From positions 1 through 32,351 of IMG/VR virus record IMGVR_UViG_3300028025_003127: a stretch of DNA of 32,351 nucleotides, one strand, 5' to 3'. Shown here piece by piece: positions 1 to 32,351 of the stretch (the first letter of the stretch is position 1; every line of letters begins with the position of its first letter). A program made the translations under genes and the position numbers. Source of the DNA: a virus. The notes beneath the pieces were generated by a model. That model ran no database searches, was not told the origin of the DNA, and saw only the letters and a list, made by a program, of their open reading frames with translations.

Positions 1-716
1 GTAAACCGGCAGGTGTTAGCCTCGGAAGTTCATGGACAAACCTACCCGACGAACAGCTCCAAGCCTTTGTCGGCATGGCGGGTGATGGAAGCCCTTTGGG
101 TGAGTTATTTGCGACCATACCGCAGGTGACCACTGATGCCATGCAGATGGCACTTGTACAGGGTATTTCCCTTGGTGAAGGACCACGTACGGTAGCACGG
201 CGGGTACGCAAAGCTGCAGACATCGGACGCTATCGAGCAGAGACAATAGCACGTACTGAGATGATCCGAAGCGCCCGTGAAGCGCAACGGCAACTCTACA
301 CCCAGAACCCAGCGGTTACCGGATACCGGCGCCAAGCCACACAGGACAGCCGGGTTTGTCTTGCGTGTTTGGCTTTGTCCGGTACGCTCTCAACCACCGA
401 TGAAATTATGCCAAGCCATCCGAACTGTCGGTGCGTGATGATTCCGGTAACCTTGTCTTGGGCAGAGATAACCGGGGATAGTTCCATCCCTGATACACGA
501 CCTAAGCCGGTTACCGGCGAAGATATCTTGCGTGGGCTTACCGCTATGGAGGCTCAACAAATCCTAGGCAAATCACGTTATGCCCTTTACGCAGAAGGGT
601 TGCCGCTTAGTGACATGGCAACCGTGGTACAGAATGCGGATTGGGGACCAACCACTAGGGTACTCCCGCTTAGAGACCTAGAGGGTTACGAACCGGATCT
701 AACGACATTCGAGTAA
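1..716 (+). CDS. Minor head (head morphogenesis) protein, SPP1 gp7/Mu F-like, C-terminal part
   Basis: This is the C-terminal part of a minor capsid protein that sits at the portal vertex inside the procapsid. The frame is open from base 3 and continues from the frame at 32003-32351 when the ends are joined, so the full protein is about 355 residues. The family signature is visible in the second half: a TARTE segment followed by a Cys cluster (CLACLAL) and P-HPNCRC, the SPP1 gp7/Mu F core. A tail of about 80 residues follows (ILGKSRYALY), as is common in this family. The stop (714-716) lies 26 bases before the protease ATG. Portal upstream and protease downstream fit the usual head gene order. 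The family assignment is confident; the exact role in assembly is known only by homology. Confidence 0.88.
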   Translation, partial: KPAGVSLGSSWTNLPDEQLQAFVGMAGDGSPLGELFATIPQVTTDAMQMALVQGISLGEGPRTVARRVRKAADIGRYRAETIARTEMIRSAREAQRQLYTQNPAVTGYRRQATQDSRVCLACLALSGTLSTTDEIMPSHPNCRCVMIPVTLSWAEITGDSSIPDTRPKPVTGEDILRGLTAMEAQQILGKSRYALYAEGLPLSDMATVVQNADWGPTTRVLPLRDLEGYEPDLTTFE

Positions 717-725
717 AAGATACCG

Positions 726-742
726 TGTGGGATACTTACACC
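726..742 (+). promoter_or_regulatory. Late promoter candidate TGTGGGATACT-N6-ATG (protease operon)
   Basis: TGTGGGATACT (726-736) lies exactly six bases before the protease ATG at 743. The same 11-mer with the same spacing occurs before the connector gene (3049) and the portal gene (30279). It reads as an extended -10 (TGG-GATACT) with no recognisable -35. Initiation seven bases after the -10 would fall on the A of ATG, giving a leaderless mRNA. Its start within 10 bases of the previous stop leaves no room for a normal leader. The promoter role is inference. Confidence 0.55.
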
Positions 743-1699
743 ATGGACGTGCTTACTAGTAGTGTAGACGGAATCAAGAGCGACCGGCTCGGTTACGTGA
801 AGGGTTATCTGGTGCGCTTCGGCGATACCCAGAGTGCTGACCTTGAGGGTGATTATTTCACCAAGTCAACCGACTACGGTTTTCCGATGTCCGAAGGCAA
901 GCGCGTACCGCTCAACGTCTACTACCACCACGGTATGGATGCCGCTGTCGGTAAGAAGTCTATCGGTACCGGTTACATCAAGATGGACAATACGGGCTTA
1001 TGGTACGAGGCTCAGTTGGATCTAGCCGATGAGTACGGCAGCATGATTGCAAAGTTATGCAAGCAAGGCAAGATGGGTTTTTCATCTGGTGCAGCTGCAC
1101 ACTTGGTAGAACGGAAAAGCATGGGTGATGTTTCTGAAATCACGCGGTGGCCTATCGCTGAGGCAAGCATCACACCGACACCAGCCGAATATCGTAACAG
1201 CGTCAAAAGCCTAAAGGAGTATTACGGCATGGAGCCCATGATGGGTATGGAAGACGAAGAGATGGTCATGGCTCCAATGCCTGAGCAGTCCCCTGAAGAG
1301 TACGCTATGTCGGTATACGATGATGCCGAGGGTGACCTTATCCACGAGGGGTTAGAAGCCTACTACGATGCGCTTTGTGGAGCCATCGAAGCAGTATCAG
1401 ATCAAAGCATGGCGGATGCCGTCATTGATGAATTTGCTCGACGTGCTAAGGGGCTATATGCCATGCACGGAATGAAGAGCGTACAACCCGCTTCATTGCG
1501 GGGTGTTGAACGTCGGCTGCGGGATGCAGTCGGTTTGTCACGGTCAAGTGCTAAGCGCTTGGCTCCAGTAGTCTGGGAATCTCTGCGGGATGCAGACCAG
1601 CCTGATGAGCAGCCGTCCATCGTAGTCGAGGCGAAAGCCCATGATATTGATGAGCGAGCCGACATACTGGCACGCTTGGAGTTGTTACAACAACTATGA
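743..1699 (+). CDS. HK97-type prohead protease (peptidase S78)
   Basis: Procapsid maturation serine protease that cleaves the capsid delta domain during head assembly. In the 318-residue product, the paired His at 62-63 (YYHHG) and the GFSSGA segment with Ser114/115 match the catalytic His and Ser regions of the S78 family. These are followed by the conserved RWPIAEASITPTPAEYRN segment. The C-terminal third is acidic, Met-rich and low in complexity (about 170-215), perhaps scaffold-like. I chose ATG 743 because a conserved promoter-like element ends six bases before it; an in-frame GTG at 725 would add MWDTYT but lies inside that element. The gene ends in ATGA overlap with the capsid gene. 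The family is certain; the start is moderately certain. Confidence 0.92.
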   Translation: MDVLTSSVDGIKSDRLGYVKGYLVRFGDTQSADLEGDYFTKSTDYGFPMSEGKRVPLNVYYHHGMDAAVGKKSIGTGYIKMDNTGLWYEAQLDLADEYGSMIAKLCKQGKMGFSSGAAAHLVERKSMGDVSEITRWPIAEASITPTPAEYRNSVKSLKEYYGMEPMMGMEDEEMVMAPMPEQSPEEYAMSVYDDAEGDLIHEGLEAYYDALCGAIEAVSDQSMADAVIDEFARRAKGLYAMHGMKSVQPASLRGVERRLRDAVGLSRSSAKRLAPVVWESLRDADQPDEQPSIVVEAKAHDIDERADILARLELLQQL

Positions 1700-2976
1700 A
1701 CCTTACACAACTACAGAATCAAAAAGAGTCTGTGCTTGCTACCGCACGGGAGCTTGCTTCCGGTAACGGTGACCTTGCACAGGTCAAAAGCCTGATGGCA
1801 GAAGCCAAGGGCATCGAAGAGCGTATTGAGACCATCAAGGCACTCGGACAAGGCCACCCTGTCGCTACTGAAGCACCAGCAGAACAGCCTTGGAAGTCCG
1901 GCGGTATTGGACGTAATCCATTCGTTGGTACCCGTGACGAAGCGAACTATAAAGCATACGCATGGGGTCAATGGGGACGCTCTATCATGGGCAACCGCAA
2001 AGCATCCGACTGGGTAAAAGCCAACCTGAAGGCACAGAGCGAAGGCACGACAACCGCTGGTGGTTTTACCGTACCGGATCCACTGTCTTCCGACCTTATC
2101 TACCTGCGTGAGCAGTTCGGTATTGCTCGCCAGAACTGCCGCATCTACCCGATGAGTTCTGATGTCTTGAACGTGCCTAACGCCACGGCATCGACCACTG
2201 TGTACTATCCGGGGGAGAATACCGCTATCACGGCATCCGACCTTACATTTGCTCAGGTCAACCTTGTCGCGAAGAAACCGTCTGTCCTTACTCAGGTCTC
2301 TAAGGAACTGGCAGAAGACTCGATCATTGACTTTGGTGCGACCCTTGCCCGTGACATGGCTTATGTCTTGGCTAAGGAAGAAGACCGTGTTGTTTTCAAC
2401 AACGCTGTCGATAGCACATCTGGTCTTGATGGCATCCTCTATGCTGTTTACAGCAGCAACGCTACCAAGGCTAACATCGCTTCCTTGCAGGTCTTCACAA
2501 CCGGTCAGACCATCACGTATTCACCTACGTTGGCTAACCTGAAGGGCATGGTCGCAAAGCTTCCGACCTATGCTGCACAGGCTAAGTGGTTCATGCATCG
2601 TGAGATTTGGTACAACGCCATTGCTCCTTTGCTTGATGCACTCGGCGGGAACTCCATCATGGACATCCAAAATGCCTATGGTCCTACACCTATGCTCTAC
2701 GGCTACCCGGTAATCTTTGTGCAGAATATGGCTAAAACCCTCGCGGCTACCACGCCTTACATCTTGCTTGGTGATCTAAGCATGGGTACCGCGTTCGGTG
2801 ATCGCCGAACCGTTACGATTGAGGTAAGCGACCAGTATTACTTCAATCAAGACGCGCTTGCATTCAAGGCAACTGAGCGTTTCGCTTTCAAGGCGTTTGA
2901 TATCGGTAACGTTGATGCAACAGCAGCCAACCGTGTACCGGGAAGCCTTATCGTCGGAGCATCCGCAGCTACATAA
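1696..2976 (+). CDS. Major capsid protein, HK97 fold
   Basis: Main shell protein, 426 residues. The first ~65 residues are a charged helical segment (KSLMAEAKGIEERIETIK) like the HK97 delta/scaffold domain that the upstream protease would remove. The mature part begins near residues 70-100 and contains the typical TTAGGFTVP entry, a YYPGENTAI segment, the long spine helix region (LAKEEDRVVFNNA) and a C-terminal FKATERFAFKAFDIGN strand. Its ATG overlaps the protease stop (ATGA), so the two are probably translationally coupled. A strong terminator follows 20 bases after the stop, closing this head operon. Codon use and GC match the neighbouring head genes. Assignment is by family pattern and position. 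Confidence 0.93.
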   Translation: MNLTQLQNQKESVLATARELASGNGDLAQVKSLMAEAKGIEERIETIKALGQGHPVATEAPAEQPWKSGGIGRNPFVGTRDEANYKAYAWGQWGRSIMGNRKASDWVKANLKAQSEGTTTAGGFTVPDPLSSDLIYLREQFGIARQNCRIYPMSSDVLNVPNATASTTVYYPGENTAITASDLTFAQVNLVAKKPSVLTQVSKELAEDSIIDFGATLARDMAYVLAKEEDRVVFNNAVDSTSGLDGILYAVYSSNATKANIASLQVFTTGQTITYSPTLANLKGMVAKLPTYAAQAKWFMHREIWYNAIAPLLDALGGNSIMDIQNAYGPTPMLYGYPVIFVQNMAKTLAATTPYILLGDLSMGTAFGDRRTVTIEVSDQYYFNQDALAFKATERFAFKAFDIGNVDATAANRVPGSLIVGASAAT

Positions 2977-2996
2977 AGCGAGCGGGTTCTATCTCA

Positions 2997-3025
2997 AGCC
3001 CTCGGCAGACGTGCCGGGGGCTTTT
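2997..3025 (+). terminator. Rho-independent terminator after capsid gene
   Basis: An 11-bp stem (AGCCCTCGGCA / TGCCGGGGGCT, one G-U pair) with a GACG loop is followed by TTTT. It ends the head operon, and a new promoter-like element starts a few bases later. Confidence 0.87.
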
Positions 3026-3031
3026 CCTTTG

Positions 3032-3048
3032 TGTGGGATACTGAAACC
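3032..3048 (+). promoter_or_regulatory. Late promoter candidate TGTGGGATACT-N6-ATG (connector operon)
   Basis: The 11-mer (3032-3042) is six bases before ATG 3049, with the same geometry as at 726 and 30262. It sits directly behind the capsid terminator. The usual -35 position falls in the terminator stem, so no -35 box is possible here. Confidence 0.58.
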
Positions 3049-3546
3049 ATGATGACCAGAGCCGAGGCAATCGCACAAGTATCCTTATTTGTGTCCGCTC
3101 AAAGTTACCCGCAGATGTCCACTACGGACATTGGCTCAATCCTTGATTCGTTCTCACGGTTCACCACGTGGGCAGCTTCAACCACTTACGCAGTAGGTGA
3201 CCGTGTAGTGCCTACAACGCCCAATGGCAGGGTCTACGAGTGCAGGGTAGCCGGTACGTCAGGGGCTACACAACCAGACTTCCCCGTCTACTCCCCGTAC
3301 CAAGTCAAGGGCTTTACGCTGGAAGATGGAAGCGGTGACCCTACCTTGATGTGGGTAGACCAAGGGCCGATCAACGTAGAGCGCTACGATGTACGCACAG
3401 CAACTCGGCAAGCGTGGCTTATCAAAGCCAGCCGTGTAGCGGCAGACATCGATGCTAAGGAAGGCACGAGCGATGTCAAGCTTTCCCAGTTGATGCAGAA
3501 CTGCTTGACCATGGCAGACAAATACCGCCCGGTGGTGTTCGCATGA
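3049..3546 (+). CDS. Probable head-tail connector with an embedded carbohydrate-module-like segment
   Basis: 165 residues. The N- and C-terminal parts are short helical segments, with TRAEAIAQVSLFVSAQ at the start and RQAWLIKASRVAADID, then LMQNCLTMADKYRP, at the end. That is the pattern of gp6/gp15-like connector proteins that attach to the portal ring. Between them, about residues 45-90, lies TYAVGDRVVP...GRVYECRVAGTSGATQP, which resembles the repeat found in chitin-binding-like modules and phage decoration domains. ATG 3049 fits the upstream promoter element; an in-frame GTG at 3031 lies inside it. The stop overlaps the next ATG. Position after the capsid gene supports the connector role; the inserted segment is unassigned. 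Confidence 0.62.
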   Translation: MMTRAEAIAQVSLFVSAQSYPQMSTTDIGSILDSFSRFTTWAASTTYAVGDRVVPTTPNGRVYECRVAGTSGATQPDFPVYSPYQVKGFTLEDGSGDPTLMWVDQGPINVERYDVRTATRQAWLIKASRVAADIDAKEGTSDVKLSQLMQNCLTMADKYRPVVFA

Positions 3547-3908
3547 GTCCGATTCTACGCTCCACCATTCAAGCCGGCATGGTACGCAATCTCTGCCAAG
3601 ACCGGGTAGAAATACACCGCTTCACCTTGACCGAAGACGGCAGAGGTGGTGCTACTGAGACATGGCGTAAGGTTGCCGAGTACAACGCTAGGCTAACCAA
3701 CCAAAGCGACACAGAGAGCATCGTAGGCGGTGGCATCCAGTCATCTGCACAGTGGACGCTGATTGTTGCTGTAGGGGCTGATGTTATGCCGCAGGATAGG
3801 GTTTACCGGGTGGGTGATGATGCCCGCTATTACGATGTGATCGGGTCAGACTTTGGGCAGACGGAATTACTAGTTCAGCACTGTGGGCTAGTGGAGCGGA
3901 TGGCATAA
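3543..3908 (+). CDS. Head closure / head-tail joining protein, SPP1 gp16-like
   Basis: 121 residues, mostly beta strands. The order RVEIHRFTLTEDGRGGATETWRKV, then a mid strand segment and PQDRVYRVGDDARYYDVIG, resembles the Phage_H_T_join family, which closes the portal channel and docks the tail. The start overlaps the connector stop by four bases (ATGA) and the stop overlaps the next start, typical of a tightly packed late operon. The call rests on the beta-barrel-like pattern and position between the connector and tail genes; sequence identity to a characterised protein could not be checked. Confidence 0.68.
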   Translation: MSPILRSTIQAGMVRNLCQDRVEIHRFTLTEDGRGGATETWRKVAEYNARLTNQSDTESIVGGGIQSSAQWTLIVAVGADVMPQDRVYRVGDDARYYDVIGSDFGQTELLVQHCGLVERMA

Positions 3909-4120
3909 TGGGCGCATCAGAATGGACAACCATAGTGTTAGCGGCAGTGACCGGCATTATCAGCCTGCTTGCCTACATAATTAGATTCTTGCACCGGATG
4001 GACAAACGGGGAGCCGTTGACACCGCCAAGATTGAAGACCACGGGGTTCGTATCGGTAGGCTTGAAACTGCAACAGGTGAAATGCGTACAAGCATCACCA
4101 AACTGGAGGCGAAACGATGA
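3908..4120 (+). CDS. Small membrane protein with coiled-coil tail (possible holin-type)
   Basis: 70 residues. A single hydrophobic helix (about 7-27, TIVLAAVTGIISLLAYIIRF) is followed by a basic patch and a predicted amphipathic or coiled-coil tail (RIGRLETATGEMRTSITKLEAKR). This layout is shared by XhlA-like lysis accessory proteins, but also by unrelated small phage membrane proteins. It overlaps both neighbours, and the next gene also encodes a small membrane protein, which suggests a pair. The endolysin is about 11.5 kb downstream, so a lysis role is a guess. Confidence 0.55.
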   Translation: MGASEWTTIVLAAVTGIISLLAYIIRFLHRMDKRGAVDTAKIEDHGVRIGRLETATGEMRTSITKLEAKR

Positions 4121-4368
4121 ACTCAATAAGTATTAGCAGGCTGGTCGTGGTCGTTCTGATCGCCTTTGTCGCGTCCTTTAGCACAGTCTTTGGTGATGGC
4201 GTTCGTACGGCAGAAGCCAAGGACATCGCCGAGCTTGGAGCAGTGATGGCACTTTACGGAAGCAAGGCTGTAGCGGCTGGTGTCACTGCTGCGATGTCTG
4301 CTGCGCTGGCGTTCCTGACAATGCCTTTCAAGGGTGTGCAGGCGAACAGTCTGAAGGTGGGCAAATGA
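4117..4368 (+). CDS. Small two-helix membrane protein (holin candidate)
   Basis: 83 residues. Two hydrophobic stretches are visible, at about 7-25 (ISRLVVVVLIAFVASFS) and 50-70 (AVAAGVTAAMSAALAFLTM), joined by a charged loop, with a basic C-terminus. Size and topology fit a holin, which would release the endolysin. The first helix could also be a signal segment. The start overlaps the previous stop (ATGA), so the two small membrane proteins are probably made together. The family is not recognised from sequence alone. Confidence 0.5.
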   Translation: MNSISISRLVVVVLIAFVASFSTVFGDGVRTAEAKDIAELGAVMALYGSKAVAAGVTAAMSAALAFLTMPFKGVQANSLKVGK

Positions 4369-4592
4369 ACCTCCAGAACTACAGGCTGGAGCCTAACCCG
4401 TTGAGTCCCGGTGACTGGATTGTCTTTGGTGACATCTACGACAACAATGGCAACCTACTCGGCACGTTTGGTGAAAATGGGACGAGCGTTTTCGGTTGGT
4501 GGATTACGCAGGATGTTGCTTTTCAACAGAACTACAGCACTCAGTTTTCAGTGATTATGGCGCAGGAAATCGTAGCGGGGACGGCTGAATAA
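4365..4592 (+). CDS. Hypothetical protein, 75 residues
   Basis: No family recognised. The product is hydrophilic with alternating strand-like segments (YDNNGNLLGTFGENGTSVFGWW) and no membrane helix or cysteines, so a small beta-rich structural or accessory protein is plausible. It starts in an ATGA overlap with the membrane-protein gene and ends in TAATG overlap with the spike gene, so it is translated as part of the same mRNA. It could be a chaperone or adaptor for the spike, but nothing in the sequence proves this. Confidence 0.5.
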   Translation: MNLQNYRLEPNPLSPGDWIVFGDIYDNNGNLLGTFGENGTSVFGWWITQDVAFQQNYSTQFSVIMAQEIVAGTAE

Positions 4593-6586
4593 TGGCTACT
4601 TACTATGTGAGAACTGATGGAAGTAACGCTAACGCTGGAACTGGACAACTGGCTGGTCAGGCGTGGGCTACAGTCGCGTATGCCTTAACAAGTGCTTCAG
4701 GTTTTGCAAGTGGTGACACTTTGTACGTGGCACCGGGTGTCTATACAAACCAGATATCTGTAACCATAACAAACCCAACGGTAGAAACAAATATCATTGG
4801 TGACCCAACGTGTACTGTCTTCACTGGTGTTACTGCTGGGCCGGTGATAGTTACAAACTACAACTCAACATTATCTGGGGCTGGTTATGCCGGTAACGTC
4901 ATTAGTGCAACAACCAAAAATTACCTGCACTTTCAAAACATACAATTCAAACTGAGTAATAGCGGTCTAAGTTTTACAACTTGCACAAACTTAAAATTTA
5001 CTAAATGTTCGTTTATAGCAAGATATGGGTCAAACATTTTGAGTGTTAGTAGCCCAACAAGTACCGCCGTAAATCTAACAGTCACTAGATGTATTTTCCT
5101 TGGTGGAACAAACCAAATATTGGTAACTGGACAGACTGTTGCTGATAGTACAACGATTACAAATTCACTATTTTGTAGTGCTAGTAGTAATGGAATTCAA
5201 GCAACTAATGCACAAATAGCAGTTATGAACTGCACCATAATCGGATGTAATACTGGTGTACAGGTAGCCGGAAGTTTGTCATTCCTTAGTACTGTTCGCA
5301 ATTCACTTTTACAAAATTCAAATATTGACTTGCAATGTATCGTTACTATTAATACGGTAATTGAAAACTACAATCGTTTACTAGGTGTTACCGCTAGGAG
5401 TAATGTTGTAGATAATGGTACATCGAGCAGCGTGGGTGACATTGGCATTGATTTTGGTGAGACGTTACTTGCTGGGTTGAATAACCTACAAATGTATACG
5501 TCTTGCTTTGGGTCACCTAACAAAAACTTTGGTAACAGTACAGGTGCACCAGTAACCGACCTATACGGTGTAACTTGGACAGGTACTAGCCCAGATGCAG
5601 GGTCTGGTACATTTCGACAGGTTGGGGGCGTTGGATATTACAATCCGACAGACCGCAACGCCAGCACCATCACAATCGCTCCCGGCTCAACCTCCCAATC
5701 CATCGAGCTCTACCTTGGTGCTACAGGACTCACAGCCTCAACCGCTGGTCTCTCAGCCCGCTACAACCGGACACGTACAGCTTCTGTATCTATCGCTCTA
5801 GTAGCCCGTACCATCGCTCAGGCGTGGACATCTGGTGGCTTTGCCGAGGTTGACGCTACCAATATGCCGGGCGTCTACAGACTCGACCTTCCTGATGCGG
5901 CATTGGCTGCTGGTGCTGATGATGTGACAATCGTGGTGCGTGGTGCAAGCGGTACTAACGGTGCGGTAATGACGGTCAAGCTGTCCTCTGGTGGCTTGAC
6001 GGAAGCACAGACTGCCTCGGCTGTATGGGGTGCAAGCCCAGCAGGCTACAACGATGGCACAACATTCGGTGGTGTTGTTAACACTACTGCAACTGTGGCT
6101 AATGACATTGAGTCACAAGTCCAAGATGTTCCGGGCAACGTCTGGGATGAGCTTAGAACGAACCACAGCACGGCAGGCTCATTCGGTCAGTATGTCAATG
6201 CCGAACTGGTTACGCCGGTAACCTCTGCCGCTCTGGTTCGCATGGGGCCTTACGAGGTCAAGGCTGACGGTCTCGGAGCATCTGATCCGCTTGACATCCA
6301 AAAGGGCGCACAGCACGGCGTAGATATACAGTGTGTAGACGGCAACGGTAACGGTATCGACATCACCTCTGCAACGGTTACGGCTAAGGTCTACAACAGT
6401 GGGGCTACCTTGGTAGACACTTACTCCTGTACGGCAACCTATGCAGCTGATGGCAGGGCTACGTTTACGATTGATACGACGGTGACTAACGTGCCGGGTA
6501 CCTACACTGCAACGATTACACGAACCACCGGGGCATCTGATACCCAGATATTCGGACCACTGCGGATCTACGTGAGGGACATCTGA
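4592..6586 (+). CDS. Spike/fibre-like protein with parallel beta-helix (pectate-lyase-like) domain
   Basis: 664 residues. The N-terminal half opens with MATYYVRTDGSNANAGTG and a 'GDTLYVAPGVYTN' segment, the classic start of a right-handed beta-helix with pectate-lyase-like coils; short repeated strand motifs (NCTIIGCNTGVQV, CIFLGGTNQILV) continue to about residue 330. After about residue 350 the composition changes to Ig-like and linker domains, ending with a beta-sandwich (VDIQCVDGNGNGIDI ... FGPLRIYVRDI) that also appears, diverged, in the next gene. The beta-helix part is clearly AT-richer than the rest (about 32% GC in 4921-4980 against about 52% in 5761-5820), a sign of domain exchange. 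The likely job is binding or degrading surface polysaccharide; no catalytic residues could be fixed. Confidence 0.75.
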   Translation: MATYYVRTDGSNANAGTGQLAGQAWATVAYALTSASGFASGDTLYVAPGVYTNQISVTITNPTVETNIIGDPTCTVFTGVTAGPVIVTNYNSTLSGAGYAGNVISATTKNYLHFQNIQFKLSNSGLSFTTCTNLKFTKCSFIARYGSNILSVSSPTSTAVNLTVTRCIFLGGTNQILVTGQTVADSTTITNSLFCSASSNGIQATNAQIAVMNCTIIGCNTGVQVAGSLSFLSTVRNSLLQNSNIDLQCIVTINTVIENYNRLLGVTARSNVVDNGTSSSVGDIGIDFGETLLAGLNNLQMYTSCFGSPNKNFGNSTGAPVTDLYGVTWTGTSPDAGSGTFRQVGGVGYYNPTDRNASTITIAPGSTSQSIELYLGATGLTASTAGLSARYNRTRTASVSIALVARTIAQAWTSGGFAEVDATNMPGVYRLDLPDAALAAGADDVTIVVRGASGTNGAVMTVKLSSGGLTEAQTASAVWGASPAGYNDGTTFGGVVNTTATVANDIESQVQDVPGNVWDELRTNHSTAGSFGQYVNAELVTPVTSAALVRMGPYEVKADGLGASDPLDIQKGAQHGVDIQCVDGNGNGIDITSATVTAKVYNSGATLVDTYSCTATYAADGRATFTIDTTVTNVPGTYTATITRTTGASDTQIFGPLRIYVRDI

Positions 6587-6939
6587 TGGCACTTATTTAT
6601 GACTTGACCGAAGACCCACAGCAGGTCATACAAGCCAGCGCGTGGGTAGGTGATTGGCACAGTTACGTGGTCCGGTTGGTGGATGAGTTGGGAAGCCCGG
6701 TTGATATAACCACCGGCACTCTCGGCGTAACCTTTACCAACATCGCTACGGGGTCGGCTTATACGTTTCCTAGTGGATCCGTTACCCTTACAAAGCAGTA
6801 CAGTGCACAAGGTATTTTGAGCATCCTCAACCCGGCGGCTTACCCTACTGCAGCGATGATTCGGATAACCGTATCCTTCACGGTGAGTACAACAGTGCGG
6901 CGCTTCGGGCCTTTAGAGATTGAGGTTCTTGCACCATGA
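6586..6939 (+). CDS. Beta-sandwich carrier protein (BppU N-domain-like)
   Basis: 117 residues, all beta. The pattern WVGDWHSYVVRLVDELGSPVDITTGT ... FGPLEIEVLAP matches the shape of the last ~110 residues of the spike protein, which ends FGPLRIYVRDI. Such domains (BppU N-terminal-like) join receptor-binding parts to the virion. Its start overlaps the spike stop (TGATG) and its stop overlaps the next start. It probably helps mount the spike, or it is a stand-alone copy of the mounting domain. Function is inferred from domain likeness only. Confidence 0.5.
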   Translation: MALIYDLTEDPQQVIQASAWVGDWHSYVVRLVDELGSPVDITTGTLGVTFTNIATGSAYTFPSGSVTLTKQYSAQGILSILNPAAYPTAAMIRITVSFTVSTTVRRFGPLEIEVLAP

Positions 6940-7349
6940 GTGTAACCGTAAGCCTCAAGACCGTATCCCTAGACCGCTACAAGGCGAATCTAGGCACTCT
7001 TACTACGATTGTAGGTAAAGCTGCGGCAGACGTTGAAGCCAACGCAAAAAAGAGCATCACAACCGATAGTGGTAGATTCCGCGAGTATGACAAGGGTCAC
7101 TGGTCAAGCCCTCCGGAAACACCGCCAAACTCTGACACCGGTTACCTTGCGAACAACATCTTTCACCGGATGCAAACCAGAACGACCGCCGAGGTTTCCG
7201 CTATCGCAAAGTACGCCGTACCGCTGGAGCTTGGATGGACTTCAAAAGGTGGCAACACCGTACCACCCAGACCATTCATGGAACCAGCTCTAATGTCGGT
7301 ACGCCCAGCATTCATCAAGGCAGTTACAAAAGTACTAAAGGGCAAGTAA
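6936..7349 (+). CDS. Tail component, HK97 gp10-like
   Basis: 137 residues. It carries the family outline: an N-terminal helix with repeated Ala/Lys (AAADVEANAKKSITTDSGRF), a central 'DTGYLANNIFHRM' segment, then YAVPLELGW and PPRPFMEPAL before a C-terminal helix. HK97 gp10-like proteins sit at the head-tail junction during tail completion. The overlapping neighbours are the next tail completion gene and the carrier protein. This is one of the more conserved siphovirus genes, so confidence is fairly high. Confidence 0.85.
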   Translation: MSVTVSLKTVSLDRYKANLGTLTTIVGKAAADVEANAKKSITTDSGRFREYDKGHWSSPPETPPNSDTGYLANNIFHRMQTRTTAEVSAIAKYAVPLELGWTSKGGNTVPPRPFMEPALMSVRPAFIKAVTKVLKGK

Positions 7350-7828
7350 TGGCATACGAACCGGCAGTGATTGAGCAATGGATCTATGAGACCCTCAGCG
7401 GTGATGCAACGCTCTTGGGCCTGCTTGCTCCTGACAACCAGCCTAACGGTTACCAGATGGGCATCTATAACACCGTAGCACCGCAGAGCGACCCTGTTAG
7501 TAGGAGACCAGTACAGGTGCCTTACGTGGTCTTCAGTCGTGCTGGTGCAGGCGGTGAGGACGAGGATACGCTATGCGGTGGCAGGGCTTTTACTTATCCT
7601 AACTACCGTATTACCGTGTGGGATACTGAAAGTGGTGCGATGAGCATGAGCCGTATACAAACGATTATGTCTCGCATCGATACGCTTTTGGATAATCAAA
7701 CGGTCACGACTACAACCCCAAGGCTTTATGTCCGCAGGGTTTCAACTGATCAAACCTTTGCTTTATCTGATGGCGGCAGGACGGATTACGGGGTGACAGC
7801 GGTCTATCGCTGCTTGACCCAGCAGTAG
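7349..7828 (+). CDS. Tail terminator/completion protein (gp17/DUF3168-like)
   Basis: 159 residues. The helical start (VIEQWIYETLSGDATLLGLL) followed by YVVFSRAGAGG, TYRITVWDTESG-like strand segments and a closing TDYGVTAVYRCL strand fits tail terminator proteins that cap the tail tube. ATG 7349 overlaps the preceding TAA (TAATG). Its coding sequence contains a fourth copy of TGTGGGATACT at 7617-7627, encoding VWDT, which may be chance or an internal promoter. Position between the gp10-like gene and the major tail gene supports the call. Confidence 0.72.
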   Translation: MAYEPAVIEQWIYETLSGDATLLGLLAPDNQPNGYQMGIYNTVAPQSDPVSRRPVQVPYVVFSRAGAGGEDEDTLCGGRAFTYPNYRITVWDTESGAMSMSRIQTIMSRIDTLLDNQTVTTTTPRLYVRRVSTDQTFALSDGGRTDYGVTAVYRCLTQQ

Positions 7829-7837
7829 GAGTAGACA

Positions 7838-8290
7838 ATGCCTTTTACAAAATCGTTCGGGTTGGTTGGTGAGAACTGCGTGGTAACCATCGCATTCGGT
7901 GGTTTCCAAGACGGTGCGCCTTCCGCCTTCACCGCTAACACTTACACCTGTCTGGCTCGCTCAGTGCGTACCAGCACATCGGTAGATACAGCTGATGTAT
8001 CTGCACTTTGCGACACCACAAAGAAAATGCAGGTTACCAAAGCAAGTGGTTCTATTGACATCGAGTTGCTCGTAGATGGCACACAGCAGACTGATGGTTC
8101 CCCTATCTTTTTCAACAAAGAAGGCTACTATTGCCAGATTGTAATTACTCCAGGCGCTCTTAATGCAAAGACCTTTGTAGGCATCGTGACCGCTACCGGT
8201 ATCAGCATTGCTAACGGTGAAGCGGTAACAGAGACAGCGACAATCATGCTCGGCGCTAACGGTGTTGCTACCGCTTGGACATCCGCATAA
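7838..8290 (+). CDS. Major tail tube protein
   Basis: 150 residues, nearly all beta strand, with no Trp until the end and a very regular alternation (SGSIDIELLVDGTQQTDGSP, then GEAVTETATIMLGANGVA). These features and its place right before the frameshifted chaperone genes identify the tail tube subunit. It has its own strong ribosome site (TAGGAG, 8 bases before ATG) after a short gap, in keeping with high expression; most neighbours only overlap. The subunit stacks in rings whose number is set by the tape measure protein. Confidence 0.82.
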   Translation: MPFTKSFGLVGENCVVTIAFGGFQDGAPSAFTANTYTCLARSVRTSTSVDTADVSALCDTTKKMQVTKASGSIDIELLVDGTQQTDGSPIFFNKEGYYCQIVITPGALNAKTFVGIVTATGISIANGEAVTETATIMLGANGVATAWTSA

Positions 8291-8682
8291 TGGGTATAAA
8301 AGCCATCAAGGCGGTTGAGGCTGAAGCCGACCACGGTATTCTTGAAGTAGACCTCAGCGAGTGGGCTGGTGAAGGAGCGGTAGTACGCTTCCGTCAACCC
8401 AAGGCAGCAGACTACTTTCCGGATGCAGGTGACCTGCAAAAAATCAGGATGTCTTACGCTGAGATGGCACCAAACCTTTTGGTCAACTGTTTGATTATTG
8501 GCAAGTGTTACATACCGGATATTGATGACCCCAGCGATGCGGCTTTTATCCGGGTATTGCTTGACCTAAGCCGCAAGAATACTCAAGCGTTCTACGCTAT
8601 CTATTGGTCGTTCATCGGTAAGTATGTTGATGTATCGGTTACCAAAGAGGTAGACGAAGCAAAAAACGACTCGGCGGTGTAG
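8290..8682 (+). CDS. Tail assembly chaperone, short form (G)
   Basis: 130 residues in the zero frame. It is a soluble helper that coats the tape measure protein during tail assembly and is absent from the finished tail. The start overlaps the tail tube stop (ATAATGG). A perfect -1 slippery heptamer, A AAA AAC (8661-8667), lies just before the stop, so a fraction of ribosomes would extend into the next frame. The arrangement is the same as lambda G/GT and is seen in most siphoviruses. The sequence itself is not well conserved, so the role comes from position and the slip site. Confidence 0.85.
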   Translation: MGIKAIKAVEAEADHGILEVDLSEWAGEGAVVRFRQPKAADYFPDAGDLQKIRMSYAEMAPNLLVNCLIIGKCYIPDIDDPSDAAFIRVLLDLSRKNTQAFYAIYWSFIGKYVDVSVTKEVDEAKNDSAV

Positions 8683-8837
8683 GCCAACTTATCGCGTATT
8701 ACTGCGTGAAGTATCTACACCGTCATCCATCGGAAGTCGACCTAACCTTAGACCAGATTTGGGAAGTCGCTGTGATTGCTCAGGATCTCGAAAAGCACGA
8801 AGTCAACGTGATTAAAGCAACAAGGGGCATACTGTGA
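8290..8837 (+). CDS. Tail assembly chaperone, -1 frameshift fusion (GT)
   Basis: About 182 residues if ribosomes slip back one base at A AAA AAC (8661-8667). The -1 frame then reads KKRLGGVGQLIAYYCVKYLH and stays open to TGA at 8835-8837. The T part has conserved-looking helical segments (DLTLDQIWEVAVIAQDLEKH). This region has no start codon and no ribosome site of its own, which supports fusion. The final TGA overlaps the GTG start of the tape measure gene. The fusion is predicted from the slip site and open frame. Confidence 0.82.
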
Positions 8838-10420
8838 CAGTCGCAGAACTTACCGTCAAACTAGGCGTACAGGGACAAGGGCAGATTACCGCTGCCCTTG
8901 ACAAGACAAAGCAAAGCCTACAGAGCGTTGCACAATCCGCACGATCCGCAGGGTCAGCCATTGCCGGTATCGGTGGTGTTGCTATCGCTGGTAGCATCGC
9001 TGGATTCGGTATGCTTGGCAAAACTGCTTTTGATGCAGCTGTATCTTTTGAATCGCTCAACTCCCGGCTTACCGCTATCACTGGTAGTGGTGCAAAGGCA
9101 GCATCAATCTTAGATATGGTTCGCAAGGTTGCCGGGCCTTCCCCCTTCACCTTTAGCCAGTTGGCTAACTTGGCTGTAGGTCTTGAATCTATCGGGCTTG
9201 AAACTAACGCTCTACTACCACGGCTTGCTAACCTTGGAGCCGCATTCGGTGCTGATGAAGAGCATCTAAAATCATTGCTAAACATGGTCGGTAAGTTCAA
9301 AGTGGGACAGATGCCGGATGCCGAGCAGATGGCAATGTTTGGAATGAGCCGCTCCCAGTTTGCCAAGGAAGGCATAAAGTTTGACAGGGGCGGTGGTCTT
9401 GAACAGGGTCAAGAGCTAAAGGTGTTTGAAACCTTTATAAAGATTATTGATACCAAATACTCCAGTATGCTTGATCAGTTATCTGGTGACACGGCTACAA
9501 AGTTAGCATCCCTTGAAGACGCATGGGAAGGGGCTATGCGTACGATTGGTCAGAAGTTGATTACAATCTTGACCCCTTACATCAAGTACGCTACCGACTT
9601 CCTTGGGCGCATGATGGACAGCGGAATCTTAGCGGATCTAACCGATAAGTTCTTTGGGCCAATGCAAGAGTTCACGAAGGGTTTTACCGATGGCAACGTA
9701 CAAGCAAGCGTAGATAAACTGCTAGCCTCTATCCTTGCTGTTGGTGCATCTATACCGGACATCCTGAGCGGTACATTCCAGAATATCGGGAAGATTCTAC
9801 AAAACTTCCTAACCAACATAAACGCGTCTATTGGTAAGTTGAATCCGTTACTAGCCGCCGAAGGTCATAAAAAGATAGATGACCTAAAAACCGATTATGT
9901 CTACGGTCGCATAAGCAAAGAGCAGCTTGATGCACGGCGTACCCAGATATCTAACGAGTACGGGTTTGGTGCTACCGGTGACATCATGCAGGGCGTGGAC
10001 TTTGGTAAACCCTTTGCTGAAGCGCAGAAGTTTGCCGACAGCATCATATCTAAGATGGCAGGTAGTAAAGCCCCTGAAGTAGGTGGGGTACCTAAGCCGT
10101 TCGGCCCTTACTTCAAACCGGGTGAAGAGCCGGGTATGGGTGGAACTACCGCAGGTGAAACGGGTGATTTGCTTCTCCGTATTGCAAACAATACCCAAGA
10201 GACCGCAGACGCTTTGACCCTACGGCGTGAGACTTTAGGCGGTGGGGCGATGGGTGCAATAGGGTTAACAGGTGCTGAGGTTGGGGCTGTCAACGCTTCC
10301 TACGGCAGGTTCGGTAATGGCTTGATTCCAGCAGGGACAGACCTTGAAAGAGCCATGCGTAGACTTATCCGAGATGAGGGTAGACGCAACGGGCAACCCG
10401 GCATAATGGGGCGATTCTGA
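8834..10420 (+). CDS. Tape measure protein
   Basis: 528 residues, starting at GTG (GTGA overlap with the chaperone stop). The first 45 residues (MTVAELTVKLGVQGQGQITAALDKTKQSLQ...) are the usual tape measure start, followed by an Ala/Gly-rich hydrophobic stretch (about 42-65, AGSAIAGIGGVAIAGSIAGFG) and a TMP core (FDAAVSFESLNSRLTAITGS ... FTFSQLANLAVGLESIG). The middle (about 240-340) is helical, with a hydrophobic pore-like segment. This protein sets tail length. At about 0.15 nm per residue it would give a short tail, near 80 nm, which is an inference. Next genes encode tail tip proteins, as expected. Confidence 0.9.
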   Translation: MTVAELTVKLGVQGQGQITAALDKTKQSLQSVAQSARSAGSAIAGIGGVAIAGSIAGFGMLGKTAFDAAVSFESLNSRLTAITGSGAKAASILDMVRKVAGPSPFTFSQLANLAVGLESIGLETNALLPRLANLGAAFGADEEHLKSLLNMVGKFKVGQMPDAEQMAMFGMSRSQFAKEGIKFDRGGGLEQGQELKVFETFIKIIDTKYSSMLDQLSGDTATKLASLEDAWEGAMRTIGQKLITILTPYIKYATDFLGRMMDSGILADLTDKFFGPMQEFTKGFTDGNVQASVDKLLASILAVGASIPDILSGTFQNIGKILQNFLTNINASIGKLNPLLAAEGHKKIDDLKTDYVYGRISKEQLDARRTQISNEYGFGATGDIMQGVDFGKPFAEAQKFADSIISKMAGSKAPEVGGVPKPFGPYFKPGEEPGMGGTTAGETGDLLLRIANNTQETADALTLRRETLGGGAMGAIGLTGAEVGAVNASYGRFGNGLIPAGTDLERAMRRLIRDEGRRNGQPGIMGRF

Positions 10421-12642
10421 TGGCTAACATTCACCCGCTACTAGTCGAGTTCGATGTACCTGAGCCGCGTCCGCAGTTCGGTAGGCTTATGGTTCCACTT
10501 GATGGAACTAAGGTAGACCTAACCAACAGCAACAATATTTGGCAAGACCCTGCCACACTTACGATGATGCTTGCCCCGCTACCGGTTACACCTTCATGGC
10601 GTACAAGTTACAGCGGATCCTATGCGAGATACCAAAAGACCGACTACACCTTGATAACTGCAGCTAAGTGGAAGCAAATGCAGATTCGGGCATCCGGTGA
10701 TTACTACCTACAATCCTTGGACGTTACCGAGCGGGCTACGCTTACAACTGCCTTCAGTGCAAACCAGCCGGTCTACCTTAGCCTCTACGTTCCTGGACTC
10801 AAAGACACCGACAAAAGCATCATCCTAAAGGCTGGCTGGGGTGTTGGTTCTGCTGGAAGCGTTGAGGTTTGGTTTGCCGCTAACGGCTCTGCTCAAGTGT
10901 ACAAGTCTGGCGTGTTGGTTGGAAGTTATGACCGGGGAGACGCGAACATCGCTCCTGCGGTAGGCACCACTGCAAGTAAATCAAGCCGCTCTGACTTCAT
11001 CTCTATTATGATGATTCCCGCTAGACGGCGGGAGCTGATAGTAGCAACATCAAACGGCACTCACTTTTCCCATGTCTTTAGTGACCTAAGCGCAGGGACA
11101 AGTAATACGATTGTTCCGGCTGCGGCGTTCTCTTGGTTGGTACCTTCCGGTCAAGCCACGGTGCAGCTCGCAAAGTGTGCCTTTGAGACATCTGGCTACA
11201 TTCTTTCTAATGTAAAGAGCCTGCGATATCCGCCTCCAACCGGTGCTACCTTTGGTCATACCTACGCGCAAGACTCTATAGGCATTGGTGCTGTTACTTC
11301 CGATGTGACTCTTGTAAAGGCAGACGGTACAACATACACGCCTAACGGTGTTATCAAGGATGTAAGGGCAAAGGTAACCCTTACCGGCGGTACTGGCACT
11401 TATGGTATTTATTCCGTTGAAGCAGTCTACGATGCCCCGGTTGGGTCTACCTACGATGGAACCGTAGACGTTACCCAGTACATAAAGTCACTGAGCATAA
11501 GCGTAGATGAAGACGGCAAAGCCAGCTGCAACATTGGTGCCATTGCGGGTCTGTTGGTTGAGGCTGGAGTAGAACAGCCAGACGTAACCTCAGACCGACC
11601 GGTTAGGATTGCTCTAAGCGATGGGGCTACACCGACACCAACTTATCAAGATATCTTCCGAGGTACGCTTCAGCCTCCCAAGATTGAATATCTAGATCGT
11701 GATACGTCTTACAACTGGGCAACATATGTCTATCAAGGCACCGACCGTAGCGGTGACTTTGACCTTGCGTGGTTGGTCGAGTCTTTCCCTTACGATGGTT
11801 ATTTGGCAGGTAATGCTATTCTGGATTTAATGCTAATCGCTGGCTATACCGATATTTATTTCAGCGGTGACTTTCCTTTACAAGATTTGCCGTATACCAC
11901 GAACGTATCCAAGGGACAGTACAGCCTTGCTCCTGATTACGGCGATACGGTGCAGTCTTACCTAGACAAAATCAAGCAAGAGTACTACGCTACTTGGATA
12001 ACCGGATGGATGCCGACCGCTTCCGGCTACTACTACCAGTGGCTTGATGTGAACGCGGCTAGTACTGCATCCACGATGACCCTATACCAAAGCATAGCGG
12101 CGGCAACTACGGCAGGAGTGACCGAAGTACTACGACCACAAAGGGTTATCCGTACACTCAATAGTTACTATGAGCAGCCTGAATGCACTCAGGTAACCGT
12201 CATCGGTCAAGACCCTAACACCGGGCTTTTCATTCCATACACGCAGATAGATGCAGCGGCAGAGGATGCGGACACACCACCGGCAACACGCCCAAGGAAC
12301 TGGCGTGGCAGACCGGTATGCTACCAGTATCGTGACCCTGCCCTGAATACCTTAGATGCAGTTACGGCTGCCTGCTTGATGCTTTATAGCCGCTTGACTA
12401 CCGGGCGCACTATGATTGAGTTCGACGCTACTTTTTTGGTTTACAACAATAGCAACCGGCCTGTCTGGCTTGGTGATGTCATCAAGCTTATGGATACAGA
12501 CGGGGTAGCCGTGCTGGGCAACTACCGGATTATTGCCATCCCGCAAATCGAGTTTGTGCAGGAGAACACACCCGGATCAAGCACCTTGTTCAACGTCCGC
12601 CGAGCATCCTATCGGGCGGTCTACGTGAGCGCAGGGACGTAG
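10420..12642 (+). CDS. Large tail tip protein (hub or distal tail-like)
   Basis: 740 residues; the start overlaps the tape measure stop (TGATG). The first ~270 residues include a lectin-like beta-sandwich (PVYLSLYVPGLKDTDKSII ... SVEVWFAANGSAQVYKSG). From about residue 350 there is a segment typical of tail hub proteins (DVTQYIKSLSISVDEDGKAS, then FRGTLQPPKIEYLDRD), and the C-terminus carries LGDVIKLMDTDGVAVLGNYRI. Hub-like proteins sit at the end of the tail tube and hold the tip fibres. Position after the tape measure supports this. The assignment to hub rather than distal tail protein is uncertain. Confidence 0.6.
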   Translation: MANIHPLLVEFDVPEPRPQFGRLMVPLDGTKVDLTNSNNIWQDPATLTMMLAPLPVTPSWRTSYSGSYARYQKTDYTLITAAKWKQMQIRASGDYYLQSLDVTERATLTTAFSANQPVYLSLYVPGLKDTDKSIILKAGWGVGSAGSVEVWFAANGSAQVYKSGVLVGSYDRGDANIAPAVGTTASKSSRSDFISIMMIPARRRELIVATSNGTHFSHVFSDLSAGTSNTIVPAAAFSWLVPSGQATVQLAKCAFETSGYILSNVKSLRYPPPTGATFGHTYAQDSIGIGAVTSDVTLVKADGTTYTPNGVIKDVRAKVTLTGGTGTYGIYSVEAVYDAPVGSTYDGTVDVTQYIKSLSISVDEDGKASCNIGAIAGLLVEAGVEQPDVTSDRPVRIALSDGATPTPTYQDIFRGTLQPPKIEYLDRDTSYNWATYVYQGTDRSGDFDLAWLVESFPYDGYLAGNAILDLMLIAGYTDIYFSGDFPLQDLPYTTNVSKGQYSLAPDYGDTVQSYLDKIKQEYYATWITGWMPTASGYYYQWLDVNAASTASTMTLYQSIAAATTAGVTEVLRPQRVIRTLNSYYEQPECTQVTVIGQDPNTGLFIPYTQIDAAAEDADTPPATRPRNWRGRPVCYQYRDPALNTLDAVTAACLMLYSRLTTGRTMIEFDATFLVYNNSNRPVWLGDVIKLMDTDGVAVLGNYRIIAIPQIEFVQENTPGSSTLFNVRRASYRAVYVSAGT

Positions 12643-12643
12643 T

Positions 12644-15577
12644 ATGCCATACATTGACGGCACAAGAACTGCCACGCTCACGATGAGCCATACGCAGAAC
12701 GTCTTGGTGCGTATCTGGAATCCTTTCGCAACTCAACCGCTGGAGCCTGACTACGATACGCACTTTACTAACTTTACCTTTGGTGGGCATCTAGGCTTTA
12801 CAGCATCGCTTGCCATCGTTACCAACGTAGTAGCACCATCACCTGGAGCGGCTTGGACTTGGGAACTTAGGGCTAACATCACGGTCAACAACGGACACGG
12901 TAGCACCAACAGTTCGTATACCGTGCTGGCATCCGGCAGTGAAACCGGATCCACCACGTACGCGGATGCTTCCGTAACCTGTGCTGGTACTTTCTCCGCA
13001 TCGGTTGGTGTTGACAAACTTTGGGACATTGCTGAGGATTCCTATTCGTCATCTGTTGCACCTACACGCTTCCCAAGCCTAACCGGTTACACTTGGTACG
13101 AACGCACCACCACGAGCAGTACAGCGGCTTGTAGCCTATCTGCTGGCGGCTCATCGGTTGCCGTGTCAGCTGCGGCAACATCGAGGCGTAACGCAGACTA
13201 CACCGCAACCCTCAGCGCATCCGGTTCATGCGCTGGGGATGTAAGGCACGACTTTGCGATATCTCTTGTCAAGGTCAACGGCACCACCGTACACGACATA
13301 ACCCATGCCCACACTTTCCATAACCAGAGCGCCACGGAGTGGAGCCTAAGCATCTTGGGCGAGACCGACGGCTTTGGTATTGTTAGCACGGCATTTGGAA
13401 ACATCAGCACTTCATCATGCCTTGATCGCAATGTGTCTATCGTTGGCAGGATACGGGCTTGGGAGGGAGCGTATCCCGATAACCTCAATGTCATCGTAAC
13501 CGGCTATGACGGCGGTACACGTAGCATCATAAGTAGCGGCGGGTCATACGGTGGGCAAGACACGTTCGTAAACTACAGCACAACTACGGTATTGATTGAC
13601 CCTACCTATGGAAGCGACAGCAAGGTAACGACCTTGAATGATGTCCCTGCGTGGATATCTGCTGAGTTGCAAAGTAGCGGTCTAACAACCAACGGAGACT
13701 CAAGCACCGACAACCGGGTCTTGTTCCGGGGCTTCCGCTTCAATGGCTGGTCAATCACTGAGACAAATAATAGGGCTATCGCTGGCACTGGTAATGACAG
13801 GGCATATACACCTTACGAAGGCATGAGCGGCTACCGTTACCTTGCTATCCAAATCAAAGCCCAGACCGGCACCAACCAAGCCGGTTACATCGAACTAACC
13901 GATTACAAAGCGAACACCAAACGGTGGCAGGTTGTGGCTCCTACGACCTCCTACAGCACGGTTACACTTGACCTTTGCTCACCGGACATCTGGAGCTTTG
14001 GAGCCTTGCCCGCTGCCGAAGATAAAGACAACCCTTACCCACGGAAGAACCTAACCAATGCGGCGTACGCTGGTAACGAGTCTTTTGATACGGCTTACTG
14101 GGGTATCACTAGCTGCAGACGGTTGCGTGTGTCAAGCGGATCTATTGACATCGGTACAACAACTCTGGTCTACACCAACACCGATAGCACCTACTGCCCT
14201 GACAGTTTCACTGCTCAGTTTGAACGCATCACACCTGCCGTGGTTAGTGAGTCTGAAACCACAACTTACTACTATGGGCGTAGATTTTGGCAACAGGACA
14301 GAGACGGCAGATGCGAAGAAGAATCCGATGTTTACTGGCAAATGACGGTGGGCGGTGTTACCGGGGTAACAACCTACAGCCTTCAGCCAGTAACGATCAG
14401 CGGGTTGGTTAGCGAGATAAACACCTCCGATGATGGCATTGTTCGGCATCCTGGCTGGACGGCAACGAACAGCGTAGCCTACCCGGCTGGTGCTACCTGC
14501 ACGGTATCTCAACCGCCATTGCGTGATTGTTTCCTCAACGGCGTAACCGGCTACAGTACATGGCTTTATGGTGGCGGCATCCTTGCAACCCCACACGCTA
14601 CGACCGGTACAGAGTTCTCATACGGGCATCAGATAGCACAAGGTACCATCACAGCCCAGACGCTCTTTGATCGCATCAATGGCAACTTCCCGCCTGACTT
14701 GTACGACCCGTTCGACATCAACGGCGGTACGGATGCGGCCTTGTATCTGGCTGGTGGTTCTTTGCTCAGGGGTATCGCTCACGGTGCTATCTTGGACGAT
14801 GCGGGAGACCCTGCAACCACCGGTACAGTTGACTTGCTACTTGCTAGCACGAGCGCCAACAGAGGTACAGATTCCACGCTTGATGCCGAAGGACGCTACT
14901 ACACATCAGCGCCCTGGGGCTTGGGTGAAAGTAACCATGATGTCATACAAGGCACTAACAATATTGGTTTAGATCCGCTTCACACCTCGCACCGCTTCCG
15001 CTCTTGGTTCCGCAGCTTGACGGCGGCAGGAGGTTGTCTGTCGGTTGATGTAGCCCCGAACCAAAGGCTCTGCTATGCCAACGTTGAAAGCCATACCGTG
15101 GTGCTACACTTTGCAGATGGCCCTAACGCTTCAAACTTTGTTGAGGTAACAACATCGATAACCGAGGTTGACTGTGTAGCGATTGCCTACGACCCTACGA
15201 GCGCATCCGGTAGGCTTTACATCTTGGTTGAGAAGCAATCAGGTGGTGGGATAGATTCCTACTACACCGATGATGAAGGGGCAACCGTAAGCATGGCAAC
15301 AGTAGTAAGTACAACCGGGACACACGTTAGCGTAGGCATCAACCCGATGGGTAAGCGTATTGTAGCCTTCCGTGGTACAGGTAACGACCTCCACAGGGTC
15401 ATCTACGACCCACAGGGTAACGTCATCACGGCATCATCTGCGGTAGTAGCCAGCGGGGTACAGAACGACCAGACGGCTATAAGTTGGAGGCTTGGAAACT
15501 GGTACCTTTACTACCACGACACGGCGGCGGGTATCACGCAGCTGGTAAGTGTGGATGATGGCGAGACTTTCGCCTAA
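12644..15577 (+). CDS. Large tail tip/fibre protein with Asp-box (sialidase-like) C-terminus
   Basis: 977 residues. It is beta-rich throughout and Ser/Thr-rich, with several carbohydrate-module-like regions and a region around residues 340-450 (GYRYLAIQIKAQTGTNQAGYIEL) that resembles a galactose-binding fold. The last ~150 residues contain Asp-box-like motifs (YYTDDEGATVS and, at the very end, SVDDGETFA), as found in BNR/sialidase propellers, but no full set of blades is visible. The protein stops right at the final motif. It probably binds, and may cut, cell-surface sugars. It is the last gene before the lysis gene. No catalytic residues can be named. Confidence 0.6.
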   Translation: MPYIDGTRTATLTMSHTQNVLVRIWNPFATQPLEPDYDTHFTNFTFGGHLGFTASLAIVTNVVAPSPGAAWTWELRANITVNNGHGSTNSSYTVLASGSETGSTTYADASVTCAGTFSASVGVDKLWDIAEDSYSSSVAPTRFPSLTGYTWYERTTTSSTAACSLSAGGSSVAVSAAATSRRNADYTATLSASGSCAGDVRHDFAISLVKVNGTTVHDITHAHTFHNQSATEWSLSILGETDGFGIVSTAFGNISTSSCLDRNVSIVGRIRAWEGAYPDNLNVIVTGYDGGTRSIISSGGSYGGQDTFVNYSTTTVLIDPTYGSDSKVTTLNDVPAWISAELQSSGLTTNGDSSTDNRVLFRGFRFNGWSITETNNRAIAGTGNDRAYTPYEGMSGYRYLAIQIKAQTGTNQAGYIELTDYKANTKRWQVVAPTTSYSTVTLDLCSPDIWSFGALPAAEDKDNPYPRKNLTNAAYAGNESFDTAYWGITSCRRLRVSSGSIDIGTTTLVYTNTDSTYCPDSFTAQFERITPAVVSESETTTYYYGRRFWQQDRDGRCEEESDVYWQMTVGGVTGVTTYSLQPVTISGLVSEINTSDDGIVRHPGWTATNSVAYPAGATCTVSQPPLRDCFLNGVTGYSTWLYGGGILATPHATTGTEFSYGHQIAQGTITAQTLFDRINGNFPPDLYDPFDINGGTDAALYLAGGSLLRGIAHGAILDDAGDPATTGTVDLLLASTSANRGTDSTLDAEGRYYTSAPWGLGESNHDVIQGTNNIGLDPLHTSHRFRSWFRSLTAAGGCLSVDVAPNQRLCYANVESHTVVLHFADGPNASNFVEVTTSITEVDCVAIAYDPTSASGRLYILVEKQSGGGIDSYYTDDEGATVSMATVVSTTGTHVSVGINPMGKRIVAFRGTGNDLHRVIYDPQGNVITASSAVVASGVQNDQTAISWRLGNWYLYYHDTAAGITQLVSVDDGETFA

Positions 15578-15590
15578 AGAAAAATGGGTG

Positions 15591-15630
15591 GTGGGCAGCA
15601 GGAACAGCAACCGAGGAGGACTGCCCACCG
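15591..15630 (+). repeat. Inverted repeat between tail and endolysin genes
   Basis: GGTGGGCAG and CTGCCCACC can pair as a 9-bp stem around a long loop that contains an AGGAGG sequence. There is no U-tract, so it is not a standard terminator. It may slow or cut the mRNA before the endolysin gene. A 19-codon frame starting at ATG 15585 also spans it, but I see no support for a protein. Confidence 0.45.
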
Positions 15631-15664
15631 TGTCGGGAGATAAGATCGACAAAGGAAATATATC

Positions 15665-16201
15665 ATGCTGAGACCAATCGCTTTACGTGCAGCTAAGGAA
15701 GCCATCGATAATGTTGGTGTGCAGGAAACCGGGGACAACAGGGGCAAGGCGGTAGAAATATACCAAGCCTCCACCACGCCACCTGTGCCACCCGGTAGCC
15801 CTTGGTGTGCTGCTTTTGTGGTTTATCGGTTGCGCAATGCGGCTCATGACCTAGCCCTTGACATCCCGGCAGACTGGCCACGCTCGGCATACTGTCCCGA
15901 TCACGGCAACTGGGCAAGGAAGACCAAGAACTGGTTGAGCGTGAAGGATGCGGAAGCAGACCCAAGCAAGGTACGCATCGGTGATTTGATTTGCTTCTGG
16001 TTTGCGCCACTCAACCGGCTGGCTCATATCGGTATCGTGACCGGTGTCTTTCCATGGGGTGTCAAGACGGTAGAAGGCAACACCAGCCCAGAGATGGAAG
16101 ATGAAGACCAAGTAAAGCGGGAAGGTGACGGTGTCTACCGCAAAGCCAGAGCATGGCGCGAGCTTGGAAGCAACGGCGGCTTTGTACACATTGATTGGTA
16201 A
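15665..16201 (+). CDS. Endolysin, CHAP-domain amidase/endopeptidase
   Basis: 178 residues. The CHAP catalytic set is visible in the right order: Cys48 in SPWCAAFV, His121 in LAHIGIV and Glu137/Asn139 in VEGNTSP. Such enzymes cut peptide or amide bonds of peptidoglycan. There is no signal peptide and no separate wall-binding domain, so release would need a holin. The ATG has an AAAGGA ribosome site 8 bases upstream, after a GGGAGATAAG motif. It is the last rightward late gene, facing the leftward operon. The substrate bond is unknown. Confidence 0.85.
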   Translation: MLRPIALRAAKEAIDNVGVQETGDNRGKAVEIYQASTTPPVPPGSPWCAAFVVYRLRNAAHDLALDIPADWPRSAYCPDHGNWARKTKNWLSVKDAEADPSKVRIGDLICFWFAPLNRLAHIGIVTGVFPWGVKTVEGNTSPEMEDEDQVKREGDGVYRKARAWRELGSNGGFVHIDW

Positions 16202-16261
16202 AATGAAGCAACGAACCCGGCAAGCCTCTCAACGATGCTCAAACCGCCGGGTCACTATTTG

Positions 16262-16286
16262 AACTTGTAAGAAAACCTTACAAGTT
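16262..16286. repeat. Perfect 10-bp palindrome (operator-like or hairpin)
   Basis: AACTTGTAAG and CTTACAAGTT are exact inverted arms separated by AAAAC. It lies between the endolysin stop and the terminator, in a convergent gap. A further pair, CCCGGC/GCCGGG, lies just upstream (about 16217-16250). The symmetry would suit a dimeric DNA-binding protein or an RNA hairpin; there is no direct sign of either. Confidence 0.5.
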
Positions 16287-16293
16287 GACGAAA

Positions 16294-16322
16294 AAAGACC
16301 CGATTGTTTAGATCGGGTCTTT
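16294..16322. terminator. Bidirectional terminator between convergent operons
   Basis: An 11-bp stem (AAAGACCCGAT / ATCGGGTCTTT) carries an A-run on the left and a T-run on the right, so it can end transcription from both sides: from the endolysin and from the leftward operon. Confidence 0.82.
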
Positions 16323-16383
16323 CCTCATCAGTCCAGCATCCAATAGTTGTTTTGGTTTCCCTTGCGGGTGCTAACAGTCTACC

Positions 16384-16695
16384 CTATTGTTCGTTAAGTC
16401 TTTGCAGGTGTCTAACGTAGCCCTTGAGTATCGAGTTGATTTCCCTCAGCTCCGCTATCTGCTGTTGAGCCTCGCACCACTTAGCCTGCCAGTCAATGCC
16501 GGGTTGCTCCGGCTCATCTTGCCGTTGTGGTTGCACCGTAAGAGTTACAAGTGATTGTTGATATCGATTGTATATCTTTGAAACTGTGCAGGCATTTACG
16601 CCAAGCACTTCAGATATCTTCTTTGGTGTATGCCCATCAGTTCTCATTTGAATGATGGCTTTACGTGTCTGCTCTGCTAAATGTTTTGCGCCCAT
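16384..16695 (-). CDS. Helix-turn-helix protein with coiled-coil tail
   Basis: 103 residues. Residues 8-50 (TRKAIIQMRTDGHTPKKISEVLGVNACTVSKIYNRY) form a Hin/IS630-type helix-turn-helix. The tail (QAKWCEAQQQIAELREINSILKGYVRHLQRL) is a coiled coil, which would allow dimerisation. The HTH also resembles those of transposases and small terminases, but the protein is too short for either and lacks a catalytic domain. A good ribosome site (GGAGATAAGTA-ATG) precedes it. It is the last gene of the leftward operon. Role as regulator is inferred. Confidence 0.65.
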   Translation of the reverse strand: MGAKHLAEQTRKAIIQMRTDGHTPKKISEVLGVNACTVSKIYNRYQQSLVTLTVQPQRQDEPEQPGIDWQAKWCEAQQQIAELREINSILKGYVRHLQRLNEQ

Positions 16696-16705
16696 TACTT
16701 ATCTC

Positions 16706-17272
16706 CTATACCGTCTTGATGGTGACTGCTTGCGCTTCCGGATGCACGACAAAGCCAGCCTTTAGGGCATCCGCTGGATGCTCAAGCATGGCGCTCTTGA
16801 TTGGCTCTGGAAGTTGGCTAACCAAGATGGATTCCTTGATTTTGATGGCAGCGGGGCAGTTCTTCCTTGCCCATGCCAAGGCTGTATCCTCAGACTCCAC
16901 GGCAACCTTTGGAGCCAGTGTACGGAAGCCAACCGTACCATAGGGACACGTCCAGGTCTTACCCTTCAGGCTGCCGTCAGCCTTGCGCGGTAGTTGGCTC
17001 ATTGCGTACTCCTGCAGCTGGGCGTTGTACTGAGACTCCAGCCATTCAAGCCGTGCTGAGTGCTTGCCGATCAGGTTCTGGCAGTTCTGCATGATGGCAT
17101 ACATCTTCTTAGTCTCGGCATCGATGGCTGCCTCGATGTCCATACGCTTCCGCATTACCAACAGTGCGAGGTCTTCAGGTGACTCGTTACCCTTGATCCA
17201 ACCTGAAGCAGGGCCGGCATACTCGCCCGTTTCTTCGTCCCACAGTTCGCCGTCTATGATCTCAAAACCCAT
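16706..17272 (-). CDS. Gam/Gp157-like DNA-end or nuclease-inhibitor family protein
   Basis: 188 residues. A long N-terminal helix (about 38-90, KRMDIEAAIDAETKKMYAIMQNC ... LEWLESQYNAQL) is followed by the KTWTCPYGTVGFRTLAPKVAVE segment and a helix pair. This layout is shared by Mu Gam, which protects linear DNA ends from RecBCD-like nucleases, and by siphovirus Gp157 proteins. The presence of an ERF recombinase in the same operon makes the Gam-like role attractive. No close similarity could be tested. It has a GGGAGATAGGC ribosome site inside the end of the upstream gene. Confidence 0.55.
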   Translation of the reverse strand: MGFEIIDGELWDEETGEYAGPASGWIKGNESPEDLALLVMRKRMDIEAAIDAETKKMYAIMQNCQNLIGKHSARLEWLESQYNAQLQEYAMSQLPRKADGSLKGKTWTCPYGTVGFRTLAPKVAVESEDTALAWARKNCPAAIKIKESILVSQLPEPIKSAMLEHPADALKAGFVVHPEAQAVTIKTV

Positions 17273-17493
17273 TGCCTATCTCCCTTCAGGTCTTCAGGTG
17301 ACCCAACCCATGAAAACTGCTTTTTGTATGCAAGTTCTACGGTGAAGCCAGCACCGCGATTGATTGGGATAACCCAGTAGCCGTTAGCGTTCATCGTTAC
17401 CATCTGATGGTGTTTGTACTTGCCATCGGTGTAGGTCATGCCCTGCTCCATGGCTTTCTTCAGCAACCACACCGCATCGTTCTTGCTTATCAT
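17254..17493 (-). CDS. Small hypothetical protein
   Basis: 79 residues; no family recognised. I chose ATG at 17493 because it overlaps the stop of the upstream gene (ATGA) and follows GGGAGGTAGTGA. The product starts MISKNDAVWLLKKAMEQG and is rich in aromatic residues and strand-like segments (GYWVIPINRGAGF). Its end overlaps the next gene by 19 bases. It lies between a Tad2-like gene and the Gam-like gene; nothing more can be said about function. Confidence 0.6.
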   Translation of the reverse strand: MISKNDAVWLLKKAMEQGMTYTDGKYKHHQMVTMNANGYWVIPINRGAGFTVELAYKKQFSWVGSPEDLKGDRQWVLRS

Positions 17494-17723
17494 TTCACTA
17501 CCTCCCATGTAAGCACAATCCAATCATTTGCCGTTAGATCATCCATATCAAGACCAATCGTATACTCAATCATGTCGTAATCGTCACCTAAGTCACCCAT
17601 ATATGTGTGCCTTACAAACCTAGAATTATCGGTGTCATAGAAGTAATAGAAGTCATCTTCCCAATCACTGCGTCTGAATGGTAATCCCTTCTCAATCGAT
17701 GGCGTTAGTTCGTGTAGTTTCAT
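17490..17723 (-). CDS. Tad2-like (DUF2829-type) small protein, member A
   Basis: 77 residues. The outline LTPSIEKGLPFRRSDWEDDF, then an acidic middle, then DLTANDWIVL matches a set of five other small proteins here: a start helix ending in L..G, a basic residue, x3, Trp, about 40 variable residues, and DW near the end. The Tad2-like family includes phage proteins that bind the Thoeris immune signal. The only leftward copy, it lies between ERF and a small hypothetical gene. Its DNA is AT-richer than the flanks. The match is by pattern only, and signal binding is an inference. Confidence 0.5.
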   Translation of the reverse strand: MKLHELTPSIEKGLPFRRSDWEDDFYYFYDTDNSRFVRHTYMGDLGDDYDMIEYTIGLDMDDLTANDWIVLTWEVVK

Positions 17724-18205
17724 CTACTGAGTGGCCTTCCCGGCGCTGGTCTTACCGGCTCATCAATAACAATGTTGCCCTGTGGCCCTCTACGAAACGA
17801 TTCCTGCGGGGTTACCGCTCCGTTTGCGTCATCATCCTCATCTGCCGATATTGCGAGCAGGGCGGACACAGAGTAGCGGCGGCCATAGGTAAGAGCTGAA
17901 CCCAACCCGTGAGCATCCGGCTTGGTTACCGGGATGGTTACCGTGGTACTGATCCACTCACCTGATGTATGGATGATGCGAGATTCTACGGTCACTGCCT
18001 GCATTGCCTGCGGCTCTTGGCTGCCCTGCGTAAGCATCAAGCCGTTTGAGGTAAGGATAGGGCGCAGGGTGTCCAAGATGGAATCCAAGGTTACGTACTT
18101 ACTGCGGAAGGCGGGGTTTTTACCCTCCTTGCTGATGCCCTGCATTTGGCTTTGTGCCTTGATAAGGGAAGGGGCAATAGCCCCTATGGTTTCACTACTA
18201 GTCAT
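17720..18205 (-). CDS. erf: ERF-family single-strand annealing protein
   Basis: 161 residues. The family core is visible: GKNPAFRSKYVTLDSILDTLRP near residues 28-50, and GLGSALTYGRRYSVSALLAI with DEDDDAN near 108-133. ERF proteins anneal single strands during phage recombination and genome circularisation. The Pro-rich tail (PVRPAPGRPLSR) is likely flexible. The start overlaps the upstream stop (ATGA), and the stop overlaps the next start; GGGAGATAAAGA precedes the ATG. The Gam-like gene downstream suggests a recombination cassette. Confidence 0.85.
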   Translation of the reverse strand: MTSSETIGAIAPSLIKAQSQMQGISKEGKNPAFRSKYVTLDSILDTLRPILTSNGLMLTQGSQEPQAMQAVTVESRIIHTSGEWISTTVTIPVTKPDAHGLGSALTYGRRYSVSALLAISADEDDDANGAVTPQESFRRGPQGNIVIDEPVRPAPGRPLSR

Positions 18206-18441
18206 TCTTTATCTCCCTCTGTATCTGGGTCAGTAATGCTGATCCAAACGGTTTTATCGTTGAACTTGATTAGGTTGCCTTCAATAAAAAACTTGCTGTT
18301 CTTATCACGCTCGTAGATGAGCCAGTCTTGGGCTTCATCTAACGTCAGCTCGTGAGAAGTTTTCAAACCGTGAGCCGTGATGATCTTGCCTTCTTCGTCG
18401 GCATCCTCAACCATAGTGTAGGCTTGTCTAAAAAGTGTCAT
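18202..18441 (-). CDS. Small hypothetical protein
   Basis: 79 residues, acidic, with no recognised family. It contains a helical start (MTLFRQAYTMVEDADEEGK) and strand pairs in the second half (KFFIEGNLIKFNDKTVWISITD). A ribosome site (CGGGAGAATAACG-ATG) precedes it. It overlaps ERF, so it is made from the same mRNA. The layout 'DEAQDWLIYERD' loosely recalls the DW ending of Tad2-like proteins, but the rest does not fit. Confidence 0.6.
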   Translation of the reverse strand: MTLFRQAYTMVEDADEEGKIITAHGLKTSHELTLDEAQDWLIYERDKNSKFFIEGNLIKFNDKTVWISITDPDTEGDKE

Positions 18442-18443
18442 CG

Positions 18444-18692
18444 TTATTCTCCCGTTACGTGGTTGGATGCGTCAGCGTTGTAATCGTCTGGATCTGCAAT
18501 CTTGATGCAGACATCGCCCATGCCAAAGATAACCACGTCATCTTCTACCCGGATATCTTCGTCTTCACACTCGTTGATTGCGTCAATGGCTTCGTGAAGA
18601 TCGATGTCATGAAGTCCGGATGGGCTACTGAGCTGAAGGCCCATGCCTTCTTCGATTGCCCACTTGACTGTTGCGATTGCTGATGCCTTCAT
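18444..18692 (-). CDS. Small acidic hypothetical protein
   Basis: 82 residues; strongly acidic (DEDIRVEDDVVIFG), with no membrane segment and no family recognised. ATG 18692 is chosen for the perfect ribosome site AAGGAGATAAGACA directly before it; a longer frame upstream would run through a hairpin. The same leader sequence, GGAGATAAGACA-ATG, is found before the neighbouring gene (18964). Its start lies right after a hairpin at 18706-18723. Confidence 0.62.
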   Translation of the reverse strand: MKASAIATVKWAIEEGMGLQLSSPSGLHDIDLHEAIDAINECEDEDIRVEDDVVIFGMGDVCIKIADPDDYNADASNHVTGE

Positions 18693-18705
18693 TGTCTTAT
18701 CTCCT

Positions 18706-18723
18706 TGCCCCCTTTCGGGGGCA
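18706..18723 (-). repeat. GC-rich hairpin inside leftward operon
   Basis: TGCCCCC/GGGGGCA with a 4-base loop separates two small genes. In the leftward direction there is no U-tract but an AAGGAG ribosome site follows at once, so it may stabilise or separate the mRNA segments rather than terminate. Confidence 0.6.
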
Positions 18724-18730
18724 TTGCAAC

Positions 18731-18964
18731 TTAAAACCGAACTACAGTAGGAATCCATTCAGGAATCCGGCTCGTGACTACTCCTCTTTGATAACGCACC
18801 GAAGCCATCTTGTTAGATCCTTCAAATACATCAAATGAAGCACCATTGTTTTTGAACTGTTGAACGCCCGCACTTATTGCATCATCAACTGATTGGTATA
18901 AACCATAGCTCTGATATCGCCGATAAATTCCAACCCAAGCCTTGAGTTCAAACTGTCTGTCCAT
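18731..18964 (-). CDS. First gene of leftward operon, hypothetical
   Basis: 77 residues; the start ATG 18964 has AGGAGATAAGACA and lies about 34 bases after the -10 box of a strong leftward promoter. The product (MDRQFELKAWVGIYRRYQSY ... FKNNGASFDVFEGSNKMASVRY) has one helix with many aromatics and then strands. No family is recognised. As first gene of the early leftward operon it could be a host-takeover protein, but that is a guess from its position. Confidence 0.65.
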   Translation of the reverse strand: MDRQFELKAWVGIYRRYQSYGLYQSVDDAISAGVQQFKNNGASFDVFEGSNKMASVRYQRGVVTSRIPEWIPTVVRF

Positions 18965-18997
18965 TGTCTTATCTCCTGTACCGCTTGGTACATCAAC

Positions 18998-19026
18998 AAT
19001 ATACACCGGCAATATATATGTGTCAA
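18998..19026 (-). promoter_or_regulatory. Strong leftward sigma70-type promoter
   Basis: On the minus strand TTGACA (19026-19021), a 17-base spacer and TATATT (19003-18998) form a near-consensus promoter for the operon at 18964-16384. Confidence 0.82.
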
Positions 19027-19036
19027 GGGCTTGACA
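19021..19036. promoter_or_regulatory. Palindromic operator candidate joining the two -35 boxes
   Basis: TGTCAAGGGCTTGACA has 7-base inverted arms around GG. Each arm contains the -35 box of one of the two diverging promoters. A dimeric repressor bound here would cover both. The XRE-type regulator encoded at 19068 is the natural candidate; no binding evidence exists. Confidence 0.5.
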
Positions 19037-19067
19037 GAATAATATATTCGTGTGGTATATATAGAGC
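19031..19067 (+). promoter_or_regulatory. Rightward promoter, probably leaderless, before the XRE regulator
   Basis: TTGACA (19031-19036) is followed by TGTGG-TATATA (19051-19061) and, six bases on, ATG 19068. The 19-base spacer is long for sigma70. The -10 to ATG spacing equals that of the three TGTGGGATACT elements, and 8 of 11 bases match. Transcription would start at or beside the ATG. Confidence 0.6.
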
Positions 19068-19292
19068 ATGATTAGAGGACTTACACAACAGGAGCTGGCA
19101 CGGCGGACTGGTTTCACCCAGCCACGTATCAGCGACTACATGACAGGCAAAAAGGCTCCGGGTGATACCAGCCTTCTCAAGCTCGCAGAAGCGATGGACA
19201 TGGATCCAGCGGAACTCTCAAAGCAGTTGATGCTACGTAGGACACTCCGCAAGGGTAAAGCACCGGAAGCACCAGAGCAACCGGGCGAATAG
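19068..19292 (+). CDS. XRE-type HTH regulator, small
   Basis: 74 residues. The HTH is clear: LTQQELARRTGFTQPRISDYMTGKKAPGDTSLLKLAEAM (residues 4-42). The rest is a short basic tail, with no dimerisation or protease domain, so it looks Cro-like and not like a full CI repressor. There is no ribosome site before the ATG, which fits a leaderless mRNA. It sits at the junction of two divergent early operons and is likely to regulate them. With no integrase found, this does not prove lysogeny. Confidence 0.8.
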   Translation: MIRGLTQQELARRTGFTQPRISDYMTGKKAPGDTSLLKLAEAMDMDPAELSKQLMLRRTLRKGKAPEAPEQPGE

Positions 19293-19313
19293 GTAGATAG
19301 GGAGATAAAGAAG

Positions 19314-19622
19314 ATGCGACGATGCAACGAATGTGGAAACTCGGTAGAAGATACAGACAAGATGTGTACGGCTTGCCGGTTGGCAGAATGGCGGCACTTC
19401 CAAACCTTGGAGATGAACAAAAGAAATAGGCAGAATGCCTTGGATGCTAACCGGGCTGCATACCTTGGACGTAAGAAAGCAATCAAGGACAGCATCAAGG
19501 CTGGTGTTATTACTGCTATATCGGTTCTGCTTTTCTTGGCGCTTGTGTCTGCCACACGTGATGCCATCCGTTATGAGTGGGAGACTAAGCCAGCGATGCT
19601 CAAGGCTAACGGTGTCAAGTAG
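19314..19622 (+). CDS. Zinc-ribbon membrane protein, hypothetical
   Basis: 102 residues. The start MRRCNECGNSVEDTDKMCTAC carries a CxxC...CxxC zinc-ribbon pattern. One hydrophobic helix lies near residues 60-80 (AGVITAISVLLFLALVSAT). The order (zinc ribbon, basic linker, TM helix) recalls small phage inner-membrane proteins. A ribosome site (GGGAGATAAAGAAG) is present. The end overlaps the methyltransferase GTG. Function unknown. Confidence 0.65.
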   Translation: MRRCNECGNSVEDTDKMCTACRLAEWRHFQTLEMNKRNRQNALDANRAAYLGRKKAIKDSIKAGVITAISVLLFLALVSATRDAIRYEWETKPAMLKANGVK

Positions 19623-20617
19623 TGAATACATATACATTATTACAAGGGCATTGCCTCGATGTGTTGAAGACATTACCGGATGAGTCTGTGCAGACCTGCA
19701 TTACATCACCTCCATACTTTGGGCTAAGGGACTATGGATGCGGTGGGCAGATTGGCTTGGAAAGTACACCAGAACAGTTTGTTCAATCATTGGTTGATGT
19801 GTTTGCGGAAGTTCACCGAGTGCTAAAGAAAGACGGCACACTGTGGCTCAACCTTGGTGATAGTTATGCTGCACAGCGTAGCGGTACATCCATGCCAGCA
19901 GAAACGTTAGCGGGTGGTGTTGGTGGTAAAGGTAACAAGGCTGCACACCGTGGCCATGATGGCGCAGCTGGACACGCTCACCGTAATGCCAGCAATATAG
20001 GACTAAAACACAAAGACCTGATAGGCATCCCTTGGCGTGTTGCTTTTGCCCTTCAGCAGTACGGCTGGTATCTACGGCAGGACATCATCTGGCACAAGCC
20101 TAACCCTATGCCTGAATCGGTAACCGACCGATGCACCAAGGCACACGAGTACATCTTTCTGCTGTCAAAGTCAGACCGCTACTTTTACGACAATGAAGCC
20201 ATCAAGGAACCTGTATCCGATACAAGCCTGAAACGTGCCGAGTACGGATGGAACTGCGACAGACCAAGCACGAAGAACGCAAGCATGGGTGGCACAGGCA
20301 TTCACACTGAGAAGATGGGAACACGCTTTGTCAATCCTTCCGGACGCAACAAGCGAAGCGTCTGGACTGTATGCACAAAGCCCTACAAGGGCGCACACTT
20401 TGCCGTATACCCAACCGAACTGATACGACCTTGTATCCTTGCCGGTAGCCGTCCCGGTGACACCGTGCTTGACCCATTCAACGGGAGCGGTACAACTGGT
20501 TTTGTATCAATGGAAGAACGGCGCAAGTACATCGGGATTGATATCAACGATGAGTACTTAGCCATTGCAGATGCTCGAATCAAATCAGCTCAGGTTCAAG
20601 AACAGATGGACTTTTAG
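19622..20617 (+). CDS. DNA methyltransferase, beta class (N6-adenine or N4-cytosine)
   Basis: 331 residues, starting at GTG in a TAGTG overlap. The catalytic motif TSPPYFG is at residues 28-34 and the SAM-binding DPFNGSGTT at 284-292, so the motif order is beta class. The TSPPY form is common in N4-cytosine enzymes but is also found in adenine enzymes, so the modified base is unsettled. A variable region between the motifs (about 80-250) would give target specificity. No restriction nuclease lies beside it, so the enzyme probably protects the phage DNA or alters gene control. The following sigma gene overlaps its stop (TAGTG). Confidence 0.88.
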   Translation: MNTYTLLQGHCLDVLKTLPDESVQTCITSPPYFGLRDYGCGGQIGLESTPEQFVQSLVDVFAEVHRVLKKDGTLWLNLGDSYAAQRSGTSMPAETLAGGVGGKGNKAAHRGHDGAAGHAHRNASNIGLKHKDLIGIPWRVAFALQQYGWYLRQDIIWHKPNPMPESVTDRCTKAHEYIFLLSKSDRYFYDNEAIKEPVSDTSLKRAEYGWNCDRPSTKNASMGGTGIHTEKMGTRFVNPSGRNKRSVWTVCTKPYKGAHFAVYPTELIRPCILAGSRPGDTVLDPFNGSGTTGFVSMEERRKYIGIDINDEYLAIADARIKSAQVQEQMDF

Positions 20618-21438
20618 TGCAGGTAAGACCAAGCATTATTCGGCAGACGCTCCGGGCTCTATCCAAGGCACCGGAGCGTTTGTTGTCTCACGACGAAATG
20701 ATTCTGCTCCACTACGGCTGGGCTAACGGCATCCAAAAGGATGAGTGCTTTGATGCTATGATTCGGCACAACTTCGCATTCATCCGCGAAGTATGCAAGG
20801 TCATCAAGCACAAGGAACACTTTGTAGATGCTTGCCAATACTGCGTTGAAGGCTTGATTCGTGCAATCGAAAAGTGGGAACCTGAGCGTGGGTTGCGCTT
20901 CTCTACTTACGCACATCCTTGGATTTACCAGAAGCTTAGGCGGTATCAATCCAACCAATACCGCACAATCCGCATAGCCGAACACGCACTGGTCAAGTGG
21001 CATAAGTTGAAACGCTTCTACGTCATACTGGAACTGGAGTTGCGTAGACCACCAACCGATGAAGAGTTATCCGAACGCTCTGGGATGACCCTTGAAACCA
21101 TTGAGATATGCCGCACGGCTTCCGGCATCGAGCCAGTCTCCATTGAGACCCCAGTACAAGGTAGTCAGTTGGTGCTAGGTGATACTGCGATATTTGGATC
21201 TACGCAGAGCGCAGAGGATGAGTATTTCTCCGAGTCTGAAGGCGGTACGCTGATGACGGCTTTAGGCGCTCTTGATGACGAGATCCGGCAGATGATAGCC
21301 TTGCACCTTGGGCTTGATGGACGTGTACCGCAGACCATCCACATGGTAGCCAGCCGCTACCGCATACCTCCGGCAGTAGTCAAAGAGCGCATCCACAAAG
21401 CACTAGCGCAACTAAGGGTAATCCATGAAGCATCTTGA
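20617..21438 (+). CDS. Sigma-70 family RNA polymerase sigma factor
   Basis: 273 residues; GTG start in a TAGTG overlap. Region 2 is visible at about 45-120 (NFAFIREVCKVIKHKE ... GLIRAIEKWEPERGLRFSTYAHPWIYQKLRR), including the core-binding and -10 recognition part. Region 3 follows (LRRPPTDEELSERSGMTLETIE), and region 4 ends the protein (ALDDEIRQMIALHLGLDGR ... IPPAVVKERIHKALAQLRVI). There is no region 1.1. It could direct polymerase to late promoters; the repeated TGTGGGATACT element before the head genes is the best target candidate. That link is inference. It overlaps the nuclease gene by 14 bases. Confidence 0.85.
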   Translation: MQVRPSIIRQTLRALSKAPERLLSHDEMILLHYGWANGIQKDECFDAMIRHNFAFIREVCKVIKHKEHFVDACQYCVEGLIRAIEKWEPERGLRFSTYAHPWIYQKLRRYQSNQYRTIRIAEHALVKWHKLKRFYVILELELRRPPTDEELSERSGMTLETIEICRTASGIEPVSIETPVQGSQLVLGDTAIFGSTQSAEDEYFSESEGGTLMTALGALDDEIRQMIALHLGLDGRVPQTIHMVASRYRIPPAVVKERIHKALAQLRVIHEAS

Positions 21439-21784
21439 AGACCGCGAGCAGATAGCCTTGATTACTTGGGTACGCTTGATGCAGACAAAGCACCCTGAGC
21501 TTGCAACTATCTACCATTGCCCTAACGGTGGGCATCGTGACATCAGGACAGCTGCAAAGTTCAAAGCCATGGGTGTACGTGCCGGTGTCTGGGACATCTT
21601 CCTACCTTGCCCCGTACCCGGTTTGTATATCGAGATGAAGGCTGGTAAGGGTAGGCTAACACCGGGGCAGGTTTCCTTCCGTGATGCGCTTCAGCCGCAC
21701 GGGTATAAGTTTGTGGTGGCTTACTCTTGGCATGATGCAGCCAAGGCAATAGCGGATCATGTGGGCTTTACCTTTGATGTATGA
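21425..21784 (+). CDS. VRR-NUC domain nuclease
   Basis: 119 residues. The fold is recognised by EDREQIALITWVRLMQTKHP at the start, then CPNGGHRD, GVRAGVWDIFLPCPVPGLYIEMKAGKGRLTPGQ. The D of VWDIF and the E.K of YIEMKA are the PD-(D/E)XK catalytic residues. These stand-alone VRR-NUC proteins act on branched or nicked DNA in phage replication and recombination. Its place between the sigma gene and the primase fits. The gene is followed by a terminator. Confidence 0.85.
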   Translation: MKHLEDREQIALITWVRLMQTKHPELATIYHCPNGGHRDIRTAAKFKAMGVRAGVWDIFLPCPVPGLYIEMKAGKGRLTPGQVSFRDALQPHGYKFVVAYSWHDAAKAIADHVGFTFDV

Positions 21785-21831
21785 TGCCTTGTCGGTCTAA
21801 CCGGCTACTTGATATGCATGGTCAAGTATGC

Positions 21832-21867
21832 AACCCGCTCACCTGTACCTGAGCGGGTTTTGCTTTT
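21832..21867 (+). terminator. Rho-independent terminator after the nuclease gene
   Basis: A 10-bp stem (AACCCGCTCA / TGAGCGGGTT) with an 8-base loop is followed by TTGCTTTT. It ends the regulator-methylase-sigma-nuclease operon. A shorter ACTTGA/TCAAGT hairpin lies just before it. TATAAT at 21872-21877 might be the -10 of the next unit, but no -35 is seen. Confidence 0.8.
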
Positions 21868-21887
21868 GATGTATAATGTGACTGTTC

Positions 21888-21967
21888 CTTTCTGTATGGA
21901 ATAGGCTTTGCCAGCCCCCGGCTGATCCCCGGGGGTTTCCAACAGAACGGAAACAACATACAGAAAG
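21888..21967 (+). promoter_or_regulatory. Structured leader of the primase gene
   Basis: Two inverted repeats are nested: CTTTCTGTATG/CATACAGAAAG (11 bp, 21888-21898 with 21957-21967) outside, and a 7-bp all-GC stem CCCCCGG/CCGGGGG (21915-21921 with 21929-21935) inside. A TGGAA/TTCCA pair can add another helix between them. The outer stem ends 10 bases before the primase ATG, and there is no good ribosome site. It may be a cis-acting RNA or a replication structure. Confidence 0.5.
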
Positions 21968-21977
21968 TAGTAACCCC

Positions 21978-22847
21978 ATGGCAACTCCTGCCACGGATGC
22001 GGGTCAGGCTATCGCCTTTCTCCGGCATCTATTCAAGCCGTACTCTGACGGCTTCATCGAGATTCGACCTTTGTCTAAGGTCAAGCCCCACGCTAACCGC
22101 ACAACGTACCGCCTTCCGCATTGCCTGAAGGGTGAAGAGGGTCAAGCGCTTACACAGCACATCATCAGCCTTGCCATTCGTGGCTATGATGTCTATGTAG
22201 GTGTGTGTCCAAGGGCTGCACCTGAAGGGCCAGGACGTAAGCTCGGTAAAGAATCTATTGAGCAGGTCGGGGCAGTCTGGATTGATTTGGATTCCAAGGT
22301 ACCCGGCAGTAGTCAAGGTTTACTTGACAACTGCGACATCGTGATTCATACCGGTAATGGTTGGCACGGCTACGTGATGCTTCCTGCCGTTGCTAACTGC
22401 CGCAACACCAAAGACCGAACGGCCATTGAGTCAAAGATTCGGTCTTGGCAAAACTCTATAATCCTTGGCACTGATCCGGTAGGCAACGTCGATAGGATTC
22501 TAAGGGTACCCGGCACCATCAACTGGAAGGAACCAGACAACCCCAAGGCGGTAACCCTTTTGAAGGGTGGCGCAATGCGTCCAATCCACAAGGTTTCCTT
22601 GTTGGTTCGTCATCTGGAGGATGCCCGATTAGACGCTCTGCTGGCTTCCGCAAAGCAAGGGCAGCTTGGGCGAGCCGTACCCCGTATCCGTCATGCAAGC
22701 GGTAGGATAACCGACCTACTGGATGTGTTCTTCCTTGAAGCCGAGGAAGCCTGCATGGCGTTTGAAAGCAACCCCGCTTGGGAATACCGGTTAGATATCG
22801 TCCGTGCCGACCTGCCGGAAGTTATGGAGTACTACTTTGGATCCTAA
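21978..22847 (+). CDS. Primase-polymerase-like (archaeo-eukaryotic-type) replication protein
   Basis: 289 residues. The PrimPol/RepB pattern is visible: GAVWIDLDSK (catalytic acidic pair), IVIHTGNGWHGYVML (the His/Gly strand), and DPVGNVDRILRVPGTINWK (the third acidic residue and the typical close). Such proteins make primers for DNA synthesis. The helicase-like protein follows at once with overlap, so the two form the replication module. ATG 21978 lies after a structured leader with weak ribosome site. The C-terminal part (about 215-289) is a helical extension. Confidence 0.82.
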   Translation: MATPATDAGQAIAFLRHLFKPYSDGFIEIRPLSKVKPHANRTTYRLPHCLKGEEGQALTQHIISLAIRGYDVYVGVCPRAAPEGPGRKLGKESIEQVGAVWIDLDSKVPGSSQGLLDNCDIVIHTGNGWHGYVMLPAVANCRNTKDRTAIESKIRSWQNSIILGTDPVGNVDRILRVPGTINWKEPDNPKAVTLLKGGAMRPIHKVSLLVRHLEDARLDALLASAKQGQLGRAVPRIRHASGRITDLLDVFFLEAEEACMAFESNPAWEYRLDIVRADLPEVMEYYFGS

Positions 22848-24186
22848 AATTACATCTATCTGGGACATCCCAGACTTTCCAGACCCTAAGCCGGAACGGA
22901 AGCAACGACAGCCCGGTGAGTATGACGGTGACGGTACCCTTGCTAAACTTAGGCAACGACACCCTGAAGGCGGCGGGCCTTACGGTGGCAGGGACAATGC
23001 GCTAACGGCTTGCGTTGGCTACATGAGATCCACACGGCTAGACATTGATTACGCCATGCCTGCAATCCTTGACTGGAACAAACGGCTATGTGATCCGCCG
23101 CTTGAAGATTATCAAGTATATGAAAAGGTCGGCAGGGCTTGGGCAGAATGGAAAGATTCCGACCTGCCACCGCTAACACCTGCCATGCTCCGTGCTGAAC
23201 TTGAAGCGCCCATAGAAGAAAAAGACCCTATTGAATGGATGACCTGGGCGGATATCAAAGCCAAGGTTGCAGAGCTTGGGCCATTACGCTGGATTGTTCC
23301 CGACATGATTATGAACCGGGGGCTTACCTTCATTAGCGCAACATCGGGAGGCGGTAAGTCTTGGGCAGCTCTTGACCTACTCAGGGCTACGATGGGTGGC
23401 GGGATGTGGCTTGGTTCGCTTGAGTGTACAAAAGCAAACGTTATGTACATCGATGAAGAGATGGGGTGTCAGGTTTTCTTTGACCGTGCCGACCAACTAG
23501 GCATGGCACCGGAGAACATTATCTATTCCGATCATCAGCGCATCAAGCTTGAAAACCCAAAGCACATGGCATCCATTCTGCGGAAGATTGAAGCCCTCAA
23601 GATTGACATCGTTATTGTGGATACGTTGGTACGTGTTCACGGCTTAGACGAAAACAGCAACACCGAGATGGCACGGTTGTACGGGTTGTTTTGCCAGATG
23701 AAAGATTGCGGTGCTGCCATCGTGGTACTTCACCACAATCGAAAGTCAGGCAGTGAGGGTGGCATCGGTCACGAGCAGATGCGCGGGGCAGGTGACATCG
23801 TGAGCCAAGCCGATACGGTTTTCTCAATATCGCACAAACTTGAGAATGATACCTACACGATGATTACAACCAAGAACCGGCACTGGCGGCACAAGGAGCG
23901 ACAACCCGCAGTGTCTTGGACTATCGGCCCACAAGATGGGCGCTTGAGCCTCGTACACGCCGAACCTGAGGGCTTTGCTGCCAGAGTTGGTCAATCTACC
24001 ACTGATGCCATTCTTGCTTGTGTTGAGGCAAATCCCGGAGTTGGTAAGAACATCATTCATGCCAAGGTCGGAGGGCGCAAGCAAACGGTACTAGATGCCA
24101 TCGATGAGTTGGTTCGTGAGAACCTTTTAGACGCTGAGGCATCGCTGCGTGGTGGCTATCGTTACACCAAGAAGGGAGCCATTTGA
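22837..24186 (+). CDS. Replicative helicase, RecA-like RepA/AAA_25 type
   Basis: About 449 residues. The ATPase motif ISATSGGGKSWAALD (Walker A at about 170-176) is followed by MYIDEEMGC, KIDIVIVDTLVRVHG (Walker B) and IVVLHHNRKSGSEGG, as in RepA/RSF1010-type ring helicases. The C-terminus (about 380-449) has a winged-helix outline (TTDAILACVEANPGVGKNIIHAKVGGRKQTVLDAIDELV). I prefer the TTG at 22837 because GGAG lies seven bases before it; GTG 22804 would extend the overlap with the primase. Helicase plus primase makes a self-contained replication start unit. Confidence 0.85.
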   Translation: MDPKITSIWDIPDFPDPKPERKQRQPGEYDGDGTLAKLRQRHPEGGGPYGGRDNALTACVGYMRSTRLDIDYAMPAILDWNKRLCDPPLEDYQVYEKVGRAWAEWKDSDLPPLTPAMLRAELEAPIEEKDPIEWMTWADIKAKVAELGPLRWIVPDMIMNRGLTFISATSGGGKSWAALDLLRATMGGGMWLGSLECTKANVMYIDEEMGCQVFFDRADQLGMAPENIIYSDHQRIKLENPKHMASILRKIEALKIDIVIVDTLVRVHGLDENSNTEMARLYGLFCQMKDCGAAIVVLHHNRKSGSEGGIGHEQMRGAGDIVSQADTVFSISHKLENDTYTMITTKNRHWRHKERQPAVSWTIGPQDGRLSLVHAEPEGFAARVGQSTTDAILACVEANPGVGKNIIHAKVGGRKQTVLDAIDELVRENLLDAEASLRGGYRYTKKGAI

Positions 24187-24388
24187 CCGGTTCCCAACGA
24201 CCGGTTCCCTTATATATAGGAACTACTACTAGTTTGGTTTCCCCCAGTTTGGTTTCCCCCAGACCCCCTTCCGAACTGGGATGCCCCGAAGGTGGGCATT
24301 ACCAATACCAGACCAGTGAGGAAGGTTAGAAGTAATTGTTTATATGACCGGTCAGGTTCCTCCGCTAAAGCGGGAACCAGAACCGGTC
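24185..24388. other. Repeat-rich gap, replication-origin candidate
   Basis: This 200-base gap contains two copies of GACCGGTTCCC (24185-24195 and 24199-24209), then a TATATATA stretch, two perfect tandem copies of AGTTTGGTTTCCCCC (24231-24260), a pair CCCAGTT/AACTGGG, a hairpin ATGCCC/GGGCAT (24281-24299), and a branched inverted repeat GACCGGT...ACCGGTC (24346-24388) with inner arms GGTTC/GAACC and CCGC/GCGG. Placed right behind the primase and helicase genes, the set looks like iterons and an unwinding element. No experiment supports an origin. Confidence 0.48.
24231..24260 (+). repeat. 15-bp tandem direct repeat, two copies
   Basis: AGTTTGGTTTCCCCC occurs twice with no gap. The period is 15, not the 9-10 of a full helical turn, and no third copy is seen. 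It forms part of the origin candidate. Confidence 0.85.
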
Positions 24389-24405
24389 TGTGGAAGGACT
24401 GCAAG

Positions 24406-24756
24406 ATGAATGAACCGGAACTTGAGATTTGGGATTGGGCTACATTCAAGCGCAAGGCGCAGGAGGATGAAGAAATGAACGGTGAAAAGTACAGATACAA
24501 CCTGGCGATTGCTAAGTGTTGGTTGAGAGCTGGCGGCAGAATAACTTTGATGAAATGGGTACATCGCAAAGACTATGAAACACACTTGATCTGCAAAGCC
24601 GGGCTCGTGGTCTTGATCCATTGCACTGGCGAGGAGCAACCATTCTGCAACCTTGACAAACTGGAAGCGGCAGAGTTTCTTTTGATTCCGCAGAACCACG
24701 CCATCAGTGAGTTCATGCCGTATGCGGATTGGTCGTATCGTTCAACGATGCTCTAA
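24406..24756 (+). CDS. Hypothetical protein downstream of origin candidate
   Basis: 116 residues; ATG 24406 with GGAAGG about 10 bases upstream. The protein is helical at the start, then strand-like. The second half (RAGGRITLMKWVHRKD ... FMPYADWSYRS) loosely follows the G..I...W and ADW pattern of the Tad2-like proteins found further along, but with a different spacing, so it is not counted as a member. No other family is recognised. Confidence 0.55.
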   Translation: MNEPELEIWDWATFKRKAQEDEEMNGEKYRYNLAIAKCWLRAGGRITLMKWVHRKDYETHLICKAGLVVLIHCTGEEQPFCNLDKLEAAEFLLIPQNHAISEFMPYADWSYRSTML

Positions 24757-24764
24757 AATAATGT

Positions 24765-24794
24765 TTGACAGTTTATACCGCTAGGGTATATATT
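24765..24794 (+). promoter_or_regulatory. Promoter of the ssDNA-binding-like gene
   Basis: TTGACA (24765-24770) is followed by overlapping -10 candidates TATATA (24787, spacer 16) and TATATT (24789, spacer 18). It precedes a 110-base structured leader. Confidence 0.7.
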
Positions 24795-24898
24795 GATGTG
24801 TCGGTGATGGATGTGAAAATGCCCGCAAGGGTGGCCCCAGTGGTTCCGGTAAAGACCTTTTCATCATCGACATATCAAAGAGCCAGTGGCTCAAGGAG
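24793..24898 (+). promoter_or_regulatory. Structured leader RNA with a 19-bp stem
   Basis: TTGATGTGTCGGTGATGGA (24793-24811) can pair with 24860-24878 over 19 base pairs, three of them G-U, and the inner loop holds a CCCGCAAGGG hairpin (24822-24831). A second hairpin, GAGCC-AGT-GGCTC (24880-24892), ends right before the AAGGAG ribosome site (24893-24898) of the gene at 24906. The strength and position suggest a cis-acting control RNA. No known riboswitch class was recognised. Confidence 0.55.
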
Positions 24899-24905
24899 TT
24901 TAGTA

Positions 24906-25400
24906 ATGGGATTTTTTGCACAACACGGGAAGTTCTCGGAAGGTGGCGGCAAGAAGTACAGTGTAGCCGAGCAGGGTATCTACATCTGTGCGCTGATTGA
25001 TTGCGAAGCGGTACAGGGTAAATCATTCGATGACCCCAACGTTCTCGAACCCAACTTTAAGTGGGTGTTCGAATCGACCGAGGTTGGTGACGATGACGGC
25101 CAGCCGTTCCGCTTCATGCAGTACACCAAGACCTACTACGGCAACGAGAAAGCCAAGCTCACCATTCTCTTGGATGGCATGGTTGGTCGGATGACTAGCC
25201 AGCAGTTTGCAGAGCTTGACATGGAAGCCCTCAAAGCCAAGTCATGGCAGGTAGTGGTAGGAACCAGACAGAAGATGAATGGTGAACTAACCAACGTGAT
25301 CGAGACCGTGAAGCCGGTAAAGGTTGCAACTACAAAGCCACTACGCAAGGTTACACCGCAACCGGTGGATGACATCGTAGATCCGTTTGAAGGCGAGTAG
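24906..25400 (+). CDS. Putative ssDNA-binding-like replication protein
   Basis: 164 residues. The start ATG 24906 has AAGGAG eight bases before; an upstream TTG at 24765 is part of the promoter and would be wrong. The body is strand-rich with an OB-like order (GIYICALIDCEAVQGKSF ... FKWVFEST ... FMQYTKTYY ... SWQVVVGTRQKMNGELTNVIETVKP), followed by a basic linker and an acidic tail with Phe (DDIVDPFEGE), as in single-strand-binding proteins. It lies behind the helicase. The call is by fold pattern, tail and position, with moderate confidence. Confidence 0.55.
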   Translation: MGFFAQHGKFSEGGGKKYSVAEQGIYICALIDCEAVQGKSFDDPNVLEPNFKWVFESTEVGDDDGQPFRFMQYTKTYYGNEKAKLTILLDGMVGRMTSQQFAELDMEALKAKSWQVVVGTRQKMNGELTNVIETVKPVKVATTKPLRKVTPQPVDDIVDPFEGE

Positions 25401-25419
25401 ATACGGGTAACGTGTAACC

Positions 25420-25452
25420 GGGAGGGGTTAGAATCCCTCCCAACCTTGGGAG
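25420..25452 (+). promoter_or_regulatory. Two mutually exclusive hairpins over a ribosome site
   Basis: Hairpin 1 pairs GGGAGGG (25420-25426) with CCCTCCC (25435-25441). Hairpin 2 pairs CTCCCAA (25437-25443) with TTGGGAG (25446-25452), which holds the ribosome site of the gene at 25461. The two share CTCCC, so only one can form: forming hairpin 1 would free the ribosome site, hairpin 2 would hide it. It looks like a translation switch. Confidence 0.5.
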
Positions 25453-25460
25453 ATAAAACA

Positions 25461-25802
25461 ATGACAGAAACAACTAAGACTTTAGCCGAGGTTATTACAG
25501 ACCTCGCACAGCAGACCATCAACCGCGTTGAGCCTTTCGGCGTAATCGATTGCCCGCTTCAGATTCAGGTCAGCTCCGACCATAGCGAGATTCACTTGAC
25601 CAAGGGTGACCTTCACCTGATGGTTGCTATGACGGGTGATGACACCGGAATCTTTGACTGCAACTCTTGGTTTGGCGAGTGTATCCAGAATCCATTCTGG
25701 ATTGGCAACCTGAAGGTAGCCGATGTCATCGCAGACATCTGGGCAGTGAGCTACAACATTGACCGCATGATGTCTAAACAATCGATGGCGGTGACCGTAT
25801 GA
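25461..25802 (+). CDS. Hypothetical protein
   Basis: 113 residues, strand and helix mixed (DCPLQIQVSSDHSEIHLTKGDLHLMVAMTGDD ... FWIGNLKVADVIADIWAVSYNI). No family recognised, no membrane helix. The ATG follows GGGAGATAAAACA, whose GGGAG can be hidden by a hairpin. The stop overlaps the next ATG (ATGA), so it is coupled to the first Tad2-like gene of the rightward cluster. Confidence 0.6.
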   Translation: MTETTKTLAEVITDLAQQTINRVEPFGVIDCPLQIQVSSDHSEIHLTKGDLHLMVAMTGDDTGIFDCNSWFGECIQNPFWIGNLKVADVIADIWAVSYNIDRMMSKQSMAVTV

Positions 25803-26035
25803 CAGCAACATCATGCACAGCAATCGAAGCCCTCAGAGCCTTGCAGTCAGGTTGTAAGGTTCGGTGCATCCACTGGGATGATGGCAAATATATTGAAGTG
25901 GTAGGAGACCTGATTACACTCAACGATAGACAAGGTAATCCTGTTGCCACCCCAGGTATGCTTCAGCTCGTTACTATGAATAGTATTCTTGAGAACTTAG
26001 TATTCAATAATGAGTGGGAGACCCTGGAATATTGA
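25799..26035 (+). CDS. Tad2-like (DUF2829-type) small protein, member B (weakest)
   Basis: 78 residues. The start (TAIEALRALQSGCKVRCIHWDDGKYIEV) fits the family outline: a helix ending L..G, then a basic residue and Trp. The end has NNEWETLEY where the other members have DW, so the final acidic-Trp pair is altered. No enzyme motif is seen. It starts by overlap with the previous gene and overlaps the DUF3310 gene. The match to the Tad2-like family is weak. Confidence 0.45.
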   Translation: MTATSCTAIEALRALQSGCKVRCIHWDDGKYIEVVGDLITLNDRQGNPVATPGMLQLVTMNSILENLVFNNEWETLEY

Positions 26036-26265
26036 CCGGGCACTACCGGACATCAAGGATTCAAGCCCTCAGCGTCATCGACGACTGGGGGCTGGACTTT
26101 GCAAGCGGGAACGTTGTCAAGTATCTACAACGATGCCCGCACAAAGGAACAGCTACAGACGATGCCATCAAGGCGCTCTGGTACATGGCTTATGCCGCTA
26201 CCAAGGATGTAGCCTTTGCGGATCGCATAGCCAAGGAAGCCGAGGAAATCAATGGCAGCAGGTAG
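26032..26265 (+). CDS. DUF3310-type protein (phage nucleotide-kinase-like small protein)
   Basis: 77 residues from the TTG at 26032, in TTGA overlap with the previous stop, or 83 from GTG 26014. The core (RIQALSVIDDWGLDFASGNVVKYLQRCPHKGTATDDAIKALWYM) matches the 'iDvi...gl.f..GNviKYl.R...K' pattern of DUF3310 (SaV-like). These small proteins occur widely in phages near replication genes, and their function is unproven. The next gene starts inside its end. Confidence 0.72.
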   Translation: MTGHYRTSRIQALSVIDDWGLDFASGNVVKYLQRCPHKGTATDDAIKALWYMAYAATKDVAFADRIAKEAEEINGSR

Positions 26266-26668
26266 ACCAAGCGAAAGCCTTACATATAACCTAGCCAAGC
26301 GGAAGATTATGCTGGAGAAGTTTGATGAACTCCAGGCGCAAGGCGTATCCCAGCGGGAAGCATCCAAGATGCTCGGCTACACATACACCACTTTGAAGAA
26401 CTGGATGAAGGAACGATCTATGGAAGAACAGCGCGAGATTGAAGCCAAGCGGATGACTTTAGCCGGTGGCTCCTTTTCAGCTGCCCTTGAGCGCCTCAGA
26501 GCCGGACAGATGGTAAGGCGCAGGGATGCCCGCTGGTTCGTAGAACTCATCGATGGCAAGATATGCCTTTACGCTTTGGATGGTGCAGGGAATCGACGAT
26601 ACAGCCGAGTGGCTTCATTCGGTAGCCCTGATGTCTTGGCGATGGACTGGGAGATATACCAACCATGA
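26252..26668 (+). CDS. HTH fused to a Tad2-like domain, member C
   Basis: 138 residues. The first ~60 residues are a helix-turn-helix (FDELQAQGVSQREASKMLGYTYTTLKNWMKERS) with a basic linker. The second part (from about residue 72) fits the Tad2-like outline: SFSAALERLRAGQMVRRRDARWFVELIDGK ... DVLAMDWEIYQP. This is the only member joined to a DNA-binding domain. It overlaps the neighbours (ATG in the DUF3310 end, TGA over member D's ATG). It could link the sensing of a small molecule to gene control, but that is speculative. Confidence 0.55.
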   Translation: MAAGRPSESLTYNLAKRKIMLEKFDELQAQGVSQREASKMLGYTYTTLKNWMKERSMEEQREIEAKRMTLAGGSFSAALERLRAGQMVRRRDARWFVELIDGKICLYALDGAGNRRYSRVASFGSPDVLAMDWEIYQP

Positions 26669-26886
26669 CGTGGATTGAAGCCGTAAAGGCTATGGAAGAT
26701 GGCAAGAAGATAAGGAAACAAGAATGGGAGGAAGACTGGTTTCTCTGCGTCAATAAAAACAATATTATTGAGTTATCAGACAGTTTTGCTGCATACACAA
26801 TGCAATCCCATTTTGAAGGCCCGTGGGAAATAAGTCAAGCTTATGAAGATACTCGTGACAATGACTGGGAGATACACCAGCCATGA
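26665..26886 (+). CDS. Tad2-like (DUF2829-type) small protein, member D
   Basis: 73 residues: MTWIEAVKAMEDGKKIRKQEWEEDWF at the start and TRDNDWEIHQP at the end, the closest match to the Tad2-like family outline here. Its last residues (DWEIHQP) nearly repeat member C's (DWEIYQP). It is AT-richer than flanking genes. The start overlaps member C's stop, and the stop overlaps the ThyX ATG. The family has members that bind cyclic nucleotide signals of Thoeris; whether this protein does is not known. Confidence 0.6.
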   Translation: MTWIEAVKAMEDGKKIRKQEWEEDWFLCVNKNNIIELSDSFAAYTMQSHFEGPWEISQAYEDTRDNDWEIHQP

Positions 26887-27512
26887 CAAAGCTAATCTGG
26901 ATCACACCGGAAGCGGAACAGGTCATCGGTTATTGCGCTAGGGTGTCCAACCCTGCAAACCAAGATAACCCAGACGTTAGTAGACTGTTGTCTTACTGCA
27001 TCAAGCATGGCCACTGGTCAATCTTTGAGATGGCTTCAATGTGCGTGGAAATCAAAACCACGCGGGCTATTGCTCCGCAGATTCTTAGACATCGTTCCTT
27101 CAGTTTCCAAGAGTTTAGCCAAAGGTACGCAGAGGTTCACGACTTCCCCATTCTGGGGCAGATGAGGCTTGCTGGTACAACTAACCGTCAAAGCTCACAA
27201 CCCATGCCAGAAAGGGATGACTTAGATGCAGAAATGCAAGGAGTCATTTTAGACGCTGAGTTGTCTGTCTCTCGTGGTTATTGGACATATAACAAACTTA
27301 TCAAAGCCGGTATTGCTGCTGAGACTGCAAGGATGGTTCTACCGCTTTGCACACCAACCACGATGTATATGAGCGGCACGGTTAGGTCTTGGATCCATTA
27401 CGTGCAACTTAGAACGCAGGAAGATACGCAGCTGGAACATAGGCAGATAGCAGACAGCATCAAGGCTTTGATGGTTGAGCATCTGCCGATCACAATGGGA
27501 GCGATAGCGTGA
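26883..27512 (+). CDS. thyX: Flavin-dependent thymidylate synthase
   Basis: 209 residues. The ThyX motif RHR-x7-S is present at residues 69-79 (RHRSFSFQEFS), followed by QRY. An early HWSIFEM segment and a later Glu/Arg-rich end (RTQEDTQLEHRQIADSI) belong to the flavin and dUMP site. The enzyme makes dTMP from dUMP using methylene-tetrahydrofolate and FAD, independent of ThyA. It supplies thymidylate for phage replication. It lies amid the Tad2-like genes, overlapped on both sides, in one transcription unit. Confidence 0.95.
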   Translation: MTKLIWITPEAEQVIGYCARVSNPANQDNPDVSRLLSYCIKHGHWSIFEMASMCVEIKTTRAIAPQILRHRSFSFQEFSQRYAEVHDFPILGQMRLAGTTNRQSSQPMPERDDLDAEMQGVILDAELSVSRGYWTYNKLIKAGIAAETARMVLPLCTPTTMYMSGTVRSWIHYVQLRTQEDTQLEHRQIADSIKALMVEHLPITMGAIA

Positions 27513-27757
27513 CATTCACTGAAGTGTTTCAGGACTTGATGGATGGTAATCCTGTTAGCCGTACTTCTTGGGAAAAGGAAGATGAGGCGCGAATCGTTTA
27601 CTACGACAATCAAACAAAGGCATTTGTAGACAGAAGGACATCAGGAGAATGGCAGTCTAAATACCTCTGTGTCATTGGTGACGATATGAACGCTACCGAT
27701 TGGGAAATATGCGAATGGGAAGAGGGAGATAAAAAATGGCAAGATTTGGTGAAGTAA
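27509..27757 (+). CDS. Tad2-like (DUF2829-type) small protein, member E
   Basis: 82 residues, GTG start in a GTGA overlap with ThyX. The outline MTFTEVFQDLMDGNPVSRTSWEKEDE, variable middle and DDMNATDWEICEWEE is again the Tad2-like pattern. The C-terminal 8 residues overlap member F's reading frame. Members E and F share the EV.QDLM.G start, so they may be a recent duplicate pair. Function is by family pattern only. Confidence 0.58.
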   Translation: MTFTEVFQDLMDGNPVSRTSWEKEDEARIVYYDNQTKAFVDRRTSGEWQSKYLCVIGDDMNATDWEICEWEEGDKKWQDLVK

Positions 27758-27978
27758 TACAAGACTTGATGGAGGGTGGCAGTAAAGCCGTATTGCGTAG
27801 CGAATGGGGAGGTTCGGTATTCCTGCGCTACTCCGAGCTATGGAATATTTTTGAACTGCATGGCCCAGGGGGACGCGTTACGCAGTTGGAAGAACTTAGC
27901 CTTTCACCCGGTGACCTGTTCGCGAATGATTGGGCGGTTGTGAAACTTGACCCGCGAACCGGGGAGGTAGCCAAATGA
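27736..27978 (+). CDS. Tad2-like (DUF2829-type) small protein, member F
   Basis: 80 residues: MARFGEVIQDLMEGGSKAVLRSEWGG at the start and PGDLFANDWAVVKL at the end. It has its own good ribosome site (AGGGAGATAAAAA-ATG) inside member E's end, so it can be translated on its own. The start resembles member E (EVFQDLMDG) and the end resembles member A (TANDWIVL). Its stop overlaps the next ATG. The function is inferred as for the others. Confidence 0.6.
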   Translation: MARFGEVIQDLMEGGSKAVLRSEWGGSVFLRYSELWNIFELHGPGGRVTQLEELSLSPGDLFANDWAVVKLDPRTGEVAK

Positions 27979-28166
27979 TTCTCTTTGCACTCGGTGTCCT
28001 GCTTGGTGCGGGATGCTTGGCGGTATACAACGAAATGTATACACGTTGGCTATACAACGATGTCAAGAGACGGGCTAAGGCTTGCGGTATTGACGAAGAC
28101 AGGATGAAGGCTGCCGTTATCAAAATCACACAAGAGAAAATTGAGGCGGGATGGAATGGCAAGTAG
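27975..28166 (+). CDS. Small membrane-anchored hypothetical protein
   Basis: 63 residues. An N-terminal hydrophobic helix (MILFALGVLLGAGCLAVY) is followed by a basic, helical soluble part (DVKRRAKACGIDEDRMKAAVIKITQEK). No family recognised. The start overlaps member F's stop (ATGA). A lipobox is not clear (LGAGC is close to one), so a lipoprotein cannot be excluded. It lies between the Tad2-like cluster and the terminase genes. Confidence 0.6.
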   Translation: MILFALGVLLGAGCLAVYNEMYTRWLYNDVKRRAKACGIDEDRMKAAVIKITQEKIEAGWNGK

Positions 28167-28365
28167 ACGATTACGCAACCCACCCAAGGATATCTTTACT
28201 CAACTAAAGAAGTGTCCGGCATTGCAAGAGCAAGGGCCTACGTGGACTGTAAGTAACGAAGCGTTTGAGTTGATGAAACGCATTATTATGGAAGAACTGG
28301 AGAAAGAGCGATGGCAGCACAACCCGGAGCAGGTAGACCAACCAAGTACACACCGGCGACAGTAG
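28156..28365 (+). CDS. Small basic hypothetical protein before terminase
   Basis: 69 residues. The ATG at 28156, preceded by GAGGCGGGATGGA, is preferred over an upstream TTG at 28141. The product is basic at the start (MASRRLRNPPKDIFTQLKK) and helical later (AFELMKRIIMEELEKER). No family is recognised. It overlaps the previous gene by 11 bases and the terminase small subunit by 55 bases in another frame, so it could be a packaging helper or regulator, without proof. Confidence 0.5.
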   Translation: MASRRLRNPPKDIFTQLKKCPALQEQGPTWTVSNEAFELMKRIIMEELEKERWQHNPEQVDQPSTHRRQ

Positions 28366-28676
28366 AAAAGATTCTGGAGGCTCTGCGAGGTGGTAACACC
28401 CGCAGGGCTTCCTGTGCTGTTGCTGATGTTTCGCAAGATAGCCTAGCCCTTTGGCTTAGAACCTATCCCGAATTTGCGGAAGCAGTAGAAAAAGCAGAGG
28501 GTAAAGCGGAAGCCAAGATGGTATCGGTCATCAAAGCCGCATCAGAAACTACATGGCAAGCGGCTGCATGGTGGCTTGAGCGCAAGCACAAGGCCGACTG
28601 GTCTAGCCGGGTAGAGCAGACAGGCGCAGATGGTAGCCCGGTCAAGGTGATCGTGGAGTACGCAGATAAACCATAA
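28311..28676 (+). CDS. Terminase small subunit
   Basis: 121 residues. The start GRPTKYTPATVEKILEALRGG and the next helix pair (TRRASCAVADVSQDSLALWLRTYPEFAEAVEKAEGKAE) are the helix-turn-helix of small terminases, and the WQAAAWWLERKHKADWSSR segment is the usual tail. It recognises phage DNA and starts packaging with the large subunit. The stop overlaps the large subunit ATG (TAATG). Confidence 0.88.
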   Translation: MAAQPGAGRPTKYTPATVEKILEALRGGNTRRASCAVADVSQDSLALWLRTYPEFAEAVEKAEGKAEAKMVSVIKAASETTWQAAAWWLERKHKADWSSRVEQTGADGSPVKVIVEYADKP

Positions 28677-29857
28677 TGCCAGACATTCGATTGGTTCTCC
28701 CTAGACCTCATGAAGCACAGCAGGTGATAATGGCACAGGCAAGGCGCTATAACGTCCTTGCCTGTGGCTGAGTAGGTCGAAGATTCGGTAAGACCACACT
28801 CGGCGGTAATCTTTTATCTGACCCGGTTCTAAAAGATGCTCTGCCATGCGCGTGGTTTGCTCCTACCTACCGCTTGCTGGAAGAGGCATACAACGATCAT
28901 AAGCGTATCTACCAGCCTGTCATCCGGCGAGCCGTGCAGACTCCTGCACCGCGCATCGAGTTGATAACCGGGGCAGCAATCGATTACTGGACGCTTGATG
29001 ACCCTAGCACCGTTGCCCGTGGGCGTAAGTACAAGCGGGTCATCATTGATGAGGCAGCAATGGCTAGGCACTTAGAGCAAGCCTGGACGGAAGCCATACG
29101 CCCAACGCTCACTGACTACAGGGGGGATGCGTTCTTTCTGTCTACGCCTAAAGGCTCTAACTACTTCAAGACACTACACGCCATGGCTGGTGTAGATGAT
29201 GACTGGATGTCTTGGCAGATGCCTACCACGGCTAACCCTTGGATAGATGCCGCTGAGGTAGACAAAGCCGGGGAGTCACTGCCGAGCATCGCGTTTAGGC
29301 AAGAGTATTTAGCCGAGTTCGTGGATGCTGCGGGAGCTCGTATCAAGCGGGAGTGGCTACGCTTTGGCGATGCCCCTGAAGGTTTGCCGGTCTACCTTGG
29401 TGTTGACCTTGCTATATCTACCAAGGCGGAAGCAGACTACACCGCCGTGGTTGCTCTGAGCCGTGCAGAGGATGGCACGATCTACGTGCTGGATGTAAAC
29501 CGTACGCGTGCAGACTTTGCTTCCGTGTTGCGGTTCATCGAGGCTATGGCGGATAAGTGGCATCCGGTTATGATTGGCATCGAGCAGGTGCAATACCAAG
29601 CCGCTGTCGTGCAGGAGCTCATGAGGCGCACGAAACTGCCTATCCGAGGGATACGCCCAGACCGTGACAAGATAACCCGCTTTGGGCCTCTAGAAGCCCG
29701 GTACGAGCAAGGGCAGGTCGTGCATACTGAAGGCTTGCCACCTTACTGGCAGGACGAACTGCTATCCTTCCCGGTTGGCAGGCATGATGACGTGGTCGAT
29801 GCGATGGCGTACGCTTGGCAGGTGATTGGACAACGTAAGGGTTGGGGAGCCGTCTAA
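28676..29857 (+). CDS. Terminase large subunit with an in-frame TGA in the Walker A loop (bypass candidate or lesion)
   Basis: Packaging ATPase and nuclease. The frame starts at ATG 28676 (TAATG overlap) with MPDIRLVLPRPHEAQQVIM and reads YNVLACG, then TGA GTA GGT (28769-28777), then RRFGKTTLGG in the same frame. Without those nine bases the protein has CGRRFGKT, the usual Walker A, at 390 residues. The stop is flanked by synonymous Gly codons GGC and GGT. Walker B is visible (KRVIIDEAAMA) and the nuclease acidic residues too (VYLGVDLA, GRHDDVVDAMAY). No other in-frame start keeps Walker A; the next one is TTG at 28874. If it is not bypassed it would be broken, but the rest of the gene is fully open. 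Confidence 0.78.
28734..28766 (+). repeat. Perfect 11-bp hairpin next to the in-frame stop
   Basis: CACAGGCAAGG (28734-28744) and CCTTGCCTGTG (28756-28766) pair perfectly around an 11-base loop. The right arm ends on the first base of the Gly codon just before TGA. The arms code for AQAR and LACG-type residues common in terminases, so chance cannot be excluded. Confidence 0.6.
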
Positions 29858-29875
29858 AATATATCTCTTATATCA

Positions 29876-29904
29876 TTGCAGTATATATACTTAGAGTGTA
29901 TATT
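29876..29904 (+). promoter_or_regulatory. Promoter before the small gene at 29932
   Basis: TTGCAG (29876-29881), 17 bases, TATATT (29899-29904). It starts 27 bases before the ATG, in an AT-rich gap after the terminase gene, so the mRNA would have a normal leader with a GGGAGA site. Confidence 0.7.
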
Positions 29905-29931
29905 ATCTACATCAAGCAGGGAGATAGAGAT

Positions 29932-30204
29932 ATGACTACAAGAGAAGAACAACTGATCAACGAGCAAGCTAGAGTAGAAGCGCAAGCACGATTGGCTGCG
30001 TTCCGTGCAAAAGCAAAAGCATCTGGGTTCGTTGCACCAGCACCAAAGAATCCAGCTAAACTTGGTCAGCTTGCAATGGTAAAAGTTGGCTGGTTCCATG
30101 TTCATGGTTATGTTGTCAAAATCGATGGAATGTTTGTATGGATTGAAAGTGAAAGTAAATCATATAAAGTACACGCACTAGGATGTAAATACTTCAACCG
30201 CTAA
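29932..30204 (+). CDS. Small basic hypothetical protein between terminase and portal
   Basis: 90 residues. Start ATG 29932 with GCAGGGAGATAGAGAT. A charged N-terminal helix (TREEQLINEQARVEAQARLAAFRAKAKASG) is followed by a Pro/Ala hinge and a compact strand-rich C-terminal part (GQLAMVKVGWFHVHGYVVKIDGMFVWIESES), SH3-like in appearance. It has its own promoter and terminator and AT-rich DNA, so it may be a moron gene: a small, separately expressed gene inserted into the late region. Function unknown. Confidence 0.68.
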   Translation: MTTREEQLINEQARVEAQARLAAFRAKAKASGFVAPAPKNPAKLGQLAMVKVGWFHVHGYVVKIDGMFVWIESESKSYKVHALGCKYFNR

Positions 30205-30212
30205 TCACACAG

Positions 30213-30233
30213 GCCCCCGCAAGGGGGCTTTTT
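30213..30233 (+). terminator. Rho-independent terminator before the portal gene
   Basis: GCCCCC-GCAA-GGGGGC is followed by TTTTT. It isolates the small gene at 29932 from the head operon, and a further AGGCC-GTA-GGCCT hairpin lies at about 30246-30258, just before the promoter element. Confidence 0.9.
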
Positions 30234-30261
30234 CTTTGAGCGGAGCAGGCCGTAGGCCTCC

Positions 30262-30278
30262 TGTGGGATACTAGGCGC
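30262..30278 (+). promoter_or_regulatory. Late promoter candidate TGTGGGATACT-N6-ATG (portal operon)
   Basis: The same 11-mer as at 726 and 3032, six bases before the portal ATG. There is no ribosome site before the portal, which fits a leaderless mRNA. The palindrome AGGCCGTAGGCCT lies where a -35 would be and could be an operator. Confidence 0.6.
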
Positions 30279-32006
30279 ATGGGTATCTTTGACCGCTTCC
30301 TTGGCAATAAAGCCGTAGCAAACCCGACACAGGCTTTGCCGTTACCGCTTAGTCAGTCCCGTGATGTCTACCTAACCGGCTATGGCTCCGGTCAGCTGCA
30401 AACACTCTTGCGCCGTGCGCTTCCTGGAAGCACTAAAGATTGGGCAAGAGTAGCGGGAGACCTTGGGCTAAACGGTATCGTGGCATCTGCCATTGACTGG
30501 TATGTGCGGAACTACCCTCAAGCCACACCAAGGCTCTACCGACCGGTAGACAGCCAGCAAGCAGAGCCGGTAGAAGACCACCCGGTTATCAAGCTCATGG
30601 CTCAACCAGATCCAATGATTATGGGTAGCCTTTTCTGGTCTTGGGTCATCCAAGATTACAAACTATTCGGCAACACCTACCTGAGAAAGATTCGGTCTAC
30701 TACCCGTGGCGTAGTGACCGCTCTGCAGTTCCTTCCGCAGGACATGGTGCGCCCTGTCGGCAATGGCGTAAACCCGCTAACCCACTACATCTACACCACG
30801 GACGGGCGCTCCTTTGACATCCCGGTTAGCGACATCATCCATATCCGGTACAACCGTGACCCGCAGGACATCCGCTTGGGTAGGTCTCCTGTCATGGCGG
30901 TACTGCGCGAGATAGCCACCGACAATACCGCCAGTACAACCGCTTATGGTTTGCTTGCCAATGGTGCTATGCCATCGCTTATTGTCGGGCCTGATGCCAA
31001 AGACCAGACCGTAGACATCTCGATGGATGACGCCCGGCAGGTGAAGCGGCAGTTGCACGAAGACCTAACCGGGGACGGTAGCGGCGGCATCGTGGTTATG
31101 ACCGGTGCGTATAAACTTGATCGTGTTAGCCTTACACCGTCCGAGCTTGCTTTGGATTCCGTTAGGCGTGTACCGGAAGAACGCATCTGTTCGGCCCTTG
31201 GTATCAACCCAATGGTCTTGGGGCTTGGTTCAGGTCTCGAACGGTCTACATACAGTAATTATGAGCGCGCTCAGCAAGCGGCTTGGGAAGACGGTATGGT
31301 TCCTTTGCTCCGTACCCTTGCCGACGCAATCACTGCAGACCTGTTGCCAGAGTACCCAGAAACCCAAGAGGGTGACTTCATTCAGTACGACCTTGAAACC
31401 GTACGGGCGTTGGCTGATGACCTTGCTGCAGAAGCCGAACGAGCAGAGCGGCTGTACAAGGCTGGCATTATTGATCGTGCTGAAGCCAAGCGCATAGCCG
31501 GGTTAGAAGCCGTGCCGGAAGACGAAGGGCAACTACACCCAACGGCTATACCCGTACAAAGCGGTGGTGGTTTTGATGCTTCCGCAGTACGCAGTTACGA
31601 TGTGAAGGCACGACCAACTGAAGCAATGCGGACTGCTGCACAAAGGGCGCTTGACTGGAAAGCCGAGGGCTTTGATGGCGGGACCCGGATAGGGCTTGCA
31701 AGGGCAAACCAGATCGTGAATAGGGAGCAACTTTCCGATGACACGATACTTAGAATGTATTCTTTCTTTAGCCGCCATGAAGTAGACAAGAAGGCTGAAG
31801 GGTTCAACGCTGGTGAAGACGGTTTCCCTTCACCGGGGCGTGTTGCTTGGGACTTGTGGGGCGGTGATGCAGGGTTTAGGTGGTCAACATCCAAACGTAA
31901 CGCTATGCAACCTGACGGCAAGAGCGTTGATTGCTGCACTCCGGGGGTAGTGTACAAGTCTCACCCTTTTTACGGGTACGAGATGGAAAGCATCTCAAAA
32001 GAGTAA
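30279..32006 (+). CDS. Portal protein with C-terminal 'GDAG' domain
   Basis: 575 residues. The portal core is clear: the SAIDWYVRNYPQA start, LLRRALPG, GNTYLRKIRS, a wing and stem (GLERSTYSNYERAQQAAWEDG...) at about 320-350. It forms the dodecamer through which DNA is packed. From about residue 440 there is an extra region (AAQRALDWKAEGFDGGTRIGLARANQIV ... SRHEVDKKAEGF ... PSPGRVAWDLWGGDAGFRW). Similar stretches occur in other phage head proteins and proteases, but its function is unknown. The stop at 32004-32006 lies inside the minor head frame, one base back. Confidence 0.88.
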   Translation: MGIFDRFLGNKAVANPTQALPLPLSQSRDVYLTGYGSGQLQTLLRRALPGSTKDWARVAGDLGLNGIVASAIDWYVRNYPQATPRLYRPVDSQQAEPVEDHPVIKLMAQPDPMIMGSLFWSWVIQDYKLFGNTYLRKIRSTTRGVVTALQFLPQDMVRPVGNGVNPLTHYIYTTDGRSFDIPVSDIIHIRYNRDPQDIRLGRSPVMAVLREIATDNTASTTAYGLLANGAMPSLIVGPDAKDQTVDISMDDARQVKRQLHEDLTGDGSGGIVVMTGAYKLDRVSLTPSELALDSVRRVPEERICSALGINPMVLGLGSGLERSTYSNYERAQQAAWEDGMVPLLRTLADAITADLLPEYPETQEGDFIQYDLETVRALADDLAAEAERAERLYKAGIIDRAEAKRIAGLEAVPEDEGQLHPTAIPVQSGGGFDASAVRSYDVKARPTEAMRTAAQRALDWKAEGFDGGTRIGLARANQIVNREQLSDDTILRMYSFFSRHEVDKKAEGFNAGEDGFPSPGRVAWDLWGGDAGFRWSTSKRNAMQPDGKSVDCCTPGVVYKSHPFYGYEMESISKE

Positions 32007-32351
32007 ACAACGACAGTGCTCGAATCTATGCAGCCAGTCAAAAGTTTCGTAATGAACTTTTGGAGCGTGAAGGTGTAGCCATCAGCCGTATGCAACGGGC
32101 ATACAAGGCAGCCACCAAGGCAAGCATCGATGAACTTGAAGCATTGGAAGGTCGTATCCAAGAGCGGCTAGATAACGGTGAACACCCGTCCGACACCATA
32201 CTTTGGATGCGTCAACGCATCATCGATAACATTGAAGAGTTAGGAAAGAACCTCAAAAAGTTTAGCATCGAGGGGGCTACGATAACGGCTGATGGACAAC
32301 TTGAATCAGCAGTCCTTGCGAATGAGGCAAGCGTCGGCATGGTTGAAGCGG
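32003..32351 (+). CDS. Minor head protein, N-terminal part (start unclear, -1 to portal)
   Basis: 116 residues from 32003 to the window end. The N-terminal helix pattern (AASQKFRNELLEREGVAISRMQRAYKAATKASIDELEALEGRIQERL ... TILWMRQRIIDNIEELGK) is that of the gp7/Mu F family. It has no good start: the nearest in-frame ATG is 32090 and would lose conserved residues, and TTG is at 32060. Upstream the frame is open to TTG 31931 inside the portal. The frame is -1 to the portal, whose end ...TCA AAA GAG TAA would allow slipping on AAA. A fused portal-minor head product is possible. The C-terminal continuation is at 1-716. Confidence 0.78.

Follow-up and report, generated by a model that had tools for sequence, protein, structure and literature searches.

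An apparently exchangeable 5′ leader of a phage gene that most likely protects the transcript and presents the Shine-Dalgarno sequence

What is the function of the structured leader that precedes a 164-aa gene in the viral record IMGVR_UViG_3300028025_003127? The first-pass annotation of the window, i.e. the whole stretch of 32,351 nt that was analysed, had proposed either autogenous control by a binding protein or ligand sensing. Our analysis of this leader favours another answer, to which we give a probability of about 0.6: it represents one of several interchangeable 5′ leaders, namely the long form, and most likely protects the transcript and presents the Shine-Dalgarno (SD) sequence. The features concerned are the following.

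24765-24794, plus strand: sigma-70-type promoter, TTGACA-18 nt-TATATT, 11/12 matches; its 3′ end overlaps the 5′ arm of the stem
24796-24811, plus strand: 5′ arm of the leader stem (16-bp consensus)
24812-24859, plus strand: inner domain in the long form of the leader; relatives with this form share 92-100% identity here
24860-24875, plus strand: 3′ arm of the leader stem (16-bp consensus)
24880-24892, plus strand: SD-abutting hairpin GAGCC-AGU-GGCUC, found in the long, mid and short forms with covarying stems
24893-24898, plus strand: Shine-Dalgarno sequence AAGGAG, recognised from the sequence
24906-25400, plus strand: 164-aa gene (MGFFAQHG...DPFEGE), coding for a probable single-strand-DNA-binding protein

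The promoter was correctly recognised in the first-pass annotation, and so were the two smaller hairpins: the inner domain contains GCCC-GCAA-GGGU at 24821-24832, which is the CCCGCAAGGG hairpin, as well as a possible GGU/ACC pairing (24842-24844 with 24855-24857), and the second hairpin does end at the SD. The claim of a 19-bp stem with three G-U pairs stands in part only. When 24790-24910 was folded, 19 continuous pairs did form between 24793-24811 and 24860-24878, with G-U at 24798-24873, 24804-24867 and 24810-24861, and the energy of the leader was -43.2 kcal/mol against -30.5 ± 3.1 for dinucleotide shuffles (z -4.07; 1 of 200 shuffles was equally good). However, 24793-24794 are the last bases of the -10 hexamer and 24795-24799 form the discriminator; the bases at 24793-24795, although paired in the window, belong to the promoter and their pairing is not conserved. 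From the usual spacing to the -10 we infer a transcript start at about 24799-24801, which would leave 11-13 of the 19 pairs in the RNA. The RNA would therefore begin with a leader of about 105 nt whose helix has 11-16 bp, i.e. less than was claimed.

The product of the gene, called ssDNA-binding-like before, is a probable ssDNA-binding protein: the C-terminus is acidic, and profile support is weak, with a match to phrog_378 in 2 of 18 members (E 7e-4). The AlphaFold model of the protein was too poor for use (pLDDT 38), and the portal and sigma-factor matches were remote and mixed. The window encodes a phage sigma-70 family factor of its own (20617-21438, plus strand; best NCBIfam profile Sig70-cyanoRpoD, below cut-off), which could concern the promoter at 24765-24794. 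Behind the 164-aa gene (25420-25455, plus strand), two hairpins, GGGAGGG/CCCUCCC and CUCCCA/UGGGAG, are mutually exclusive; the SD of the following gene, GGGAG, lies within the latter, and the pair is a possible switch or coupling element. Elsewhere in the window, at 16216-16252 (plus strand), lies an abiF RNA (RF03085, 57.8 bits) followed by a terminator-like hairpin. This RNA is present in 6 of 27 related phage records, in none of which an Abi_2 (PF07751) protein was found, and such orphan abiF RNAs could counter an AbiF system of the host, either as decoys or as antitoxins.

Relatives were collected by searching IMG/VR with the 164-aa protein (80 listed of 106 matches, plus 17 loci from a second query), mostly on incomplete contigs; none were found in cultured phages or in GTDB genomes. 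Nearly all of them carry a TTGACA...GGTATATA promoter upstream of the gene, and behind this common promoter three forms of leader are found. The long form, that of the window, occurs at about 20 loci among the matches listed. The mid form (L006, L015 and L033) has the outer stem of the long form with a different inside. The short form, at about 70 loci among the matches listed, measures 42-45 nt, counted from the -10 through the SD; where transcription is expected to start it has a GGCAAUAGUGCC hairpin, which a spacer separates from the SD-abutting hairpin; the stem of its first hairpin is only 4 bp and its sequence is nearly fixed, GGCAAUAGUGCC being present in 31 of 37 distinct short leaders. 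In all three forms, then, one hairpin lies at about +1, as predicted from the -10, and another at the SD; one more distant relative (L240) is devoid of any such leader. A pattern search of IMG/VR found the long inner domain only before the 164-aa gene; the sole other match, L085, was discarded as an unrelated stretch containing the motif words by chance, as were the other matches to the short pattern of the mid-form inside, which proved to be unrelated sequence. Several relatives, among them L008, L010, L028 and L067, have long hairpin elements rich in G+C, of three kinds of which GGCAATCGGTACCGCCCGCATAAGGCGGGCATACCGATGCCC is an example, between the upstream gene and the promoter, where the window has a gene end instead.

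Is the stem an RNA structure? RNAalifold, applied to 13 distinct long and mid leaders, returned a 16-bp outer stem (24796-24811 with 24860-24875, one broken cell) together with the GCCC/GGGU and SD hairpins. Standard pairs were found in 97.7% of the cells against 94.2% after shuffling, and sliding the partner by 1-3 columns reduced pairing to 36-51%. Double changes were seen in 11 cells at 6 pairs, as opposed to 2.5 on shuffling, a number reached by 0 of 500 shuffles; since the sequences are related, such shuffle counts are not to be taken as probabilities. The three outermost pairs are broken most often (column pair 7-88 in 4 of 13 leaders, 5-90 and 6-89 in one each), i.e. mostly at the promoter end, as expected if the bases there are untranscribed. 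G-U pairs occupy 36 of the 206 consensus-stem cells of the RNAalifold alignment, which argues for an RNA of the plus strand because an antisense RNA would carry A·C mismatches instead. The leader stem is real, and these observations support the view that it acts as plus-strand RNA. The earlier argument from G-U pairs is thus borne out, the stem being preserved by compensatory and G-C/G-U changes, and pairing lost without compensation, which that annotation had set against its own proposal, was not seen within the long form.

The SD-abutting hairpin is present in 52 of 52 distinct leaders, whatever their form, and always ends at the SD, while its stem varies (GAGC/GCUC, GGGC/GCCC, GAUC/GAUC, GGAC/GUCC, AAGC/GCUU). 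All of its cells (100%) are paired, compared with 87% when the arms are shuffled, and 0 of 2000 shuffles reached as high a value. Predicted accessibility of the SD itself is only moderate (mean unpaired 0.43-0.58), owing to possible weak pairing with the U-rich beginning of the gene, and this counts against the reading that we favour.

The long stem and its inner domain appear dispensable. When leader form was mapped onto a tree built from 85 coding sequences, 19 changes were required, against a mean of 19.6 with shuffled labels, and 9-10 changes are forced for the short and long labels on well-supported branches alone; leader form, as far as the tree tells, does not track the gene. Replacement is clean in two matched pairs of relatives. 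In L056 and L063, the 154 nt that end with the -10 show 99.4% identity and the sequence that begins with the SD hairpin shows 94.4%; the segments in between measure 90 nt and 28 nt, respectively. For L017 and L020, identity is 97.3% on one flank of the leader and 96.2% on the other, and in 12.7 kb this pair has no more than two places without homology, namely the leader and a single small ORF. Judging from these alignments, the forms are swapped as cassettes between the -10 and the SD hairpin in near-identical backgrounds. Since nearly identical proteins and flanks go with either leader, the long stem and the inner domain would not be essential to the gene. The inner domains of the long form are 92-100% identical in spite of differences of 0.25-0.68 at the four-fold sites of the gene, a conservation that may reflect either selection or spread of the cassette by recombination.

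Two side observations belong here. The small-ORF swap (L286:773-1052 versus 34780-35036 of contig G005, L284) lies behind an identical upstream region. Contig IMGVR_UViG_3300042429_000522 (62.4 kb; L282-L285) contains two phage genomes of about 31 kb head to tail, about 69-85% identical where aligned, one with a long and one with a short leader; they could be tandem prophages or an assembly chimera.

The same layout recurs at other promoters of these phages. A survey of 60 pieces of related genomes with 112 other promoter contexts showed that hairpins of at least 5 bp begin 5 nt after the -10 in 14 of the 112 and 6 nt after it in 17, where a single long hairpin can count at both offsets; other offsets gave 0-5. 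A hairpin of at least 4 bp at that position (chance of such a hairpin about 0.10) was found in 23 of 43 other promoter-ORF pairs and abuts the SD in 23/23 cases, many of the 23 being homologous copies of a few leaders, so that independent cases are fewer; 8 of the 20 pairs lacking the hairpin come from the distant contig to which L300 belongs. The sequences of these hairpins vary, in keeping with a structural role. The window itself offers an example.

18973-18991, minus strand: second leader of the same design, with hairpin GUACC-AAGC-GGUAC (18978-18991) at about +1 of a leftward promoter and abutting AGGAG (18973-18977)

The leader of the 164-aa gene thus appears to be an elaborated case of a design used elsewhere in these phages. 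At about 18707-18722 (minus strand) a GCCCCC-GAAA-GGGGGC hairpin directly abuts the SD of a leftward gene, and hairpins of this kind and of the GUACC-AAGC-GGUAC kind both recur before different genes in relatives. At 19031-19070 (plus strand), the -10 of a TTGACA...TATATA promoter lies so close to an HTH regulator gene, about 5 nt ahead of its ATG, that the mRNA would be leaderless; L293 has the same layout.

How could such a leader work? Transcription would start at the foot of the stem or just within it, which would place the 5′ end of the mRNA in a helix. This terminal helix would shield the mRNA from 5′-end-dependent decay, be it by a pyrophosphohydrolase and RNase E or by RNase J. The SD-abutting hairpin would prevent upstream RNA from pairing with the SD and offer the latter to the ribosome. 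The job would be a generic, structural one, for which host factors presumably suffice. That 5′ hairpins can stabilise mRNA is known from E. coli bla with an appended hairpin, from ompA and papA, cited alongside it, and from B. subtilis aprE, and a helix at the 5′ end is known to protect by hindering 5′-end conversion and RNase entry (reviewed in PMC3997798). What the analysis shows is the pairings, their covariation, their placement at the predicted start and at the SD, the replacement by other structured modules and the occurrence of the layout elsewhere; the effects on stability and translation are inferred. Interchange of long, mid and short forms in near-identical backgrounds is expected if all do the same job, and what they share, a structure at the 5′ end and a hairpin abutting the SD, favours a protective and SD-presenting leader. 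One point against a generic cap is that the GGCAAUAGUGCC hairpin and the long inner domain are more conserved than it needs, which spread by recombination could explain.

Another possibility, which we consider unlikely, is autogenous translational control of the kind exerted by T4 gp32, where the product would bind its own leader, with the hairpins as nucleation sites, and block the ribosome when no free ssDNA is left. The gene probably (on weak evidence) codes for an SSB and has its own promoter and a structured leader, with an SD hairpin common to all forms, through which control could still be exerted. The divergence of the leaders is by itself no objection, since T4 and RB69 gp32 repress each other's diverged operators (PMC535899). 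But the long stem and inner domain are absent from phages with nearly identical proteins, so that control through the long stem, as suggested in the first-pass annotation, finds no support where near-identical proteins and flanks carry a 42-45 nt leader instead. A UUAAA-rich stretch of the T4 gp32 type was sought in AAGGAGUUUAGUAAUG and was absent: there are no UUAAA/UAAA repeats and only 13 nt separate the last hairpin from the AUG. Finally, the hairpin-SD design is found at other genes too and is thus not specific to an SSB.

It is also improbable that the inner domain is a sequence-specific module, be it an aptamer for a ligand, a site bound by a protein or an RNA that modifies the polymerase in the manner of HK022 put, the short GGCAAUAGUGCC hairpin and the mid inside being alternative specificities. 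Such a module would account for the high conservation of unpaired inner-domain bases across lineages, for three alternative insides behind one promoter that are swapped with both flanks kept, and for a leader form unlinked to the gene tree. However, equal conservation would result from homogenisation by recombination, the domain occurs only before the 164-aa gene, and a search over the 12.7 kb of L017/L020 for a trans gene co-segregating with leader form found none, except for the swapped small ORF. Rfam, searched at gathering and relaxed thresholds, gave no family for the leader, in keeping with the earlier remark that no known class was recognised; the best hit was the AdoCbl riboswitch, whose score of 14.8 bits (E 1.4) falls short of the cut-off of 50. 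Ligand sensing by the leader finds no support, for the reason already given for autogenous control: 42-45 nt leaders, devoid of the long stem and inner domain, stand before nearly identical proteins. A more specific version, that the three insides are sequence-specific alternatives at one site, recognised by RNA polymerase, by a phage regulator or by a defence system and kept polymorphic by selection, is quite unlikely; if true, close phages would differ in the control of the 164-aa gene or in the rivals with which they can compete.

A very unlikely alternative is that the long stem is an RNase III processing site, whose cleavage would release an mRNA starting near the SD hairpin. There is indeed a helix near the 5′ end of a phage transcript, and the SD hairpin would become the new 5′-terminal structure. 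But a helix of 11-16 bp is short for a typical RNase III substrate; a helix of about 20 bp is not what the relatives keep, and in most of them the same gene is served by a first hairpin of 4 bp, too short to be cut. We rejected as almost certainly wrong the idea that the leader is coding and extends the gene in frame at its N-terminal end: the frame is open from 24765 (24765-25400, 211 codons), but it is disrupted in leaders of 112, 114 and 115 nt as well as in the short forms, L049 has a stop within it, and the changes among long forms, read by hand, are almost all non-synonymous in that frame and yet keep the pairs.

Many transcripts of this phage group appear to start with a hairpin and to have it end exactly at the ribosome-binding site, and one such leader appears to be traded as a cassette between near-identical genomes. 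With natural matched pairs such as L017/L020 and L056/L063, one could measure in a nearly constant background how a leader influences mRNA stability, translation or phage competition.

Three known systems invite comparison. Like the gene 32 operators of T4 and RB69, the leader is a structured 5′ element before a phage gene for a (here probable) ssDNA-binding protein. The T4 gp32-type operator, however, combines a folded element, a 5′ pseudoknot, with more than 40 nt of weakly structured RNA carrying UUAAA/UAAA repeats through the ribosome-binding site (PMC535899); here this RNA is lacking, the short form is predicted to be two plain hairpins, and the leader is replaced wholesale in relatives with the same protein. 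With put of HK022 it has in common that a phage transcript begins with a short structured RNA, but, as far as the description in PMC9378689 goes, its position before a single gene sets it apart. The third comparison is with the stem-loops of E. coli ompA and papA and of B. subtilis aprE. The nearly fixed sequence of the first hairpin of the short form is less like them, and it differs from them in that the hairpin directly abuts the SD, a second helix precedes it, modules are exchanged between phages and stabilisation is predicted. What it has in common with them is a helix, here predicted to lie near the 5′ end, followed by a ribosome-binding site, and an outer stem whose pairing is conserved while its sequence varies, a trait of 5′-terminal stem-loops that stabilise mRNA.

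Follow-up and report, generated by a model that had tools for sequence, protein, structure and literature searches.

The window analysed here spans 32,351 bases and constitutes the IMG/VR phage record IMGVR_UViG_3300028025_003127, which contains genes for the small and large terminase subunits (TerS and TerL), portal, major head protein, tape measure and endolysin. Coordinates of terS, terL, the portal gene and the elements within terL all refer to the + strand. The terS gene spans 28311–28676 (PHROG 4102, E=3e-27; Pfam Sf6_terminase), and its TAA overlaps the ATG of terL (TAATG). The terL frame runs from ATG 28676 to the stop at 29857 and reads MPDIRLVLPRPHEAQQVIMAQARRYNVLACG, stop, VGRRFGKTTLGG and onwards, with the TGA at 28769–28771 as the single internal stop. 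Specifically, ORF1 (28676–28771) comprises 31 codons followed by the TGA and contains a PHxxQ element that is also present in relatives. ORF2 (28778–29857) encodes 359 aa, from the RRFGKTT Walker A motif to the C-terminus, and matches the Pfam Terminase_6N/6C and PHROG TerL families. The portal gene lies downstream at 30279–32006 (Phage_portal, E=4e-53).

The internal TGA is directly 3' of Gly31 (GGC, 28766–28768) and is followed by GTA (28772–28774), GGT (28775–28777) and the CGA at 28778 with which RRFGKT starts. Omission of TGA GTA GGT (28769–28777) yields ACGRRFGKT, a normal Walker A motif. Hereinafter, GGC and GGT are designated the take-off codon and the landing codon, respectively, and the nine bases comprising the stop, one codon and the landing codon are designated the coding gap or insert. 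An mRNA hairpin with a perfect 11-bp stem (28734–28766) abuts the take-off codon. Its 5' arm CACAGGCAAGG (28734–28744) pairs with its 3' arm CCTTGCCTGTG (28756–28766) across an 11-nt loop, and the stem ends on the first G of GGC. RNAfold adds two CG pairs to this hairpin, giving 13 bp and −21.3 kcal/mol.

Two further stretches of the window were noted. An AT-rich stretch between terL and the portal gene contains a 90-aa ORF (29932–30204) without a Pfam or PHROG match, possibly a recent insertion. Three small Tad2-like genes (PF11195, Thoeris anti-defence 2-like; 26665–26886, 27509–27757 and 27736–27978), two above the Pfam cut-off and the third slightly under it, flank a ThyX thymidylate synthase gene (26883–27512), and this stretch may represent an anti-defence cluster.

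The original prediction, made from the sequence alone, had described the in-frame TGA and its codon coordinates, the CGRRFGKT loop left after removal of the nine bases, and an 11-bp hairpin ending on the first base of GGC. It had also likened GGC, GGT and the stop right after GGC to the bypass site of T4 gene 60, had considered a code change unlikely given that TGA is a normal stop, and had found no downstream start that retains Walker A. All of these points held: the frame was re-read, the hairpin is where it had been placed, and the GGC/GGT arrangement is supported in relatives. TGA terminates 17 of the 32 probable genes of the window, which excludes its reassignment. An internal start is excluded, since the window has no in-frame start before Walker A; the earliest downstream ATG, GTG or TTG is the TTG at 28874, past the motif. 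A single frameshift across the 9-nt form is also excluded. No single shift restores TerL because the +1 frame hits TAG and the −1 frame hits TAA within about eight codons. A known RNA element is excluded by the absence of any Rfam match at E≤1 across 28200–30300, whether to a selenocysteine element, a structured RNA or a group I/II intron. DNA comparison within the window's own record detected no second terL copy, the only other match being the hairpin itself, and no DNA match was found in the phage collection.

The insert recurs in other phages. An IMG/VR protein search returned 80 relatives, a set that is unbiased as to the insert because only the post-insert part of TerL was used as the query. 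Thirty of them have the insert, always at this very codon, and 50 lack it. Pattern scans and two more searches from divergent relatives gave 76 distinct carriers and 82–84 distinct non-carriers. The pattern searches presupposed GGC-TGA, and the unbiased searches gave an agreeing picture. The pattern-matched carriers amount to 85 IMG/VR contigs from 70 metagenomes, in which GGC followed in frame by the insert recurs at the same terL codon. The search of homologous terminases for the nine bases found the identical insert TGAGTAGGT in 68 of the 76 distinct carriers; the remaining inserts are TGAGTAGGC (4), TGAGTGTAGGT (2), TGAGTAGAT (1) and TGAGAAGGC (1). Carriers are interleaved with insert-free relatives. 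The original prediction had left room for a lesion or an assembly error. These alternatives failed and are excluded, since the same insert occurs in 70 metagenomes and strong purifying selection acts on the gene downstream of it.

The stop, the take-off codon and the landing codon are highly constrained in carriers. TGA is present in 76/76 distinct carriers and a sense codon never takes its place. The take-off codon is GGC in all carriers, while it varies among GGN codons in non-carriers (GGG 20, GGT 13, GGC 6, GGA 5 in the first set). The landing codon is GGT in 70 distinct carriers and GGC in 5, with GAT as the sole exception. GGT and GGC are both read by the tRNA-Gly with anticodon GCC. The 11-nt insert TGAGTGTAGGT occurs in two diverged phages (L010 and L081) and places ORF2 in another frame; skipping from GGC to GGT would still yield CGRRFGKT. 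The bodies of both terminases are intact, with synonymous to nonsynonymous codon differences of 111:10 (L010) and 105:7 (L081) relative to their nearest relatives.

The GAT landing codon belongs to a lineage that is identical in three metagenomes (L040, 3300042691_012901; L045, 3300008113_000292; L046, 3300008111_001584). Its terminase is otherwise intact. GAT is not matched by tRNA-Gly(GCC) and is unexplained under strict codon matching; strict matching is perhaps dispensable, or this lineage may work poorly. Contig 3300011334_000332 (L283) terminates exactly on the last insert base (GGCTGAGTAGGT), which might reflect an assembler break where several phages share an identical cassette. Several candidates were rejected as false matches that lack the insert, namely L159–L161 and the "CAGCTGCGGG/CTCCTGCGGG" rows L164 and L170. 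Similar inserts at P-loops of other types (R-R-x-G-K-[ST] with x other than Phe) were likewise rejected: among 42 matches, those with a long downstream ORF are chance matches out of frame, and the real frame is open through them. No bacterial carrier, host or prophage, was found; the nearest bacterial contigs reach no more than 55% identity, their alignments are to the uninterrupted protein, and no host was assigned from them.

Both halves of the carrier gene are under purifying selection. The 359 post-insert codons are open in carriers, with dN/dS of 0.072 at pS 0.59, compared with 0.080 in non-carriers, and the first 30 codons of carriers have dN/dS of 0.09. In carriers, a single conserved protein is encoded by two separate ORFs, and the gap between them is absent from their non-carrier relatives. 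The purifying selection downstream of the gap shows that carriers retain an intact terminase. An alternative is that translation simply terminates at the TGA, so that the phages are terminase-defective or rely on another copy and ORF2 is a recent pseudogene. An in-frame stop ordinarily inactivates a gene, and the lack of an in-frame start before Walker A also speaks for this alternative. Against it, ORF2 has remained open at the above dN/dS, both halves are conserved, and no second copy is detected by DNA in the window's own record. We consider this alternative all but excluded.

The hairpin is specific to carriers. When the same peptide was encoded 200,000 times with randomly chosen synonymous codons, a perfect 11-bp stem arose in only 174 cases. 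All 11 pairs of the 33-nt hairpin segment form in 76/76 carriers, while 80 of the 82 non-carriers with pair counts form 3–8 pairs. The exceptions are L072, with 11 pairs and hence the only perfect stem among the 82, and L215, with 10; both have a complete or near-complete stem without the insert. The mean energy of the segment is −21.3 kcal/mol in carriers and −8.4 kcal/mol in non-carriers. Three versions of the stem occur (CACAGGCAAGG/CCTTGCCTGTG, CACAGGCGAGA/TCTCGCCTGTG and CACAGGCGAGG/CCTCGCCTGTG), and two stem pairs are therefore altered on both sides. These two pairs covary, with every change made through synonymous codons, and slid controls show no such covariation. The peptide preceding the insert differs as well (AQARR[YF]NVLACG in carriers and REA[KR]R in non-carriers), a difference that could reflect a nascent-peptide signal of the gene 60 kind but is also dictated by the hairpin arm.

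Synonymous diversity at codons −14 to −1 is 0.13 in carriers and 0.41 in non-carriers, while just past the landing codon it is normal (0.56 and 0.59, respectively). The low diversity upstream and normal diversity downstream therefore indicate an RNA signal upstream of and at the take-off site. Two reservations apply. Conservation of the hairpin partly reflects shared descent, because carriers are related and recombine. In addition, the covariation evidence consists of only two pairs, and stimulation of a hop by the hairpin is inferred. Carriers have no conserved counterpart of the stop-containing take-off stem-loop or the 3' stem-loop of T4 gene 60, and the normal synonymous variation downstream argues against any conserved element there. 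A structure is predicted for the window itself, though no downstream element is conserved. Both stem-loops are among the signals of gene 60, but bypass as such can be defined without them.

These data bear on a second alternative, TGA readthrough, in which a near-cognate tRNA would read the TGA and the terminase would contain three extra residues, X-V-G, before RRFGKT. UGA readthrough is common. The 9-nt insert is in frame, as readthrough demands, and the GAT landing variant (L040) poses no difficulty for it. The evidence against readthrough is of four kinds. First, in-frame readthrough cannot yield TerL in L010 and L081 because the 11-nt insert shifts the frame of ORF2. Second, no carrier has a sense codon in place of TGA, though this would be an easy improvement. 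Third, alignments to relatives and to the solved terminases 4zni and 3ezk run from the pre-P-loop strand into the P-loop with no gap. Fourth, readthrough leaves the carrier-specific upstream hairpin without a role. We regard readthrough as very unlikely. The comparative evidence strongly favours a matched-codon bypass, as the original prediction had proposed; the preference rests on comparison only, in the absence of protein data, and hopping itself is inferred.

The bypass reading suggests the following sequence of events. The ribosome would decode Gly31 at GGC, and TGA would then enter the A site. While GGC occupies the P site, the hairpin's 3' arm would lie within the mRNA exit channel, unable to pair. 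The peptidyl-tRNA-Gly would detach from GGC and, once the codon–anticodon contact gives way at the stop, every further nucleotide of advance would liberate one more base of the arm. The 11-bp hairpin would fold behind the ribosome and pull the mRNA forward. The tRNA would re-pair on GGT 9 nt downstream, and decoding would restart at CGA to give the ACGRRFGKT Walker A loop. A crude calculation, which assumes the number of bases covered by the ribosome, indicates that the folding energy grows while the P site advances from position 28766 to 28775–28778. The 5' stem-loop of T4 gene 60 has been proposed to act as such a "motor" (PMC5009743) and is also discussed in PMC11194080.

The insert and hairpin behave as a mobile cassette between phages, which, together with the carrier specificity and covariation of the hairpin, goes beyond the original prediction. 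L113 and L152 are 68% and 78% identical to the window in protein sequence. Their terL bodies are ~90% identical in DNA to those of the non-carriers L165 and L194, yet they have the AQARR hairpin and the insert. On a tree of codons 61–359 the insert requires 33 changes, at least 18 of which are forced by well-supported branches; these counts are possibly inflated by recombination within the gene.

A subset of carriers has an HNH endonuclease gene beside the cassette. Specifically, L193, which is on the same contig as L152, contains an antisense 207-aa ORF between terS and terL, with cysteine pairs and an HNH_3 domain. Homologues of 63–66% identity occupy the same place in L086, L109, L143, L141, L009, L027, L112, L127, L010 and L126, all of them carriers; in L009 it occupies precisely the interval between the stop of terS and the start of terL. 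When the whole of IMG/VR was scanned for this HNH family, 11 contigs were detected, with the gene antisense between terS and terL, and 11/11 are carriers. The HNH gene is present between terS and terL in 8 of 72 distinct carriers and 0 of 79 non-carriers (Fisher p=0.002), and close copies have dN/dS of ~0.08. The window and most carriers have no HNH gene nearby. The terS–terL spacer is a hotspot in carriers and non-carriers alike (L003, L010, L011, L015, L023, L082 and others), with ORFs that by eye resemble dUTPase (IRFHGVKPTRATKHSAGYDLRS) and DNA methyltransferase (HHGNCLDILRTMPD) in addition to other small genes.

By inference, intact terminase genes are probably the target of the HNH endonuclease, with cleavage close to the Walker A codons, and the 9-nt insert would shield the carrier's own terL from being cut. 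The window phage has the insert but not the endonuclease gene. What the HNH protein does and where it cuts are both inferences. A third alternative accepts the bypass but not homing: insert and hairpin would have spread by ordinary phage recombination, with the HNH gene as a passenger in the terS–terL hotspot. The spacer does host other variable genes, and most carriers lack the HNH gene. Against it, all 11 contigs with this HNH gene that were found in IMG/VR are carriers, the HNH gene at the same location in the divergent carrier L152 is 65% identical, the association is significant by the Fisher test above, and the HNH gene is under purifying selection. We judge the passenger explanation unlikely. 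A fourth alternative is regulatory recoding, in which the hop would set the terminase level (31-aa peptide versus full TerL) and would be kept for that purpose. Persistence of the insert in carriers without HNH is in its favour. Against it, L072 and L215 have the whole or nearly the whole stem but no insert, and the insert is missing from about half of the distinct relatives. This alternative is also very improbable.

Conservation of the insert, covariation of the hairpin, purifying selection downstream, repeated gain and loss, and linkage to HNH are shown. The likely interpretation is a programmed translational bypass of 9 nt in the large terminase gene, with insert and hairpin forming a mobile HNH-linked cassette; hopping, the hairpin motor, the cleavage site and protection are inferred, as there are no protein, ribosome-profiling or reporter data. 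A bolder reading, which we consider more likely than not, is that a natural, mobile, minimal stop-hop of 9 or 11 nt, driven by the hairpin from GGC to GGU, constitutes the immunity part of an HNH homing cassette that is spreading in a group of environmental phages, with bypass, cleavage and immunity all inferred.

Among bacteria and phages, T4 gene 60 is essentially the only well-proven natural bypass, and its 50-nt gap needs several signals. The present 9-nt candidate comes in over 70 natural variants, among them variants of length, landing codon and hairpin, and is suited to direct use in reporter and single-molecule assays that define the minimum requirements for mRNA release and re-pairing. 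The HNH link, if true, would imply that ribosome hopping evolved more than once, letting selfish DNA sit harmlessly in an essential gene. Standard gene calling flags these terminases as broken, a caution for annotation.

We found no paper on the present element in the literature searched. According to a 2016 review, stop-hops had been obtained synthetically, no natural in-frame example was known, and shorter-distance counterparts of bypass had long been presumed (PMC5009743). The synthetic stop-hops in E. coli share matched codons around a stop and a slow A-site codon that triggers the hop (PMC5009743). They are artificial, and 9 nt specify one amino acid, compared with 12 nt in the present element, which is natural, conserved and hairpin-linked. 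The byps of Magnusiomyces capitatus mitochondria are also short inserts skipped by the ribosome and tolerate imperfect landing matches (PMC5009743); they differ in being mitochondrial, apparently context-independent and distributed over many genes.

The closest counterpart by gene is the probable bypass in the terminase of the Streptomyces phage phiHau3, noted in the same review (PMC5009743) and reportedly the subject of Smith et al. 2013. In phiHau3 and GreenWeasel, whose terminase is annotated as separate genes, TTACYCCGGT follows GGC between GWG and KDP of the loop (L162, 2595–2635; L284, 1484–1505), and this loop is uninterrupted in phiScoe10. Large terminase, P-loop-like GWGKD, GGC take-off and GGT landing are shared with the present element, and the gap is 10 nt (TTACTCCGGT). 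The A-site codon in phiHau3 is UUA, not a stop (PMC5009743), whereas here it is UGA; sequence and terminase family are unrelated, and the phiHau3 bypass was proposed earlier by others. The original prediction's suggestion that this would be the shortest matched-codon bypass thus holds in part, given that the synthetic stop-hops are shorter (PMC5009743) and the gap proposed for phiHau3 is 10 nt. If the present bypass is real, it and phiHau3 together would make the terminase P-loop a recurrent target of such elements.

The closest counterpart by organization is T4 gene 60. The two differ in gap length (50 nt in gene 60, 9 or 11 nt here), in stop and codons (UAG and GGA-to-GGA; UGA and GGC-to-GGU here) and in gene (topoisomerase; terminase here), and gene 60 has a stop-containing take-off hairpin and a 3' element, of which no conserved equivalents are seen here. 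Gly take-off and landing codons, a stop directly 3' of take-off, a stem-loop 5' of take-off and location in a phage gene are common to both, as are an adjoining HNH homing endonuclease gene (mobA in T4; in part of the carriers here) and an insert that behaves as a mobile cassette (PMC5009743, PMC3014915). The mobA/bypass cassette was reportedly described in Bonocora et al. 2011, and a protective role against the homing nuclease linked to gene 60 has been suggested for its insert (PMC3014915, PMC5009743). If our reading is correct, the terminase element would be a counterpart of T4 mobA/gene 60 that is independent of it and much smaller.
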